A program made the translations under genes and the position numbers. DNA of 64,000 nucleotides from Lutibacter profundi (GTDB taxonomy: Bacteria; Bacteroidota; Bacteroidia; Flavobacteriales; Flavobacteriaceae), in assembly GCF_001543325.1 (NCBI RefSeq), contig NZ_CP013355.1, forward strand, positions 1,518,001 to 1,582,000. Direction: 5' to 3'. This document shows, piece after piece, positions 1-64,000 of this stretch. Position 1 is the first letter of the stretch; each line of letters begins with the position of its first letter. The notes beneath the pieces were generated by a model that searched no databases, was not told the origin of the DNA, and saw only the letters and a program-made list of their open reading frames with translations.

Positions 1-81
1 AAACAAATAACAGGTATGAGCATGAGTGCTTACAAAAAGCTATCTAACTGGAATAGAAAGCCTTTAGATAAAATTTTATAG
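1..81 (+). CDS. C-terminal end of an unidentified protein (partial)
   Basis: Frame 1 is open from the first base of the window to a TAG at 79-81 and gives 26 residues ending in RKPLDKIL. The start lies outside the window. The fragment is too short and low in information to assign to a family. It lies on the same strand as the metal-handling genes that follow, about 100 bases upstream of the Met-rich gene. It could be the end of another metal-resistance gene, but that is only inferred from position. Confidence 0.4.
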   Translation, partial: KQITGMSMSAYKKLSNWNRKPLDKIL

Positions 82-150
82 ATATCAACCATAATACTAT
101 ATAAATAAAAGAAGGCTTAAAAGTACCTTTACTAAGTAATAATAAATTAA

Positions 151-171
151 AATAATAATAATAATAATAAT
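151..171 (+). repeat. (AAT)7 microsatellite in a 5' leader
   Basis: Seven uninterrupted AAT triplets lie 16 bases upstream of the ATG of the Met-rich protein gene at 188. A near -7 box (TACCTTTA) lies at 124-131, so the tract would fall in the untranslated leader. Length changes here could alter leader structure or translation, but one sequence cannot show that. Confidence 0.7.
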
Positions 172-187
172 TTAAAACAAAATAATC

Positions 188-631
188 ATGAAAAAAATAG
201 CATTTATTTTAACAATTGTAGGGCTAATAAGTTTAAACGGAAATAGTCAAAATATGGATACTATGAAAAAAACGGATATGCAACAACAAAGCATGTCTAA
301 AGCAATGGAACAAAATCCCGATATGAAGGATAAAATGATGAGCGCAATGATAGAAAACGAAACAATGCGTAACAAAATACATATGATGATGATGAAGGAT
401 GAAGGAATGATGAAAATGATGATGAAAAGTGATGGAATGAAACATATGGAATCTAAAGAAGGAATGATGAAAATGATGAATGCTAATCCAGAGATGAAAA
501 ATAAAATGATGAAAATGATGATGAAAAACCCTGAAATGTTAGCTAAAATGAATGTAATGATGAAGAACCCTGAAATGATGAAAAATATGAAAGAAAAGAA
601 AATGGATCACAATATGAAACATAAACATTAA
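188..631 (+). CDS. Secreted methionine-rich protein, probable Cu(I)/Ag(I) binder
   Basis: This 147-residue protein has an N-terminal signal peptide of about 20 residues ending near GNSQ. The mature part is dominated by methionine: about 41 of 147 residues, in runs such as MMKMMMK and in repeated NPEM/NPDM units. Only Lys, Asn, Glu, Asp and a few His (C-terminal HNMKHKH) fill the rest. No catalytic domain is visible. Methionine clusters in periplasmic proteins commonly bind Cu(I) or Ag(I) by thioether ligands, and the Cu(I) ATPase at 4207 supports that role here. Function is inferred from composition and neighbours, not from a recognised family. The antisense frame is His-rich only because ATG reads as CAT on the other strand. 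Confidence 0.75.
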   Translation: MKKIAFILTIVGLISLNGNSQNMDTMKKTDMQQQSMSKAMEQNPDMKDKMMSAMIENETMRNKIHMMMMKDEGMMKMMMKSDGMKHMESKEGMMKMMNANPEMKNKMMKMMMKNPEMLAKMNVMMKNPEMMKNMKEKKMDHNMKHKH

Positions 632-644
632 AACATTTTAAAGA

Positions 645-734
645 CCTGCTTTTAAGAAAAGAGAGTGTAACCCCATATTAATAAATGATTTTGATTATTT
701 CACTCTTGAAAAACACGCTCTTTTCTTTTGCAGG
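645..734. other. Long imperfect hairpin between the Met-rich and MlpB-like genes
   Basis: The arm at 645-667, starting CCTGC and ending AGAGAGTG, is nearly complementary to the arm at 714-734, which starts CACGCTC and ends GCAGG. About 20 pairs can form with a short bulge. Inside the loop, AGAGTG (662-667) could instead pair with CACTCT (701-706). Both genes read rightward, so it could act as a transcription attenuator or partial terminator between them, or be a degraded palindromic repeat. There is no long U-run directly after the distal arm, which argues against a simple terminator. Confidence 0.45.
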
Positions 735-764
735 CACTAATTATTAATTTTAAGAAAAACATTT

Positions 765-1190
765 ATGAAACGAAAGAAATATTTATTAGGAATCTCTGTC
801 CTTGTTTTAAGTATAATTTTAAGTAGCTGTACAACTACTAATCAAAAAAAACAAGACAGTAAAGCAACAACAACTATTCAAAAAGAAAAAGTTGTTGCTA
901 CAAAAAAAGGAGCGAAACTAAAATCTAGTGAGGTTTGTTATGTAAATAATGCATTTATGAGAGCTGAACAAATTCCTGTTATGGTGGAAGGTAAAATATA
1001 TTACGGATGCTGTGAAGGTTGTGTAGATAAACTAAAAAACAATTTAGAAGGTGTAAGATACAGCACTGACCCGCTAACAGGTGAAAAAGTTGATAAAGCT
1101 ACTGCCTATATTGTTTTAAAACCAAATAGCAATAGTGATGTTCTTTATTTTGCTTCTGAAAAAAATTATAATGAGTTTGTAAAACTCTAA
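765..1190 (+). CDS. MlpB-like cysteine-rich lipoprotein
   Basis: A 141-residue lipoprotein with signal ending LSSC, so Cys22 would be lipidated. The mature domain carries a cysteine cluster: VCYVNN around residue 58, then YGCCEGC around residues 84-90. A C-terminal segment resembles YHS/TRASH-type metal-binding folds (FASEKNYNEF). This is how MlpB-type proteins of Bacteroidota look; they accompany copper-efflux genes. The likely role is metal binding or sensing in the periplasm. The gene follows the Met-rich gene after a hairpin and precedes the NADH dehydrogenase gene by about 65 bases. The family name is recalled from pattern; the metal preference is inferred. Confidence 0.6.
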   Translation: MKRKKYLLGISVLVLSIILSSCTTTNQKKQDSKATTTIQKEKVVATKKGAKLKSSEVCYVNNAFMRAEQIPVMVEGKIYYGCCEGCVDKLKNNLEGVRYSTDPLTGEKVDKATAYIVLKPNSNSDVLYFASEKNYNEFVKL

Positions 1191-1255
1191 TACAAAATTG
1201 TTTGTTGATTTTTGATTTGAATTTTAATTCAGTAAAACTGCTAAAACATAACACA

Positions 1256-2587
1256 ATGAAAAATGATTGTACATCTAATGTTTATGAAGACATAGAATGC
1301 CGTTCATCAGAAACCATTTGTTTACCAAAAACAACCCTAAAAAGGCTGGTAGTTATTGGAGGTGGTTTTGCTGGGTTAGAATTAGTCAAAAAATTAAAAA
1401 ACAAACCTATTCAAGTAGTATTAATTGATAAAAATAATTTTCATCAATTTCAACCTTTATTATATCAAGTTGCAACAAGTGGTTTAGAGCCTGACAGCAT
1501 TGCATTCCCATTAAGAAAACAGCTAGCAGGTTATAAAAATGTTAATTTTAGGCTTACAGAGGTATTACAAATTAAACCAAAAGAAAATACTATCTATACT
1601 ACTAAAGGTAAAATAACCTACGATTATTTAGTATTAGCAACAGGTACAGCTACCAATTTTTTCGGATTAAAATCTGTTCAAAAAAATGGTCTTGGATTAA
1701 AAGACATTCGTGACTCTTTGAATATACGTCATATGATGCTGCAAAACCTTGAGCAAGCAACCATAACCTGTAATGAAAAAGAAAAGAAAGCTCTAACCAA
1801 TTTTGTAATTGTTGGTGGTGGCCCTGCCGGAATAGAAATGGCTGGTGCATTGGCTGAATTTTGTAAATATATTATCCCAAAAGATTACCCTGAATTCTCA
1901 GCATCAATAATGAAAATTTATTTGATTGAAGCCTCTAATAAAATTTTAGGAGTAATGTCTAATAATGCCTCTTCTCAATCACTAAAATACCTAAAAGATT
2001 TAAATGTAAATGTTTTAATAAATGAATCGGTTATTGATTATGATGGTACCCTTGTTAAAACTAAAAGTGGGAAAGAAATACAGGCTAAAAATTTAATTTG
2101 GGCTGCTGGTGTAAAAGGGCAATTTCCTGAAGGGCTTGATCAAAATAATATTGTTAGAGGTAATCGTTTAAAAGTAAATGAAAACCTATTGGTTGAAGGG
2201 TTTGATAATATTTATGCTATAGGTGATGTATCAGCAATGATAACAGAAAAAACACCTAAAGGGCATCCTCAAGTAGCACAACCAGCCATTCAACAAGGAA
2301 AATATTTGGCAGATAGTTTTCTCAGGGCTCTAAAAAATAAGCAACCAAAACCTTTTAAATATAGTGATAAAGGTTCTTTAGCAACAATAGGTAAACGTAG
2401 AGCTGTAGCTGACATAGGAAAACTTAAATTTTCTGGGTATTTAGCTTGGTTATTATGGTCTTTTGTTCATTTAATGTCTATAAGTGGTTTTAAAAACAAA
2501 CTGCTTGTTGGATTAAATTGGACAATAAGTTATTTCTCATACGATAAAAGTAACAGGTTAATTATTAGAAAATTTAAAAAGAATTAA
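1256..2587 (+). CDS. ndh: Type-II NADH:quinone oxidoreductase (NDH-2)
   Basis: A 443-residue flavoprotein that passes electrons from NADH to quinone without pumping ions, at the cytoplasmic face of the membrane. Visible motifs are an FAD-binding GGGFAG at residues 35-40, an NAD-binding GGGPAG around 187-192, and the conserved YAIGD around 320-324. The C-terminal end is hydrophobic and probably anchors the enzyme. The open frame extends upstream to a TTG at 1202, but ATG 1256 fits the usual NDH-2 length better. An N-terminal stretch of about 25 residues with three cysteines (Cys5, Cys15, Cys22) precedes the Rossmann fold. The next gene starts on the base after this stop codon, so the two are surely co-transcribed. 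Confidence 0.85.
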   Translation: MKNDCTSNVYEDIECRSSETICLPKTTLKRLVVIGGGFAGLELVKKLKNKPIQVVLIDKNNFHQFQPLLYQVATSGLEPDSIAFPLRKQLAGYKNVNFRLTEVLQIKPKENTIYTTKGKITYDYLVLATGTATNFFGLKSVQKNGLGLKDIRDSLNIRHMMLQNLEQATITCNEKEKKALTNFVIVGGGPAGIEMAGALAEFCKYIIPKDYPEFSASIMKIYLIEASNKILGVMSNNASSQSLKYLKDLNVNVLINESVIDYDGTLVKTKSGKEIQAKNLIWAAGVKGQFPEGLDQNNIVRGNRLKVNENLLVEGFDNIYAIGDVSAMITEKTPKGHPQVAQPAIQQGKYLADSFLRALKNKQPKPFKYSDKGSLATIGKRRAVADIGKLKFSGYLAWLLWSFVHLMSISGFKNKLLVGLNWTISYFSYDKSNRLIIRKFKKN

Positions 2588-3391
2588 ATGCTAACTTATA
2601 CCTTCTTTTTTAATAAGCTAGTTGACAAAAAAACAGTCATTCTTCATGCCATTATGGGTGTAATTATTTTCTATTTTATATTCCACCCTTTAACAATGGT
2701 TGTGTATTGGTATGAATTTAATTCTGAACCATTAACATTTACATCTTTCTTTAATGTTCTAAATCATAGAATAGAGCATTCTTTTTCTTATAGGATGCTA
2801 GATATGTCATTTATTTTTATGTTAATGGGAGGAATTACAGGTTTAATTTTTGGATTGTATAAATTAAATAACAAAAAATTAAACAAGCATATTCAGTTGT
2901 TAAATAATGATTTATTAAAATTAATTAATCAAGGAGAAAGTCAATTTGTTGAGTTAAAATCATCTGTTAGATATGATTTTAAACAACAAACAACCAATCT
3001 TGATTTAGAAGTTATAATTGCTAAAACCATTGTTGGTTTTATGAATGCTAAAGGTGGAAAATTAATTATTGGCGTAAATGATGATGGAGAAATATTAGGT
3101 TTAGAAAAAGATTTTAAAACTCTAAAACAACAAAATACTGATGGTTTTGAACAAAAAATCTATGAAATAATTTCAAAATATATAGGCAAAGAGTTTTGTT
3201 TTTATTGTACTGTATATTTTCATCAATTAGCTAAAAAAACTATTTGTGTTGTAGCAATAGATAAAGTTGCCGAACCCGTTTATTTATCAAAAGGTAAAGA
3301 TACCATATTTTATATAAGAACTGGAAACTCTACTAAACCTTTAACTATAAAAGAGGCTTTTCATTATATTAAAATGGAAAAGGAAGCATAA
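2588..3391 (+). CDS. Membrane protein with AlbA_2 (Schlafen-like) domain
   Basis: A 267-residue protein. Two N-terminal transmembrane helices (about residues 16-38 and 73-92) are followed by a cytoplasmic AlbA_2 domain from about residue 110. Domain signatures include SQFVELKSS, the GFMNAKGGKLIIGV core and the GLEKDF turn. AlbA_2 domains bind nucleic acid or act as regulators and were once called divergent AAA_4. The ATG touches the stop of the NDH-2 gene, so translation may be coupled. A membrane-anchored AlbA_2 protein beside a respiratory dehydrogenase is also seen in my recollection of other Bacteroidota, but its role is unknown. Domain call is firm; function is not. Confidence 0.7.
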   Translation: MLTYTFFFNKLVDKKTVILHAIMGVIIFYFIFHPLTMVVYWYEFNSEPLTFTSFFNVLNHRIEHSFSYRMLDMSFIFMLMGGITGLIFGLYKLNNKKLNKHIQLLNNDLLKLINQGESQFVELKSSVRYDFKQQTTNLDLEVIIAKTIVGFMNAKGGKLIIGVNDDGEILGLEKDFKTLKQQNTDGFEQKIYEIISKYIGKEFCFYCTVYFHQLAKKTICVVAIDKVAEPVYLSKGKDTIFYIRTGNSTKPLTIKEAFHYIKMEKEA

Positions 3392-3419
3392 ATTTATTAA
3401 ATTTTGAACGAACATACTT

Positions 3420-4106
3420 ATGGCTTTAAAAAATAAAATAATTAGTACTCTGTTACTTTTTGTACTGTTGTTCAAATTTGAACTGTACTCACAGAGCCTT
3501 AAAGGAATGTTAATGTACCAAATAGAGAATAAACAGTTTAAAAAAACAAATTTTGATAAAAACCATAAAATAGTAGATTATCAATATATTAAAGTTGGAA
3601 ATATTGTTAAAAACAATAATGGATTCTCTTTAGAAATAAACATGAAAAAATTTGATAAAAAAGGCAATTTAAAAAAGGAAGAAACCTCTAAATATAGTTG
3701 CAACACAAAAGAAGGAGGCGTTTTTATGGGTATCATCCCTTTTATAAACAAACCTTCTAAAAAAATTAATATTAATGTATTGAGTAAAAATTCTTTATAT
3801 CCCAGTAATTTTCAAGAAATAAATGTACTTGATGATTATAAAATTATAGCTACCTATAAAACAGGGTTTTTAGGTGTTACATCCATTACTGATATGAACT
3901 ATATAAATCGAAATATTAAAAAAACTGATGACAACACATATACTATTTTAGGTGAAATTGATATAAAAATAGAGGTAGCTGGTGTTAACATTTCAAATAT
4001 TAGCTACAAATCAGAAGAAAAAATAGATACATTAAAAGGTATTGTATTTCAAAAATTTGTTGAAAATTCTGGTTCCTATTTTACAATACAACTTATAAAT
4101 GAGTAA
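3420..4106 (+). CDS. Secreted protein of unknown function
   Basis: A 228-residue protein with a clear signal peptide (hydrophobic core, cleavage near LYSQS at about residue 25). The mature part is rich in Lys, Asn, Ile and beta-prone residues, with no cysteine cluster or catalytic motif I recognise. The overall pattern resembles DUF3108-like envelope proteins of Bacteroidota, but I cannot confirm that. It starts 28 bases after the AlbA_2 gene and ends 100 bases before the copper ATPase gene, which has its own promoter. It is therefore likely the last gene of the ndh transcript. Confidence 0.6.
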   Translation: MALKNKIISTLLLFVLLFKFELYSQSLKGMLMYQIENKQFKKTNFDKNHKIVDYQYIKVGNIVKNNNGFSLEINMKKFDKKGNLKKEETSKYSCNTKEGGVFMGIIPFINKPSKKININVLSKNSLYPSNFQEINVLDDYKIIATYKTGFLGVTSITDMNYINRNIKKTDDNTYTILGEIDIKIEVAGVNISNISYKSEEKIDTLKGIVFQKFVENSGSYFTIQLINE

Positions 4107-4149
4107 TTATCAAAAAATTATAGTTAATAACCAATAAACCGTAACTTAA

Positions 4150-4173
4150 TTTTATACGTATTTTATACGTTTG
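4150..4173 (+). promoter_or_regulatory. copA promoter with 11-bp-phased direct repeat (putative operator)
   Basis: The decamer TTTTATACGT occurs at 4150-4159 and again at 4161-4170, one helical turn apart. The second copy runs into a perfect Bacteroidota -7 box, TACGTTTG, at 4166-4173, 34 bases before the copA ATG. A regulator bound to such a repeat would cover the promoter. The promoter call is well supported; the operator role is inferred. Confidence 0.55.
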
Positions 4174-4206
4174 GTAGCAATTAAAATAATCAAATAAATT
4201 TTTATT

Positions 4207-6960
4207 ATGAAACATACATATAAGGTAACCGGAATGACTTGCGTTGGTTGTGAAACAGATGTAAAAAGTGCTTTAAGTAATTTGAAAGAAATAACAGCCG
4301 TACATGTTAATCTAAATAAAGAAGAAGTCACGGTAGAAATGACTACACATGTTTCTATAGAAAAACTCCAGCAAACCCTTTTGTTGGCAGGATTACACTA
4401 TACCATTAGTTTACCGAATACAACTTCTCAAAAAGAAGAAAAAGAGAGCAATATAATCAACAAAAAAGGCATATACGCTTGCCCTATGCACTGTGAAGGA
4501 GATAAAACTTATGATGAGTCGGGGAAATGTCCTGTTTGTGGTATGTTTTTAAAAGAAGTTTCAACTAAATATACTTGTCCTATGCACCCAGAAGTGCTAA
4601 GTGATAAACCTGGAACTTGCCCTAAATGCAAAATGAATTTAGTTCCTAAAAATGTGAAAGACAATAAACCAAACGCTCAACACCATAATCATAAATCAAC
4701 CTCTCACACACATAATCATAATCATGAAAAATCAGATTCTGGTGTTTATTATTGCCCTATGCGCTGTGAAGATGATAAAACTTACAGCGAACCTGGTAGT
4801 TGCCCAAAATGCGGTATGGATTTAATTGAGCAACCTAAACTGGTTGTAGATTCAAAATACACGTGTCCAATGCATCCTGAAATTATTAAAGATGCTCCTG
4901 GTAATTGCCCTATTTGCGGAATGGATTTAATCCCTATGGAACCAGATGAAAGTGAAGAATTAAAAACCTACAATAAATTGGCTAAAAAAATGAAATTAGC
5001 CACCGTACTTTCTGTTCCTGTTTTGCTCATTTCTTTGGCAATGTACTTGCCAAAAAATCCTTTACTATTAATAATGCCTCAATATTATTGGGATTGGGTA
5101 CAATTTCTATTAACAATTCCTGTAGTATTTGTGGCTTGTTGGATGTTTTTTGAACGCGCTTGGAAATCTATTATCACTTGGAATTTAAATATGTTTACCC
5201 TAGTAGGAATTGGAACTGGTGCCGCTTTTTTATTCAGTATTGTTGGATTATTTTTCCCTGATGTTTTCCCTCAAGAATTTAAAGGAGAAACAGGTGATGT
5301 TAGTTTATACTTTGAGGCTACAGCAGTTATTTTAACATTGGTATTACTAGGCCAGCTGTTAGAAGCTAGAGCACACAGCCAAACCAGTGGTGCAATTAAA
5401 GAATTACTAAAATTAGCGCCTTCTGAAGCCACACTAGTTATTGATGGTGAAGATAAGGTGGTTTCTATTCACAATATTAAAGCAGGTGATTTACTACGAG
5501 TAAAACCAGGAGAAAAGATTCCTGTTGACGGAGTTATTGTTGAAGGAAAAAGTAGTATTGATGAATCTATGATTACCGGTGAACCTATTCCTGTTGATAA
5601 AACAATTGATGACAAAGTAAGCTCTGGAACTATAAATGGTACGCAGTCTTTTATTATGAAAGCTGAACGTGTTGGTTCAGAAACACTGTTATCTCAAATT
5701 ATTCAAATGGTTAGTGATGCAAGTAGATCAAGAGCTCCTATCCAAAAATTAGCAGATACTATTTCAAAATATTTTGTTCCAATTGTTGTTGTTATTTCTA
5801 TCATAACCTTCATTGTTTGGTTTAATTTTGGACCAAATCCAGCAATGGTTTATGCCTTTGTAAATGCTGTAGCGGTATTGATTATCGCTTGCCCTTGTGC
5901 ATTAGGCTTGGCAACACCAATGTCTGTAATGGTTGGTGTTGGTAAAGGTGCTCAAAATGGTATTTTAATTAAAAATGCCGAAGCCTTAGAGGCAATGAAT
6001 AAAGTTAATGTGCTAATAACAGATAAAACAGGAACACTAACTGAAGGAAAACCATCAGTAGAAAGTGTTTATGCCCTTAATGGAGATTCAAAAGACGTAT
6101 TACAACAAATTGCCTCTTTAAATCAGTATAGTGAACATCCTTTAGCACAAGCTGTTGTGCTCTATGCGAAAGAAAATAACACAAAACTTATTAAAGTGAA
6201 CGATTTTGAAGCTGTTGCAGGAATGGGTGTTATAGGTACTGTTTCTAAAAACAAAGTAGCTCTTGGAAACAAAAAACTAATGCTTCAAACAAATACAGAA
6301 ATACCAAAAGAATTAGAAACCAAAATTATTACCGAACAAAAATTAGGTAAAACCGTATCTTTTATTGCTGTAAATAAAAAAGCTATTGGTTACGTAAGTA
6401 TTTCTGACGCCATAAAAGAAACCAGTAAAAAAGCAATAAAAGCTCTAATGGATAAAGGCGTTGAAGTAATTATGTTAACAGGTGATAATGAAAATACTGC
6501 AAAAGCTGTCGCCAACGAATTACATTTAAGTAATTTTAAAGCAGGCTGTTTACCTGAAGATAAATTAAATATCATAAAAGAATTACAAGCTAAAGGAAAA
6601 ATTGTTGCAATGGCAGGAGATGGAATTAACGATGCACCTGCTTTGGCACAAGCAAATGTGGGTATTGCCATGGGAACTGGTACTGATGTTGCTATTGAAA
6701 GTTCAGAAATAACGTTGGTAAAAGGTGATTTACAAGGTATAGTAAAAGCAAAAAATTTAAGCCATCAAGTAATGAAAAATATTAAACAAAATTTATTTTT
6801 CTCATTTGCTTATAATATATTAGGGGTTCCAATTGCTGCAGGCGTATTATTTCCTGTGTTTGGAATTTTATTATCACCTATAATTGCTGCCTTGGCTATG
6901 AGTTTTAGCTCTGTTTCGGTAATAGCAAATTCACTTAGGTTAAGAAGTGCAAAAATTTAA
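4207..6960 (+). CDS. copA: Cu(I)-exporting P1B-type ATPase with duplicated N-terminal metal modules
   Basis: A 917-residue ATPase that exports Cu(I) (possibly Ag(I)) from the cytoplasm. An HMA domain (GMTCVGC, residues 9-15) comes first. Four heavy-metal-binding zinc-ribbon-like modules follow at about 90-117, 122-147, 182-209 and 218-243, each with CPM and CPxC motifs. A His-rich linker lies at about 157-175. The core has the TGE phosphatase loop, the CPC transmembrane motif at 562-564, phosphorylation motif DKTGTLT at 606-612, SEHP and GDGIND at 804-809. The final helices carry YN and MSxSS-type residues of Cu(I) pumps. It has its own promoter and heads a run with DUF3347 and haem-binding genes. 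The A-B-linker-A-B arrangement of modules is unusual. Confidence 0.95.
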
Positions 6961-6993
6961 ATAATCAATAATAACTATTAAAAATCAAAACAA

Positions 6994-7635
6994 ATGAAAA
7001 AATCAATTTATGTATTAGCGTTAATTACAATACTTTTTAGTGCTTGTAAAAACGACAAAAAACAAGCAGAATCTAACAGTATGCAATCGTCAGAAATGAA
7101 CATGAAAGAGGCTGACGGTCATGACCATGACGACCATGACCATGATGCAACAATGGGCGAAAATTCTTCAAAGGAAGAACGAAATATTGATGCAACTACT
7201 CAAAAAAATAGCGCTACATCAGCTATTATTGACAGCTATTTACAAATTAAAAATGCATTGGTAGAAGACAGTAAAGAAGGTGCTGCCAAAGGTGGAGCAA
7301 TGATGCTTACTGCTTTTACAGATTTTGATATGTCGCAACTAAACGACTCTCAACATAAAGAGTATATGGAAATTTTAGAAGATGCAAAAGAACAAGCTGA
7401 ACATATTGTTAAAAGCCCTATTGATCATCAAAGAGAACATTTTGAAAATTTAAGTATAGATGTTAATGATTTAATTGCATTGTTGGGAACAGACAAAACA
7501 TTATACCAAAGTAAATGCCCAATGGCTGGAGAAGGGAAAGGCGCTATTTGGCTTAGTGAATATAAAGAAATTAAAAATCCGTTTTTTGGTAGTAAAATGA
7601 TTTCATGCGGAAGTGTGCAAAAGCAAATTAACTAA
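6994..7635 (+). CDS. DUF3347-domain lipoprotein with His-rich linker
   Basis: A 213-residue lipoprotein (signal ending FSAC, Cys18). A flexible linker rich in Met, Asp and His (HDHDDHDHD) follows, then a DUF3347 domain from about residue 75 to the end. Conserved features seen are a helical segment (DSYLQIKNAL), CPMAGEGKGA and the closing NPFFGSKMISCG. DUF3347 occurs in periplasmic proteins tied to copper efflux, sometimes fused to CusB-type adaptors. The CPM and SCG motifs plus the His/Met linker suggest metal binding. It lies 33 bases after copA and directly abuts the next gene, so it is probably in the copA operon. Confidence 0.85.
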   Translation: MKKSIYVLALITILFSACKNDKKQAESNSMQSSEMNMKEADGHDHDDHDHDATMGENSSKEERNIDATTQKNSATSAIIDSYLQIKNALVEDSKEGAAKGGAMMLTAFTDFDMSQLNDSQHKEYMEILEDAKEQAEHIVKSPIDHQREHFENLSIDVNDLIALLGTDKTLYQSKCPMAGEGKGAIWLSEYKEIKNPFFGSKMISCGSVQKQIN

Positions 7636-8088
7636 ATGAAAAAACTAAAAAAATTATTTATTTTCTTATTAATTGTGTTTGTGGGTATACAATTTATACC
7701 CACAAAACGCAATCAGAGCACTGAAGTTTTAGAAACAGATTTTTCTAAAACTTTTGCTGTTCCAACCAACATCCAAAATATGTTTGAAAAATCATGTTAT
7801 GATTGCCATAGTAATAATACAAATTACCCTTGGTACAATAAAATTCAACCCATAAGTTGGCTATTAGAAAACCATATAAAAGAAGGTAAAAAAGAATTTA
7901 ATTTTAGTGAATTTGGTGCTTACTCTAAGCGAAAACAAAAAAATAAATTAAAATCTCTTGCCAGTCAAATTAGAGATAATGAGATGCCTATGCAATCTTA
8001 TACTTTAATTCACCGTGATGCCAAACTATCTGACAATGATAAAGAGCAAATTATAGTTTGGATAAACAAATTAAGGGACAGTTTGTGA
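7636..8088 (+). CDS. Haem-binding-domain (Haem_bd) protein, membrane-anchored
   Basis: A 150-residue protein with an N-terminal hydrophobic helix (residues 7-21) and one c-type haem site, CYDCH at 54-58. The surrounding SNNTNYPWYNKIQPISW is typical of the Haem_bd domain. Several Met residues near the C-terminus (NEMPMQSY) could supply the other axial ligand. It is likely a periplasmic, membrane-tethered monohaem cytochrome. The ATG immediately follows the DUF3347 stop codon, showing tight coupling to the copper genes. The coding sequence contains a perfect 12-bp inverted repeat at 7678-7706. Confidence 0.85.
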   Translation: MKKLKKLFIFLLIVFVGIQFIPTKRNQSTEVLETDFSKTFAVPTNIQNMFEKSCYDCHSNNTNYPWYNKIQPISWLLENHIKEGKKEFNFSEFGAYSKRKQKNKLKSLASQIRDNEMPMQSYTLIHRDAKLSDNDKEQIIVWINKLRDSL

Positions 8089-8126
8089 TAAATTTAGAAT
8101 TAAAAAAATATAAAAACTAATTAAAA

Positions 8127-8648
8127 ATGAATACTTTAAAAACAATTATAACATTAATTATAGTTGCAATACTTTTTACGAATTGCACAAATAATAAAAC
8201 TACTGACAGCAAGAGAGTTCAAACAGTTGATATTCCTGCTGAAAAACAAGCTGTATTTACAGTATTAAAAAATTATAAAGATGCCATACAAAATTTAAAT
8301 GTAGAAGGAACTTTAGATCTTTTCTCAAAAGATTCAGAGGTTTATGAATCCGGAGGTTCAGAAGGTAGTTATTCTAATTATTTAGGACATCATTTAGGCC
8401 CAGAACTAGATTATTTCAATAGCTTTATTTTTTCTGACTATAAAGTTAATGCTATTATAGACTTACCCTATGCATTTACAACTGAAACATACATTTACAC
8501 AATAGATTTAAAGGCAAATGAAAAAAAAGGGAGAGAATCCCGCATAATAAATAAAAAAGGCGTTGCAACCTCTATTTTAAAGAAAACAAATGGCGTTTGG
8601 AAAATTATTAAAACCCATTCTTCGTCAAGAGCCAATAAGAACCATTAA
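8127..8648 (+). CDS. SnoaL-like (nuclear-transport-factor-2 fold) lipoprotein
   Basis: A 173-residue lipoprotein (signal ending FTNC, Cys20). From about residue 40 the pattern KQAVFTVLKNYKDAIQNLN, then LFSKDSEVYESG, and finally VWKIIKTHSSSR is that of SnoaL/DUF4440-type proteins, which form a small cone-shaped fold used for ligand binding or simple catalysis. The HH pair in YLGHHLGP could bind metal or substrate. It lies 38 bases after the haem-binding gene on the same strand. Fold is reasonably supported; substrate unknown. Confidence 0.7.
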   Translation: MNTLKTIITLIIVAILFTNCTNNKTTDSKRVQTVDIPAEKQAVFTVLKNYKDAIQNLNVEGTLDLFSKDSEVYESGGSEGSYSNYLGHHLGPELDYFNSFIFSDYKVNAIIDLPYAFTTETYIYTIDLKANEKKGRESRIINKKGVATSILKKTNGVWKIIKTHSSSRANKNH

Positions 8649-8711
8649 ATACAGTGATATTTGTCATAAATTTAAAATAAAAATGATTTAATTTTACAGC
8701 ATTACAAATAA

Positions 8712-9146
8712 TTGAATAACAACAAGTTGAAAGACATAAAAAATAAAATAAAAGCCGTTTTTTTAGCAATTATTGTATTGTTTTCATCATCATTTGTCAT
8801 AATTGATGAGCATTTTTGTGGTGATGAATTACAAGATTTCTCAATACTTGGGAAAGCAGACACTTGTAGTATGGCTATGTCAACTTGTGAATTTAAAAAT
8901 AAACTTAATTTAATTTCCGAAGACAACTGTTGTTCCAATGTTCAAAAAATAAAGGCAGGCAGTATTTTTGCAAATAGCCCTTTATCAGGCATTAATTTTC
9001 AACAATTTATAGCGACACCAAATATCAATCTCAATTTATATAGCCTATATTTAAATTTAACTAAGAATACTCTTCATTTTAAGGATTATTCCCCTCCTTT
9101 AATTGTAAAAAATATTCTAGTTTTTATCGAATGCTTCCGCATTTGA
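8712..9146 (+). CDS. HYC_CC_PP family protein (TTG start)
   Basis: A 144-residue envelope protein with an N-terminal hydrophobic segment (residues 14-31). The family landmarks are visible: EHFCG at 33-37 (HFC where many members have HYC), the CC pair in DNCCSN and the PP pair in YSPPL near the end, plus extra cysteines between. In Bacteroidota such proteins often sit near copper or TonB-dependent uptake genes and their cysteines probably bind metal. No in-frame ATG exists near the start, so TTG at 8712 (or TTG at 8727) must initiate. It closes the copper cluster before the cytochrome genes. Confidence 0.75.
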   Translation: MNNNKLKDIKNKIKAVFLAIIVLFSSSFVIIDEHFCGDELQDFSILGKADTCSMAMSTCEFKNKLNLISEDNCCSNVQKIKAGSIFANSPLSGINFQQFIATPNINLNLYSLYLNLTKNTLHFKDYSPPLIVKNILVFIECFRI

Positions 9147-9294
9147 TTTCTCTCTCTAAAGTGTCTTCATTTAAACAACAAACTTAGACGCACTTTAACC
9201 TCAACTTCAGGACCTTTTTTTATATTAATTTAATTGAATTTACTTCATTTAAATTACTTATAAAATAATACTAATAAAAATAAAATTATATAAA

Positions 9295-9690
9295 ATGAAA
9301 GTAATAACAAAAATAGCATTCGTTGTTTTAATAGTCACATTTTCAATAAATGTACAAGCTCAAAAAAGTAGTTGGGTAGCTCCTAAAAACGCAGATGCAA
9401 TTGAAAATCCTTTAAAAGGAAATACAGATGCTATTAAAAAAGCTAAAAAATTATACGTAAGTATGTGTGTAATTTGTCATGGAAACAAAGGTAAAGGTGA
9501 TGGTATTGCTGGAGCAGCTTTAAGTCCAAAACCTGCAAATTTCACCTCGAAAAAAGTACAAGCACAAACTGATGGTGCAATATTTTGGAAATTAACAAAT
9601 GGAAAAACACCAATGGCTGCTTACAAAGATATATTATCTGAAGAGCAACGTTGGCAATTGGTTAATTATATAAGAACATTTAAAAAATAA
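9295..9690 (+). CDS. Periplasmic monohaem c-type cytochrome
   Basis: A 131-residue secreted cytochrome with signal peptide ending near QAQ (about residue 23). The haem c attachment site is CVICH (Cys58, Cys61, His62), followed by GNKGKGDG as in class I cytochromes. Met107 in KTPMAAY is the likely second haem ligand. The C-terminal helix (EEQRWQLVNYIRTF) is the usual class I ending. It would carry electrons in the periplasm. It precedes the porin-like gene by 15 bases and is probably co-transcribed with it and the lipoprotein cytochrome at 10884. Confidence 0.9.
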   Translation: MKVITKIAFVVLIVTFSINVQAQKSSWVAPKNADAIENPLKGNTDAIKKAKKLYVSMCVICHGNKGKGDGIAGAALSPKPANFTSKKVQAQTDGAIFWKLTNGKTPMAAYKDILSEEQRWQLVNYIRTFKK

Positions 9691-9705
9691 CTAAACAAAA
9701 AAATA

Positions 9706-10866
9706 ATGAAAAAACTAATTTTAGTAATCTTTTTAGGACTTATTGGATTTGGAGTAAAAGCTCAAGTAAACGACTTCAAATCTAGTAAAACCCAATTTAT
9801 GATTCGTGGTTATGGCCATATGGGCTATGAAAACGTTACCATAAATGGAGACAAGGAAACAACTTATAATGGTGGGACTTTTGCACCAATATTTCTATTT
9901 AAACACTCAGATCGCTTAATGGTTGAAGCAGAGTTAGAATTTCAAATTAATGAAGGATCTTTAGAAGTAGGTTTTGAGTATGCCAATATTATGTATATTT
10001 TAAATGATTATATGACCATAAGAGGTGGTAAATTTTTATTGCCTTTTGGTACATTTATGGAACGTTTACACCCTAGTTGGGTTAATAGAATGCCTACTAA
10101 ACCTTTAGGTTTTGGACATGATGGTATTGCCCCAAGTTCTGGTGTTGGAGTTGAATTAAGAGGAGCCTTTAGAGTTGGAACATCTACTATTAATTATTCT
10201 GTTTACAATACAAACGGCCCAGGAATTAAGACTCCAGATGGTGTAGAACCAGGTGAAGCTGGTATGTTAGCTTTTAATAACCTTATAGATAATAACAACA
10301 GCCGTGCATTTGGTGGACGTTTAGGAATACTCCCTTTTGCTAATAATTCAACTGAATTTGGGGTCTCTTTTTATACTACAGATAAAGCAGGAGATACTGG
10401 TAGTATTTATGAAAATTTAGGAGCTAACTTATTTGCACTTGATTTTTCATTTGTAAAACAATTAGCTGGTTTAGGTGGAATTGTAGATGTTAAATCACAA
10501 TACAATAAATCAAAAGTTGATAATATGATTTATACTGTTGAAGAAACTCCAGGTGAGTTTGAGAACTTGAATTTTGATAATAACAGTAATTCATTTTATG
10601 CTCAATTATCATATAGACCAACCATGTCTGGTAGTGAATTTATTAGCAAACTTGAATTTGTAACTCGTTATTCTACTTTAAGAACTCCGGAAGGTGCAGG
10701 ATGGGAAGTCAATAAAAAAGAATATTCTTTTGGATTAAACTATTGGATTAGCTGGAGATCTCTTATTAAATTAAATTATCAAAGTATTACTGGTGAAGGA
10801 GGTCATGATACTCTTGGTGATTTTGATCAAAAAGGTCTTTACTTACATTGGGCAATAGGATTATAA
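9706..10866 (+). CDS. Porin-like outer membrane beta-barrel protein
   Basis: A 386-residue protein with signal peptide ending near VKAQ (residue 20). The rest alternates short amphipathic beta strands and turns typical of a barrel, with aromatic girdle residues and an ending strand (GLYLHWAIGL). The FLLPFGTFMERLHPSW region resembles porins of the phosphate-selective O/P-like type in Bacteroidota. The substrate is not evident. It sits between two small c-type cytochrome genes, so it could admit a small respiratory substrate or ion to the periplasm; that is inference from context only. Confidence 0.75.
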   Translation: MKKLILVIFLGLIGFGVKAQVNDFKSSKTQFMIRGYGHMGYENVTINGDKETTYNGGTFAPIFLFKHSDRLMVEAELEFQINEGSLEVGFEYANIMYILNDYMTIRGGKFLLPFGTFMERLHPSWVNRMPTKPLGFGHDGIAPSSGVGVELRGAFRVGTSTINYSVYNTNGPGIKTPDGVEPGEAGMLAFNNLIDNNNSRAFGGRLGILPFANNSTEFGVSFYTTDKAGDTGSIYENLGANLFALDFSFVKQLAGLGGIVDVKSQYNKSKVDNMIYTVEETPGEFENLNFDNNSNSFYAQLSYRPTMSGSEFISKLEFVTRYSTLRTPEGAGWEVNKKEYSFGLNYWISWRSLIKLNYQSITGEGGHDTLGDFDQKGLYLHWAIGL

Positions 10867-10883
10867 TTAAAAAACATACAATA

Positions 10884-11162
10884 ATGAAAACATACAAAAC
10901 ATTTGGAATAGCTACTGTTGTAATAGGAATTTTAACAGTATTTATGCTTGAATCTTGTTCAACTGAACAAGTAACAGCATACAAAAACAAATCAGGAGCC
11001 CAACTTTGGGGAGAAAATTGCATTAGATGTCATAATACGCCATCTCCAGCTGCTTATAATGATACCGATTGGTCAACTATTGGCTTACATATGAGAGTTA
11101 GAGCAAATTTGAGTAAAGAGCAATCTGAAAAGATATTTGATTTTATTAAATCTGCAAACTAA
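10884..11162 (+). CDS. Lipoprotein c-type cytochrome, small
   Basis: A 92-residue lipoprotein cytochrome. The signal ends LESC (Cys25 lipidated) and one haem c site, CIRCH, lies at 46-50, followed by NTPSP. A Met in LHMRVRANLS may be the other haem ligand. The open frame continues upstream to a TTG at 10848 inside the porin gene, but ATG 10884 gives a proper lipoprotein signal. It is 17 bases after the porin stop and ends before a strong bidirectional terminator, so it is the last gene of this plus-strand block. Confidence 0.85.
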   Translation: MKTYKTFGIATVVIGILTVFMLESCSTEQVTAYKNKSGAQLWGENCIRCHNTPSPAAYNDTDWSTIGLHMRVRANLSKEQSEKIFDFIKSAN

Positions 11163-11200
11163 TATTTGAATAGTATGTTGCTTTATAAGCAATACAATTA

Positions 11201-11240
11201 TAACAAAAAACAGTGAAAACATCTTCACTGTTTTTTGTTA
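11201..11240. terminator. Bidirectional terminator between cytochrome gene and leuB
   Basis: A perfect 17-bp stem (11201-11217 with 11224-11240) with a 6-base loop. The core is ACAGTGAA / TTCACTGT, flanked by A-runs on one side and T-runs on the other. It lies between the converging cytochrome and leuB genes and can stop transcription from both sides. Confidence 0.9.
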
Positions 11241-11259
11241 TAAAAATACTATCAACTCT

Positions 11260-12318
11260 TTATAAGTTTAAAACTAACCAGTCTCCTACTTCACTAGTCT
11301 TGTACGCTTTATTTTTTCCTGATAAATCTTCTGTAACAACACCTTCAGCTAGTGATTTATTTACAACATTTCTAATACTTTCTGCTTCCTGCTTTAGTCC
11401 AAAAGCATCTTCAAACATCATTGCTGCAGATAATATTGTTGCTAACGGGTTAGCAATGTTTTTACCAGCAGCTTGTGGATATGAACCGTGAATTGGTTCG
11501 TACAAAGATGTTTTTTCTCCAACAGATGCAGAAGGCATTAACCCCATTGAACCCGATATTACAGAAGCCTCATCAGTTAAAATATCTCCAAATAAGTTTT
11601 CAGTAATTAACACATCATAAGAATTTGGCCATTGTACCAAACGCATTGCAACTGCATCAACAAATTCGTAAGAAACTTCTACTTCTGGGTAATCTTTTTC
11701 CATAGCTTGAACAGTTTCTCGCCACAACCTTGAAGTTTCTAAAACATTTGCTTTATCAACACAGCATAATTTTTTAGAACGTGTCATCGCCAATTCAAAT
11801 CCTTTTTTAGCCAAACGAATCACTTCTTCTCTAGTGTAGGTACAAGTATCAAAAGCCGTTTCTCCTCCATCTTTTCTTCCTTTTTCTCCAAAATAAATAC
11901 CGCCCGTTAATTCTCTTAAAAATACCAAATCAGTACCTTCAATACGTTCTCTTTTTAGTGGCGAATTGTCTATTAATGACGGAAAAGTAAATGTTGGACG
12001 TACATTGGCAAATAAGCCTAATTTTTTACGCATTTTTAATAAACCTTGTTCTGGACGTACTTTTGCAGAAGGATCATTATCATACTTAGGATGCCCAATT
12101 GCTCCAAATAAAATAGCATCAGCATTGATACAAATTTTATGAGTTTCATCTGGGTAAGGTTCTCCAACAGCATCAATGGCTGCAGCTCCTGTTAACGCAG
12201 GTATCCATTTTATTTCATGACCATGCTTTACTGCAACTGCATCACATACTTTTACCGCTTGGTTTATTACCTCTGGACCTATTCCATCTCCAGCTAAAAG
12301 TGCTATATTTAATTTCAT
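11260..12318 (-). CDS. leuB: 3-isopropylmalate dehydrogenase
   Basis: A 352-residue enzyme of the isopropylmalate/isocitrate dehydrogenase family. It oxidises and decarboxylates 3-isopropylmalate with NAD+ in leucine synthesis. Seen are the N-terminal LLAGDGIGPEV, the substrate-binding arginines in REQGLLKMRKKL and RELTGG, the metal-binding aspartates in the FVDAV and NLFGDILTDEAS segments, and the ending GSMGLMPSAS / EPIHGSYPQAAGK typical of LeuB. It is the last gene of the minus-strand leu operon, separated from leuA by 153 bases that hold a degenerate palindromic repeat. Confidence 0.95.
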   Translation of the reverse strand: MKLNIALLAGDGIGPEVINQAVKVCDAVAVKHGHEIKWIPALTGAAAIDAVGEPYPDETHKICINADAILFGAIGHPKYDNDPSAKVRPEQGLLKMRKKLGLFANVRPTFTFPSLIDNSPLKRERIEGTDLVFLRELTGGIYFGEKGRKDGGETAFDTCTYTREEVIRLAKKGFELAMTRSKKLCCVDKANVLETSRLWRETVQAMEKDYPEVEVSYEFVDAVAMRLVQWPNSYDVLITENLFGDILTDEASVISGSMGLMPSASVGEKTSLYEPIHGSYPQAAGKNIANPLATILSAAMMFEDAFGLKQEAESIRNVVNKSLAEGVVTEDLSGKNKAYKTSEVGDWLVLNL

Positions 12319-12379
12319 TTTTATTTATTTAATATTCTTAAAATAGTGAAATTCTTTAAAATGTAAAATTTTTATGCTT

Positions 12380-12432
12380 TCTAAAGAAGTCGAGAAATCT
12401 AAAACATTTCGACTGCGCTCAATGTAAAATTT
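12380..12432. repeat. Degenerate interspersed palindrome between leuA and leuB
   Basis: The stretch contains GTCGAGAAAT facing ATTTCGAC, followed by TGCGCTCAATGT. This resembles a palindromic intergenic repeat I recall as common in Flavobacteriia, with the form TTTCGACTnCGCTCAA. Only one decayed copy is visible here. It lies within an operon, so it may act as a weak hairpin between the leuA and leuB messages. Confidence 0.4.
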
Positions 12433-12471
12433 AAGGTTCAATCATAGGTTAAAGATAGTTTCATTCTTCTT

Positions 12472-13989
12472 TTATATGTTTAACATTTTTTTTGTGGCTT
12501 TAATTGCTGATACTGTTTGATCTGAATCTAAGCCTCTTGTAATAAATTGCTTTTCATTTGTTTTCCAAGTAATTATTGTTTCACACAAAGCGTCCGAATT
12601 ACTTCCTGGGGGAATTCTCACCGCATAATCAACTAGTTTTGGCAATACCATGTTTTTCTTAGTATATAACTTATTTAATGCATTCATAAAAGCATCAAAC
12701 TGCCCATCACCTTGTGCATGCTCTTCATATAATTCTCCATCAATTTTAACAGCAACGGTGGTAGATGGTTTTAAGCCTTTTGAATGAGTAAGCACATACG
12801 ATTCAATGGTAATTCTTTCTTCATACAAATTATTGTGTAATACATCTGAAATAATATATGGTAAATCTTCTTTGGTTACCAATTCTTTTTTATCGCCCAA
12901 TTCAATAATTCGCTGGGTAACTTTTTTCAAATCTTCATTATTCAATGCTAAACCCAATTCTTGCAAATTTTTTTCAATATTCGCTTTTCCTGAAGTTTTT
13001 CCTAAAGCATATTTGCGTTTTCTCCCAAAACGATTAGGCATTAAATCGTTAAAATAAAGGTTATTCTTATTATCACCATCGGCATGTATACCTGCTGTTT
13101 GCGTAAAAACATTTTCTCCAACAATTGGTTTATTTACAGGTATTCTAAATCCTGAAAAAGTTTCAATTAACTTACTAACAGAATACAGTGCAGTTTCTTT
13201 TACAGAAATTTCAACCTCATTTTTAAAAAAATCATTTACAACAGCAACTACACTAGCTAACGGAGCATTTCCTGCTCTTTCTCCCATACCGTTAACTGTT
13301 AAGTGTAATCCTTTTGCTCCTGCTTTTATTCCCTCCATCACATTTGCCACACCTAAATCATAATCGTTATGAGCGTGAAAATCAAAATGTATATTTGGGT
13401 ATTTCGTTGTTATTTTTGAAAAATATTTATAGGTTTCTGAAGGTGTTAAAATTCCTAAAGTATCTGGCAACAATATTCTGGCAACTGATTGTTTAGTTAA
13501 AAAATCTAAAAATTGAAATACATAATCTTCTGAATTTCGCATTCCATTACTCCAGTCTTCTAAATATACATTGGAAACAATACCTTCTTTTTTAGCAAGT
13601 TCAATAGTTTCTTTTATTTCAGAAAAATGTTGCTCAGGTGTTTTTTTTAGTTGATGTGTCAAATGATTTAAGGAGCCTTTTGTTAGCAAATTTTGAACTG
13701 TTGCTCCTGCTCTTTTCATCCAATTTATAGATTGTCCTTTATCTACAAAAGTTAAAATTTCAATCTTATCTAAGTGGTCATGCGTTTTTGCCCATTTTGT
13801 AATATTTTTAACGGCTTCAAATTCACCCTCTGAAACTCTTGCTGAAGCAATTTCAATTCTATCAACGTGTAATTCTTCTATCAAAAGCTTTGCTATTGTT
13901 AACTTTTCAGGTGCTGAAAATGACACTCCAGAGGTTTGTTCTCCATCGCGAAGTGTAGTATCCATTATTTCAATTTTTCTTTTTTTCAT
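12472..13989 (-). CDS. leuA: 2-isopropylmalate synthase-family enzyme with regulatory domain
   Basis: A 505-residue member of the DRE-TIM acyltransferase family. The N-terminal barrel has DTTLRDGEQT at about 10-19 and the metal-binding DFHAHNDYDLG. The C-terminal third (from about residue 390) is a LeuA-type allosteric dimer domain. In the leu operon it most likely condenses acetyl-CoA with 2-oxoisovalerate. The sequence is also compatible with a citramalate synthase (the LeuA/CimA branch), but the position between leuD and leuB favours leucine synthesis. It starts 25 bases after leuD. Confidence 0.85.
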   Translation of the reverse strand: MKKRKIEIMDTTLRDGEQTSGVSFSAPEKLTIAKLLIEELHVDRIEIASARVSEGEFEAVKNITKWAKTHDHLDKIEILTFVDKGQSINWMKRAGATVQNLLTKGSLNHLTHQLKKTPEQHFSEIKETIELAKKEGIVSNVYLEDWSNGMRNSEDYVFQFLDFLTKQSVARILLPDTLGILTPSETYKYFSKITTKYPNIHFDFHAHNDYDLGVANVMEGIKAGAKGLHLTVNGMGERAGNAPLASVVAVVNDFFKNEVEISVKETALYSVSKLIETFSGFRIPVNKPIVGENVFTQTAGIHADGDNKNNLYFNDLMPNRFGRKRKYALGKTSGKANIEKNLQELGLALNNEDLKKVTQRIIELGDKKELVTKEDLPYIISDVLHNNLYEERITIESYVLTHSKGLKPSTTVAVKIDGELYEEHAQGDGQFDAFMNALNKLYTKKNMVLPKLVDYAVRIPPGSNSDALCETIITWKTNEKQFITRGLDSDQTVSAIKATKKMLNI

Positions 13990-14014
13990 GTAAATCGTGA
14001 AATTTAATTTTCAC

Positions 14015-14611
14015 CTAAAAGGGCCTCGTTTTTTCAAAATCTTTAATTTCTTCTTTCATTTTTGTTAAATAATCTATATCGTCATAGCCATTTAACATAT
14101 TTTGTTTCTTATAGTCATTTATTTCAAACAATTCATTTTCTCCACTATCTAGCAGTGTAATTGTTTGGTTTGGTAGATTTACTTCAATTTCAGTAGCTGG
14201 ATTAATCTCAACTGCTTTAAATATTTTATTTAAAAATGCTGGGCTTACCTGAACTGGCAGTACACCAATATTTAAACAATTTCCTCTAAAAATATCTGCA
14301 AAAAAACTAGAAACAACACATCTAAAACCGTAATCATAAACTGCCCAAGCTGCATGTTCTCTTGACGATCCAGAACCAAAGTTTTTCCCTCCTATTAAAA
14401 TTTTTCCTTTGTAAATTGGGTTATTCAGTACAAAATCTTCTTTTAATGTATTATCTGGGTTATACCTCCAATCTCTAAACAGATTATCTCCAAATCCCTT
14501 TCGTTCCGTTGCTTTTAAGAAGCGTGCTGGAATTATTTGGTCTGTATCAACATTTTCAATTGGCAATGGAACCGCTGTACTTTTTAATATTTCAAATTTA
14601 TCGTAAGCCAT
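14015..14611 (-). CDS. leuD: 3-isopropylmalate dehydratase small subunit
   Basis: A 198-residue subunit that pairs with LeuC to isomerise isopropylmalate. Typical motifs are NVDTDQIIPARFLK near residue 20, GKNFGSGSSREHA around 74-86 and NCLNIGVLPV. Length matches the family. It lies 18 bases downstream of leuC and upstream of leuA on the minus strand. Confidence 0.95.
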   Translation of the reverse strand: MAYDKFEILKSTAVPLPIENVDTDQIIPARFLKATERKGFGDNLFRDWRYNPDNTLKEDFVLNNPIYKGKILIGGKNFGSGSSREHAAWAVYDYGFRCVVSSFFADIFRGNCLNIGVLPVQVSPAFLNKIFKAVEINPATEIEVNLPNQTITLLDSGENELFEINDYKKQNMLNGYDDIDYLTKMKEEIKDFEKTRPF

Positions 14612-14629
14612 TTTCTTTTGTTTTTAAAA

Positions 14630-16024
14630 TTATAAAAGTGTTCTTGGATCTGTTACAACTCCTGTTACAGCCGTTGCCGCAGCAACTAAAGGACTGGCTA
14701 ACAATGTTCTTGACCCAGGCCCTTGTCTGCCTTCAAAATTTCTATTTGAAGTACTCACGGCTAATTTACCAGCAGGAACTTTGTCATCATTCATAGCTAA
14801 ACAAGCTGAACATCCAGGTTGCCTTAACTCAAATCCTGCTTCTGTAATAATTGCCAACAATCCTTCTTCTTTAATTTTAGTTTCAACAATATGAGATCCA
14901 GGAACTAACCAGGCGGTAATATTTGTGGCTTTTTTTCTCCCCTTTACAATAGAAGCAAAAGCTCTAAAATCTTCAATTCTACCATTTGTGCAACTCCCTA
15001 AGAAAACATAATCTACCTTTTTACCTATCATAGTATCACCTTCTTCAAACCCCATATAATTTAAGGATTTTTTATAAGTAATAGCACCACCTTCAACTTC
15101 TTCAGCATTTGGAATAGTATTTGAAATACCTGTTCCCATACCTGGATTTGTTCCATAAGTAATCATAGGTTCTATTTCATTTGCACTAAACGTTAATTCT
15201 TTATCAAACACCGCATCTACATCTGTTTTTAATGTTTTCCAGTACTTCATTGCTAAATTCCAATCTTCGCCTTTTGGTGTATACAAACGTCCTTTAATGT
15301 ACTCGTATGTTTTTTCATCTGGAGCAATAATACCTCCTCTAGCACCCATTTCAATACTTAAATTGCAAACTGTCATACGTCCTTCCATTGTCATATTTTT
15401 AAATACTTCACCTGCATATTCAACAAAGTATCCTGTGGCTCCTGAAGTTGTTAATTTGGAAATAATAAATAACGCAACATCTTTTGGCGTAACTGCCAAA
15501 CCAAGATTACCATCAATGTTTATGCGCATTTTTTTTGGCTTTGGCTGCATAATACATTGAGAGGAAAGTACCATTTCTACTTCTGAAGTTCCAATACCAA
15601 ATGCAATAGCGCCAAAAGCGCCATGTGTAGACGTATGAGAATCTCCACAAACAATTGTTGCTCCTGGGAGCGTAATACCATTTTCTGGACCTATAACATG
15701 TACAATACCATTATTTTGATGCCCTAAGCCCCAGTGAGGTATACCCCATTCAGCTGAATTTTCTTCTAATGCTTTTAGTTGATTAGAAGATAAAGGATCC
15801 TCAACTGGTAAATGTTGATTTATAGTTGGTGTATTATGGTCTGCTGTTGCAAACGTTTTATTAGGATATAATACCGTGTTATTTCTACTTTTTAATCCTA
15901 AAAATGCTACCGGACTTGTAACTTCATGAATTAAATGTCTATCAATAAAAAATACATCTGGCCCATTTTTTATTTTACGAACTACATGAGAATCCCAAAC
16001 TTTGTCAAATAATGTTGTACCCAT
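14630..16024 (-). CDS. leuC: 3-isopropylmalate dehydratase large subunit
   Basis: A 464-residue aconitase-family protein. The [4Fe-4S] cluster cysteines are in [10 protein letters not shown] and in the C-terminal [24 protein letters not shown] and the ending [13 protein letters not shown] are also family hallmarks. The open frame runs to an ATG at 16060, but the family start [10 protein letters not shown] corresponds to the ATG at 16024 and is preferred. It is the first gene of leuC-leuD-leuA-leuB; the 254-base upstream region shows no perfect -7 box on the minus strand. Confidence 0.95.
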
Positions 16025-16278
16025 TCTAATTATTTTTAAAACTTTAATAAAAATTAACATCTCAAAATTTTAATGCTAATTTAAGTTTGCAAGTTTACAA
16101 AATAATGAGAGTTTATTAGAGATAAAATACGAAAACGATTGAAATTTTATAGGTTTAGCACTATTTTTTAACAATGTTTGCGTTTTAACTTAAAAAACTA
16201 AACAAAATATGAATTATTTTAAATAGATATTTACTCAATTGCTTTTCTATTATTATTTAAATAAAGTCTATTTAATTA

Positions 16279-17235
16279 TTATTCAATAATATCAATAACT
16301 GATTGTCTTTCTCTATTCACTATTAGTTTTGTTATATCTGGACGAGAGTAGTGCCCTACAGGATCAAAATTTTGTCGCTCTTCTAACACTCTATTAAAAT
16401 CTATATCTTTTATAATTAATCCTTCCTTTCCTACAATTGGTTCAACAATCCATTCTCCATCAGGACCTGCAATACATGAACCTCCATTTGCTAATACTGT
16501 GGGAGCGTTTTTTAAAATTGTTTTTAAATGAGGTGTATTGTTTGGAAAATCTTCAACCTTCATTAAACTAGAAACAGATATTACAAATGATCGCGATTCT
16601 CTTGCTATAAATCTGGTGATATCTATTGTATTATAATCTGAACCCGGCCAAACAGCTATATGCAAATTTTCTCCTAAACCATAAAGTGCAGTTCGGGAAA
16701 GTGGCATCCAGTTTTCCCAACAATTTAAACCACCTACACAAAATTGTTTAAGATTATGAACTTGTAAACCATTACCATCTCCAGCAGCCCAAACCAATCT
16801 TTCTTCATAGGTAGGTTGTAATTTTCTGTGAACAGATTTAATTTTTCCTTTTGCATTAATGTACACCAAAGAACAATATAGGCTATGCCCTCCTCTATTT
16901 TTAGCTCGTTCTATAATTCCAAGATAAATTGCAATATTGTATTTTTTTGCTAATTCACAAATTTCATTTAATTCTCCTGCTTCAATTTGTATTGAATTTC
17001 TAATATAATGAGCATGTATTTCTTTTTGAATTGTAGAATTAAACTCTGACCCATTTGTTATTGAAACCCAAAAAGGATAACCTGGTAACAACCCTTCCCC
17101 AAAAATTACAAGTTCACAATTTCCTTTTCCTGCTTCGATAATAAATGATTTTATTTTTTCAATAGTTTTATCTTTATTTAACCATACAGGAGAAATTTGA
17201 GCCATTGCTATTCTTAATATATTTTTTTTATTCAT
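16279..17235 (-). CDS. Nitrilase-family carbon-nitrogen hydrolase
   Basis: A 318-residue enzyme of the nitrilase superfamily, which hydrolyses nitriles or amides. The catalytic triad is complete: Glu47 (IFGEGLLPGYP), Lys138 (VHRKLQPTYEER) and Cys172 (GLNCWENWMP). LPGYP, the RKLxPTxxER segment and the CWENxMPL context are those of true nitrilases (branch 1) rather than amidases. Length is normal. No signal peptide, so it is cytoplasmic. It lies 26 bases downstream of the M61-like gene on the same strand and may share its transcript. Substrate unknown. Confidence 0.85.
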   Translation of the reverse strand: MNKKNILRIAMAQISPVWLNKDKTIEKIKSFIIEAGKGNCELVIFGEGLLPGYPFWVSITNGSEFNSTIQKEIHAHYIRNSIQIEAGELNEICELAKKYNIAIYLGIIERAKNRGGHSLYCSLVYINAKGKIKSVHRKLQPTYEERLVWAAGDGNGLQVHNLKQFCVGGLNCWENWMPLSRTALYGLGENLHIAVWPGSDYNTIDITRFIARESRSFVISVSSLMKVEDFPNNTPHLKTILKNAPTVLANGGSCIAGPDGEWIVEPIVGKEGLIIKDIDFNRVLEERQNFDPVGHYSRPDITKLIVNRERQSVIDIIE

Positions 17236-17261
17236 ATTATATTAAAGGTTTTTATTCGTCA

Positions 17262-18665
17262 TTATTTGATAGGTTTTTGCCATTTCTCCCATATCTTAGA
17301 AACATCTACATTCACAGATTTTGATATTATAGGAGCTATTTCGTTATACTTATAAGCTCTTTTATTTATTTCCGTCCATTTTAGCAAGCCTAATATAGCA
17401 TCTTTGAAAGATTTTTGTCCGTTTGTTTCCTTAAGAATTAAAACATCAATATCATGAGCTAAAAGTGCACCTCTTGAAAATAAATTTTGACCTATTCTAA
17501 AATCCATTGAATATTGGGTAGAACCTAACAATGATAATTCTTTTAATGATTTTTTCTTAATATAATCTGGCGCATTATCTATTATTTTATTAAAAAAAAT
17601 AAGAATTTGCTTGTTATTTAAAACAGTATAGTATGAAATATACCAAATAAATCCTTCATTTAACCAAATAGTTTCTATTAGCGGAGCCGTTTGCCATTCA
17701 AACGGGCGATATCCTGTACCGTAAGAGCGTAACGGAACCCAAGAATGCGCTATATGGTGAACAACACTTCCTATTTTTGCATTTAGATTGTAATTTTTAA
17801 TAGCTTTAGAAATATCAAAACTTGCTGTCATACTGTTTAAATGTTCCATAGAAAAGCCATAATCATGCCTCTTAGAAATAGGCTTTAAAAATTCATAACA
17901 AACTGTATAATGTGGCATAGGAACATATCCAAAATAGCTAGTTAATTTATTAAATGATTTTAAAACTCTTCTCCCAATTTCTTTGATGTTAATTTCTGTT
18001 TCGGCATATACAGCAACAAATAAGGGTATTTTTGCACTTGTTATTTGATAAACCTCAACACCTTCTCCCAATAAATATTGAGCATCTGCAAGTAATGCGT
18101 AATTTTCAATAGCATAAGAGTCTGTACCTTTTTTTCTTTCTTTTTGAGGGCGAAGAGTACTAAAAATGGGCCAATCTGGAGCTGTATTAATATCTAATAC
18201 TATTTGTTTATCTTCCAAACCCTCAACAAAACCAAAAACTGAATATCCTAAGATTCCTAAATATTTTTTCCTTTTTTTAGAACTTGCATAAGAACCTAAT
18301 AATGTTTTTTCCATTTTAACAATATCAACTTCATAAGTAATAGACGATATGTATAAATTTTTATCAGCTGAAAAAGTAAAATAAGAACCATCTCCTATAT
18401 TTCCTTCTATATATTTTTTAGAACCCGTATACGCTTTAACATTATTAACAAAAGAAATGTAATTTGTAAGTTCATAAGTTCCTGGAGCGCTTCTAGGAAT
18501 TATAAACTTAACAGTGTTAATACTTAAAGAATCAAAATGTATAGTTATAAAAACCTTTTCTAATTTTTCAATATGATTAAGTGTGTATTTTACGTTATTT
18601 TTATTTTGTCCAAATGCATACGTAAGGGAAATAAATAGAAAACACAAGTGTATTATTTTATTCAT
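17262..18665 (-). CDS. M61-type peptidase homologue lacking the catalytic glutamate
   Basis: A 467-residue secreted protein (signal ending near AFGQ) of the M61 glycyl-aminopeptidase type. It has an N-terminal beta domain (PRSAPGTYEL) and a thermolysin-like domain. The zinc motif HExxH reads HHIAH at 303-307: both zinc histidines remain but the catalytic Glu is His304. The third zinc ligand is present (Glu337 in WLNEGF). Proteolysis is therefore doubtful; it may be a binding protein. The DNA codons (CAC CAT ATA GCG CAT on the minus strand) are clear, so this is not a frame error. The ORF extends to TTG 18683; ATG 18665 gives the proper signal peptide. Confidence 0.75.
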   Translation of the reverse strand: MNKIIHLCFLFISLTYAFGQNKNNVKYTLNHIEKLEKVFITIHFDSLSINTVKFIIPRSAPGTYELTNYISFVNNVKAYTGSKKYIEGNIGDGSYFTFSADKNLYISSITYEVDIVKMEKTLLGSYASSKKRKKYLGILGYSVFGFVEGLEDKQIVLDINTAPDWPIFSTLRPQKERKKGTDSYAIENYALLADAQYLLGEGVEVYQITSAKIPLFVAVYAETEINIKEIGRRVLKSFNKLTSYFGYVPMPHYTVCYEFLKPISKRHDYGFSMEHLNSMTASFDISKAIKNYNLNAKIGSVVHHIAHSWVPLRSYGTGYRPFEWQTAPLIETIWLNEGFIWYISYYTVLNNKQILIFFNKIIDNAPDYIKKKSLKELSLLGSTQYSMDFRIGQNLFSRGALLAHDIDVLILKETNGQKSFKDAILGLLKWTEINKRAYKYNEIAPIISKSVNVDVSKIWEKWQKPIK

Positions 18666-18852
18666 AATTAACCTATATAACAAACATCTTTTAATGTTTT
18701 TGCTTTAGTTAGAAGTAATTTATACTTTTTAAATTATTTTTCATGTATAAATGTACTGAAATTTTTAATGTAGAAATACAAGGTTGAATTTTTAACATAC
18801 TAAAAAACGAATAGTTAACCTTTTTGGAAACAGAAATCAAAATATAGAATAT

Positions 18853-18887
18853 AAAAAAACCTCATTTAAAAAAAATGAGGTTTTTTT
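18853..18887. terminator. Terminator for tRNA-Met (minus)
   Basis: A 15-bp stem (18853-18867 with 18873-18887) with a 5-base A-loop, core CCTCATT / AATGAGG and A/T runs at both sides. It lies 2 bases beyond the 3' end of the tRNA on the minus strand. Confidence 0.85.
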
Positions 18888-18889
18888 AG

Positions 18890-18962
<73 letters not shown>

Positions 18963-18972
18963 ATTTGGACTG

Positions 18973-19002
18973 CAAAGATACAACGTTTTTTCAAAAAACC
19001 AA
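18973..19002 (-). promoter_or_regulatory. tRNA-fMet promoter
   Basis: On the minus strand a TTG (-33) at 19002-19000 and a perfect -7 box TATCTTTG at 18980-18973 are separated by 19 bases. The -7 box ends 10 bases before the tRNA. This is the best complete Bacteroidota promoter in the window. Confidence 0.8.
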
Positions 19003-19033
19003 TAAGATTTTTTAAATTAAAAATATTAAAGAG

Positions 19034-19041
19034 TACCTTTG
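19034..19041 (+). promoter_or_regulatory. -7 box of era
   Basis: Perfect TACCTTTG, 18 bases before the era ATG at 19060. No clear -33 TTG at the usual distance. The short distance implies a very short leader. Confidence 0.65.
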
Positions 19042-19059
19042 CAGCTTTAAACATTGAAA

Positions 19060-19941
19060 ATGAAGCACAAAGCAGGTTTTGTTAATATTATTGGAAATCC
19101 AAACGTTGGTAAATCCACTTTAATGAATGCTTTTGTAGGTGAACGGCTCTCAATTATCACCTCAAAAGCACAAACTACTCGTCATAGAATTTTAGGAATT
19201 GTAAATGGCGATGATTTTCAAATATTATTCTCTGATACTCCAGGAATTATTAAACCCGCATATGAATTACAAGCTTCTATGATGGACTTTGTAAAATCTG
19301 CTTTTGAAGATGCCGACATACTAATTTATATGGTTGAAATTGGAGAAACCACCTTGAAAGATGAAAAACTTTTTAATAAAATTAAAAGTTCTAAAATCCC
19401 TGTTCTTCTTCTTATAAATAAAATTGACAAGTCTTCACAAAAGGAAGTAGAAGAAAAATTACAATATTGGAAAGAAAAAGTACCTAATGCTGAAATATTT
19501 TTAATATCTGCTCTAGAAAATTTTAATGTTGAAAACGTTTTTAACAGGATTATTGAAATTTTACCCGAGTCACCAGCATTTTACCCTAAAGATCAATTAA
19601 CAGATAAACCAGAACGTTTTTTTGTAAATGAAGCTATTCGTGAAAAAATATTAATGCACTACAAAAAAGAGATTCCGTACGCCGTTGAGGTAGATACTGA
19701 AGAATTTTTTGAAACTGAAAAAATTATAAAAATACGTTCAGTAATTATGGTTGAGCGTGAAACTCAAAAAGGAATTATTATTGGTCACAAAGGTGCTGCT
19801 TTAAAACGCGTTGGCGTTGAAGCTCGTAAAGATTTACAAAAATTCTTTGATAAAAAAATTCATTTAGAATTATACGTTAAAGTAAATAAGAACTGGAGAA
19901 GTAATAAACGTCAATTAAGGAGATTTGGGTATAACGATTAG
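19060..19941 (+). CDS. era: GTPase Era, 16S rRNA/30S assembly factor
   Basis: A 293-residue GTPase. G-motifs are GNPNVGKST near residue 13, the switch T in QTTRH, DTPG near 60 and NKID near 122. A KH RNA-binding domain lies at the C-terminus (about 200-293), with GIIIGHKGAALKRVG as its GxxG loop. It binds the 3' end of 16S rRNA in ribosome assembly. The frame opens at TTG 19054, but ATG 19060 is the natural start, 18 bases after a perfect -7 box. It faces away from the initiator tRNA gene. Confidence 0.95.
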   Translation: MKHKAGFVNIIGNPNVGKSTLMNAFVGERLSIITSKAQTTRHRILGIVNGDDFQILFSDTPGIIKPAYELQASMMDFVKSAFEDADILIYMVEIGETTLKDEKLFNKIKSSKIPVLLLINKIDKSSQKEVEEKLQYWKEKVPNAEIFLISALENFNVENVFNRIIEILPESPAFYPKDQLTDKPERFFVNEAIREKILMHYKKEIPYAVEVDTEEFFETEKIIKIRSVIMVERETQKGIIIGHKGAALKRVGVEARKDLQKFFDKKIHLELYVKVNKNWRSNKRQLRRFGYND

Positions 19942-19969
19942 CAATATTATTTCACCTTTTACCTTACAA

Positions 19970-20473
19970 CTACTTATTTAATGTTTTCATCATAAATTCA
20001 TAAAGTTCATCCATTTGTTGGTGCCCTCTTTTTTTACCCAATTGTCCTAAAAAATACATTACAATCCATAAAATAGGCAAGGCAATCACTATAATTAATG
20101 CATTTGTGTAGTTACTTTTTAAAGTCCATTTTACATAAGCCATAATTGAAAACCCAATAAAGGCAACAGCAACAGCAAAATGAAAAAACATAAATAATGT
20201 CCAAACTTGTGGCTTAGGCCCAAACAAACCTTTAACAATTGTTTTATTTCCTTCAACCTTTGCAATTTCAATGTTAAGTTGTGGAGACCAAAAATGATTT
20301 TCACCAAAAGGGATATCAATTACAATATGCCCATCAATAATTTTACTGCAATATTTACAATTTGTATCTTTTAAATTATCTTCAAATTTTGAAATTAAAC
20401 GTTGTTTAGTTTCATTAAAATTCATTTTAAATCTAGGGCGTAAATAAATATCCCTGTTTTTAAATTCGTTCAT
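19970..20473 (-). CDS. Conserved membrane protein of unknown function
   Basis: A 167-residue protein with a cytoplasmic N-terminal part carrying a CKYC pair (residues 39-42). Two transmembrane helices follow (about 93-112 and 123-141), then a charged C-terminal tail (KKRGHQQMDELYEFMMKTL). I recognise it as a type often found between era and der in Flavobacteriia, where homologues have at times been labelled GTP-binding by neighbour transfer; no G-motif is visible here. It converges with era and diverges from der. Confidence 0.65.
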   Translation of the reverse strand: MNEFKNRDIYLRPRFKMNFNETKQRLISKFEDNLKDTNCKYCSKIIDGHIVIDIPFGENHFWSPQLNIEIAKVEGNKTIVKGLFGPKPQVWTLFMFFHFAVAVAFIGFSIMAYVKWTLKSNYTNALIIVIALPILWIVMYFLGQLGKKRGHQQMDELYEFMMKTLNK

Positions 20474-20564
20474 TCATTGATTTTTTTAGCAATGCAATAT
20501 ACTGTTTTTTAATAAATAGCTAATTTAGAAGCAATCATATTCCGTTTTCCAAATTAAAATTACG

Positions 20565-20572
20565 TAATTTTG
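20565..20572 (+). promoter_or_regulatory. -7 box of der
   Basis: Perfect TAATTTTG, 22 bases before the der ATG at 20595. No convincing -33 TTG. Confidence 0.6.
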
Positions 20573-20594
20573 CAAAAAATTTAAAAATACTCAA

Positions 20595-21896
20595 ATGAGT
20601 AATATTGTAGCCATTGTAGGAAGACCAAATGTTGGTAAATCAACTTTATTTAATCGTTTAGTACAACGTAGAGAAGCTATTGTTGATTCTGTTAGCGGTG
20701 TTACGCGAGATAGGCATTATGGAAAAAGTGATTGGAATGGGAAAGAGTTTTCAGTAATTGATACTGGAGGTTATACTATTGGATCTAATGATATTTTTGA
20801 AGAAGAAATAAGAAAACAGGTGCAATTAGCCATTGAAGAATCTGATATTATTGTATTTGTTGTTGATGTTGAAGAAGGAATTACCCCAATGGATACTGAG
20901 GTTGCTAACATTTTACGAAAAGTAAAAAAACCCGTTTTAATGGCGGTAAATAAAGTTGACAATTCAATGCGAGTTAATGACGCCCTTGAATTTTACAACC
21001 TTGGATTAGGTGAATATTATACAATTTCATCTATTAATGGTAGTGGAACTGGAGAACTTTTAGATGCCTTAACTGAAAAATTAGAAGGTGAAGTTATTGC
21101 TGAAAATGAACTTCCTCGTTTTGCGGTAGTTGGCCGTCCAAATGCCGGAAAATCTTCATTTATCAATGCTTTAATAGGTGAAGATAGAAATATTGTAACT
21201 GACATTGCCGGAACAACACGAGATTCTATTGATACTAAATACAACCGTTTTGGCTTTGAGTTTAATTTAATTGATACTGCTGGAATTCGCAAAAAATCTA
21301 AAGTAAAAGAAGACTTAGAGTTTTATTCAGTAATGAGAGCTGTTAGAGCAATTGAGAATTGTGATGTAGCTATTGTGGTTGTAGATGCCACTCGTGATTT
21401 TGAAGGGCAAGATGAAAATATATTTTGGTTAGCTGAAAAAAATAAAAAAGGCGTTATTATTTTAGTAAATAAATGGGATTTGATTGAAAAAGAAACCAAT
21501 ACTATGCGTGATTTTGAAGCCAAAATCAGAAGAGAAATAGCTCCTTTTACCGATGTTCCAATTTTATTTATTAGTGCTTTAACCAAACAGCGTATTTACA
21601 AAGCTATTGAAACTGCTGTTGACGTTTTTAAAAACAGAAAGAAACGAATTCCAACAAGCAAATTGAATGACACAATGTTGGAAATTGTGAAACATAATGG
21701 CCCTCCAGCAATTAAAGGGAAATTTGTTAAAATTAAGTATTGTATGCAATTGCCTACTCCAACACCTCAATTTGTGTTTTTTTGTAATCTCCCTCAGTAT
21801 GTAAAAGATCCGTACAAACGTTTTGTTGAAAATAAATTACGTGAAAATTTTGACTTTCATGGCGTTCCAATTGTTATTTATTTTAGACAAAAATAA
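20595..21896 (+). CDS. der: GTPase Der (EngA), 50S assembly factor
   Basis: A 433-residue protein with two tandem GTPase domains and a C-terminal KH-like domain. G1 motifs are GRPNVGKST (residues 8-16) and GRPNAGKSS (about 181-189). DTGG and DTAG G3 motifs and two NK(V/W)D motifs are present. It assists maturation of the large ribosomal subunit. Length is usual for the family. It has its own -7 box. Confidence 0.97.
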
Positions 21897-22060
21897 CCCA
21901 ATTAGAACAGTGTTTTGTTTCGGTTTATTTATTAGGTTTTTAATTGCCTATCTTTAATTTGTGCTTAATTTTTAGCACCATCAATCATATAAATAAATTA
22001 CTTTTTTGGTCAGTTCAATATTTATAGTATATTTATTTCCACAAACATAATTTGATAATA

Positions 22061-23476
22061 ATGAACACTAAAATTTTAGTATTAGCTTTATTTTGTTCTC
22101 TTTTGACTTTTGGTCAAAAAAACAATACCATAAAAGATTTAAATAATAAAAAAGATTTCTATAGTACAATTGCACAAAAGATATGGGGTTATGCTGAAAT
22201 GGGTTATCAAGAAGAAAAAAGCGCAGCCCTATTAGAGCAAACACTTAGCGATGAAGGCTTTAAAATAAAAAAAGGAGTTGCTGGTATGCCTACTGCTTTT
22301 ATAGCCGAATATGGAAAAGGCAAGCCAATTATTGCTATTTTAGGAGAATTTGACGCATTACCTGGTCTTTCCCAAGAGGCTATTCCTGAAAAAAAATCTG
22401 CTCACAAAGCAGCAGGACATGCCTGTGGTCATCATTTGTTTGGAACAGCTTCGGTGGCTGCATCTATAGCAGTTAAAAATTGGTTGAAAACTAACAATAT
22501 AAAAGGAACTATTCGCTTTTATGGATGCCCTGCAGAAGAAGGTGGTTCAGGAAAAGTTTATCTTGTAAGAGAAGGGTTATTTAACGATGTTGATGCTGTA
22601 TTACATTGGCATCCAAATTCTGTAAATGAAGCTAACGCAGGAGCTTCTTTAGCCAATAAATCGGCTAAATTTAGATTTTACGGTGTTTCTGCACACGCTG
22701 CAATTTCTCCAGAAAAAGGAAGATCTGCTTTAGACGCTGTTGAAGCTATGGATATGATGGTTAATATGATGAGAGAGCACATTCCTCAGGAAGCTCGTAT
22801 TCACTATGTTATAACAGATGGCGGAAAAGCACCTAATGTAGTTCCAGATTTTGCTGAAGTATACTACTATGCCAGACATAATAATAGGGAAACTGTAATT
22901 GAAATATTTGATAGAATTGTAAATGCAGCAAAGGGAGCCGCATTAGGAACAGGAACTACTATGGATTATGAAATGATTGGTGGAACTCATGAATTATTAC
23001 CAAACCTAACCTTACAAGAATTAATGTATAAAAATTTAGTAAAAATTGGGGGAATAACTTATACTGATGAAGAAAAAATATTTGCTCATAAAATTGCTAA
23101 AACTTTAGGTTTAGAAAAGGCAAACTTAGAAGCTGCAAAAATAGTTCAGCCGTATAAAAGTAAAGGGAAACCTTTTGGCTCTACCGATGTTGGAGATATT
23201 AGCTTTACCGTTCCAACCGCAGGAATGAGTAGTGCTACTTGGGTACCTGGAACGCCCGCTCATAGCTGGCAAGCTGTAGCAGCTGGAGGTACTAATATTG
23301 GCTACAAAGGCATGATGGTTGCAGCAAAAACAATTTCTTTAACAGCCATTGATTTATTTTTAGATAATTCAATAATTAAAAAAGCAAAAGAAGAATTTTA
23401 CATAAAAAGAGGTGAAGATTTTAAATATATTCCTCTTCTTGGTGATAGACCTCCCGCATTAAATTACAGAAGATAA
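22061..23476 (+). CDS. Secreted M20-family amidohydrolase (AbgB-like)
   Basis: A 471-residue protein with signal peptide ending near TFGQ (about 19). The M20 dimetal hydrolase fold shows ILGEFDALPGLSQ, HACGHHLFG and GCPAEEGGSGK, which carry metal ligands and the catalytic acid. The dimerisation domain has YGVSAHAAISPEKGRSA. The pattern is closest to p-aminobenzoyl-glutamate hydrolase subunit B and related aminoacyl amidases. It probably cleaves an amide-linked amino acid in the periplasm. The frame opens at TTG 22052, but ATG 22061 begins the signal peptide. It stands alone. Confidence 0.85.
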   Translation: MNTKILVLALFCSLLTFGQKNNTIKDLNNKKDFYSTIAQKIWGYAEMGYQEEKSAALLEQTLSDEGFKIKKGVAGMPTAFIAEYGKGKPIIAILGEFDALPGLSQEAIPEKKSAHKAAGHACGHHLFGTASVAASIAVKNWLKTNNIKGTIRFYGCPAEEGGSGKVYLVREGLFNDVDAVLHWHPNSVNEANAGASLANKSAKFRFYGVSAHAAISPEKGRSALDAVEAMDMMVNMMREHIPQEARIHYVITDGGKAPNVVPDFAEVYYYARHNNRETVIEIFDRIVNAAKGAALGTGTTMDYEMIGGTHELLPNLTLQELMYKNLVKIGGITYTDEEKIFAHKIAKTLGLEKANLEAAKIVQPYKSKGKPFGSTDVGDISFTVPTAGMSSATWVPGTPAHSWQAVAAGGTNIGYKGMMVAAKTISLTAIDLFLDNSIIKKAKEEFYIKRGEDFKYIPLLGDRPPALNYRR

Positions 23477-23591
23477 TTTTATAAAACAATTCGACTATTA
23501 AAAAACACCGTACGCTATTTTATTTTATTTTCTGTAATCTTATATACTTTACTCTGTAATTTATTTTACAAAACTAAATTGTTTATCTCCT

Positions 23592-23599
23592 TACTTTTG
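23592..23599 (+). promoter_or_regulatory. -7 box of SQR-like gene and cydAB
   Basis: Perfect TACTTTTG, 28 bases before the ATG at 23628. It probably drives the flavoprotein gene and the cytochrome bd genes that follow on the same strand. Confidence 0.6.
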
Positions 23600-23627
23600 A
23601 AATCAATTTAAAATTTCAGAAAAAAGA

Positions 23628-24794
23628 ATGAAAATTTTAGTCTTAGGTGGTGGTTTTGCAGGTGTTGAAGCAACCATAAAACTTAGAAAATACGGGTACA
23701 ATGTAACATTAATTTCAGATAGAGATTATATGTTTATTTATCCTGTGTCTATATGGATTCCTGTTGGAAAACGGAGTTTTGAAGACACCAAACTCAATCT
23801 TTTTGATTTACAAAAAAAACATGGATTTAATCTTGTAATTGAAAAAATTACAAAAATTGATATTGAAAATCAACAAATAGTTACCAACAAAACTATACAT
23901 GAATACGATTATCTTTTTATTGGCTTAGGAATGAGTAAAGTTTATATAAAAGGAATGGAACATACACATTCTATATGCGGTAAACCAAGAGAGTCTATAA
24001 CCATTAAAAATGAATTAGAAAAATTAGTTACTAAAGGTAGTGGATCCATAAATGTTGGTTTTGGAGGGAATCCCAAAGACCCTACATCCACTACCGTTAG
24101 AGGTGGGCCTGCTTTTGAACTATTGTTTAATATTAGCCATTACCTTAATAAAAAAGGATTGAGAGACAAATTTAAACTTACCTTTTTTGCGCCAATGGCA
24201 GAACCAGGAAAACGAATGGGTAGGAAAGCTTATAAAAATATGGACTCATTTTTTGAACACTACCATGTAAATACTCATTTTGGCAAAAAAATTAAAGAAT
24301 TTACAAAAAATGCTATTACTTTTATAGATAATACACAATTGGATTCAGATTTAACTTTATTTATTTCTGGTGGAGATGGCATGAATTTAATTAAAAATAC
24401 TAGCTTGCCTCAAAATGAGACAGGTTTTGTAAAAATAAACGAACTTTGCAGAGTAGAAAACAAAGACAACGTATATGTAATTGGTGATGCGGCGGCTATT
24501 ATAAATCATCCATGGGCGGCTAAACAAGGCCATATTGCTGAAGTAATGGCAGATGTAAGTACTTACAATTTTCACAATACCATAATAGCTAGTGGAAAAC
24601 GTAAAAGTTATTGGGAAAAATTACATATTATTTGTGTTATGGATAGTGGAGATGGCGCTGCATTTGTAATGCGTACTGCTAAAAAAGAAATAATGATACC
24701 TTTGCCAATAGTAGGTCATTGGTTAAAAAAAGGTTGGGGTTGGTACTATAAACAGAGTAAAATGAAACGTATGTTCCGTATTCCTGGAATGTAA
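23628..24794 (+). CDS. Sulfide:quinone-oxidoreductase-like flavoprotein
   Basis: A 388-residue FAD-dependent oxidoreductase. GGGFAGVEA (residues 7-15) binds FAD; the closing VYVIGDAAA is the second FAD contact. Cysteines lie in SICGKPRES, NELCRVEN and HIICVMDSGDG, and the last resembles the CxxD-GxxAAF segment of sulfide:quinone reductases. The C-terminal end has aromatic and basic residues (WGWYYKQSKMKRMF) that could touch the membrane. It likely reduces quinone at the membrane face. It lies 38 bases before cydA, so the quinol oxidase may drain the electrons it delivers. SQR activity is inferred; an NDH-2-like role remains possible. Confidence 0.7.
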   Translation: MKILVLGGGFAGVEATIKLRKYGYNVTLISDRDYMFIYPVSIWIPVGKRSFEDTKLNLFDLQKKHGFNLVIEKITKIDIENQQIVTNKTIHEYDYLFIGLGMSKVYIKGMEHTHSICGKPRESITIKNELEKLVTKGSGSINVGFGGNPKDPTSTTVRGGPAFELLFNISHYLNKKGLRDKFKLTFFAPMAEPGKRMGRKAYKNMDSFFEHYHVNTHFGKKIKEFTKNAITFIDNTQLDSDLTLFISGGDGMNLIKNTSLPQNETGFVKINELCRVENKDNVYVIGDAAAIINHPWAAKQGHIAEVMADVSTYNFHNTIIASGKRKSYWEKLHIICVMDSGDGAAFVMRTAKKEIMIPLPIVGHWLKKGWGWYYKQSKMKRMFRIPGM

Positions 24795-24832
24795 CAAAAT
24801 TAATAACTACCTTTAAAAATATAGATATAGAT

Positions 24833-26164
24833 ATGGAAGACATGATTTTTTATGATAGATTGCAATTTGCTTTTACTATCACTTTTCACTACATATTTCC
24901 CCAATTAACAATGGGTTTATCTTTACTAATTGTTTATTACAAATGGCGATTTTTAAAAACTAACATTGTAAAATATAATAATGCCGCTAAATTTTTAATG
25001 AAAATATTCGCTATTAATTTTACAATGGGAGTTGTTACCGGAATTCCTATGGAATTTCAATTTGGAACCAACTGGGCTAAATTTTCTGAACTTACAGGTA
25101 GTATTATAGGCCAAACATTAGCTATGGAAGGTTTATTTTCATTCTTTTTAGAATCTACATTCTTAGTATTGTTCATTTTTGGTGAAAAACTAATGGGACA
25201 AAAATTACATTTTTTAACAGGCTTTTTAGTTTTTTTAGGCTCTTGGGCGAGTGGATATTTAATTCTAGCTACCAACGCTTGGATGCAGCACCCAGTGGGT
25301 TATGAAATTTTAGAGAATGGTAAATTTGTACTAGAAAATTTTTCAGCATTATTTAGTAATCCTTGGCTGTTACCAGCTTTTTTACATAATCAAATTGCAT
25401 CTCTTGTTACTTCTTCATTTGTAGTTGCAAGCATTGGTGCTTTTTATATATTAAGAAATAAAAACATTGAGTATGGTAAGCTTTTTTTAAAAACGGGAGT
25501 CATATTTGGCCTAGTCTCAAGTTTACTCCTTGCTTTTCCAACAGGAGATTGGAATGCTAAAAATGTAGCTAAATATCAACCTGCCTCATTTGCTGCAATG
25601 GAAGGGATTTTTAAAACTGAAGAAAAAGGAGCAGAAATTGTACTTATTGGACAACCTGATATGGTTCAAAAAAAATTAGACAATAAAATAGCCGTTCCAA
25701 ATATTCTTAGTTTTTTAACATATCAAGAATGGGATAAGCAAATTCCAGGGATGGATCAATTTAAAAAAGAAGAATTACCCGATAATATTCCTGCACTCTA
25801 TTATTCTTATCATATTATGGTTGGTTTAGGAACTATTTTTATGGCTATAATGGGCTTAGCCGTTTTCTTTTTATGGAGGAGAAGATTATTTTCTATGAAA
25901 CCATTACTATGGGTAATTATGTTTTTAGTACCATTTCCTTACATCGCAAATTTAACAGGTTGGTACGTTGCTGAACTAGGTAGGCAACCTTATTTGGTTT
26001 ACGGATTATTAAGAACATCTGAAGGCGTATCACCTACAGTTTCATCAGGTAATACTTTATTTACATTATTAGGGTTTGTAGCCTTATATATGCTACTAGG
26101 TTTGCTATTTTTAGTACTTGTAGGAAAAACTATTCACCATGGGCCAACACCTCAAAAACATTAA
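24833..26164 (+). CDS. cydA: Cytochrome bd-type quinol oxidase subunit I
   Basis: A 443-residue membrane protein with about nine helices that oxidises quinol and binds haems b558, b595 and d. Visible ligands are His19 (TFHYIFP), His185 (FLHNQIAS), Glu99 and Glu107. The quinol-side GRQPYLVYGLLRT motif is present. The periplasmic Q-loop is short, as in the bd-II/CIO-like type of many Bacteroidota. Start ATG 24833. cydB follows 3 bases after the stop. Confidence 0.95.
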   Translation: MEDMIFYDRLQFAFTITFHYIFPQLTMGLSLLIVYYKWRFLKTNIVKYNNAAKFLMKIFAINFTMGVVTGIPMEFQFGTNWAKFSELTGSIIGQTLAMEGLFSFFLESTFLVLFIFGEKLMGQKLHFLTGFLVFLGSWASGYLILATNAWMQHPVGYEILENGKFVLENFSALFSNPWLLPAFLHNQIASLVTSSFVVASIGAFYILRNKNIEYGKLFLKTGVIFGLVSSLLLAFPTGDWNAKNVAKYQPASFAAMEGIFKTEEKGAEIVLIGQPDMVQKKLDNKIAVPNILSFLTYQEWDKQIPGMDQFKKEELPDNIPALYYSYHIMVGLGTIFMAIMGLAVFFLWRRRLFSMKPLLWVIMFLVPFPYIANLTGWYVAELGRQPYLVYGLLRTSEGVSPTVSSGNTLFTLLGFVALYMLLGLLFLVLVGKTIHHGPTPQKH

Positions 26165-26167
26165 ATT

Positions 26168-27241
26168 ATGGAAGTATTTTGGTATATTATAATAGCAATT
26201 GTTTTAACTATTTTTTTTATTCTAGATGGTTATAATTTCGGAACAGGCATCATACATTTATTTTTAGCTAAAACAGAAAAAGACAAAGAAATAATTACAA
26301 AAAGTGCAGGTTTATTTTGGGATTTTAATGAAGTATGGCTTGTTGCTGGTGGAGGACTCCTTTTTATGGCATTCCCTACATTTTACGCTTCCGTTTTTAG
26401 TGGATTTTATTTACCCTTAATCATCGTTTTATGGTTAATTATTTTTAGAGCTATCGGTCTAGAATTTAGGAGTCAGTTTAATTATCAAATGTGGAAAGAC
26501 ATTTGGGATAAATCTTTTGGTGTTTCCAGTTTATTATTAGCATTATTTTTTGGAATAGCTTTAGGAAATGTTGTTAGAGGTGTTAATTTAGGAGGAATTG
26601 AAAATGGTATTGCTGCATTTGAAGGACACTATTTTTTCTTACCATTATGGAATAGTAGTTTTAGTCCGCTAAGTGAAACACCAGGTGTTATTGATTGGTT
26701 TACTATTATAATTGGTTTAATTTCAGTAGTTACTTTAGCAATTCACGGAGCAAATTGGATTATTTTAAAAACAAACTCTTCTATAAATAACAAACTTAAA
26801 TCTGTGATATTTAAGTTGAATATATTGTTGTTCATTTTAACTGTAATTTCATTATTTGTTTGGCAAATAGTGAATCCTAATTCTTTAGATAACTTTTTTG
26901 ATAAGCCTTATTTAATAGTATTCCCGGTTATTTATTTTTCTGGATTATTTGGGCTATTTTTTATTAAAAAATTAAAAAAAGACATCCATGGATTTATCTT
27001 ATCAACATTAGTTATTTTTGGTGGTATTACCTCATCTTTAGCTTCATTATTCCCTGTAATTTTACCTTCAACTCATAAACAAAATGAATCGCTTACAATA
27101 TACAACACCGCAGCTCATGAATATGGTTTATCGGTTGCTTTAGGTTGGGGTATTATTGGTATTATACTTGTTATTGTGTATTTAATTACTCAAAACAAAT
27201 TACTGAGTGGAAAAATAGACAACATGGATTATGGGCATTAA
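26168..27241 (+). CDS. cydB: Cytochrome bd-type quinol oxidase subunit II
   Basis: A 357-residue multi-helix membrane protein. The N-terminal FFILDGYNFGTGI and WDFNEVWLVAGGG motifs and RAIGLEFR are CydB signatures. It forms the heterodimer with CydA. The next small gene starts 13 bases after its stop. Confidence 0.95.
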   Translation: MEVFWYIIIAIVLTIFFILDGYNFGTGIIHLFLAKTEKDKEIITKSAGLFWDFNEVWLVAGGGLLFMAFPTFYASVFSGFYLPLIIVLWLIIFRAIGLEFRSQFNYQMWKDIWDKSFGVSSLLLALFFGIALGNVVRGVNLGGIENGIAAFEGHYFFLPLWNSSFSPLSETPGVIDWFTIIIGLISVVTLAIHGANWIILKTNSSINNKLKSVIFKLNILLFILTVISLFVWQIVNPNSLDNFFDKPYLIVFPVIYFSGLFGLFFIKKLKKDIHGFILSTLVIFGGITSSLASLFPVILPSTHKQNESLTIYNTAAHEYGLSVALGWGIIGIILVIVYLITQNKLLSGKIDNMDYGH

Positions 27242-27254
27242 AAAGTAGTATTTT

Positions 27255-27554
27255 ATGACACCAACCATAATTTCGTTAACTAGTATCCTTATTGGAATAT
27301 CTGGAGCTAATCTAGCTGGGTATATATTCAAAACATATTCTTTAGGTAGTATTGGAAATACAATTGCGGGCGTATTTGGAAGTGCTTTTTTTATAAAATC
27401 ATTTGGACGGTTAGGTTTTGATCCAATCTCCATAGTGAAATTAGGAGATATTAATTACAATTTGTTAATTATCAATTTTTCAGTATCATTTTTAGGCGGT
27501 GTTGTTGCAGTTATTTTAATTTATAAATTAAAAACGGTAATGAATAAAGAATGA
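27255..27554 (+). CDS. Small membrane protein downstream of cydB
   Basis: A 99-residue protein with three predicted hydrophobic helices (about 5-27, 31-50 and 69-90) and a glycine-rich centre (LGSIGNTIAGVFGS). I do not recognise a named family. Its position 13 bases after cydB suggests co-transcription with the oxidase. A subunit or assembly role is possible, though it is far longer than the known CydX/CydS peptides. The 215 bases after it hold no gene or clear terminator. Confidence 0.6.
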   Translation: MTPTIISLTSILIGISGANLAGYIFKTYSLGSIGNTIAGVFGSAFFIKSFGRLGFDPISIVKLGDINYNLLIINFSVSFLGGVVAVILIYKLKTVMNKE

Positions 27555-27769
27555 TATAATTAATAGTATTTTTTCTAATAAAAAAACACGAAGAACTAAA
27601 TTATGTAAATAGCAATACTAACAAACAATAGAAAAATAATTACAAAATACACAATTTATTTGTAGACAGCATTCACCTTATGTACAATTACCAAACATTA
27701 AGAGTTATTATTTTTTATTTAACTTCTTTTATTTGCCCAAAATTTAAATACTTTCTGAAATTACACTGA

Positions 27770-28591
27770 TTACCAGCCTCCTCCGGCACCACCACCACTA
27801 AAACCTCCACCTCCAAAACCACCTCCGAAGCCTCCGCTTCCAAAGCCACCTCCAGAACTTCCGCCTCCAAAACTACCACTTCCAAAACTACCTCTTCCTG
27901 CACCGCTTAAAAGAATGGCTGTTAAAATATCTGACGCTGTGGAGTTTCTTCTATTCCCTCTGTTATTACCGCCTCCTTTATTTTTTTTAGAAAATAGAAT
28001 CATTAAAATAATAAAAATAATAACGGGCGCTATAAACCCTGAAAAGCTTTTTGATTTACCTTTTTTATTCGTCTGCTTATTTTTAAAAGTTCCATTTAAA
28101 ACTTCAAATATAGCATCAGCTCCTTTGTTTAAACCTGCGTAATAATCTCCTTTTCTAAATTCTGGAATAATAATGTTTCTAACAATTGTACCTGTTATAC
28201 CAGCCGTTAGTTTATATTCTACTCCATAACCAGGAGATATCCATATTTTTCGCTCTTTTTTAGCTAACAAAATAAAAACACCATTATCTTCTTTTGCTTG
28301 TCCAATACCCCATTTGTGTGCCCATTTAGGTGTTAAAATCCCAATATCTTCTCCTTTAATGGTTTCAACTGTAACCACAACTATTTGTGTTGATGTTGAG
28401 TCAGAGTATTTGATTAACTTATTTTCTAAAGCAGCTTTTTGCGAAGCAGACAACAATTTAGCATAATCATATACACTTGTTTGTAATGTTGGTTTTTCAG
28501 GTATTGTAAACTGACCAAAAGCAACTTGAACTAATAATATGGCAATTAAAAATGTACTGTATTTTTTAAATAATCTGTTTATTGAAGTCAT
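27770..28591 (-). CDS. TPM-domain protein with Gly/Ser-rich tail (YgcG-like)
   Basis: A 273-residue protein. A signal peptide (to about residue 26), a TPM domain (about 34-150, with YDYAKLLSASQK and WISPGYGVEY), one transmembrane helix (about 185-202) and a long Gly/Ser/Phe-rich tail ending GGGAGGGW are seen in order. TPM proteins of this type accompany LemA in many bacteria; their biochemical role is unclear, some being linked to photosystem repair or membrane stress. Its start codon overlaps the stop of the previous TPM gene by one base. Confidence 0.85.
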   Translation of the reverse strand: MTSINRLFKKYSTFLIAILLVQVAFGQFTIPEKPTLQTSVYDYAKLLSASQKAALENKLIKYSDSTSTQIVVVTVETIKGEDIGILTPKWAHKWGIGQAKEDNGVFILLAKKERKIWISPGYGVEYKLTAGITGTIVRNIIIPEFRKGDYYAGLNKGADAIFEVLNGTFKNKQTNKKGKSKSFSGFIAPVIIFIILMILFSKKNKGGGNNRGNRRNSTASDILTAILLSGAGRGSFGSGSFGGGSSGGGFGSGGFGGGFGGGGFSGGGAGGGW

Positions 28592-29028
28592 TATCCTTTA
28601 GAAATTTCATCTGACAATTCATTAGTATCATTTGTTTGGTATGGAAAATAGTTCTTTAATTTTTCTCCAACTTCAAGTATTCCAAGTTCCAACCCTTTTG
28701 CAAATTCTTTTTTAGCAAAATGCGATAACACAATCTCTTTAGTTGTATCCCAAAAGCTACTAGTTACTTTATTATGAATACCTTCATCACCAATTATAGC
28801 AAATTGTTTACTTTCAATTGCTACGTATAATAGTACCCCATTTTTAAGTTGTGTTTCGTTCATTTTTAAAAGATGAAAAACCTCTAATGCTCTATCTATT
28901 GGAGGTTTATCTGATGCCTTTTCTATATGAACACGTATTTCTCCTGAAGTATTTTTTTCAGCAACTTTAATTGTTTGAATAAGTTTCTGTTCTTGCTCTT
29001 TTGTTAAAAAATCTTCAACTTCAGCCAT
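28591..29028 (-). CDS. TPM-domain protein, soluble
   Basis: A 145-residue protein made of little more than a TPM domain (SGEIRVHIEKAS, GVLLYVAIESKQFAIIGDEGI). No signal peptide is evident, so it is likely cytosolic. It is the middle gene of lemA - TPM - TPM, sharing one base with each neighbour (TAATG overlaps), which indicates translational coupling. Confidence 0.85.
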   Translation of the reverse strand: MAEVEDFLTKEQEQKLIQTIKVAEKNTSGEIRVHIEKASDKPPIDRALEVFHLLKMNETQLKNGVLLYVAIESKQFAIIGDEGIHNKVTSSFWDTTKEIVLSHFAKKEFAKGLELGILEVGEKLKNYFPYQTNDTNELSDEISKG

Positions 29029-29636
29029 TATTTCTTATTGTTAAAATCAAATTTAACCTCTGGTGCTTTTTCAGCTCCTGGTTCAGAATCAAAATAAGCT
29101 TTTCCTTCAAAATTGAAAATACTTGCCAAAATAGAATTTGGAAAAGTTTTTACATGATTATTATATGGTTTTATAGCTTCATTAAAACGTGTACGAGCTG
29201 TTAAAATTTGGTTTTCTGTGCTAGCCAGTTCATCTTGTAATTTTAAAAAACTTTGATTTGCTTTTAAATCTGGATAACGTTCAACTGTAACTAATAAACT
29301 TTTTAAAGCTCCACTTAACCCTCCTTGAATTTTATTGAAATTTGCCAATTGTTCAGGTGTTATATTTGAGGGATCAATTGTAACAGATGTTGCTTTTGCT
29401 CTTGCTTCAATTACAGAAGTTAACGTAGATTTCTCAAAATCGGCTGCTCCTTTAACTGTATTAACTAAATTTCCTATTAAGTCACTTCTGCGTTGGTAAG
29501 CTGTTTGAACATTCCCCCAACTTTCCGATACATTTTCATTTAATTTTACGGCTGTATTATTGAAACCTACAGCCCAGCTGTATATCCCAAAAACAACAAC
29601 GACTATAATTATTAACGGTAATAACCACTTTTTCAT
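29028..29636 (-). CDS. LemA family protein
   Basis: A 202-residue protein with an N-terminal transmembrane anchor (residues 4-22) and a long helical-bundle domain. Family signatures include NVSESWGNVQTAYQRRSDLIGNL and the ARTRFNEAIKPYN segment. LemA proteins are membrane-anchored coiled-coil proteins of uncertain role, regularly found with TPM proteins as here. First gene of the three-gene operon; the start ATG lies at 29636. Confidence 0.92.
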   Translation of the reverse strand: MKKWLLPLIIIVVVVFGIYSWAVGFNNTAVKLNENVSESWGNVQTAYQRRSDLIGNLVNTVKGAADFEKSTLTSVIEARAKATSVTIDPSNITPEQLANFNKIQGGLSGALKSLLVTVERYPDLKANQSFLKLQDELASTENQILTARTRFNEAIKPYNNHVKTFPNSILASIFNFEGKAYFDSEPGAEKAPEVKFDFNNKK

Positions 29637-29713
29637 TATGTTTTGTTTTAGTTTTTATAATTCTATTATATTCGTGTTAAAAATACTCATTTGTTACAAA
29701 TTAACAATATTAT

Positions 29714-30049
29714 TTATCCATTAATCTGATCTTTTATTTTAATGAGTTTTGCTTTAATGGCCTCTAGACGTATAATAATGTCAAGGTTATTTTTAATATT
29801 TTTCGGATTCTCTTTCATTTTACTTTTAGCACCTTCTAGGGTAAATCCTTTCTCTTTAACTAGATGATAGATTAACTTTAAATTTTTGAGATCTTCTTCG
29901 GTAAATAATCTATTTCCTTTCTTATTCTTTTTTGGTTTTAAAATATCAAATTCTTTTTCCCAAAACCGAATATGAGAAGTGTTTAACCCAAATGCCTTGG
30001 CTACTTCTCCAATTTTATAGTATCTTTTTTTAGGTAAATTTATATGCAT
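29714..30049 (-). CDS. MerR family transcriptional regulator, short
   Basis: A 111-residue protein with a MerR-type winged HTH at the N-terminus: YYKIGEVAKAF (about 10-20) and HIRFWEKEF (about 26-34), then a helical region. It lacks metal-binding cysteines, so a metal-sensing role is unlikely. It overlaps the end of the M23 peptidase gene by one base and ends 78 bases before lemA, so it may be expressed with the peptidase. Confidence 0.85.
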   Translation of the reverse strand: MHINLPKKRYYKIGEVAKAFGLNTSHIRFWEKEFDILKPKKNKKGNRLFTEEDLKNLKLIYHLVKEKGFTLEGAKSKMKENPKNIKNNLDIIIRLEAIKAKLIKIKDQING

Positions 30050-31020
30050 TAGTCTAATGATTGTCCTTCAATTTGAGCTGCTTTTTGCATTGCTTCAAAT
30101 TCTTCAGGAGATAAGTTTCCATAGTAAAAATTAATAGGGTTTATTTTTCTGCCATTTTTATGAACTTCGTAATGTAAATGGGGGCCTTGAGAACGACCGG
30201 TTGTACCTACAAATCCAATTAAATCACCTCGTTTAACATGTTGCCCTCTTCTAACATTATATTTACTTAAATGTGCATACAACGTAATATATCCAAATCC
30301 ATGGTCTATCTCAATATGTTTACCAAAGCCAGAGGCTCTTTGATCGGCTCTTTTTACTATACCATCTCCAGTTGCATAAATAGGAGTTCCACTTGGTGCC
30401 GAAAAATCCATTCCATAATGTTTTTTTCTAGCTTTTGTAAACGGATCGGTTCTCCAACCAAAACCAGAAGCCATACGTGTTAAGTCTTCTTTTTTAACAG
30501 GTTGTATAGCGGGGATTGCAGCCAGTAACTTCTCTTTATTTTCAGCCAAATTAACAATTTCATCCAATGACTTTGATTGAATATACAATTGCTTAGATAA
30601 AATATCCATATTTTTAGTAACATCAATAATCATTTCTGAATTATCAAACCCTTCTAATGCTTTGTATCTATTAATACCTCCAAAACCTGCTTTTCTCCGT
30701 TCTTCAGGTATTGGGTTCACTTCAAAATACAACCGATAAATATTATTATCTCTATCCTGAATTTCTTTTAAAATACTTTCAAGTTGAACTATTTTTTTAC
30801 TGTGTAATTCCTCATTTAATTTTACAAACTCTAATTCTCTACTAAGTTCTTTCTCTTTTGGTGATTCAAAAAAAGGTGTAAAAACTACAAATCCCAAAAT
30901 CATAAATATAAAAGCCGAAATAATTGTTAGTAAAAAGTTTTTAAGTTTATCTCTTTTTTTAATCTTAATCTTTTGATAAGAAAGCGTATCTGAATCGTAA
31001 TAATATTTTACTTTCGCCAT
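30049..31020 (-). CDS. M23 family (LytM-type) metallopeptidase, membrane-anchored
   Basis: A 323-residue protein. A cytoplasmic tail, one transmembrane helix (about 28-52), a coiled-coil segment (about 58-105) and a C-terminal LytM domain (about 185-305) are visible. Zinc ligands appear intact: HYGMD, and HLHYEV with HGFGYITLYAH upstream. Such proteins cleave peptidoglycan cross-links or regulate amidases in cell division and separation. It diverges from alaS. Confidence 0.9.
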   Translation of the reverse strand: MAKVKYYYDSDTLSYQKIKIKKRDKLKNFLLTIISAFIFMILGFVVFTPFFESPKEKELSRELEFVKLNEELHSKKIVQLESILKEIQDRDNNIYRLYFEVNPIPEERRKAGFGGINRYKALEGFDNSEMIIDVTKNMDILSKQLYIQSKSLDEIVNLAENKEKLLAAIPAIQPVKKEDLTRMASGFGWRTDPFTKARKKHYGMDFSAPSGTPIYATGDGIVKRADQRASGFGKHIEIDHGFGYITLYAHLSKYNVRRGQHVKRGDLIGFVGTTGRSQGPHLHYEVHKNGRKINPINFYYGNLSPEEFEAMQKAAQIEGQSLD

Positions 31021-31035
31021 GTGTATAAATTATAT

Positions 31036-31043
31036 TATTTTTG
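31036..31043 (+). promoter_or_regulatory. Plus-strand -7 box upstream of alaS
   Basis: Perfect TATTTTTG, about 200 bases before the alaS ATG at 31246. It would give a long leader. Chance matches are possible in AT-rich DNA, and the distance makes this weaker than the other promoters. Confidence 0.35.
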
Positions 31044-31092
31044 CATCGTGAAAAATGCCATATTATTTTATGAATTATATGGCGTACAAAAA

Positions 31093-31100
31093 CAAATTTA
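31093..31100 (-). promoter_or_regulatory. Minus-strand -7 box upstream of M23 gene
   Basis: On the minus strand TAAATTTG is perfect, 72 bases before the M23 peptidase ATG at 31020. Together with the plus-strand box at 31036 it would create overlapping divergent transcripts. Confidence 0.4.
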
Positions 31101-31245
31101 CAAAATGTTTTACAAAAGTTGTAGAACACTTATTTTTTAGCATATAATTAACAAATGAAATAGCTCTAAATAAAATTTTAATAAAATATAATATTATTAA
31201 ATTGAGCTATTCCTTTTGACCTATAAAAACATTAAGATATTACAA

Positions 31246-33858
31246 ATGAAATCACAACAAGTTCGTCAACAATTTTTAGACTTTTTTGCTTCAAAAAAAC
31301 ACACAATAGTACCATCTTCTCCAATGGTACTTAAAAATGACCCTACCCTGATGTTTACAAATGCAGGTATGGTTCCTTTTAAAGAATTTTTTTTAGGGCA
31401 AAAAACAGTGAAAGATAAACGTGTTGCTGATTCACAAAAATGTTTGCGCGTTTCTGGAAAACACAACGATTTGGAAGAGGTTGGAAAAGACACCTATCAT
31501 CATACTATGTTTGAAATGCTTGGCAACTGGAGCTTTGGAGATTATTTTAAAAAGGATGCTATTGACTGGGCTTGGGAATTATTAGTTGATGTGTTAAAAA
31601 TTGATAAAGATTGTTTGTATGTTACTGTTTTTGAAGGGGAAAAAGAAGAAGGATTGGCTTACGACCAAGAAGCCTACAATTATTGGAAAAAGCATATTAG
31701 TGAAGACCGAATTATTAACGGTAATAAAAAAGATAACTTTTGGGAAATGGGTGCTCAGGGGCCTTGTGGTCCTTGCTCTGAAATTCATGTGGATATTAGA
31801 TCTGATGAGGAAAAAACAAAAATTTCAGGAAAAAGCTTGGTGAATATGGATCACCCTCAAGTGGTAGAAATATGGAATTTAGTTTTTATGGAATTCAATC
31901 GCAAGGCCGATGGTTCCTTAGAAAAGTTACCTGCTAAACATGTTGATACTGGAATGGGGTTTGAACGTTTATGTATGGTTTTACAGCACAAACAATCTAA
32001 CTATGATACTGACGTTTTTACACCATTAATTAGAGAAGTTGAAGCAATTACGAATACTAATTATGGCAAAAATGAAGAAATAGACATTGCTATCCGGGTT
32101 ATTGCAGACCATGTTCGTGCAGTAGCTTTTGCCATTGCAGACGGGCAATTACCATCAAATACAGGTGCTGGATATGTTATTAGACGTATTTTAAGAAGAG
32201 CTATTAGATATGGGTTTACTTTTTTAAACAAAAAAGAACCTTTTATTTATAAATTAGTTTCTACTCTTAGTAAGCAAATGGGAGATTATTTCCCTGAAAT
32301 AAAAGCACAAAATCAATTAATTACCAATGTAATTAAAGAAGAAGAACATTCTTTTTTACGCACTCTTGAACAGGGTCTTATTTTATTAGATGGTATTATA
32401 AAAAGCACCAATGGCACAAAAGTTTCTGGTAAAAAAGCCTTTGAATTGTATGATACTTACGGTTTTCCTATAGATTTAACTTCGTTAATTCTCTCTGAAA
32501 AAGGAATGACTCTAAATGAAGATGAATTTACCGATGAATTAGAAAAGCAAAAAAATAGATCAAGAGCTGCAGCAATTGTGGAAACTGATGATTGGATTCT
32601 TTTGATAGATGATAACGAAGAAGAGTTTGTAGGGTATGATATTCTTGAAACGAATGTGAAAATAACCCGCTATAGAAAAATATCTTCAAAAAAATATGGA
32701 GATTTATATCAATTGGTATTTAATTTAACTCCTTTTTATCCTGAAGGAGGTGGGCAAGTTGGAGATAAAGGGTATTTAGAAGCTAGTAACGGAAATGTAA
32801 TTTATATTGTTGATACCAAAAAAGAAAATAATTTAATTATTCATTTTGCTAAAAGTTTACCAAAAGACCCTACACAAACTTTTAAAGCTGTTGTTGATAA
32901 AAAACAACGTTATAGAACTGCTTGCAATCATTCTGCAACTCACCTTTTACACCAAGCTTTACGAGAGGTTTTAGGAACACATGTTGAACAAAAAGGATCA
33001 GCGGTTCACTCAAAAAATCTACGCTTTGATTTTTCGCATTTTTCTAAACTTTCAAGTGATGAGATTCAAGCCGTTGAAGATTTTGTAAATGCGCGTATTG
33101 AAAGTAAAATACCTCTAAAAGAATTTCGAAATATTCCCATGGAAGTTGCCCAAAAAAAAGGAGCTATGGCTTTGTTTGGCGAAAAATATGGAGATACCGT
33201 TCGTGCAATTCAGTTTGGAAATTCTGTAGAATTATGTGGAGGTACTCATGTACAAAACACGGGAGATATTTGGCATTTTAAAATAATTTCTGAAAGTGCC
33301 ATTGCTGCAGGTATTAGACGTATTGAGGCTATTACAAATGATGCTGTAAAAGAATACTATTCTGAAAATAACAAGATTTATAACAACCTAAAAGTGTTAC
33401 TTAAAAATCCTCAAAATCCACAAAAGGCTATTACCGATTTACAAGAAGAAAATACATCATTAAAAAAACAATTGGAAATTTTATTAAAGGATAAAGCTAA
33501 AAATTTAAAAGGAGAATTAATTCAGAAGGTAGAAAACATTAACGGGGTTAATTACTTAGCTAAAAAGTTAGATTTAGATCAAAATAGCATTAAAGATTTG
33601 GCTTTTGATTTAGGTAATAAAATTGAGAATTTATTTCTATTAGTAGGTACGGAGAGGGAAGGAAAAGCCTTTTTAACATGTTTCATTTCTAAAAATTTAG
33701 TTGAAGATAAAAAACTAAATGCTGGACAGGTAGTTAGAGAACTAGGAAAATTAATCCAAGGTGGTGGTGGTGGTCAACCTTTTTTTGCAACTGCTGGAGG
33801 TAAAAATCCAGAAGGAATTGAAAAAGCACTGGAAGAAAGTAAAAGATATATTTTATAA
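31246..33858 (+). CDS. alaS: Alanyl-tRNA synthetase
   Basis: An 871-residue enzyme that charges tRNA-Ala. The class II catalytic core is N-terminal ([29 protein letters not shown]). The editing domain carries zinc-binding HSATHLLH and CGGTHVQ. The C-Ala domain ends in a [14 protein letters not shown] motif. Length fits the family. The frame opens at TTG 31216, but [10 protein letters not shown] from ATG 31246 is the family start. Confidence 0.98.
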
Positions 33859-33869
33859 ATGTATATCCT

Positions 33870-33952
33870 TACGAAGAGTGAAACAATGAAGTAGTCTCAC
33901 ACAAATAAACAAATTGCCACAGCAAATTATTATTTGACTCGCAAAGACAAAA
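33870..33952. repeat. Degenerate interspersed palindrome before the GSCFA gene
   Basis: The segments ACGAAGAGTGAAACAATGAA, GTCTCACAC, AAATTGCCACAGC and GACTCGCAAAGACAA follow the order of a palindrome common in Bacteroidota genomes, roughly TTGCGAGGAACGAAGCAATCTCA ... GATTGCCACGGC ... CGCAATGACAA. This copy is well decayed. It fills most of the gap between alaS and the next gene. Confidence 0.45.
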
Positions 33953-33957
33953 TTACC

Positions 33958-34902
33958 ATGAATTTCAGAACTAACATACAACTTCAAAAAGAGCGTAATC
34001 AAATAGATTATAATTCTAAATTGTTGCTAATTGGTTCTTGTTTTTCAGAAAATATTTACCATAAATTAAACTACTTCAAGTTTAATGCTTTTAGCAATCC
34101 GTTTGGAATTTTATTCAATCCTATTGCTATTGAAGCGTTAATTTCAAATGCTATTAATCAAAAAGAATATACCAAAAAAGATGTTTTTCAACTAAATGAG
34201 CGCTGGAATTGTTTTGATGCACATTCTAATTTGAGTTCTATTGATAAAGTTGAATTGTTAAGTAATTTAAACAATGCAATTACTTTAACTAATCATCAAT
34301 TAAAAAAAGCAACACATATTATTATTACATTGGGAACTTCATGGGTTTACAGGTTTATTGAAACTGACACAATTGTGGGGAATTGTCATAAAGTACCTCA
34401 AAAAAAGTTTTTAAAAGAGTTGCTTTCTGTGGAGGAAATCAATGCTTCTTTAGAAAATATGTGTGCACTTATAAAAGATTTTAACCCAACAATAAACATC
34501 CTTTTTACAGTAAGTCCGGTAAGGCATTTAAAAGATGGTTTTGTTGAAAATTCTGTTAGTAAAGCGCATTTATTAGCTGCAATTCATCAACTAGGAGATA
34601 AAAGGAAACAGCTATATTACTTTCCTTCTTATGAAATTATGCTAGATGATTTACGTGATTATCGTTTCTATACTAGCGATATGGTTCATCCTAACGAAAC
34701 TGCTATTAATTATATTTGGAATCAATTTCAAAAAATTTGGATTGATGAAAAGGCATCTTCAATTATGAAAGAAGTGAATACCATTCAAAAAGGATTGGGA
34801 CACAAACCTTTCAATCCTACTTCCAAACAACACCAACAATTTTTAGTTCATTTAAAGCAACAAATTACTTCTTTGAAAAATAATTACAATATTACATTTT
34901 AG
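33958..34902 (+). CDS. GSCFA-domain protein
   Basis: A 314-residue member of the GSCFA family, named for its GSCFSENI motif (residues 25-32 here). Further conserved parts are FNAFSNPFGILFNP and a SPVRHLKDGF segment; a C-terminal DMVHPNE with a His is like the catalytic box of SGNH-type hydrolases. The family is confined mostly to Bacteroidota and its function is not established; an esterase-like fold is plausible from the G-S, N and D-H blocks. The frame opens at TTG 33934 but ATG 33958 matches homologues better. No signal peptide. Confidence 0.85.
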   Translation: MNFRTNIQLQKERNQIDYNSKLLLIGSCFSENIYHKLNYFKFNAFSNPFGILFNPIAIEALISNAINQKEYTKKDVFQLNERWNCFDAHSNLSSIDKVELLSNLNNAITLTNHQLKKATHIIITLGTSWVYRFIETDTIVGNCHKVPQKKFLKELLSVEEINASLENMCALIKDFNPTINILFTVSPVRHLKDGFVENSVSKAHLLAAIHQLGDKRKQLYYFPSYEIMLDDLRDYRFYTSDMVHPNETAINYIWNQFQKIWIDEKASSIMKEVNTIQKGLGHKPFNPTSKQHQQFLVHLKQQITSLKNNYNITF

Positions 34903-34919
34903 AAAAATAGAGCATTTGA

Positions 34920-35234
34920 CGTATTGCTTTAAAAGCATTCAATTTATTACGAAACCCCACCTTATTTAAAATTGATAGTTTAGTTGAGAAAATAAAACTT
35001 ACCAATAGAGAAACCGATATTTTAGAACATTTAAGCAATGGTTTAATTTATAATGAAATTGCTGAAAATTTATTTATTTCTCCTTCCATCGTGAGAAAAC
35101 ACCTTGAAAATAGGTACAAGAAATTACAAGGCCATAATAGAATAGAAGCTGTATATAAAGCTAAAAAATATAGAATAGCTCCATTTTTAAATGAAACATT
35201 AGCCTTTATAAGGCTGTATTTTATTAATAATTAA
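34920..35234 (+). pseudogene. LuxR/GerE-type DNA-binding domain remnant
   Basis: The frame 34920-35234 has no stop before TAA 35232, and reads as a LuxR C-terminal HTH: KLTNRETDILEHLSNGL, EIAENLF, SPSIVRKHLENRYKKL. A TGA at 34917-34919 precedes it and there is no ATG, GTG or TTG in frame, so no normal start exists. The sensor or receiver half is missing. The preceding GSCFA gene ends at 34902. It is most simply a decayed regulator whose 5' part was deleted. A non-standard start (ATT) cannot be excluded. Terminator 35244-35279 directly follows, as expected for the end of a once-active gene. Confidence 0.75.
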
Positions 35235-35243
35235 ATTCGTATT

Positions 35244-35279
35244 ATCTAAAAAGAGAAGTTTTCACTTCTCTTTTTAGAT
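35244..35279. terminator. Bidirectional terminator after the LuxR remnant
   Basis: A perfect 16-bp stem (35244-35259 with 35264-35279), loop TTTC, core AGAGAAGT / ACTTCTCT with flanking A and T runs. It separates the plus-strand remnant from the converging M20D amidohydrolase gene. The same core sequence recurs in the terminator at 36639-36665. Confidence 0.9.
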
Positions 35280-35319
35280 TTAGATTGTTACTCTCTAAAA
35301 AATGTTATATTTAGCCTAA

Positions 35320-36606
35320 TTATTTAGGGTTTTGGTTTAAATAATCTAAGGTTAAATTTACAAAAGCTTCTACTCCTAACTTGAAGCCACTTTCATCTAT
35401 AAAAAAATCTGGAGTATGGTGTGATGCCGTATTTTCAATTGATACATCAAGTGGTTTTCCTCCTAAGAAAAAATAAAACCCTGGAATCTCTTTTTGGTAA
35501 AATGAAAAATCTTCAGCTCCAGTAACTGCATTAATTAATTTAACATTGTTTTTTCCAGCTGCTTTTTGCAATGAAGGTAACATTTCGTTTACTAAATTCA
35601 CATCATTATATGTAATAGGGTATCCCTTATCAATCTCAATAGTAGCTGTAGCTCCAAATGCTTCAGCAATTGCAGGTACTCGCCTAGTAATCTCTTTATT
35701 TAACTTCTTTTGCATATCGTAATCTAACGTTCTAATTGTTCCAATCATTTCAACCTCTTCAGGGATAATATTACTTCGTACACCTCCACGAATTAAACCC
35801 ACGGTAATAACAGCTGCTTCTTTAGTTAACTCAGTACCTCTACTAATAATTGTTTGTAAACCATTTATTATTTGAGCTGAAATAACAATAGGGTCTATCC
35901 CTTCCCAAGGTCTAGATCCATGCGCTTGTTTCCCTTTAACTTTTATTGTAAAACTTTGGGCTGCAGCCATAATTCCTGCTGGTTTATATGTTATTATACC
36001 TACATTGGTAATAGCACTTATATGCAAGCCGAAAATGGCATCAACATCCGGATTTTTAAGTACTCCTTCTTCAACCATAAGCTCAGCACCTCCTCTTTCT
36101 CCTTTGGGAGCTCCTTCTTCTGCAGGTTGAAAAATAAACTTTACTGTTCCTCTTATTTCATCTTTAATTTTGGTGAGTACTTCAGCTGTTCCCATTAAAA
36201 TGGCAATATGTGAATCATGCCCACAAGCATGCATTACTCCTGTTTCAATTCCATTATAAGTACTTGTTACTTTAGAAGCAAACGCAACTGGCGTTCTCTC
36301 TGTTACAGGTAAAGCATCTATGTCAGCTCTTAATGCAACAACAGCACCTGGTTTTCCTCCTCTTAATATGCCAACAACTCCTGTATGAGCAACATTTGTT
36401 TGCACCTCTAACCCCAAGCTTTTCAAATATTTTGCTATTTTTTCAGCCGTTTTGAATTCTCTATTCGACAATTCAGGGTGTTGATGAAAATCTCTTCTCC
36501 ATTCAATTACTTTAGGCTCAATGTTAGTAATTAGTTTATTAATTTTTTTGTTTTGTGCATTAAGCGCAGCAGAAATTAAAAATAATAGTATCGTTAAATT
36601 TTTCAT
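35320..36606 (-). CDS. Secreted M20D amidohydrolase (N-acyl amino acid / IAA-amino acid hydrolase type)
   Basis: A 428-residue protein with signal peptide ending near LNAQ (17). The M20D motifs are ADIDALPVTE, MHACGHDSH, FQPAEEGAPKGERGGAE, and GAEDFSFY near the C-terminus. The dimerisation domain has GKQAHGSRPWEGIDP. Such enzymes split N-acyl amino acids, hippurate-like substrates or IAA-amino acid conjugates. Periplasmic location follows from the signal. It is separate from the M20 gene at 22061 and differs in subtype. Confidence 0.9.
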   Translation of the reverse strand: MKNLTILLFLISAALNAQNKKINKLITNIEPKVIEWRRDFHQHPELSNREFKTAEKIAKYLKSLGLEVQTNVAHTGVVGILRGGKPGAVVALRADIDALPVTERTPVAFASKVTSTYNGIETGVMHACGHDSHIAILMGTAEVLTKIKDEIRGTVKFIFQPAEEGAPKGERGGAELMVEEGVLKNPDVDAIFGLHISAITNVGIITYKPAGIMAAAQSFTIKVKGKQAHGSRPWEGIDPIVISAQIINGLQTIISRGTELTKEAAVITVGLIRGGVRSNIIPEEVEMIGTIRTLDYDMQKKLNKEITRRVPAIAEAFGATATIEIDKGYPITYNDVNLVNEMLPSLQKAAGKNNVKLINAVTGAEDFSFYQKEIPGFYFFLGGKPLDVSIENTASHHTPDFFIDESGFKLGVEAFVNLTLDYLNQNPK

Positions 36607-36638
36607 AAATTAAGTTAATTAGGCGCTAAATATAATAA

Positions 36639-36665
36639 AAAAAGAGAAGTTTTACTTCTCTTTTT
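36639..36665. terminator. Terminator after the rhodanese gene
   Basis: A 12-bp stem (36639-36650 with 36654-36665), loop TTT, core AGAGAAGT / ACTTCTCT and a T-run. It lies between two minus-strand genes and would end the rhodanese transcript. Confidence 0.8.
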
Positions 36666-36691
36666 CCAATCAATGATTTTTGAATAAATAA

Positions 36692-37003
36692 CTATTTTAT
36701 AAACTTTTCAACATGCTGCCATGGGCCTCCATTAATAATATCAATCCCCTGCTTACTTAAAAAAGCTGTTGCTTGTCCGCTCCTTGCTCCACTTCTACAA
36801 ACAGCTATTATCTTTTTATTTAAATCTTTTATTTCTTTAATAGTATTTGGTATACTATTTAACACTATATTTTTAGAGCCTTTTACATGTCCTTCTCTAA
36901 ACTCTTCTGGAGTTCTAACATCAATAACAATAGCCCCTTCTTTAATATATTTTTCAATTATTTCATTATTATTACCACCTCCAAATAATCCAAAAAAACT
37001 CAT
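36692..37003 (-). CDS. Rhodanese-like single-domain protein
   Basis: A 103-residue rhodanese domain. The active-site loop is CRSGARSG with Cys69. VIDVRTPEEFREGHV (about 26-40) is the usual entrance motif. It carries persulfide sulfur in vivo. No signal peptide is evident. A perfect -7 box lies 24 bases upstream, and a terminator follows, so it is transcribed alone. Confidence 0.9.
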   Translation of the reverse strand: MSFFGLFGGGNNNEIIEKYIKEGAIVIDVRTPEEFREGHVKGSKNIVLNSIPNTIKEIKDLNKKIIAVCRSGARSGQATAFLSKQGIDIINGGPWQHVEKFIK

Positions 37004-37026
37004 TTTTCAATTTTTTAATTAATGTG

Positions 37027-37034
37027 CAAAGTTA
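37027..37034 (-). promoter_or_regulatory. -7 box of the rhodanese gene
   Basis: Perfect TAACTTTG on the minus strand, 23 bases before the ATG at 37003. Confidence 0.6.
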
Positions 37035-37070
37035 ATTGATTCGTAATTAATTTTAGTAACATTAGTCACT

Positions 37071-38804
37071 TTATTTTTTGAGTAATTGAATTCCGCTAGC
37101 TATTAGGTTTTGATATTCTAACTGATTATTCAAGTAATTTAAAACCTCTTTCTCTAAAGTTATTTTTGAATTTAAAATTAATTCATAAACCTCTAATGCG
37201 AGTAACCATTCTGTAGGATAATCTTCTTTTAAAGTTAAGAATATTTGTTCTGATTTTTCAATATTTATAATTTCTTTTTTACGCATTTCTGCAATTTGTT
37301 TGTATAATTTATGAAGTTTTAATTCAGGTTCAGAATACTTAATTCTATGTGTTTTTTTAGTAGAAATTTTACTTTTATTCTTGAACGAATTTATTGATGC
37401 AGGTCCAGCATAGGCCGAAATTATTTTCTCTCCTACCGCCATATCATAAACTCCCCAATCAGGTTTAAATAAAATGGTTTGGTTATGTGTTACTGTACAA
37501 TTTTTAAAGGAAATCAATATAATTTTACCTTGTAAATCTCTTTTCCCGGTAATTACCTCACCTTCAACTTTAATATTCCCTTCAAAAAGTAACGTTGTTT
37601 TTTTACCTTCATAAATTCCGTAGACTTCTAAATCTTTGGGAAACATATCTTCAATAGCCAAATTAATACCTTTTAATTTACCTAACGGGCTTCCAAAACC
37701 TTCGGTATGATATGAAATTCCATGACCTATTAATTCCTTATCTCTGCTAGCCAATGCTGTTGCTCCAACAGTTTGAAAATAAACGGGTTTGTTTTCATCA
37801 ACAATAACATTTGTAAAAACACCCGAAATTTGTATTCCTGTACTCAATTCTATTGTGCCTAAATTTTTAGATTGTATTAATTTTTGAATTCCTTTAAGCC
37901 CTCCTGTTCGTAAAGCCATTTTATTGGCAAACTCTTCTAAAATATAACTTAAGTATGCGAAATTTGGTGTTACAAACAGTTGTGGTTGGGGTTTTGTAAT
38001 ATCAAAGTTTTGCAAAGCGGCTTCAATACTATATGGTATTTTCTTTACTTTATTTGTTAAACAATACCTACTTTCATTAATTGAAGAAAGCAACCCTGCT
38101 CCATAAATTTTTGGGTTATTAACATCACCTATCAACCCATATTCTACGGTCCACCAATGTAAATTTCTAATTTGTGCCATTTCAGAAAGTTCTCCCATAT
38201 TATTTTGCAATGCTTCAACTTTATTTTGAGCGCTTTTAATTTTTTCTTCTGAAGAATTTGGGTCTTCTTTTAAAATAGAAAGTAAACGAATAGCTTCATA
38301 CATTTCAAAATCTTTAGCTGAAGAAATTGCTTTAGAACCAATTTCTCCAAATCTTCTTAAATACTCAGCATATTCAGGATTTGCAATAATTGGTGCGTGT
38401 CCTGCAGCTTCATGAATAATATCGGGTGCAGGTGTATATTCAATGTGTTCTAATGTTCTTATATCTGAAGCAATTACCAACACATTATATGCCTGAAATT
38501 CCATAAAAGCATTTGGAGGTATAAAACCATCAACAGAAACAGCTGCCCAGCCAATATCTTTCAAAATACGGTTCATGCCTTCCATTTTTGGAATACTTTC
38601 TTCAGATATTCCTGCTTTTTTTAATCCCTCTATATACGATTTATCTGCTACTTTACTTAAAAAATCAATATTTACCCGCATCACATACCTCCAAACAGCT
38701 TGGTTTTGAGCCGTATAGTTTGCATATGGTTGCTTAACTATAAACTTATGCAGGTGTTTTGGTAACCTTTTTGTAATTTTATTAAATTTTATAGTTTCAG
38801 TCAT
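37071..38804 (-). CDS. Pterin-dependent aromatic amino acid hydroxylase
   Basis: A 577-residue enzyme, most likely phenylalanine 4-monooxygenase, which uses iron and tetrahydropterin. Iron ligands are His131 and His136 (IIHEAAGHAP) and Glu221 (WWTVEYGL). The catalytic domain occupies about the first 340 residues. The remaining 230 or so form an extra C-terminal region that is found in the long Bacteroidota form and has no assigned function that I know. The frame extends to 38885, but ATG 38804 gives the family start. Substrate (Phe versus Trp or Tyr) is not resolved by sequence alone. Confidence 0.88.
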   Translation of the reverse strand: MTETIKFNKITKRLPKHLHKFIVKQPYANYTAQNQAVWRYVMRVNIDFLSKVADKSYIEGLKKAGISEESIPKMEGMNRILKDIGWAAVSVDGFIPPNAFMEFQAYNVLVIASDIRTLEHIEYTPAPDIIHEAAGHAPIIANPEYAEYLRRFGEIGSKAISSAKDFEMYEAIRLLSILKEDPNSSEEKIKSAQNKVEALQNNMGELSEMAQIRNLHWWTVEYGLIGDVNNPKIYGAGLLSSINESRYCLTNKVKKIPYSIEAALQNFDITKPQPQLFVTPNFAYLSYILEEFANKMALRTGGLKGIQKLIQSKNLGTIELSTGIQISGVFTNVIVDENKPVYFQTVGATALASRDKELIGHGISYHTEGFGSPLGKLKGINLAIEDMFPKDLEVYGIYEGKKTTLLFEGNIKVEGEVITGKRDLQGKIILISFKNCTVTHNQTILFKPDWGVYDMAVGEKIISAYAGPASINSFKNKSKISTKKTHRIKYSEPELKLHKLYKQIAEMRKKEIINIEKSEQIFLTLKEDYPTEWLLALEVYELILNSKITLEKEVLNYLNNQLEYQNLIASGIQLLKK

Positions 38805-39002
38805 TCTACTTAATATTTTAGGTCTGAAAGTTACAATTTTTAAAAATTTAGCCTTTAGGTTTAAAAAGTACAAAAAGTAAACCAATTATTCTATTAATAA
38901 AGACATAGAAAAATCTCCTGTTTTTAATTTTTCCCCGCAATCGTTTTAGTAATTTTAACAGGAATTAAACAATATTTATAAAAGTCAAAAGCGAATACTT
39001 CG

Positions 39003-39010
39003 TATCTTTG
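39003..39010 (+). promoter_or_regulatory. -7 box of gpmI
   Basis: Perfect TATCTTTG, 25 bases before the ATG at 39036. The -33 is weak. Confidence 0.65.
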
Positions 39011-39035
39011 ACATTCAAAACAAATAGATATTCTG

Positions 39036-40553
39036 ATGAACAAGAAAGTGATTTTGATGATTTTAGATGGTTGGGGAATAACCCAAATCCCTGAAGTTTC
39101 AGCAATTTTTAATGCAAAAACTAGTTTTATTGACAGCCTGTACAATAAATACCCAAATGCTAGCTTAAGAACCGATGGAGAATTTGTGGGCTTACCTAAA
39201 GGACAAATGGGAAACAGCGAAGTGGGACATATGAATTTAGGTGCGGGTAGAATTGTTTATCAAAACCTAGTTAAAATTAATTTAGCAGTTAAAAATAAAA
39301 CATTAGGAAAAGAAAAAGTGTTGTTAGACGCGCTCTCTTATGCTAAAAAAAATAATAAAAATGTTCATTTGTTAGGATTGGTATCTGATGGAGGAATTCA
39401 CTCTCATATAAATCATTTAAAAGCGCTATTAGAGGTTGCAAATGAAAATAATGTGAAAAATGTGTATTTGCATGCTTTTACAGATGGAAGAGATTGCGAT
39501 CCAAAATCTGGAAAATATTTCATCAATGATATTCAACAACACATGCAAAAAACAACTGGAGAATTGGCTTCAATTACTGGTCGTTATTATGCTATGGATC
39601 GTGATAATAGATGGGAGCGTATTAAAATAGCGTATGATGCCTTGGTAAATGCTAAAGGTAAAAAATCTACAAATGCTGTAGAAAGTATTGAAGAAAGTTA
39701 TAAAAATAACATAACAGATGAGTTTATTATGCCAATAATTATGGCAGATGAAAATGGCGCTCCAAAAGCACAAATTAAAGCAGATGATGTTGTCATTTAT
39801 TTTAATTACAGAACAGATAGAGGAAGAGAACTTACTGAAGCTCTAACCCAAAATAATTTTCCTGAATTTGATATGAAAATGATGCCTTTGTATTACGTTA
39901 CAATGACAAACTACGATGAATCATTCAAAAATATTAAAGTTATTTACAATACTGATAATTTAGTTGACACCCTTGGTGAAGTTTTAGCAAAAGCACATAA
40001 AAAACAAATTAGAATAGCTGAAACAGAAAAATATCCACACGTAACTTTTTTCTTTTCTGGAGGAAGAGAAACTAAATTTGAAGGTGAAAAACGAATATTA
40101 ATTCCATCACCTAAAGTAGCTACTTACGATTTAAAGCCAGAGATGAGTGCCTATGAAATTAAGGATGCAATTATTCCTGAATTGGATAAAAAAGAAGTTG
40201 ATTTTGTATGTCTAAATTTTGCTAACGGCGATATGGTTGGTCATACAGGGGTTATGGAAGCCGCAATTAAAGCTTGTGAAGCTGTTGATAAATGTGTTGA
40301 AGATGTTGTAACAAGTGCTTTAAAAAATAACTACACAACAATTATTATTGCAGATCACGGTAATTGTGAAACTATGATAAACCCTGATGGAACTCCAAAT
40401 ACAGCTCATACAACAAACCCTGTGCCCATTGTTTTGGTTGATAAAGAGCTCAAACATATTAATGATGGAATTTTAGCCGATATTGCACCTACCATTTTAA
40501 AATTAATGGGAATTGATCAACCAAAATTAATGACACAACACTCTTTGATATAA
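39036..40553 (+). CDS. gpmI: 2,3-bisphosphoglycerate-independent phosphoglycerate mutase
   Basis: A 505-residue manganese enzyme of glycolysis that interconverts 3- and 2-phosphoglycerate. The N-terminal LMILDGWG and the phospho-accepting Ser61 in GNSEVGHMNLG are visible. FTDGRDCDP and the C-terminal NFANGDMVGHTG and ADHGNCETM carry the remaining metal ligands. Length is standard. Confidence 0.97.
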   Translation: MNKKVILMILDGWGITQIPEVSAIFNAKTSFIDSLYNKYPNASLRTDGEFVGLPKGQMGNSEVGHMNLGAGRIVYQNLVKINLAVKNKTLGKEKVLLDALSYAKKNNKNVHLLGLVSDGGIHSHINHLKALLEVANENNVKNVYLHAFTDGRDCDPKSGKYFINDIQQHMQKTTGELASITGRYYAMDRDNRWERIKIAYDALVNAKGKKSTNAVESIEESYKNNITDEFIMPIIMADENGAPKAQIKADDVVIYFNYRTDRGRELTEALTQNNFPEFDMKMMPLYYVTMTNYDESFKNIKVIYNTDNLVDTLGEVLAKAHKKQIRIAETEKYPHVTFFFSGGRETKFEGEKRILIPSPKVATYDLKPEMSAYEIKDAIIPELDKKEVDFVCLNFANGDMVGHTGVMEAAIKACEAVDKCVEDVVTSALKNNYTTIIIADHGNCETMINPDGTPNTAHTTNPVPIVLVDKELKHINDGILADIAPTILKLMGIDQPKLMTQHSLI

Positions 40554-40558
40554 TTTTG
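40551..40558 (+). promoter_or_regulatory. -7 box of the thioredoxin-fold gene
   Basis: Perfect TAATTTTG overlapping the gpmI stop codon, 29 bases before the ATG at 40588. It allows separate expression of that gene. Confidence 0.5.
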
Positions 40559-40587
40559 TACTTTTATCAAAATTTAAATTTATTCAA

Positions 40588-41115
40588 ATGAAAAAAATAC
40601 TCTTAGGTGTTATTTTAGTAACTAGTATTGGTTGTCTAGCACAAAAAAAAGAAACATCGGTAACAAAAGATGAGGAAGGAAACTTAATTGGAAATGTAAA
40701 TAAAGCAAATTTTCTGCAAGAACCTTATACCGATTGGTTTAGTCCAAATTATAACAACTATAAAACAAACAAAGAAACTATAAACAAGTTAAAACCTTTG
40801 TTAAAAGGTATTAGCATAAAAGCTTTTATGGGAACTTGGTGTAGTGATAGTCAAGAACAAACGCCTGCCTTTTATAAAATTTTAGATGAAGTTGGGTTTA
40901 ACTACAAAAATTTAGAATTGGTTGCTGTAAATAGAGATAGAGAAACACCTAATAATTTACAAAAAGGTTATGATGTTGAAAGAGTTCCTACTTTAATTTT
41001 TTATAAAGATGGAAAAGAAATAGGTAGGTTTGTAGAATTTCCTAGAGAAACAGTAGAGAGTGATATTTTAAAAATTGTAAGCGGAAAACCTTACAAACAT
41101 TCATACGAAGATTAA
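40588..41115 (+). CDS. Secreted thioredoxin-fold protein with CxxS active site
   Basis: A 175-residue protein with signal peptide (hydrophobic to about residue 18; Cys16 occurs but the cleavage is more likely at CLAQ). The thioredoxin fold is clear from FMGTWCSDSQEQTP and the cis-proline region RVPTLIFYKDGKEIGR. The usual CxxC is CSDS: Cys85 is kept, the second cysteine is Ser88. A monothiol (glutaredoxin-like, peroxidatic or trapping) role is therefore likelier than dithiol exchange. It lies 34 bases after gpmI. Confidence 0.85.
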   Translation: MKKILLGVILVTSIGCLAQKKETSVTKDEEGNLIGNVNKANFLQEPYTDWFSPNYNNYKTNKETINKLKPLLKGISIKAFMGTWCSDSQEQTPAFYKILDEVGFNYKNLELVAVNRDRETPNNLQKGYDVERVPTLIFYKDGKEIGRFVEFPRETVESDILKIVSGKPYKHSYED

Positions 41116-41130
41116 CTAATTTAATATTTA

Positions 41131-41167
41131 AAAAAACCGATATTTAATAATTGAATATCGGCTTTTT
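41131..41167. terminator. Bidirectional terminator
   Basis: Core stem CCGATATT (41137-41144) with AATATCGG (41154-41161), extended by A and T runs on each side (one A x C mismatch). It separates the thioredoxin-fold gene from the converging CoA-transferase gene. Confidence 0.8.
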
Positions 41168-41190
41168 CGTCTTTGGGCTATATTTTTCTT

Positions 41191-42459
41191 TTATTTTGGA
41201 GCCTCAAAATATTCTCTTTCAATATGTTCTCTGTGATCTGGATGTGCAATTTTAATCAGTGCAGTTAAGCGTTGTTTTATAGTTTTTCCATATAAATTAG
41301 CAACTCCATACTCTGTTACAATATACTGTACATGTGCTCTTGTGGTTACCACACCGGCTCCAGGGTTTAAAAAAGGAACAATTCTACTAATCCCATTTTT
41401 TGTGGTGGAAGGCATTGCAATAATTGCTTTCCCTCCTTCACTTAAAGAAGCACCTCTAATAAAATCCATCTGTCCACCAACACCTGAATACAATCTAGTA
41501 CCAATTGAATCTGCACAAACTTGACCAGATAAATCAACTTGAATTGCAGAATTTATAGCTACCATTTTTGGGTTTTTTCTAATATTGGCAACATCATTAA
41601 CATAATCACATGAACGCATTTCTATATATGGATTATCATCAACATAATCGTACAATCGTTTTGAGCCCATTAAAAATGTGGTTAATGCTCTTCCGGCATT
41701 AATTCCTTTATAATTCCCATTAATTACATCATTCAAAATTAAATCAATAACTCCATCTGAAAACATTTCAGTATGTAAACCTAAATCTTTATGATTCTTT
41801 AATCTAGATAACACTGCATTTGGTATAGATCCTATTCCCATTTGAAGTGTACTTCTATCTTCAATAAGTTCAGCAATATGGTCACCTATTTTATTTTCAA
41901 CTTTATTTGGTGTAGGCAAAATAAATTCAGGAATTGGTCTATCTACCTCAACAAAGGTATCTAATTCAGAAATATGAATAATTCCTTCTCCATGTACACG
42001 TGGCATTTGTTCATTAATTAAAGCAATAACATGTTTGGCACTTGAAATAGCCGCTAAAATAGCTTCAACCGAAACACCTAAAGAGCAATACCCATGCCTA
42101 TCGGGCTTAGAAACTTGAATTAAAGCCACATCTAATGGTAAAATATTTCTTTTAAACAGCAGCGGTACTTCACTCAAAAACACAGGTGTATAGGATCCAT
42201 TGCCTTCTTTTATTGTATGACGTACATTGCTACCTATAAAAAATGAATTTATGTGAAAACTATCTTTATATTTTGGATTTGCATAAGGTGTTTCACCTTC
42301 TAAATGTAAGTGGCAAACTTCAACATCTCTTAGCTCTTCATGTCTTTCAGTCATAGCATTTATCAATTCTTGAGGAACAGAAGCTGCCGCTTGAATATAA
42401 ACCCTATCGTTCGATTTTATAACTTTTACAGCCTCTTCAGCCGTTACTGCTTTATACAT
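41191..42459 (-). CDS. Acetyl-CoA hydrolase/CoA-transferase family protein
   Basis: A 422-residue protein of the class that includes 4-hydroxybutyrate CoA-transferase and succinyl-CoA:acetate CoA-transferase. Hallmarks are MGIGSIPNAVL, the active-site region HTEMFSDG with its glutamate, and SGVGGQMDFIRGAS near residue 325. Two alpha/beta CoA-transferase halves are fused in one chain, as usual. It moves CoA between short acids. The specific acid pair is not readable. A perfect -7 box lies just upstream. Confidence 0.88.
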   Translation of the reverse strand: MYKAVTAEEAVKVIKSNDRVYIQAAASVPQELINAMTERHEELRDVEVCHLHLEGETPYANPKYKDSFHINSFFIGSNVRHTIKEGNGSYTPVFLSEVPLLFKRNILPLDVALIQVSKPDRHGYCSLGVSVEAILAAISSAKHVIALINEQMPRVHGEGIIHISELDTFVEVDRPIPEFILPTPNKVENKIGDHIAELIEDRSTLQMGIGSIPNAVLSRLKNHKDLGLHTEMFSDGVIDLILNDVINGNYKGINAGRALTTFLMGSKRLYDYVDDNPYIEMRSCDYVNDVANIRKNPKMVAINSAIQVDLSGQVCADSIGTRLYSGVGGQMDFIRGASLSEGGKAIIAMPSTTKNGISRIVPFLNPGAGVVTTRAHVQYIVTEYGVANLYGKTIKQRLTALIKIAHPDHREHIEREYFEAPK

Positions 42460-42482
42460 AATTTACAATTTAAATTATGCTG

Positions 42483-42490
42483 CAAATTTA
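42483..42490 (-). promoter_or_regulatory. -7 box of the CoA-transferase gene
   Basis: Perfect TAAATTTG on the minus strand, 23 bases before the ATG at 42459. Confidence 0.6.
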
Positions 42491-42593
42491 CAAATGATTT
42501 TCAGTAAAAATCCTGCTAAAAATCAGTTTTTAAAAAGATCTTATTGTTAATTTTAAAGCCGCTTTTTAAGCTTTGTAATTATTATTTTTAAAT

Positions 42594-42601
42594 TACCTTT
42601 G
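42594..42601 (+). promoter_or_regulatory. -7 box of map
   Basis: Perfect TACCTTTG, 21 bases before the ATG at 42623. It overlaps the TTG at 42599, which rules out that upstream codon as the start. Confidence 0.7.
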
Positions 42602-42622
42602 CATCCTAAATTTCAGGATTAT

Positions 42623-43441
42623 ATGATACTCACTAAAACTCGTGAAGAAATTGAATTAATGCGCGAAAGCGCACTCATCGTTTCAAAAACTTTAGGAATG
42701 CTTGCCAAAGAAGTAAAACCTGGAGTTTCTACTTTGTATTTAGATAAATTAGCTGAAGAATTTATAAGAGACCACCAGGCAATACCTGGTTTTTTAGGGC
42801 TTTATGATTTCCCTAATACCTTATGTATGAGCCCAAACGCTCAGGTAGTTCATGGCATTCCAAATAATAAGCCAATGGAAGAAGGCGATATTATTTCAAT
42901 TGATTGTGGTGCCTTAAAAAATGGTTTTTATGGTGATCACGCTTATACTTTTGAAGTTGGAGAAGTTGCTGCAGAAACCAAAAAATTATTACAAATCACA
43001 AAGGAAAGTTTGTACGTAGGTATCCGTGAATTTAAAATAGGCAATAGAGTTGGAGATGTTGGTTTTGCGATTCAAAATTACTGTGAAAAACAGGGTTATG
43101 GAATTGTAAGAGAATTGGTAGGCCATGGATTAGGCCATGAAATGCACGAAGATCCGGAGATGCCTAATTATGGTAGAAGAGGAAAAGGTAAGAAATTTAT
43201 TGAAGGAATGGTAGTTGCCATTGAGCCAATGGTAAATTTAGGAACTCATAAGATAACTCAACTTAAAGATGGTTGGACTATTTTAACTAAAGATGGTAAG
43301 CCTAGTGCTCATTTTGAACACGATGTTGCTCTTGTAAATGGTAAACCTGAATTACTCTCAACATTTAAATATATTTATGAAGCTCTGGGAATTGAAAATA
43401 ATGAAGAAGAAGGTTTAAGACAACAAGATTTAGTTTTATAA
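42623..43441 (+). CDS. map: Methionine aminopeptidase type I
   Basis: A 272-residue dimetal enzyme that removes N-terminal methionine. Metal ligands are visible in SIDCGALKNGFYGDHAYTF, GHGLGHEMHE, VAIEPMV and HFEHDVAL. The family's PNYG loop is present (EMPNYGRRG). The open frame starts at TTG 42599, but that codon overlaps the -7 box, so ATG 42623 is the start. The cupin and methyltransferase genes follow with 2-3 base gaps, forming an operon. Confidence 0.97.
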   Translation: MILTKTREEIELMRESALIVSKTLGMLAKEVKPGVSTLYLDKLAEEFIRDHQAIPGFLGLYDFPNTLCMSPNAQVVHGIPNNKPMEEGDIISIDCGALKNGFYGDHAYTFEVGEVAAETKKLLQITKESLYVGIREFKIGNRVGDVGFAIQNYCEKQGYGIVRELVGHGLGHEMHEDPEMPNYGRRGKGKKFIEGMVVAIEPMVNLGTHKITQLKDGWTILTKDGKPSAHFEHDVALVNGKPELLSTFKYIYEALGIENNEEEGLRQQDLVL

Positions 43442-43444
43442 TTT

Positions 43445-43765
43445 ATGTTTAAATATATTTCGAAAATTAAGCAAAAAGAAATAATAGAAGGCTTTAAAGG
43501 GCGTTTTTTTCATACTGATAGTTTTACCATTGCTTTTTGGGAAATTGAAAAAGGAGCCATTTTACCTGAACATTCTCACATTCACGAACAAACAACTCAA
43601 GTAATTGAAGGCACACTTGAAATGACTGTTCATGGCAAAACTCAAGTTTTAGAATCGGGCATGATTATTAACATTCCATCAAATGTAAAACACAGTGGTA
43701 AGGCATTAACAACTTGTAAATTAACTGACACCTTTTGCCCTGTTAGAGAAGATTATAAAATTTAA
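43445..43765 (+). CDS. Cupin-domain protein
   Basis: A 106-residue single cupin domain. Motif 1 is ILPEHSHIHEQTTQVIEG with the metal-binding His residues and Glu. Motif 2 is MIINIPSNVKHSG with the final His. It is probably a small metal-binding or sugar/ligand-binding barrel. It starts 3 bases after map and ends 2 bases before the methyltransferase gene. Confidence 0.88.
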   Translation: MFKYISKIKQKEIIEGFKGRFFHTDSFTIAFWEIEKGAILPEHSHIHEQTTQVIEGTLEMTVHGKTQVLESGMIINIPSNVKHSGKALTTCKLTDTFCPVREDYKI

Positions 43766-43767
43766 TT

Positions 43768-44532
43768 TTGAAAAGGTTTTTTAAATTTATATTAAATACT
43801 ATTCCTCGTCCAATGCTAATTAAAATTAGTTATTGGGCTCGTCCTCTAATTTCCTTTTATTTAAAAGGAACAACCTATACGGACCCTATAGACAATAAAA
43901 GTTTTAGAAAATTTTTACCCTATGGTTATGGAGTACAAAGGTTAAATGCTTTGTCACCAAGTACTTTTTCTTTAGAACGTCATAGACTACTATGGCTATA
44001 TTTAAAAAATGAAACAGCTTTTTTTACTTCAGCAAAAAAAGTACTTCATATAGCGCCTGAACAATGCTTTTTAAAACAATTTAAAGCACAAGGTAATTTA
44101 AATTATATTACAGCCGATTTAAATTCTCCAATTGCAGATGTTAAAGCTGACATTTGCAATTTACCCTTTAAAGAAAACACTTTTGATGTTATTCTTTGCA
44201 ATCATGTTTTAGAACACATTGAAAATGACAAAAAAGCAATGAGTGAGTTATTTAGAGTTTTAAAACCTGGAGGCATGGGGATTTTTCAAGTTCCTCAAGA
44301 TTTAAATAGAGAGAAAACATATGAAGATTTAACAATTACTTCACCTAAAGAACGTGCCAAACACTTTGGACAATATGACCATGTACGTGTTTATGGAAGA
44401 GATTATTTTGATAAATTAAGAGCCGTTGGATTTATTGTACGTGAAATTGATTACTCCAATACTCTCCCAAATAATTTAATTAAAAAATATTGCTTGGTAA
44501 AAGGTGAAATTTTACCAGTTTGTATTAAATAA
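43768..44532 (+). CDS. SAM-dependent methyltransferase (class I), TTG start
   Basis: A 254-residue protein. The class I core lies at about 85-190: a variant motif I VLHIAPEQCF, then ADICNLPF, and FDVILCNHVLEHI with RVLKPGGMGIFQVP. The N-terminal 80 residues are a helical, basic region typical of this Bacteroidota subgroup. Acceptor substrate unknown. The best start is TTG 43768, 2 bases after the cupin stop; the next in-frame ATG (43813) would remove a conserved basic segment. Its stop codon is back-to-back with the stop of apbE on the other strand. Confidence 0.85.
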   Translation: MKRFFKFILNTIPRPMLIKISYWARPLISFYLKGTTYTDPIDNKSFRKFLPYGYGVQRLNALSPSTFSLERHRLLWLYLKNETAFFTSAKKVLHIAPEQCFLKQFKAQGNLNYITADLNSPIADVKADICNLPFKENTFDVILCNHVLEHIENDKKAMSELFRVLKPGGMGIFQVPQDLNREKTYEDLTITSPKERAKHFGQYDHVRVYGRDYFDKLRAVGFIVREIDYSNTLPNNLIKKYCLVKGEILPVCIK

Positions 44533-45519
44533 TTAACTATTGAAATTTGCTGACTTAAACGTTTTTATTTTTCCATTTTCATCAACATAAATTAAAAATG
44601 CTTTTAATTCTGTATGTTCTTTTAAAAATTTTGTTGCTTTCTCAAATCCCATAGCCATAAAAGCCGTGGCATATCCATCTACATCAGCACAATCAGATTT
44701 TGAAATTACAGAAGCACTTAACAAGTTACTTGGAGTTGCATAACCTGTTTTTGTATTTATTGTATGCACAAATTTAACACCATTAGCTGAAATTCTATAT
44801 TTTCTGTAGTTTCCTGAAGTTGCCATAGATTCATTATGTAATTGAACCGCTGTTGCAAAAGAACGTGTACCGTCAAAGTTTGGCTCTTCAATTGCTATTC
44901 TCCAAAATTCATTATTTTGATTAACACCTCTTGCTCTAATTTCACCTCCAATTTCTACCATATAATTTTTAATATGGTTTCTTTCAAAAAGCCTTCCAAC
45001 AACATCAACTAAGTATCCTTTGGCTATCGCATTAAAATCAAAATATATCTCAGGGTATAATTTTTTTATTTTTTTATTAAGCATACTAACCTTATCAAAT
45101 CCAACAAATTGTAAGAGGTCTTTAATTTTTATAGAATCCAAATTACGAATAGGTTTTCCAGGTCCAAAACCCCAAGCATTTACCAAAATTCCTATTGTTG
45201 GATCAAAATCTCCGTTTGTTTCTGAATAAATTTTAGCCGATTTTAAAAACACTTCTTCAAAAATATCATCAACTACAATGGTAGTATCTCCTTTATTAAT
45301 TTTAGAAATATCAGAAGTTGGAATATACGTTGAAACAGATTTATTAACTACGGTAATTAAACTATCAATTTTAGCGTCAAACTTTCTGTTACTTGTATCT
45401 AAATAGCGAATTGAAAATGTGGTGCCTAAAGCTGTTCCTTTTAAAATTTTTAAATTTTCTTGTTTATTATTGCAAGAGAATATTGAAAATATTAAAAGAA
45501 CTAATAACTTATTTTTCAT
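44533..45519 (-). CDS. apbE: FAD:protein FMN transferase (lipoprotein)
   Basis: A 328-residue ApbE-family protein with a lipoprotein signal (FSCN, Cys16). It transfers FMN from FAD to threonine residues of exported proteins such as NqrB and NqrC. Seen are TFSIRYLD, DFNAIAKGYLVD, MVEIGGEIRARG, HTINTKTGYATP, and the C-terminal DCADVDGYATAFMAMG. The nqr operon, whose NqrB and NqrC need this flavin, lies 1.6 kb away. Its stop is directly next to that of the converging methyltransferase gene, with no terminator between. Confidence 0.95.
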   Translation of the reverse strand: MKNKLLVLLIFSIFSCNNKQENLKILKGTALGTTFSIRYLDTSNRKFDAKIDSLITVVNKSVSTYIPTSDISKINKGDTTIVVDDIFEEVFLKSAKIYSETNGDFDPTIGILVNAWGFGPGKPIRNLDSIKIKDLLQFVGFDKVSMLNKKIKKLYPEIYFDFNAIAKGYLVDVVGRLFERNHIKNYMVEIGGEIRARGVNQNNEFWRIAIEEPNFDGTRSFATAVQLHNESMATSGNYRKYRISANGVKFVHTINTKTGYATPSNLLSASVISKSDCADVDGYATAFMAMGFEKATKFLKEHTELKAFLIYVDENGKIKTFKSANFNS

Positions 45520-45547
45520 TGTAAACTTTTATTAAAATTTAATTTCA

Positions 45548-45555
45548 CAAAGTTA
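45548..45555 (-). promoter_or_regulatory. -7 box of apbE
   Basis: Perfect TAACTTTG on the minus strand, 28 bases before the apbE ATG at 45519. Confidence 0.6.
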
Positions 45556-45623
45556 ACATTTATAAATATCATAAAATATTTATAAATTATAATTTAAAAC
45601 GGTAAATTTTAAACTTCTTTTTT

Positions 45624-45631
45624 TAACTTTG
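45624..45631 (+). promoter_or_regulatory. -7 box of the OmpA-like gene
   Basis: Perfect TAACTTTG, 26 bases before the ATG at 45658. It is divergent from the apbE -7 box 70 bases away. Confidence 0.65.
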
Positions 45632-45657
45632 CTTTTAGTCTAAAGCATTTTTAAATT

Positions 45658-46500
45658 ATGAAAAAATTAGTTGTATTAATTATTGTAACATCGGTGATGT
45701 TAAGTTCATGTGTATCTCAAAAAAAATACACTGAATTAGAAGGAAATTTCAATAAAAAAAATCAGGAGTTAGTGGATGCTAAAGCTGACTTAATGAAATG
45801 TAGAATTGAAAACGAAGGTAAAATTACCTCACTTGAACAACAGGTAATTGATTTAAGGAAGGATAAAGAAAAAACATTAGAATATGTTGATAATTTAACT
45901 GTACTATCTAAATCTGCTTCAGAGAACATTAAAGAAACGCTATCTCAAATGGGTAAAAAAGATGAGTACATTAAATACATTCAAAAAGCAATTACCCGCA
46001 AAGACTCTATTAATTTAGCTCTAGGGTTTAAATTAAAAAGCGTGCTAAAAGAAGGGTTTAGTGATGAAGATATACAAGTTGATGTTGAAAAAACAGTTGT
46101 ATATATTTCTATAGCAGATAAATTATTATTTAAGAGTGGTAGTTCAACCATTTCTAACAATGCAAAAAAAGTATTAGGTAAAGTTGCTGAAGTAATTGCA
46201 GCACAACCAGAATTAGAAGTTATGGTTGAAGGTTATACCGATAATAAAAAAGTTATTAAAAACTCAAGTATTAAAGATAACTGGGATTTAAGTGTTAAGC
46301 GTTCTACAGCTGTAATTAGAGTATTGCAAAACGATTTTAACATTGAGCCAAGTCGTTTGGTTGCCGCTGGAAGAAGTGAATATAAACCTTTAGAGAGTAA
46401 CGATACGGTTGAGGGTAGAGCTAGAAACAGAAGAACAAGAATTGTTTTAATGCCTAAACTAGATCAGTTTTTCAATTTATTAGAAAGTAAGGTTGAGTAA
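45658..46500 (+). CDS. OmpA-family lipoprotein with coiled coil
   Basis: A 280-residue lipoprotein (signal ending LSSC, Cys18). A coiled coil (about 25-110) is followed by a C-terminal OmpA-like peptidoglycan-binding domain (about 140-270). LFKSGSSTISNNAKKVL, VEGYTDNKKV and the ARNRRTRIVLMP end show the Asp/Arg pair that grips diaminopimelate. It probably links the outer membrane to the cell wall. A MITE-like palindromic element follows 24 bases after its stop. Confidence 0.9.
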   Translation: MKKLVVLIIVTSVMLSSCVSQKKYTELEGNFNKKNQELVDAKADLMKCRIENEGKITSLEQQVIDLRKDKEKTLEYVDNLTVLSKSASENIKETLSQMGKKDEYIKYIQKAITRKDSINLALGFKLKSVLKEGFSDEDIQVDVEKTVVYISIADKLLFKSGSSTISNNAKKVLGKVAEVIAAQPELEVMVEGYTDNKKVIKNSSIKDNWDLSVKRSTAVIRVLQNDFNIEPSRLVAAGRSEYKPLESNDTVEGRARNRRTRIVLMPKLDQFFNLLESKVE

Positions 46501-46524
46501 TAACCTTATTATTTATTACATAAA

Positions 46525-46659
46525 AAGAGGCTGTCTGAAAAGCAATTATACTTGTCATTTTGAACAAAGTGAAAAATACCAACACCTTGATATATAAGTG
46601 TTTAATTTCAAAGAGATTCTTCATTTACATTCAGAATGACACTTTTTAGACAGCCTCTT
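46525..46659. mobile_element. MITE-like palindromic element, copy A
   Basis: A 135-bp non-coding element bounded by 18-bp terminal inverted repeats (AAGAGGCTGTCTGAAAAG at the left; CTTTTTAGACAGCCTCTT at the right, one mismatch). Inner arms TGTCATTTTGA and TCAGAATGACA extend the palindrome to a long imperfect hairpin with a central loop. It matches copy B (61425-61559) with no gaps and about five differences. No flanking direct repeat is visible at this copy. It lies between two converging genes; its right end touches the stop codon of the minus-strand gene at 46660. No transposase gene is in the window. Confidence 0.8.
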
Positions 46660-47037
46660 TTAGTTTAATTGAACATCTATAAATTGCAAACCATCATACT
46701 GCAATAAATATTCTTCATTTAAAGTTGGTGGTTTTGATTTATTGTTCACAGCACCTAACCCAACACCTGCAAATATAATTTTAGCGTTATTTTTTTGTGC
46801 ATGATTTTTAAAAGTTTCCATCCAAATAACATCATAAGTTATTGGATTGTCAGAAATACCTATTGCTTTTACTAGAACAAAATAGCGTATATTATTCTTA
46901 TCAACACAAACATATTGTGGATGCTTCTTTAATTTGCTATTAATGGCAATAAATTCATAACCTTTTGCTTGCAAATCTTTCCCTACAATATTCATTGCCA
47001 GATTATGTAATTCTTGTTTTGTAAGTGGTCTACTCAT
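46660..47037 (-). CDS. Conserved protein downstream of nqrF, function unknown
   Basis: A 125-residue soluble protein without signal peptide. Conserved-looking features are an N-terminal helix (KQELHNLAMNIVGKDLQ), YVCVDKNNIRYFVLVKA, a GVGLGAVN turn and LLQYDGLQFI. Homologues next to nqrF in Flavobacteriia have, in my memory, sometimes been mislabelled as NqrF; no NqrF motif is present. A terminator separates it from nqrF, so it may be only partly co-expressed. Its stop codon directly abuts MITE-like copy A. Confidence 0.65.
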   Translation of the reverse strand: MSRPLTKQELHNLAMNIVGKDLQAKGYEFIAINSKLKKHPQYVCVDKNNIRYFVLVKAIGISDNPITYDVIWMETFKNHAQKNNAKIIFAGVGLGAVNNKSKPPTLNEEYLLQYDGLQFIDVQLN

Positions 47038-47053
47038 AATAAAAAGTTATAAA

Positions 47054-47081
47054 AAAATCCGATACAAAAATATCGGATTTT
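47054..47081. terminator. Terminator after nqrF
   Basis: Perfect 11-bp stem (47054-47064 with 47071-47081), core ATCCGATA / TATCGGAT, A and T runs. On the minus strand it follows the nqrF stop (47106) by 24 bases. Confidence 0.8.
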
Positions 47082-47105
47082 AATTCATATGTATGTATTT
47101 TTAGT

Positions 47106-48419
47106 TTATCCACCAAAATCATCAAATCTAATATTCTCATCTGGCATTCCAAAATCTTGACCCATTTTCTGAACAGCTTTATTCATTAATGGAGGTCCAC
47201 AAAAATACAATTCAATATCTTCTGGAGCTTCGTGTTTAGATAAATACTCGTCTATTACCGCTTGGTGAACAAATCCCGTAAATCCATCGCCTTCAGTATC
47301 ATTCACATCTTTTTTATTTACCCAGTTATCTTCTGGAGCAGGTTCAGATAGCACAACATAAAATTTAAAATTATCAAATTCATTTTCTAATTCATGGAAA
47401 TGTTTTAAATAAAATAATTCGCGTTTAGAACGACCTCCATACCAATAGGTTACTTTCCTTTTAGTTTTTAAAGTTTTAAACAAGTGATATAAGTGTGAAC
47501 GCATTGGAGCCATACCTGCACCTCCACCAACATACAACATTTCAGCATCAGATTCATTTATAAAGAATTCACCGTAAGGCCCAGAAATTACTACTTTGTC
47601 ACCCGGTTTACGAGAAAAAATGTACGATGAAGCGATACCTGGATTTACATCCATCCAAGCATTTTTAGTTCTATCCCAAGGTGGTGTTGCTACACGAACA
47701 TTTAGCATAATTTCTCTTCCTTCAGCAGGATAAGACGCCATTGAATAAGCACGTTCAACTGGTTCTTGGTTAACCATTTTAAGTGACCATAAACCAAATT
47801 TATCCCATTCTAATTTAAATTTATCAGGTGTTTCATGCTCTTCTGGATGAGCCGTAATATCAATATCAGAGAAATTTACTTCACAAGCTGGAATTTCAAT
47901 TTGAATATATCCACCAGCTTTATAACCCATATCTTCAGGAATTTCAACAACAAATTCCTTAATAAAGGATGCTACATTATAATTTCTAACAACTGTACCT
48001 TCCCATTTTTTAATACCAAAAACTTCTTCAGGAATAGAAATATCCATATCCTGTTTAACTTTTACCTGACAGGCCAAACGAATACCGTCTTGCAATTGTT
48101 TTCTTGTAAAATTAGGTATTTCTGTAGGTAATGCTTCTCCTCCTCCAGAGTGTACATAGCATTCGCATTGAAGACAAGTTCCTCCTCCTCCACAAGCTGA
48201 CGGCAGAAATATTTTTTCGTTACTCAACGTAGTTAATAGAGTGCTTCCTGAAGCTACTTCAATTTCTTTCTCTCCATTAATTTTAATTTTGACAGGTCCT
48301 GAAGGTGATAGTTTTTGTTTTACAAACAATAATAAAGCAACTAGCAATAGTGTTAAAACTAAAAATGCTACTACTGTTGCTACAATTGTACCTAAGGTAT
48401 TTGCTGCTAATATAATCAT
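47106..48419 (-). CDS. nqrF: Na+-translocating NADH:quinone reductase subunit F
   Basis: A 437-residue subunit that takes electrons from NADH. One N-terminal transmembrane helix (about 8-32), a [2Fe-2S] ferredoxin domain (CGGGGTCLQCEC near 76-87, plus RLACQ), an FAD domain (RAYSMASYP) and an NADH domain (GGAGMAPMRSHL, YFCGPPLM) are in order. Its start overlaps the nqrE stop by one base. Last of the six nqr genes. Confidence 0.97.
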   Translation of the reverse strand: MIILAANTLGTIVATVVAFLVLTLLLVALLLFVKQKLSPSGPVKIKINGEKEIEVASGSTLLTTLSNEKIFLPSACGGGGTCLQCECYVHSGGGEALPTEIPNFTRKQLQDGIRLACQVKVKQDMDISIPEEVFGIKKWEGTVVRNYNVASFIKEFVVEIPEDMGYKAGGYIQIEIPACEVNFSDIDITAHPEEHETPDKFKLEWDKFGLWSLKMVNQEPVERAYSMASYPAEGREIMLNVRVATPPWDRTKNAWMDVNPGIASSYIFSRKPGDKVVISGPYGEFFINESDAEMLYVGGGAGMAPMRSHLYHLFKTLKTKRKVTYWYGGRSKRELFYLKHFHELENEFDNFKFYVVLSEPAPEDNWVNKKDVNDTEGDGFTGFVHQAVIDEYLSKHEAPEDIELYFCGPPLMNKAVQKMGQDFGMPDENIRFDDFGG

Positions 48420-49168
48420 TACTCTTTAATTTCTTTTTCGTTATTCGCTAAATTATTAGCATTTTTGGTTACTTCAAGTTGAGCTGTTTTTTCTTTAGTT
48501 TCTTTAATTTTCTCAATTTGAGTTGTTTCTTTTTTAACTTCCTTTTTATCACCTCCAGTTAACATTCCTCCAAAACTCATAAACCCAATAGCCATTAAAC
48601 CAGTAATAATAAATGTAATTCCTAAACCTCTTAAAGGTGCTGGCACATTTGAATATCTAATTTTTTCACGAATAGCTGCAATTGCTAAAATGGCTAAGAA
48701 CCAACCAATTCCTGAGCTCACACCGTAATTAAAAGCCAATCCAAAAGATTCAATTTCACGAGATTGCATAAACAATGAGCCTCCTAAAATTGCACAGTTT
48801 ACGGCAATTAGTGGTAAAAATATTCCAAGTGAATTATATAAACCAGGAGCAAATTTTTCTACAATTATTTCTACCAATTGTACCATTGTAGCAATAGTTG
48901 CAATAAACATAATAAATGACAAGAAACTTAAATCAATATCTGCATATTCTTCCCCTAGCCATTTTAAAGCTCCTTCTTGTAAAATATATTGATCCAACAA
49001 CCAGTTTAGAGGAACTGTAATAGCCATTACAAATATAACTGCCGCTCCTAATCCTACAGCTGTTGATACTTTTTTAGATACGGCTAGGTACGAACACATT
49101 CCTAAGAATGTTGCAAACACCATGTTATCTATAAATATTGCCTTAAAAAATAATTCTAAATGTTCCAT
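48419..49168 (-). CDS. nqrE: Na+-translocating NADH:quinone reductase subunit E
   Basis: A 249-residue membrane subunit with six helices over about the first 205 residues (ELFFKAIFIDNMVFATFLGMC at the start). A Cys in GMCSYLA and one in NCAILGGS are the ligands of the intramembrane [2Fe-2S] centre shared with NqrD. A charged Lys/Glu tail of about 40 residues follows the last helix, making the protein longer than the proteobacterial form. Confidence 0.95.
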   Translation of the reverse strand: MEHLELFFKAIFIDNMVFATFLGMCSYLAVSKKVSTAVGLGAAVIFVMAITVPLNWLLDQYILQEGALKWLGEEYADIDLSFLSFIMFIATIATMVQLVEIIVEKFAPGLYNSLGIFLPLIAVNCAILGGSLFMQSREIESFGLAFNYGVSSGIGWFLAILAIAAIREKIRYSNVPAPLRGLGITFIITGLMAIGFMSFGGMLTGGDKKEVKKETTQIEKIKETKEKTAQLEVTKNANNLANNEKEIKE

Positions 49169-49173
49169 ACTAC

Positions 49174-49821
49174 TTAATTATCTTCAATTAATGCTTCATT
49201 TCTTGAGCGTTGTACCCATATTATAATTCCTAACGTTATTAACGCCATTGGTGCTAACAGCATAAATCCATTATTTTCATAACCGTAAGCATACACTCCT
49301 GTTTTCTCAATAGAATCTCCTAATACTTTAAACCCTAATAATGTTCCTGATCCTAATAATTCTCTGAAAAATCCGACAATTACTAGAATTATACCATAAC
49401 CTAATGCGTTTCCTATTCCATCTAAAAATGATCTCCAAGGTCCGTTTGCTAAAGCAAATGCTTCAAAACGCCCCATAATGATACAATTTGTAATAATTAA
49501 CCCTACAAATACAGACAATGTTTTACTCAATTCATATGCGTATGCTTTCAATACTAAATCAACTATTATAACCAATGCAGCAACTACAATTAATTGAACA
49601 ATAATTCTAATTTTGGGTGGTATAATATTTCTCAGTAATGAAATTACTACGTTCCCCATAGCGAGTACAAACAATACTGCTAATGCCATCACAATAGATG
49701 CTTTTAATTCAGCTGTAATTGCTAATGCTGAACAAATTCCTAAAACCTGAATAGTAATAGGGTTATTATCAGCTAGCGGGTCTGTTATTAATTTTGCGTC
49801 TTTTTTTGATAAAAGTCCCAT
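49174..49821 (-). CDS. nqrD: Na+-translocating NADH:quinone reductase subunit D
   Basis: A 215-residue six-helix membrane subunit. Cysteines in LGICSALAIT and TNCIIMGRFEAFAL provide the NqrD ligands of the NqrD/E iron-sulfur centre. Gaps to its neighbours are 4-5 bases. Confidence 0.95.
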   Translation of the reverse strand: MGLLSKKDAKLITDPLADNNPITIQVLGICSALAITAELKASIVMALAVLFVLAMGNVVISLLRNIIPPKIRIIVQLIVVAALVIIVDLVLKAYAYELSKTLSVFVGLIITNCIIMGRFEAFALANGPWRSFLDGIGNALGYGIILVIVGFFRELLGSGTLLGFKVLGDSIEKTGVYAYGYENNGFMLLAPMALITLGIIIWVQRSRNEALIEDN

Positions 49822-49825
49822 AAAA

Positions 49826-50572
49826 TTATTGCTTTAATGTTTTTAAATATGGTATATACATCGCTAAATCTTTTTTTAGCATTTCTGACAAACCATTTCC
49901 TGTTATGGTAGCTCCTGCAATTGCATCTACTTCAAAATCTGTTTTATCTAAATTTTTAGGGTCTGAATTTCCTTTAGATACAGAAATTCCTTTAAATAAA
50001 TCTCCATCTAAAATATGTTCACCTTCAAAATCATCCATAAAAAATCGTTCTTTTATATTTGATCCTAAACCTGGTGTTTCACCCGCATGATCAAAATACA
50101 CTCCTTGAACCACCAATTGATTATCTAATGCTACATAGCCCCAAATTGCATCCCATAACCCCTTACCTCTAACAGGAATAATATAATATTTTTGATTATC
50201 CTTATTTCCAATAAATAGTGGAAGTCTTCTTTTATAATTGGGGTCTTTTGCAGCAGCAGCTTCTTTTTTAAGATCTATTAAATAGGCTTTATCATCTTCT
50301 ACAGCTTTATTTCCTGTAATTACTATTTGTTTGGTAATATATTTAGAAAACTCACTTGCTACTTTGTCTTTCGAAACAAAAACAACACTACTTTCATCGT
50401 TTTCATTGATACCCATTGCGTATAAAATATTTTGTTGTTTTTCTATACGTTTATTCTCAGCTATTTTATCTTTTAATGATGATGACACAAAAGCTAACAA
50501 TGTTCCAACTATAAGTACCATCCCAGTTGCAAACAGTATTGTATATACGTTACTTTCAGTATTTTTAGCCAT
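49826..50572 (-). CDS. nqrC: Na+-translocating NADH:quinone reductase subunit C
   Basis: A 248-residue subunit with one N-terminal helix (about 8-30) and a periplasmic flavin domain. The FMN-attachment motif is AGATITGNG near residue 225 (the usual S/A-GAT-x-T). HAGETPGLG is also conserved. FMN would be added by the ApbE encoded at 44533. The start overlaps the end of nqrB by 8 bases. Confidence 0.96.
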   Translation of the reverse strand: MAKNTESNVYTILFATGMVLIVGTLLAFVSSSLKDKIAENKRIEKQQNILYAMGINENDESSVVFVSKDKVASEFSKYITKQIVITGNKAVEDDKAYLIDLKKEAAAAKDPNYKRRLPLFIGNKDNQKYYIIPVRGKGLWDAIWGYVALDNQLVVQGVYFDHAGETPGLGSNIKERFFMDDFEGEHILDGDLFKGISVSKGNSDPKNLDKTDFEVDAIAGATITGNGLSEMLKKDLAMYIPYLKTLKQ

Positions 50573-51788
50573 AGTTTTTTATTATAATTTTTTGTACTTT
50601 TAATCGTTTTAGCCTTCTTTTTATGTTCCCAAGAATCACATAATGATCAATGGTAGGTGCAAAAACGTTCATTAATAAAATTGCGAGCATTACACCTTCT
50701 GGATAAGCTGGATTGAAAACACGAATCATAATTGAAATAAATCCAATTAAAAATCCATAAATCCACTTTCCTTTATTTGTTTGCGAACCAGTTACAGGGT
50801 CAGTAGCCATAAATACAACTCCAAAAGCAAATCCTCCAATTATTAAATGTTCCCAATAAGGTGTGGTCATCAAGTCATAAAATTTACTTCCTTCTGTAAT
50901 CCAGCCAGCAGTTACAACACCGTTAAATATAAGTCCCATAACAATTGCTCCAATTATTGCTGACAGCATAATTCTCCAGCTGGCTATTTTGGTAAACAAT
51001 AAATATAGAGCTCCCAATAAAATTAAGAGTGTTGATGTTTCTCCAACTGATCCTGGAATAAATCCATAAAACATATCCCACGTTGAATATACTAAGTCTT
51101 TTCCTTGAGCTAAACCTCCTAAAATAGTTTCACCTGATATGGCATCTGGCGTTCCCTTTAATGCATTGGCTCCTGCTACCCAAACTTTATCACCACTCAT
51201 CCATGTTGGATATGCAAAAAATAAGAATGCTCTAATAGTTAATGCTGGATTTAAAATATTCATTCCTGTTCCTCCAAAAACTTCTTTTCCTATAACTACA
51301 CCAAAAACAATTGCTACTGCAAGCATCCAAAGAGGCGTATCAATAGGTATAATTAAGGGAACCAACATACCTGTTACAAAATAACCTTCTTCTACTTCAT
51401 GTTTATTAATAGTTGCGAAAAACACTTCTATCCCTAACCCTACAACGTAAGAAACAAGTATAAGAGGTATTAATTTTACAGCACCAATGTAAAGGTTATC
51501 TAAATTCCAAAAATCACCACTAAAAAAGGACATTCCTTCAGGAAAACCATTAATTGCGGCATTGTGTTGAAATCCAACGTTAAACATCCCAAAAATTAAT
51601 ATTGGAATTAAAGGTATTATAACATTTGTCATAACACGTTTTAAATCATCAGCTCCTTTTATATGACCTCCCGAATGTGTTGTTTCATTAGGTGTATACA
51701 CGAAAGTATGAAAGGCCGAATAAGCAGACAACCACTTTTTACCCTTTCCCTTTTCTTTTATATTATGTAATTTTTCTTTTAATCCCAT
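50565..51788 (-). CDS. nqrB: Na+-translocating NADH:quinone reductase subunit B
   Basis: A 407-residue membrane subunit with about ten helices. The covalent FMN site lies in GSVGETSTLL. GGTGMNILNPALTIRAF and ATDPVTGSQTNKGK are conserved. It binds FMN, riboflavin and quinone, and forms the Na+ path with NqrD and NqrE. Confidence 0.96.
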   Translation of the reverse strand: MGLKEKLHNIKEKGKGKKWLSAYSAFHTFVYTPNETTHSGGHIKGADDLKRVMTNVIIPLIPILIFGMFNVGFQHNAAINGFPEGMSFFSGDFWNLDNLYIGAVKLIPLILVSYVVGLGIEVFFATINKHEVEEGYFVTGMLVPLIIPIDTPLWMLAVAIVFGVVIGKEVFGGTGMNILNPALTIRAFLFFAYPTWMSGDKVWVAGANALKGTPDAISGETILGGLAQGKDLVYSTWDMFYGFIPGSVGETSTLLILLGALYLLFTKIASWRIMLSAIIGAIVMGLIFNGVVTAGWITEGSKFYDLMTTPYWEHLIIGGFAFGVVFMATDPVTGSQTNKGKWIYGFLIGFISIMIRVFNPAYPEGVMLAILLMNVFAPTIDHYVILGNIKRRLKRLKVQKIIIKNYG

Positions 51789-51792
51789 AATT

Positions 51793-53142
51793 TTATCCTA
51801 TTTCTTTTAACATTAAGTCTAAGCCTTTTCTAATAATTTCTTGATGAGGTTGTTTAGAAACGCACACAAATTCAGTTAAGGCAAAATCTTCAGGAGCAAC
51901 TTCATACATTCCTAATTGTTCCATTTCATCTAAATCTTTATACATACAAGATTTTAATAATTGTATTGGATAAATATCAAGAGGAAAAACCTCTTCATAA
52001 ATACCTGTAACAACAAATGCTCTATGCTCTCCATTGGTATTTGTATTTAAATCAAACTTTTTATTTGGGAATAACCATGAAAAAGTTAAAGCTCTTGAAG
52101 TTGAAATTTTATTGAAAATTGGCTTAATCCACCCAAAAAATTCATAGTCATTTCCTTCAGGAATTACTGTAACCATATTGTTGTAATACCCTAATACTCC
52201 TTTTATATCTTGTGCAATACCTGTTAATACATTTCCACTTATAATTCTATTGTCACCTTTTTTTAACTTTCCTCCAACGATAGAATTTATAGCTGCTCCT
52301 ATTTTAGTTTTATAATACTTAGGCATTTCAACCGATGATCCTGCCAAAGCAATTATACGTTCAGCATTAAATTTACCCGTTAAAAGTAACTCTCCAATAA
52401 TTACTAAATCTTGAGGTGTCACCGTCCAAACTACTTCTCCTTTATTTATAGGGTCAATTTTTGCAATTTGAGTTCCTACATTTCCTGAAGGATGTGGGCC
52501 TGAAACTTTATGCAAGGAAATATCATTTAACCCTGCAAATGGTGAATTTGAATTTTTACCAATAGAAACATGAACTTTCCCTGCTGTTAACTTGCTTAAA
52601 GCCGTAACAGCTGCTTGCAATTCCTTTTCTTTCCCTACCAATACGTAATCGTAATCGGCTGCCAAAGGAGCACTTGCATACGCCGAAATAAAAATTGCCT
52701 TAGGGTCTTTTTCAGTATTTGCAATTACATCATAAGGTCTCTGTTTAATAAATGGCCAGCACCCTGAAGCTAATAAATGACTTTTAATTTCTTCAGCTTT
52801 CATTGATTTCGGGTCTTTTGTACCAAAATCAAAAAAATGTTGTTCACTATCAGCTTGTATTTTAATGGCTAATAATTTTCTTTTTTCACCACGTATAATA
52901 TCAACCACTTCACCACTTACCGGAGAAGGAAATTTCATTTCTTCGTTAGCTTTATTATAAAAAACTGGTTCTCCAGCTTTTATTTTAGCACCAACTTTTA
53001 CTGATAATTTTGGAATAATACTGTGGAAATCTACAGGTTTTAATGTATAAACATTACTAGATACAGCGTTTTCGGTAACTTTCTCGGCTTCACCTTTTAG
53101 CTTTATATCTAAACCTTTTTTAATCTGAATGTCTTTTGACAT
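51793..53142 (-). CDS. nqrA: Na+-translocating NADH:quinone reductase subunit A
   Basis: A 449-residue peripheral subunit at the cytoplasmic face, which binds quinone. The opening IKKGLDIKLKGEAE, then FPSPVSGEVV and the HPSGNVGTQI segment are typical. First gene of nqrABCDEF; a perfect -7 box lies 36 bases upstream. Confidence 0.96.
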   Translation of the reverse strand: MSKDIQIKKGLDIKLKGEAEKVTENAVSSNVYTLKPVDFHSIIPKLSVKVGAKIKAGEPVFYNKANEEMKFPSPVSGEVVDIIRGEKRKLLAIKIQADSEQHFFDFGTKDPKSMKAEEIKSHLLASGCWPFIKQRPYDVIANTEKDPKAIFISAYASAPLAADYDYVLVGKEKELQAAVTALSKLTAGKVHVSIGKNSNSPFAGLNDISLHKVSGPHPSGNVGTQIAKIDPINKGEVVWTVTPQDLVIIGELLLTGKFNAERIIALAGSSVEMPKYYKTKIGAAINSIVGGKLKKGDNRIISGNVLTGIAQDIKGVLGYYNNMVTVIPEGNDYEFFGWIKPIFNKISTSRALTFSWLFPNKKFDLNTNTNGEHRAFVVTGIYEEVFPLDIYPIQLLKSCMYKDLDEMEQLGMYEVAPEDFALTEFVCVSKQPHQEIIRKGLDLMLKEIG

Positions 53143-53177
53143 ATATTTAGTTTATTTAATAGTCTTAGAAAACGGAG

Positions 53178-53185
53178 CAAAAATA
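53178..53185 (-). promoter_or_regulatory. -7 box of the nqr operon
   Basis: Perfect TATTTTTG on the minus strand, 35 bases before the nqrA ATG at 53142. Confidence 0.6.
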
Positions 53186-53461
53186 ACAATTTCTAAGGTA
53201 AGATTTATGATTTTTATCATGTTTTTTGTTACATTTATTTGCTTGTGGTTACAAACCATAATTTTATTAATAAATAAAAGGAATTTAAATGAAATTCTTA
53301 TTCTAAAATTTACAATCCTTGTTATTCATTATAAGTTTAATAAATTAACATTTACCAATCTAAAGGAGTCTTTTTCTATAGAAAATTGTATTGAGAACTG
53401 CTTTTAGGTCGAGTTATTTTTATCCTTCACATTAAAAGTTTATGTGTTTACCATAAGAAAA

Positions 53462-53551
53462 ATGAGGTTTTACCTTACTTTCAGTTTTATTAGCCTTCTA
53501 ATTTTAGTTTTAATACTTTTGCTCTTACCTTTTTGGTATTATTATTGTTAA
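53462..53551 (+). CDS. Possible 29-residue hydrophobic microprotein
   Basis: ATG at 53462 to TAA at 53549-53551 gives 29 residues, MRFYLTFSF followed by a Leu/Ile/Val run and an aromatic end (FWYYYC). This is one transmembrane helix with a positive N-terminus. It ends 28 bases before the TTG of the T9SS plug gene, so it could be expressed with it. AT-rich DNA encodes hydrophobic runs easily, so this may be chance. Confidence 0.3.
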   Translation: MRFYLTFSFISLLILVLILLLLPFWYYYC

Positions 53552-53579
53552 TTTAACTACTAAATAAACCTTAATTATT

Positions 53580-54824
53580 TTGAAAAAATATCTTCTATTT
53601 TTCTTTTATATCTATTTCGTTCAATTCGGTTATTCACAATCTGATTTTACGGAACCCGATTATATTAAAACTATTATTTTCAAACCAACCGCTACAAACA
53701 ATTATGCACCTATAATTAGACTAGGAGAAAAATTAGTACTTACTTTTGACGACTTAAATGCCGATGAGCATAACTACACTTATAAAATTGAGCATTGTAC
53801 TTTAGATTGGGAAATTTCTAATCTATCTGAGTTTGAATTTATAACTGGTTATGCCGAAGACAGAATTAGAGATTTTGAAAACTCAGTTAACACCTTACAA
53901 CCTTATACAAACTATAGCTTAACAATTCCAAATGAAGCTACTAAAATTAAAATATCTGGGAATTATATATTGTCTGTGATAAATGAAGATGAACAAGTTG
54001 TTTTTAAAAGAAAGTTTGTAGTTTACGAACCTAAAGTTACTGTTGGAGTTTCCATTTATAAAAGTAGAGATATTTCAACAATTGACACCAAACAGTCTGT
54101 TGAATTTATTATTAATCACCCAAATTACAGAATTAACAATCCAAGTTTAGAAATTATACCTGTTATTCTTCAAAATAACAATTGGCAAACGGCAATTATT
54201 GGGTTAAAGCCTCAATTTTATAGAGGAACCCAACTACTGTATAAATACAATAAAGAAACTAGTTTTTGGGGAGGTAATGAATTTTTATTTTTCGATTCAA
54301 AATCAATCAGAAATTCAACTTTAAACATTGCTAAAGTTGAACTTGGCCAAGAATTATATCACACCTATTTATATACAAACGAAGGAAGAATTGGCAAGCC
54401 TTACACGTTATTTCCTGATATTAATGGAAACTTTATAATTAGAACACTTGATGGAAATAACAGCAATTTAGATGCCGATTATAGTTGGGTTCATTTTTCA
54501 TTAGAAAGCTTTGAAAATTTAGAGGAAAAAGACATTTATGTTAGCGGAAATTACAATAATTGGCTGTTAAACAAAACCAACAAACTTCATTATAATACAA
54601 ATTCAGGTTTATATGAAGCAACAATATTACTTAAACAAGGATTCTACAATTACCAATACGTTACCAAAACTAAAAAGGGTATTATTAGCAATCATGATAT
54701 TGATGGTTCTTATTATCAAACTGAAAACGATTATACGGTTTTCGTTTATTATAAAAAGTTTGGAGATAGATATACAAAAGTAATTGGTATTGGTTATGGT
54801 AATTCTGAAAAAGTAAATAATTAA
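53580..54824 (+). CDS. Type IX secretion system plug protein (DUF5103)
   Basis: A 414-residue secreted protein with signal peptide ending near GYSQ (20). The DUF5103 pattern is clear: YIKTIIFKP, APIIRLGEKLVLTFDDLNADEHNY and YKIEHCTLDW near the start, several Ig-like beta segments, and a C-terminal YVSGNYNNWLLN. In the type IX system the plug protein closes the periplasmic side of the SprA translocon. TTG 53580 is the only start that retains the whole signal peptide. A usual -7 box was not seen. Confidence 0.9.
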   Translation: MKKYLLFFFYIYFVQFGYSQSDFTEPDYIKTIIFKPTATNNYAPIIRLGEKLVLTFDDLNADEHNYTYKIEHCTLDWEISNLSEFEFITGYAEDRIRDFENSVNTLQPYTNYSLTIPNEATKIKISGNYILSVINEDEQVVFKRKFVVYEPKVTVGVSIYKSRDISTIDTKQSVEFIINHPNYRINNPSLEIIPVILQNNNWQTAIIGLKPQFYRGTQLLYKYNKETSFWGGNEFLFFDSKSIRNSTLNIAKVELGQELYHTYLYTNEGRIGKPYTLFPDINGNFIIRTLDGNNSNLDADYSWVHFSLESFENLEEKDIYVSGNYNNWLLNKTNKLHYNTNSGLYEATILLKQGFYNYQYVTKTKKGIISNHDIDGSYYQTENDYTVFVYYKKFGDRYTKVIGIGYGNSEKVNN

Positions 54825-54846
54825 TTTTTTGATTTTATAATTTTAG

Positions 54847-54854
54847 TATCTTTG
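54847..54854 (+). promoter_or_regulatory. -7 box of apaG
   Basis: Perfect TATCTTTG, 23 bases before the ATG at 54878. A TTG at 54829-54831 lies 15 bases upstream, closer than the usual 17-23. Confidence 0.65.
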
Positions 54855-54877
54855 ACCTTTAAAAACAGTAAGTTACT

Positions 54878-55264
54878 ATGGTACAACAAGTAACAAATGG
54901 AATTAAAATCTCAGTAATTTCTAATTTCGAAGGCACAAGCTATCGAAATTACAGGCTCTACTATGCCTTTAGTTATCAAATTACAATTGAAAACCAAAGC
55001 AATGAAACTGTTCAACTTTTAGGAAGACACTGGAAAATTTTCGATTCATTAAACAATACTGAAATTATTGAAGGATCTGGTGTTATTGGTGAGAAACCTA
55101 TTTTAAAACCTACTGAAAAACACACTTATAAATCGAATTGTTTTTTAACCTCTCCCATTGGAGCTATGAAAGGATTTTACAACATGATAAATTTTAAAAC
55201 CTCTAAAACATTTAAAGTTTATATTCCTACATTTCAATTAATGGTTTCTAATATTTACAATTAA
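54878..55264 (+). CDS. apaG: ApaG/DUF525 family protein
   Basis: A 128-residue beta-sandwich (fibronectin-III-like) protein. Family marks are YAFSYQITIENQS, LLGRHWKIFDS, GSGVIGEKPIL and PIGAMKGFY. ApaG proteins have been linked to Co2+ resistance and Mg2+ efflux in enterobacteria; the biochemical role is unsettled. Soluble, no signal peptide. It converges with the NRDE gene. Confidence 0.92.
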   Translation: MVQQVTNGIKISVISNFEGTSYRNYRLYYAFSYQITIENQSNETVQLLGRHWKIFDSLNNTEIIEGSGVIGEKPILKPTEKHTYKSNCFLTSPIGAMKGFYNMINFKTSKTFKVYIPTFQLMVSNIYN

Positions 55265-55283
55265 TTACCTAACAATAAAATGA

Positions 55284-55988
55284 TTATAGGAAATTGAATG
55301 TTGATTTTTTATGGTGTACAACATCTTCGTACAACATTTTAATGGAGGCTCCTTCTTTTTTTACCGAAGTAATACTTACTGTTTCAACAGAAGAACGCTT
55401 CATTAAAACCGACTGTTTTTTGTCTCCTTTTTCCGAATGATGGAAACTTAAAATAGCGTTGGAAGTAAATTGATTTGTACGAACCCAATTCCCAAACCAT
55501 TGTTTACGTTTTTCTTTTATTACATCTGAATACAATGTAGAAGATGACCAAACTTTTGGTTCATTCTTTAATTTGGTAAAATATATTTTTTCTTCATCCC
55601 AAATTAATTCATATAAATTTAATTGCTTATTATTCCAATCAACAATAACCATTGTAAAAGGCTCAATACCTTTTAAATTTAAACATTCAATATATTGAAT
55701 AAAATTATCTTCTTTTAATATTTCTTTGGCAATTACACCTCTACTTTTCTTGTACTTTTTTTTCTTTACATGCTTTTTAAAAGCTCCATTTAACACACAC
55801 ACCAATCTATTTTTAGAACTTATACCAATCCAAGTTCCACCCGCAATTTTATCTTTTGGAAATACCATTTCTACACCATTTTCAATATAACTTTTTGGAG
55901 GTAATGTTTCCCTCAATCGTTGTTCATCTCTATTTGATGTTAAAATGAAATCGTTATTGGTTAAAGGAAGAAAAGTAACGGTACACAT
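55284..55988 (-). CDS. NRDE/TANGO2 family protein
   Basis: A 234-residue protein beginning MCTVTFLP, with Cys2 as potential N-terminal nucleophile after Met removal, and SNRDEQ near residue 18, the namesake motif. GGTWIGIS and RLVCVLNG are also conserved. NRDE proteins resemble Ntn hydrolases; human TANGO2 is a relative and has been tied to haem and lipid handling. Activity here is unknown. Confidence 0.88.
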   Translation of the reverse strand: MCTVTFLPLTNNDFILTSNRDEQRLRETLPPKSYIENGVEMVFPKDKIAGGTWIGISSKNRLVCVLNGAFKKHVKKKKYKKSRGVIAKEILKEDNFIQYIECLNLKGIEPFTMVIVDWNNKQLNLYELIWDEEKIYFTKLKNEPKVWSSSTLYSDVIKEKRKQWFGNWVRTNQFTSNAILSFHHSEKGDKKQSVLMKRSSVETVSITSVKKEGASIKMLYEDVVHHKKSTFNFL

Positions 55989-56047
55989 GCTATTAAAATT
56001 TGAATATTCAGTATTAGTTTAGAACAAAAAAAGTGAATCCAATTTTG

Positions 56048-56055
56048 TAACTTTG
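56048..56055 (+). promoter_or_regulatory. -7 box of pruA
   Basis: Perfect TAACTTTG, 41 bases before the ATG at 56097. Confidence 0.6.
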
Positions 56056-56096
56056 TCGAGCAAATTTAAGTAGAAAAACTTTTAAAAAATAATATA

Positions 56097-57725
56097 ATGG
56101 CAACAGGATTTTATAAAGTACCAAAAGCAGTTAATGAGGCTGTAAAGTCGTACGCCTCTGGAACTCAAGAACGTAAAGATTTGTTAGATACATACAAAAA
56201 AATGTACAATGAACAAGTTGATATTCCATTCTATATTGGCGGGAAAGAATATAGGACAGGAAAAACAATAGATATTCATCCACCTCATGACCATAAACAT
56301 ACCGTTGGAAAATATCATACAGCAGAAAAAGAGCATCTTGAATTAGCTATAACAGAGGCCATAAAGGCTCGTAAAAAATGGGCGGCAACAAGTTGGGAAC
56401 ACCGAGCTGCTATTTTCTTGAAAGCTGCAGAATTATTAGCGGGTCCATTTAGAAACAAAATGAATGCTGCAACGATGATTGCACAATCTAAAAATGTAAT
56501 GCAAGCTGAAATTGATGCTGCATGTGAATTGATAGACTTTTTCCGCTTTAATGTGGAGTTTATGACTGAAATATACAACAATCAACCACAATCATCACCT
56601 GGAATATGGAATCGTATGGAATATCGTCCACTCGAAGGTTTTGTATATGCAATTACTCCTTTTAACTTCACATCAATTGCAGGAAATTTACCTGCGGCTC
56701 CGGCATTAATGGGAAATGTTGTTATTTGGAAACCTGCAAGGTCTCAAGTATATTCAGCAAATGTGATTATGGAAATATTTAAAGCTGCTGGTTTACCTGA
56801 TGGTGTTATTAATATGGTTACTGGCAACTCAAGCATGATTACTGATGTAATTTTAAATAATGCTGAATTTTCTGGAGTTCATTTCACAGGGTCAACACCT
56901 GTGTTCAACAGCTTTTGGGAAACTATTGGTAAAAATATGAATAACTACAAATCTTACCCAAGAATTGTAGGAGAAACTGGTGGTAAAGATTTTATTTGGG
57001 CTCATCCATCTGCAAATGCTCAGGAAATTGCCACAGCTATTTCAAGAGGTGCTTTTGAATACCAAGGACAAAAATGTTCAGCTGCATCACGTGCATACTT
57101 ACCAAAAAGTTTATGGGGAGCAATTAAAAAAGCTGTTTTAAAAGATGTGAATTCATTTAAAATGGGCTCACCTGAAGATACTTCAAACTTTATAAATGCA
57201 GTAATTGATGATAGAGCTTTTACCAAGTTATCTGGCTATATTGATCAAGCTAAAAAAGATGCAGATGCTGAAATTATAGTAGGTGGAGGTTATGATGATT
57301 CTGTAGGATATTTTATTGAACCAACTATTATTGTAACAACAAACCCTCAATACAAAACTATGTGTACTGAATTGTTTGGACCAATTATTACTATATTTAT
57401 TTATGAAGATGACCAATGGGAAGAAATTTTAGATGTTTTAGATAATACAAGTGAATATGCTTTAACTGGAGCCATTTTTAGTGGAGATCGTTACGTTATA
57501 GACATTGCTACTGATAAACTTGAAAATGCAGCTGGTAATTTTTATATCAATGACAAACCTACTGGAGCTGTTGTTGGTCAACAACCTTTTGGTGGAGCAA
57601 GAGGTTCAGGAACAAATGATAAGGCTGGGTCTGTGTGGAATTTATTACGTTGGGTTAGTAACCGTACCATAAAAGAAACTTTTGTACCTCCAACAGATTA
57701 TAGATATCCTTTTTTAGAGGAATAA
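56097..57725 (+). CDS. pruA: L-glutamate gamma-semialdehyde dehydrogenase (P5C dehydrogenase)
   Basis: A 542-residue NAD-dependent aldehyde dehydrogenase for proline breakdown, monofunctional (no PutA proline dehydrogenase domain). NAD-binding HFTGSTPVF, the catalytic Glu region GETGGKDFIWAH and the catalytic Cys in YQGQKCSAASR are visible. The ending PTGAVVGQQPFGGARGSGTNDKAG is typical of the P5CDH group found in eukaryotes and Bacteroidota. A terminator follows 20 bases on. Confidence 0.96.
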   Translation: MATGFYKVPKAVNEAVKSYASGTQERKDLLDTYKKMYNEQVDIPFYIGGKEYRTGKTIDIHPPHDHKHTVGKYHTAEKEHLELAITEAIKARKKWAATSWEHRAAIFLKAAELLAGPFRNKMNAATMIAQSKNVMQAEIDAACELIDFFRFNVEFMTEIYNNQPQSSPGIWNRMEYRPLEGFVYAITPFNFTSIAGNLPAAPALMGNVVIWKPARSQVYSANVIMEIFKAAGLPDGVINMVTGNSSMITDVILNNAEFSGVHFTGSTPVFNSFWETIGKNMNNYKSYPRIVGETGGKDFIWAHPSANAQEIATAISRGAFEYQGQKCSAASRAYLPKSLWGAIKKAVLKDVNSFKMGSPEDTSNFINAVIDDRAFTKLSGYIDQAKKDADAEIIVGGGYDDSVGYFIEPTIIVTTNPQYKTMCTELFGPIITIFIYEDDQWEEILDVLDNTSEYALTGAIFSGDRYVIDIATDKLENAAGNFYINDKPTGAVVGQQPFGGARGSGTNDKAGSVWNLLRWVSNRTIKETFVPPTDYRYPFLEE

Positions 57726-57745
57726 TTTAAGTAACTTTTCAAATC

Positions 57746-57772
57746 AAAAAACTCGCCTTTCGGCGAGTTTTT
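57746..57772. terminator. Terminator after pruA
   Basis: Stem AACTCGCC / GGCGAGTT (extended by A and T runs; 57746-57757 with 57762-57772), loop TTTC. It serves pruA and probably the converging small gene at 57797. Confidence 0.9.
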
Positions 57773-57796
57773 ATTTACTAATGTTTAAATATTCTA

Positions 57797-57976
57797 TTAT
57801 CCTTTTTGTAGCTTATCTGCGTTTGGCAGCAACCCTATTAATTCTTGAGGGTTATGAATTAAAACAGGTATGTGTTGCGGACAAATATAAAATTCACTCG
57901 TTTGATAATAAAATTTCGTTACAGGTGTTTCACTTGATGATTTTTTACAAACTAGACACTCTTTCTTTTGATCCAT
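57797..57976 (-). CDS. Small zinc-ribbon-like protein of unknown function
   Basis: A 59-residue protein with CLVCKKS near the N-terminus (CxxC, residues 7-10) and YICPQHIPVL in the middle (CxxH), consistent with a zinc-binding C2-CH site. The frame opens at TTG 58000, but that codon lies in a perfect -7 box, so ATG 57976 is the start. The opposite strand also has a 65-residue frame, which lacks any motif. I recognise this as a short conserved type in Flavobacteriia but know no function. Confidence 0.7.
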   Translation of the reverse strand: MDQKKECLVCKKSSSETPVTKFYYQTSEFYICPQHIPVLIHNPQELIGLLPNADKLQKG

Positions 57977-57997
57977 AATTTTATCTTTATTAAAAGA

Positions 57998-58005
57998 CAA
58001 ATTTA
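57998..58005 (-). promoter_or_regulatory. -7 box of the small zinc-ribbon-like gene
   Basis: Perfect TAAATTTG on the minus strand, 21 bases before ATG 57976. It decides the start of that gene. Confidence 0.6.
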
Positions 58006-58042
58006 CCTTAAAATACTTAATTGATTTCTGACATTTGTCATA

Positions 58043-58669
58043 TCATCTTTTTTTCAAGGGAATATGCACTATCTTTTTAGTTTCATAGAATTCTTCTTCA
58101 AAATAATTGTCCAAATTATATTGTGTTGCTTTAGGGAAATTAGCCAACTCTTCCGTTAAATCACCTCCTTTTAAATATAAAATTCCATTTTTTAACTCGT
58201 GTTTCTGTTTTTTAGCAATTTTATTGCGAGTCCACTTTACAAAATTATCCATATTGGTTACAGCTCTACTCACTATAAAATCAAACTCACCTTTTACATT
58301 TTCAGCTCTAATAGCTTCTGTTTTAATATTTTTTAAACCAAGTGCGGTAACAACTTCATTTACAACTTTAATTTTTTTTCCAATTGAATCAACCAAATAA
58401 AATTTAGTTTCAGGAAATAATATTGCCAATGGAATCCCTGGAAAACCTCCTCCAGTACCTACATCTAAAACAAAAGTATTTGGTTGAAATGGTTGAACTT
58501 TTGCAATACCTAATGAATGTAATACATGGCGAACATATAACTCATCAATATCTTTTCTTGAAATTACATTAATTTGTGCGTTCCATTCTTTGTACAATTC
58601 TTCTAATTTTGAAAACTGTTCAATTTGAATTTCAGATAAATTTGGAAAGTATTTTGAAATTATTTTCAT
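58043..58669 (-). CDS. rsmG: 16S rRNA (guanine527-N7) methyltransferase
   Basis: A 208-residue SAM methyltransferase (GidB). The conserved NVISRKDIDELYVRHVLHSL precedes VLDVGTGGGFPGIPLAI (SAM site, about 67-83); LVDSIGKKI and SRAVTNMDNF are further RsmG marks. It methylates G527 of 16S rRNA. Length is usual. Confidence 0.96.
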   Translation of the reverse strand: MKIISKYFPNLSEIQIEQFSKLEELYKEWNAQINVISRKDIDELYVRHVLHSLGIAKVQPFQPNTFVLDVGTGGGFPGIPLAILFPETKFYLVDSIGKKIKVVNEVVTALGLKNIKTEAIRAENVKGEFDFIVSRAVTNMDNFVKWTRNKIAKKQKHELKNGILYLKGGDLTEELANFPKATQYNLDNYFEEEFYETKKIVHIPLKKR

Positions 58670-58689
58670 GTTTTTTAATTTTAACGTTA

Positions 58690-58697
58690 CAAAATTA
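58690..58697 (-). promoter_or_regulatory. -7 box of rsmG
   Basis: Perfect TAATTTTG on the minus strand, 20 bases before the rsmG ATG at 58669. Confidence 0.6.
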
Positions 58698-58777
58698 ATC
58701 TTTCTGAAATTAAATTAACATCTTATAAAAAAATGTTATATTTTTCCCAAAATTTCTTTTTTGAAATTTAATTGGCA

Positions 58778-58785
58778 TAATTTTG
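58778..58785 (+). promoter_or_regulatory. -7 box of the desaturase gene
   Basis: Perfect TAATTTTG, 36 bases before the ATG at 58822. A TTG at 58761-58763 is only 14 bases upstream, so the -33 is uncertain. Confidence 0.6.
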
Positions 58786-58821
58786 GCGTATATAATATAT
58801 ACCGTATTATAAAATAAAATC

Positions 58822-59919
58822 ATGAGTAACAACACAATACATTTTTCAAGAGTTGATAAAGCAAAATTCTTCAGAACATTAAACAAACGAGTTAATACCT
58901 ACTTTAAAGAAAATAAAATTAAACGAACAGGTAATTGGATACTATATACGAAAGCAATTATAATGTTTGCTGTATTTTTAATTCCTTTAATTTTAATATT
59001 AACTGTTTCTATGCCACAGTGGGCACTACTGGCATTAACGGTTATTATAGGAATAGGAATGGCTGGCGTTGGCATGAATGTAATGCACGATAGTAACCAT
59101 GATTCCTTTTCTAGTAAAAAATGGGTAAATAAACTAATGGGAAGTAGTATTTACATTTTAGCTGGAAATGTTTACAATTGGAAAGTTCAACACAATGTAT
59201 TACATCACACATTTACCAATATTCAAGGTTATGATGAAGATATTGATGCAGGGAGAATTATTCGTTTTTCAAAACATACGAAATGGTTAAAAATTCACAA
59301 GTTTCAAAAATATTATTCGTTTTTATTATACGGTTTGTTGACCATAAATTGGGCTATTACAACCGATTTTAAGCAAATGCATAAATACTTGAAGCGTAAA
59401 CTTTCATATGGAAAATTTCCTAACCCAACAAAAGAGTGGACTGTTTTAATAATTACTAAAATAGTGTATTATTCTCTTTGGATTGTATTACCGCTAGTTG
59501 TTTTAGATATTGCTTGGTGGAAAGTATTAATTGGCTTTTTTGTGATGCATTATACTGCTGGAATAATTTTAAGTGTCATTTTTCAATTGGCTCATGTAGT
59601 ACCAAGTACAGATATGCCTATACCAAACAAAGAAGGGAATTTAGAACATACTTGGGCTGTTCATCAACTATTTACAACATCTAATTTTGCTCCAAAAAAT
59701 AAATTCATATCGTGGTATACAGGTGGATTAAACCATCAGGTTGAACATCATATTTTTCCTCATATTTCTCATATTCATTATGAAAAAATAGCAAAAATAG
59801 TTAAGGAAACTGCACAAGAATTTAACTTACCTTACAACGAATATAAAACTTTTAGAAAAGCAATTATTGAACATTTTAACCAACTAAAAATGCTAGGAGC
59901 AAAACCTACTTACGCATAA
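58822..59919 (+). CDS. Membrane fatty acid desaturase (acyl-lipid / acyl-CoA type)
   Basis: A 365-residue diiron desaturase. The three histidine boxes are HDSNH at 89-93, HNVLHH at 123-128 and NHQVEHH near residue 311. Two pairs of hydrophobic helices flank them (about 45-85 and 215-255). The third box, QVEHH, is like that of front-end and delta-5/delta-6 type enzymes, though no cytochrome b5 domain is fused. It introduces a double bond into membrane acyl chains, often for cold adaptation. An aminotransferase gene follows after 11 bases. Confidence 0.92.
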   Translation: MSNNTIHFSRVDKAKFFRTLNKRVNTYFKENKIKRTGNWILYTKAIIMFAVFLIPLILILTVSMPQWALLALTVIIGIGMAGVGMNVMHDSNHDSFSSKKWVNKLMGSSIYILAGNVYNWKVQHNVLHHTFTNIQGYDEDIDAGRIIRFSKHTKWLKIHKFQKYYSFLLYGLLTINWAITTDFKQMHKYLKRKLSYGKFPNPTKEWTVLIITKIVYYSLWIVLPLVVLDIAWWKVLIGFFVMHYTAGIILSVIFQLAHVVPSTDMPIPNKEGNLEHTWAVHQLFTTSNFAPKNKFISWYTGGLNHQVEHHIFPHISHIHYEKIAKIVKETAQEFNLPYNEYKTFRKAIIEHFNQLKMLGAKPTYA

Positions 59920-59930
59920 TTTTATTTATT

Positions 59931-61118
59931 ATGAGCAATCAACTCTCAAACAGAATTAACAGTTTACCTATTTCAGCAACTTTGGCAATGGCAGCTAAAG
60001 CTAGAGAATTAAAAACTGAAGGAAAAGACATCATCAGTTTAAGTTTAGGGGAACCCGATTTTAATACGCCCAATTTTATTAAAGAAGCTGCTATACAAGC
60101 TATTCATGATAATTATAGCTCTTATAGCCCTGTAGATGGTTATTTAGATTTAAAAAAAGCAATTTGTAAAAAATTTAAACGCGATAATAATTTAGAATAC
60201 AACCCAAGCCAAATTGTAGTTTCAACAGGGGCAAAACAGTCTTTAGCGAACGTTGCAATGGTATTATTAAATCCGGGTGACGAAGTATTACTTCCTGCAC
60301 CTTATTGGGTAAGTTATTCTGCTATATCTATTTTGGCTGAAGCTACCTATAAAGAAATTCCTTCAACTATTGAAACTAATTTTAAAATTACACCTCAACA
60401 GTTAGAAGCTGCAATTACACCTAAAACTAAATTAATTTTCTTTAATTCTCCCAATAATCCAAGTGGTTCAATTTATAATGAAGATGAATATAGGGCTTTA
60501 GCAAAAGTTTTAGAAAAATATCCATATATATATATTATTTCTGATGAAATTTATGAACATATAAATTATGGTGAACCTAGTTTTAGCTTTGCTGCTATTG
60601 AAAGTATGTATAACAGAACTATTACTGTAAACGGTGTGGCAAAAGCTTTTGCTATGACTGGCTGGAGAATAGGCTACATAGGCGCACCAGAATGGATTGC
60701 CAAAGCTTGTACTAAAATGCAAGGGCAAATTACTTCAGGGGCAAACAGTATTGCTCAAAGAGCAACTATAACAGCTTTAGAAGCTCCCGTTTCTAAAATT
60801 CAGTATATGGTTGATGAATTTCAAAATCGTAGAGATATGGTTTTAAATTTGTTAGGTAAAATTGAAGGTTTCAAATTAAATGTTCCTAGTGGTGCTTTTT
60901 ATGTTTTTCCTAATATTTCTTATTTTTTAGGAAAAGAAATTAAAGGTTATAAAATTAATACTGCTGCAGACTTTTCTATGTTTTTATTAGAAAAAGCAAA
61001 TGTTGCAACAGTAACAGGTGATGCCTTTGGGGCTCCTAATTGCATTAGAATATCGTATGCCGCATCAGAAACTCAATTAAGAGAAGCTATCAAAAGAATT
61101 AAAGAAGCTCTAAGTTAA
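59931..61118 (+). CDS. PLP-dependent aminotransferase, class I (aspartate aminotransferase type)
   Basis: A 395-residue fold-type I aminotransferase. The PLP lysine is Lys238 in GVAKAFAMTGWRIGY. Other marks are SLGEPDFNTP, VSTGAKQSL, FNSPNNPSGS and the C-terminal CIRISYAAS with the substrate-carboxylate arginine. It matches the Iγ/AspB-type group that works on aspartate and sometimes prephenate or aromatic acids. It starts 11 bases after the desaturase gene. Confidence 0.92.
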   Translation: MSNQLSNRINSLPISATLAMAAKARELKTEGKDIISLSLGEPDFNTPNFIKEAAIQAIHDNYSSYSPVDGYLDLKKAICKKFKRDNNLEYNPSQIVVSTGAKQSLANVAMVLLNPGDEVLLPAPYWVSYSAISILAEATYKEIPSTIETNFKITPQQLEAAITPKTKLIFFNSPNNPSGSIYNEDEYRALAKVLEKYPYIYIISDEIYEHINYGEPSFSFAAIESMYNRTITVNGVAKAFAMTGWRIGYIGAPEWIAKACTKMQGQITSGANSIAQRATITALEAPVSKIQYMVDEFQNRRDMVLNLLGKIEGFKLNVPSGAFYVFPNISYFLGKEIKGYKINTAADFSMFLLEKANVATVTGDAFGAPNCIRISYAASETQLREAIKRIKEALS

Positions 61119-61204
61119 AAATTAATCTGTTCTTTTATTTTATTATTTAGTAATACTTAAAATTTTGTATATTAGTGTTTATTAATTAACAAAAATCATG
61201 TATT

Positions 61205-61405
61205 ATGTCAGTAATGAAAGTAATTGAGGTAATGGCAAGTTCTGACAAAAGTTGGGAAGATGCTACTAGAAAAGCAGTATCACATGCTGGAAAAAGTATC
61301 AATCATATTAAATCTGCATTTGTACAATCACAAAGCGTTGTTGTTAACGGTGGCAACGTTGAAGCATTCAGAGTAAATGTAAAAATTACTTTTGAAGTGA
61401 AATAA
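61205..61405 (+). CDS. Dodecin family flavin-binding protein
   Basis: A 66-residue protein with the dodecin fold: KVIEVMASSDKSWEDATRKAV with the flavin-stacking Trp, INHIKSAFV and a final FRVNVKITFEV strand. Dodecins form hollow dodecamers that store or buffer FMN and riboflavin, or CoA. The ATG at 61205 is the only reasonable start. MITE-like copy B follows 19 bases after its stop. Confidence 0.95.
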   Translation: MSVMKVIEVMASSDKSWEDATRKAVSHAGKSINHIKSAFVQSQSVVVNGGNVEAFRVNVKITFEVK

Positions 61406-61416
61406 TTTTAATTAAA

Positions 61417-61424
61417 TCTATTTT
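61417..61424 (+). repeat. Left copy of 8-bp target-site duplication
   Basis: TCTATTTT directly precedes MITE-like copy B; the identical octamer directly follows it at 61560-61567. Confidence 0.75.
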
Positions 61425-61559
61425 AAGAGGCTGTCTGAAAAGCAATTATACTTGTCATTTTGAACAAAGTGAAAAATCTCAACATATTGATATATAAGTG
61501 TTTAATTTCAAGGAGATTCTTCATTTACATTCAGAATGACACTTTTTAGACAGCCTCTT
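61425..61559. mobile_element. MITE-like palindromic element, copy B
   Basis: A 135-bp element with terminal inverted repeats AAGAGGCTGTCTGAAAAG and CTTTTTAGACAGCCTCTT (17 of 18 positions pair). Inner arms (TGTCATTTTGA; TCAGAATGACA) continue the palindrome, leaving a loop of about 30 bases around TATTGATATATAAGTG. It aligns without gaps to copy A, with about five substitutions. An exact octamer, TCTATTTT, flanks it on both sides (61417-61424 and 61560-61567), as expected for a target-site duplication. It encodes no protein and would need a transposase from elsewhere in the genome. It separates dodecin from the next gene. Confidence 0.85.
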
Positions 61560-61567
61560 TCTATTTT
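61560..61567 (+). repeat. Right copy of 8-bp target-site duplication
   Basis: TCTATTTT, identical to 61417-61424, directly after MITE-like copy B. One more matching base (A) follows on each side, so the duplication could be read as 9 bp. Confidence 0.75.
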
Positions 61568-61596
61568 ATATTTATACCTCATCTAAAAAACTAGTA

Positions 61597-63714
61597 ATGC
61601 ATCGTTTATTATTTATTATAATATTAGCTTCTTTTATTAGTTGCAAAAGTCAAATCGAAAAAAAAATGCCTGAACAATATAAGTATACCAACAATTTAAT
61701 CCATGAAACTAGCCCTTACCTACTTCAACATGCTCATAATCCTGTTAATTGGTATGCTTGGAATAATGAAACTCTTGAACTTGCTAAAAAAGAAAATAAA
61801 CTTATTATTATTTCAATAGGGTATTCCTCTTGTCACTGGTGCCATGTTATGGAGCATGAAAGCTTTGAAAATGAAGAAGTTGCTAAGGTTATGAATGAAA
61901 ATTTTATAAGTATTAAAGTAGATAGAGAAGAGCGTCCAGATATAGATCAAGTTTATATGAATGCCGTACAATTAATGACTGGCAGAGGCGGTTGGCCTTT
62001 AAATTGTATTGCTCTGCCCGATGGAAGACCTATTTGGGGAGGTACCTATTTTCCTAAAGAGAATTGGATAAATGCACTAAATCAACTAGCCGACTTGTTT
62101 AAAAATACTCCTGAAAAAGCAATAGAATATGCAGAACAACTAACAGAAGGCATTAAAAAATCAGAATTAGTTTTCTTAAAAAAAACGCATACAGAAAATA
62201 CGGTTTCAAATTTAAATTTAGCAGTAAAAACGTGGGAAGAAACTATGGATTTTGATTTAGGAGGAAGAAAAGGAGCCATAAAATTTCCAATGCCTAACAA
62301 TTATGAATTTTTATTGCGATATGCCGTTCAAGCAGAAAATAATAAAATATTAAACTATGTTAATACAACGCTAACCAATATGGCGTATGGAGGTATTAAC
62401 GACCAGGTTGGCGGAGGATTTGCTAGATACTCAACAGATGAAAAATGGCATATACCTCACTTTGAAAAAATGTTATATGATAATGGTCAGCTAGTCAGCT
62501 TATACTCAAAAGCTTTCCAAGCAACAAAAAATGAATTGTACGAAAGCACAGTTTATCATACGCTTAATTTTATTGAAAGAGAGCTTACAAGTAATGAAGG
62601 TGCTTTTTATTCTTCTTTAGATGCAGACAGTAACAATGCAAAAAACGAGTTAGAAGAAGGCGCTTACTATGTTTGGAAAAAGGAACATTTAAAAACTATT
62701 TTAGGTGATGATTTTAAATTATTTTCAGACTATTACAACATCAACAATTATGGTTTTTGGGAAAACAATAATTATGTACTTATAAGAAAAAGTAGTAATG
62801 CTGAGATTGCAAAAAAACACTCTATTTCAATTTCTAAATTAAAAGATAAAGTTACAACGTGGCAAAAATTACTTTTAAAAGAAAGAGGAAAAAGAGAAAA
62901 ACCTAGATTAGACGATAAAACACTAACTTCATGGAATGCTCTTATGTTAAAGGGCTATATAGATGCCTACACTGTTTTTAATGAAAAACATTTTTTAGAG
63001 ATTGCAGTTAAAAATGCTACATTTATTTACACCAAACAATTACAAGAAAACGGAAGTTTAAATCACAATTATAAAAATGGTAAAAGTACCATCAACGGCT
63101 ATTTAGAAGATTATGCCACTGTAATTGATGCTTATATTGCATTATATGAAATTACTTTTAATGAATTGTGGTTAAACACGGCCAAACAATTAACCGATTA
63201 TACATTTGATCATTTTTATGATGTAGAAAAGTCTATGTTTTATTTTACTTCAGATGAAGATACTAATTTAATTACTCGCAAAATGGAAATTGAGGATAAT
63301 GTAATCCCTGCTTCAAACTCTATTATGGCGAAAAATCTATTCAAACTAAGTCATTACTACTCAAACAATTACTATTTAAAAGTGAGTAAACAAATGCTAG
63401 AAAACGTTAAGGAGAATACTCAACAATATGGATCTGGATATTCAAATTGGTTACAATTACTGGCAAATTATGTTGGAAATTATTATGAAGTTGCCATCTC
63501 TGGTAAAAATGCATTTGATAAAATAGTTGAACTAAACCAGAAGTACATTCCGAATAAATTAATTGCTGGTAGCACAAAAAAAAGTAACCTCCCATTAATG
63601 GAAGGTAGATACAACGAAAATGAAACACTTATTTATATTTGTGTTGATGGAGCGTGCCAACTCCCTGTTAACAACACTAAAGAAGCTTTAAATCAATTAA
63701 AAATTAAGTTTTAA
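61597..63714 (+). CDS. YyaL/SSP411-type thioredoxin-domain lipoprotein
   Basis: A 705-residue protein with a lipoprotein-like signal (ISCK, Cys16). An N-terminal thioredoxin-like domain (DUF255; about 30-190) carries [12 protein letters not shown], Cys79 and Cys82, and the [11 protein letters not shown] strand. The rest is an (alpha/alpha)6 barrel related to N-acylglucosamine 2-epimerase and glycosidases ([28 protein letters not shown]). The family is widespread but its activity is not settled. It begins 30 bases after the right target-site duplicate of MITE-like copy B. Confidence 0.9.
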
Positions 63715-63718
63715 GATT

Positions 63719-64000
63719 ATGAAATATTTACAAATTTTCTTTGTTGCATTGGTTGCATTTGAACATCTTTATTTTATGATACTTGAAATGTTTTTTTGGG
63801 ACAAACCTATAGGGTTAAAAACTTTTGGGTTAAAATTAGAAGATGCAAAAAAAACTAAAACACTAGCTAAAAACCAAGGGCTATACAATGGTTTTTTGGC
63901 TGCTGGACTTATTTGGGCTATTATAAGTGACAATAATTTTAAAGAAATAGCTCTTTTCTTCCTTATTTGTGTAACTATTGCAGGCATGTATGGAGCTTAT
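63719..64000 (+). CDS. DUF1304 membrane protein (partial, 3' end outside the window)
   Basis: The frame from ATG 63719 to the window end gives 94 residues of a small multi-helix protein. VAFEHLYFMILEMFFW, the LAKNQGLYNGFLAAGLIW segment and TIAGMYGAY are DUF1304 hallmarks. The family is of unknown function and usually about 120 residues long, so only the final helix is probably missing. It starts 4 bases after the YyaL-type gene and is probably co-transcribed with it. Confidence 0.9.
   Translation, partial: MKYLQIFFVALVAFEHLYFMILEMFFWDKPIGLKTFGLKLEDAKKTKTLAKNQGLYNGFLAAGLIWAIISDNNFKEIALFFLICVTIAGMYGAY

What the first reader, a model, noticed from the sequence alone, without database searches (positions are those of the whole stretch)
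61417..61567. MITE-like palindrome with intact 8-bp target-site duplication
Copy B (135 bp) has 18-bp terminal inverted repeats with one mismatch, no coding capacity and an exact octamer TCTATTTT on each side. Inverted ends plus a direct repeat are the standard marks of a cut-and-paste insertion. The whole element also folds into one long hairpin, so after insertion it could act as a terminator or RNA-stabilising element between dodecin and the YyaL-type gene. I do not recognise a named family for it.
Basis: seen in the sequence. Interest (0 to 1): 0.72.

Follow-up and report, generated by a model that had tools for sequence, protein, structure and literature searches.

The report
Mobile hairpin that replaces gene terminators
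The palindrome is one of dozens of copies of a small non-coding mobile element that, judged by related species, lands on existing transcription-stop hairpins, removes them and leaves its own hairpin in their place, rather than inserting with an 8-base target duplication.

Summary
The element is real: 61425-61559, 18-bp inverted ends with one mismatch, one long hairpin (z -9.5), and one of at least 37 copies (pairwise identity 92-100%) in this 2.97-Mb genome. The conserved unit is 131 bp. Its ends match the one intact IS1182-family element found in the genome (16/16 and 14/16 bases), so it is best read as an IS1182-type MITE. The octamer is there but is not the mark of insertion: 1 of 37 copies has a direct repeat of 8 (0.14 expected from re-paired flanks); 0 of 41 similar elements elsewhere have 6 or more. 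At 12 tested copies (11 ancestral loci) genus relatives carry a terminator-like hairpin where this genome has the MITE: 71 of 91 site-genome pairs, against 118 of 1500 random windows. Both inner arms of that hairpin remain in this genome's flanks in 1 of 76 comparisons, and flanks join near the hairpin's feet. This is the duplication-free, stem-loop-replacing transposition published for IS1272, also IS1182 family. Copy B probably replaced the AAAGCGCTTTT-type hairpin seen behind the upstream gene in 5 of 11 relatives. Stem-loop replacement and IS1182 MITEs are both known; a multi-copy MITE that swaps terminators was not found in the papers searched.

The parts
61427..61557 (+). Copy B, conserved 131-bp core of the MITE (61425-61559 as first described)
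61427..61442 (+). Left IS1182-type end GAGGCTGTCTGAAAAG, 16 of 16 bases as the left end of the intact IS (my count from the printed sequences)
61542..61557 (-). Right IS1182-type end (reverse complement GAGGCTGTCTAAAAAG), 14 of 16 bases as the right end of the IS (my count)
61453..61480 (+). Left arm of the inner hairpin (TGTCATTTTGAAC...AATCTC)
   Evidence: similar arms without IS1182-type ends in genus relatives
61513..61541 (+). Right arm of the inner hairpin (GAGATTCTTC...TCAGAATGACA)
61417..61424 (+). Left octamer TCTATTTT, judged a chance match, not a target duplication
61560..61567 (+). Right octamer TCTATTTT; lies about where relatives such as G008 have the T-rich stretch behind the hairpin
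46527..46657 (+). Copy A, second MITE copy in the window; 7 of 8 relatives have a terminator-like hairpin here, several of the AAAACCACGCC...GGCGTGGTTTT type
61205..61405 (+).
61597..63714 (+).

Best explanation
Copy B is a non-autonomous element (MITE) of the IS1182 kind. An IS1182-family transposase, probably that of the one intact IS1182 copy of this genome, recognises the ~16-bp ends in trans (inferred). It targets DNA that can form a hairpin, in practice terminators behind genes. It joins the element at the feet of the target hairpin and the target stem-loop is lost, with no target duplication (replacement shown by comparison between species; chemistry and timing inferred from published IS1272 work). 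The element is itself a long hairpin with A- and T-rich shoulders, so the lost terminator is exchanged for a new, probably bidirectional one (function inferred). Here it most likely replaced a GCGCTTT-type hairpin between the dodecin and YyaL-type genes.
For: At least 37 copies, mean pairwise identity 0.968; none of the 37 other genomes of the genus gives a full-length match at E <= 0.001, 11 give partial ones (at most 22 candidates scored a genome). At 12 of 37 copies tested (11 ancestral loci) 71 of 91 site-genome pairs have a hairpin in a 130-nt window at the site, against 118 of 1500 random windows and 36 of 197 windows behind open frames of relatives of the same size. Both inner arms of the relative's hairpin are still in this genome's flanks in 1 of 76 rows. 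Junctions fall mostly at or near the hairpin feet. The first base outside the element pairs across it in 0.86 of 37 copies against 0.55 re-paired, and in 0.82 against 0.62 of 28 Flavivirga copies, as expected for remains of a target stem. Context: 22 convergent, 13 co-directional, 0 divergent of 35 callable copies; window background for gaps >=40: 6, 15, 9. Intact IS1182-family transposase, 463 bits against a cut-off of 270. Published precedent: PMC4923244, PMC5678879 (passages).
Against: 20 of 91 pairs have no such hairpin; of the 99 rows, 18 have neither hairpin nor another IS1182-end element. At copy B only 5 of 11 relatives have the hairpin; 2 carry another element with IS1182-type ends and 4 neither, some with other gene order. 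This genome also lacks a hairpin at one site without MITE (L081 about 2082-2146) where G019, G020 and G016 have one, and has fewer terminator-like hairpins per 10 kb in the stretches seen (1.41 and 0.62 against 2.67 and 2.41), so loss of a hairpin is not specific to MITE sites. S5, S6 and S8 rest on one-sided anchors, S4 nearly so. Direct repeats of 5-8 are slightly above control. Flank pairing at positions 3-12 is barely above control (4.57 against 4.25, sd 0.21). The IS shares only its ends with the MITE. A simple scan finds no terminator at copy B. Some IS1182 members are listed with 4-bp direct repeats.
Confidence: 0.8

Rival explanations
1. Canonical cut-and-paste insertion with an 8-bp target-site duplication; the other copies have lost theirs. 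A milder form: IS1182 transposition sometimes duplicates, and copy B is such a case.
For: Exact octamer at both sides of copy B; about 0.4% expected for a single given copy; direct repeats of 5-8 slightly above control. The IS1272 model of PMC5678879 has side pathways that duplicate (passages).
Against: 35 of 37 copies lack a direct repeat of 6 or more although copies differ by only 1.7% on average from their consensus; 0 of 41 elsewhere have 6 or more; orthologous sites of copy B show a hairpin or another element in 7 of 11, and no single octamer was seen.
Confidence: 0.05
2. The MITE inserts next to terminators without removing them, and the now redundant old terminators decay later.
For: This genome has fewer conventional hairpins also elsewhere, and lacks one at a site without MITE.
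Against: Joined flanks show no hairpin by my score in 12 of 12 copies although copies are young; both inner arms remain in 1 of 76 rows; flanks join at the hairpin feet, e.g. S3 and S6.
Confidence: 0.1
3. The family is spread by another machinery, such as a REP-type system acting on the inner hairpin, and the IS1182 resemblance of the ends is secondary.
For: Similar inner hairpins occur without IS1182-type ends in genus relatives.
Against: The conserved unit of the 37 copies ends at the IS1182-type ends; such ends surround different inner sequences in G037, G025 and G032, and such ends were also found in G003.
Confidence: 0.05

Closest known systems
IS1272 / TnSha1 (IS1182 family) stem-loop-replacing transposition, PMC5678879 and PMC4923244 (passages seen)
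   Same: IS1182-family transposase, short ends, hairpin and terminator targets without sequence consensus, loss of the target stem-loop, no duplication
   Different: Those are autonomous or composite elements of staphylococci; here a 131-bp non-coding element does the replacing, at least 37 copies, and is itself a hairpin that takes the place of the lost one
IS1182-derived MITEs of Methanosarcina acetivorans (ISMac2 partner), listed in PMC3852290 (passages seen)
   Same: Short non-autonomous elements with an IS1182 partner, 160 and 169 bp, 14 and 7 copies
   Different: Listed there, as I read the table row, with 4-bp and 0-bp direct repeats; the passages seen report no hairpin replacement
Inner TGTCATTCTGAA...TTCAGAATGACA repeats of the genus
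   Same: Inner part of the MITE resembles them

Membership tests
MITE | Short, non-coding, terminal inverted repeats, many copies | tested here: met
   131 bp, at least 37 copies, inverted ends, no ORF >=60 aa inside copy B
MITE | Autonomous element with the same ends in the genome | tested here: met
   One intact IS1182-family element, ends 16/16 and 14/16
MITE | Mobilised in trans by that transposase | not testable with these tools
   Needs a transposition assay
IS1182 family (as non-autonomous derivative) | Transposase of the partner belongs to the family | tested here: met
   NF033551 463 bits over cut-off 270; Pfam DDE_Tnp_1_6, DUF772 and DDE_Tnp_1
IS1272-like stem-loop replacement | Target is an inverted repeat | tested here: met
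   Hairpin in 71 of 91 site-genome pairs at 11 loci; controls 118 of 1500 and 36 of 197
IS1272-like stem-loop replacement | Target stem-loop removed at insertion | tested here: met
   Both inner arms kept in 1 of 76 rows; relatives are other species (flank identities 67-88%), so the timing of the loss is inferred
IS1272-like stem-loop replacement | No target-site duplication | tested here: met
   Direct repeats at or slightly above control in 37 copies, 0 of 41 elsewhere with >=6
Canonical cut-and-paste with 8-bp duplication | 8-bp direct repeat across copies | tested here: not met
   1 of 37 copies
Intrinsic terminator | Stable hairpin followed by a T-tract | tested here: inconclusive
   Hairpin z -9.54; at least 5 T in the 8 bases behind the end on one strand or the other in 36 of 37, on both in 18, without a control; simple scan finds none at copy B

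The most novel reading that the evidence does not exclude
A class of MITEs of Flavobacteriaceae and relatives lives by terminator exchange: it finds terminators by shape, removes them and supplies its own hairpin, so insertions are close to neutral and the same terminators are hit again and again in different species, even MITE upon MITE. Mobile elements would then be a main force in terminator turnover in these bacteria.
Probability: 0.35. Interest if true: 0.75.

Novelty: new variant of a known kind. Interest (0 to 1): 0.6.

Why it matters
It extends shape-directed, stem-loop-replacing transposition from staphylococcal IS1272 to a non-autonomous, high-copy element of another phylum, with several before/after pairs between species. 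It suggests how a MITE can multiply in a compact genome with little harm (it takes a terminator and gives one), and it offers many natural target sites for working out how an IS1182 transposase sees a hairpin. It also warns that a flanking direct repeat at one copy can mislead.

Tried and rejected
Rejected: 8-bp target duplication as a family trait. Rejected: a 4-bp palindromic duplication as a general rule, because most flanks do not repeat. Set aside: the two MITEs around the 15-kb segment in L087 as a composite transposon; their outer bases and flanks differ and look like two separate events, not tested further. Rfam (gathering scores) found only a tRNA in the window. The ends printed for other IS1182-family copies of the genus (L232-L236) do not clearly share the MITE ends. 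Pairing of flanks beyond the first base is not clearly above control. Fetched but not tested for empty sites: L082, L086, L088, L090, L091. Literature: in the held open-access library only; no paper on a terminator-replacing MITE was listed, which is no proof that none exists. The count used windows of unequal length and counted one locus twice (S8/S8b); I recounted with 130-nt windows, one row per site and genome, S8b dropped.

Full report
What was claimed and what is there. The palindrome at 61425-61559, its 18-bp ends with one mismatch and the octamers at 61417-61424 and 61560-61567 are in the sequence. The strand folds into one long hairpin, -52.4 kcal/mol, z -9.54, 0 of 200 shuffles as good. 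No ORF of 60 aa or more lies inside. A second copy is at 46525-46659.

Family in the genome. The 135 bp give 37 near-full-length matches in the 2,966,978-bp genome. That call scored 40 of 64 first-look candidates, so 37 is a lower bound; an exact scan for the inner 11-mer TCAGAATGACA gave 39 places, 34 of them in these copies and 5 elsewhere that I fetched and that showed no MITE in the stretch printed. Cores are 131 bp (36) or 130 bp (1) and run from GAGGCTGTCT to AGACAGCCTC with few mismatches; mean pairwise identity is 0.968, minimum 0.916; mean divergence from the consensus is 1.7%, copy B 0.8%, copy A 3.1%. Of 38 genomes of the genus searched, own included, 12 match at E <= 0.001; the 11 others only in part, best 2.7e-13 over query 21-124 (at most 22 candidates scored a genome). 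The amplification is therefore recent on the scale of species.

The octamer. For all 37 copies I took the best direct repeat between left and right flank over four offsets. One copy (copy B) reaches 8; re-pairing the flanks at random gives 0.138 copies with 8 or more. Observed against control: 7 and 7.04 at >=3; 5 and 3.5 at >=4; 3 and 1.5 at >=5; 2 and 0.48 at >=6; 1 and 0.22 at >=7: at control for short repeats, slightly above it for longer ones, but far from a family rule. In 41 similar elements of other genomes none has 6 or more. So the octamer is best read as a chance match in A+T-rich flanks, although for a single copy it is unusual (about 0.4%). In relatives such as G008 the right-hand octamer falls about where the T-rich stretch behind the hairpin lies.

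The partner. One intact IS1182-family transposase was found, 512 aa, match at G000:C1:2303636-2305171 (the family search gives the same one and a 42-bit remnant). NF033551 scores 463 against a cut-off of 270; Pfam gives DDE_Tnp_1_6, DUF772 and DDE_Tnp_1. The element is 1716 bp, with ends GAGGCTGTCTGAAAAG and GAGGTCGTCTAAAAAG: 16 of 16 and 14 of 16 bases as the MITE ends by my count. Two further places with the left end are what looks like a decayed element without intact ORF (L033) and an end relic near an IS4-family element (L032).

Orthologous sites. I tested 12 of the 37 copies, chosen because they lie in or near the window, in clusters that one query could cover, or, for L028, because of a long flanking palindrome. 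S8 and S8b share one ancestral locus, so there are 11 loci. Genes around the copies were located in genus relatives and stretches fetched. In relatives most sites carry a terminator-like hairpin, different from locus to locus: S1 (copy B) AAAGCGCTTTT...AAAAGCGCTTT; S2 AACATCCAAC...GTTGGATGTT; S3 AAGGTGGTTAAAAAACCACCTT; S6 AAAAAAGGAGCTTTAAAAGCTCCTTTTTT; S9 (copy A) mostly AAAACCACGCC...GGCGTGGTTTT or similar; S10 and S11 likewise. In this genome the flanking bases run into the MITE: at S6 relatives read gatttaat-hairpin-ATT and this genome gatttaat-MITE-att; at S3 the bases cctcc follow the hairpin in G036, G018 and G028 and, one T further, the MITE core here.

Counts. With one 130-nt window per site and genome (S8b dropped), 71 of 91 site-genome pairs have a hairpin of score 16 or more: S1 5 of 11, S2 4 of 4, S3 10 of 11, S4 5 of 8, S5 7 of 9, S6 7 of 8, S7 5 of 6, S8 7 of 7, S9 7 of 8, S10 9 of 11, S11 5 of 8. 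Same-size controls: 118 of 1500 random windows and 36 of 197 windows behind open frames of relatives. An earlier count with longer, unequal windows, locus rows and S8b included gave 76 of 99, with 5 more rows carrying another element with IS1182-type ends and 18 neither. In those 76, both inner arms (8-mers, up to one mismatch) are still found in this genome's flanks once (S10). Joined flanks of this genome give no hairpin by my score in 12 of 12; that score asks for three G-C pairs and a loop, so the A+T-rich 14-base inverted pair that flanks the S10 copy (L028) does not count in it. Two-sided anchors exist at S1, S2, S3, S7, S9, S10, S11 and once at S4; S5, S6 and S8 rest on one side. Shuffled segments had a 99th percentile of 16 and a maximum of 25.

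Independent signs. The first base outside the 131-bp core pairs with its opposite number in 0.86 of 37 copies, against 0.55 when flanks are re-paired (sd 0.047); in 28 Flavivirga rizhaonensis copies it is 0.82 against 0.62, p 0.003. This fits remains of a target stem. Of 35 copies with callable neighbouring ORFs 22 lie between convergent genes, 13 between co-directional ones and 0 between divergent ones; 2 were not callable. In the window, gaps of 40 or more are 6 convergent, 15 co-directional and 9 divergent. That is the placing of terminators.

Results against this reading. This genome also lacks a hairpin at one site without MITE where three relatives have one. It has fewer terminator-like hairpins in the stretches seen: 1.41 per 10 kb in the window and 0.62 in nine other loci, against 2.67 and 2.41 in two sets of relatives' loci, which are themselves chosen stretches. 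Loss of a hairpin is thus not unique to MITE sites; the coincidence of MITE junctions with the hairpin feet carries the argument. At copy B itself 4 of 11 relatives show neither hairpin nor element, some with another gene order. Flank pairing over positions 3-12 is only slightly above control (4.57 against 4.25, sd 0.21). A simple scan finds no terminator at copy B.

Wider distribution. One scan of the genome-contig collection for the right junction (CAGAATGACACTTTTTAGACAGCCTC, exact) gave 39 stretches with 41 matches; 41 of 41 have a left end with up to 3 mismatches, at lengths of 96-203 bp, 25 of 41 being 131. 28 are in F. rizhaonensis; others in F. amylovorans, F. jejuensis, Chryseobacterium, Flagellimonas, Mariniflexile, a Flavobacteriales bacterium, uncultured Flavobacteriaceae and Lutibacter, and one in a Sulfurovum MAG. 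Records of the window's own genome may be left out of that scan, as its output says. Elements with such ends around a different inner sequence occur in G037, G025 and G032, and a pair of such ends in G003. At copy B's site G036 and G016, at S3 G016, at S4 G036 and, cut by a contig end, at S9 G016 carry other sequences with IS1182-type ends, so the same terminators seem to be hit repeatedly.

Precedent. PMC4923244 (2016, passages seen) reports that TnSha1 enters hairpins at all seven sites sequenced, five confirmed as terminators by RNA-seq data, deletes part of the hairpin and makes no duplication, in line with IS1272. PMC5678879 (2017, abstract and passages) shows three new IS1272 insertions that replace inverted repeats, seven of 13 older copies with possible inverted-repeat targets and three with non-inverted-repeat ones, and proposes a cruciform-based model. 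IS1182 MITEs are listed for Methanosarcina acetivorans (PMC3852290, passages); an IS1182 member of Amoebophilus is listed with 4-bp repeats in two copies (PMC3196728, passages). So the kind is known; the variant, a multi-copy MITE that exchanges terminators, is what I did not find.

What is shown and what is inferred. Shown by comparison: at least 37 young copies, IS1182-type ends, hairpins at most sites in relatives, hairpins missing here, no family-wide duplication. Inferred: action of the IS1182 transposase in trans, recognition of the hairpin by shape, loss of the target in the same event, and terminator function of the MITE.

Noticed in passing
L087:2647-17534 (G000:C1:2846146-2861033): A segment of about 15 kb with several CXXCH-rich (multihaem cytochrome-like, by eye) proteins lies between two MITE copies; in relatives such as G036 and G019 the outer genes are adjacent with a single hairpin between them.
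   Followed up: partly
L122, L132, L134, L149, L173: Other sequences with IS1182-type ends sit at the same terminators in G036 and G016 (S1, S3, S4, S9), so sites are hit repeatedly or MITEs replace MITEs.
   Followed up: partly
L066, L068, L070, L072: The inner TGTCATTCTGAA...TTCAGAATGACA hairpin occurs without IS1182-type ends in G004 and G009; the origin of the composite MITE is open.
   Followed up: partly
L192-L230: A near relative of the MITE is amplified in Flavivirga rizhaonensis (28 matches); single or few copies occur in other genera, and one in a Sulfurovum MAG (L206), where contamination was not excluded.
   Followed up: partly
L020 and L021 (G000:C1:449804 and 443831): Two MITE copies about 6 kb apart have identical flanks (20 bases each side), which suggests a duplicated segment rather than two insertions.
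   Followed up: no
L028:1487-1645: The copy at G000:C1:2613-2743 is flanked by a 14-base A+T-rich inverted pair, as if the lower stem of its target hairpin had remained.
   Followed up: partly
L031:1331-2519: Two closely similar lipoprotein-like genes in tandem lie just upstream of the intact IS1182 copy.
   Followed up: no
G015: 21 IS1182 matches, many partial and at contig ends, suggest a high IS1182 copy number that broke this assembly.
   Followed up: no
window and L031-L087 against L044-L135: This genome has fewer conventional terminator-like hairpins per 10 kb than the relatives' stretches seen; cause unknown.
   Followed up: no
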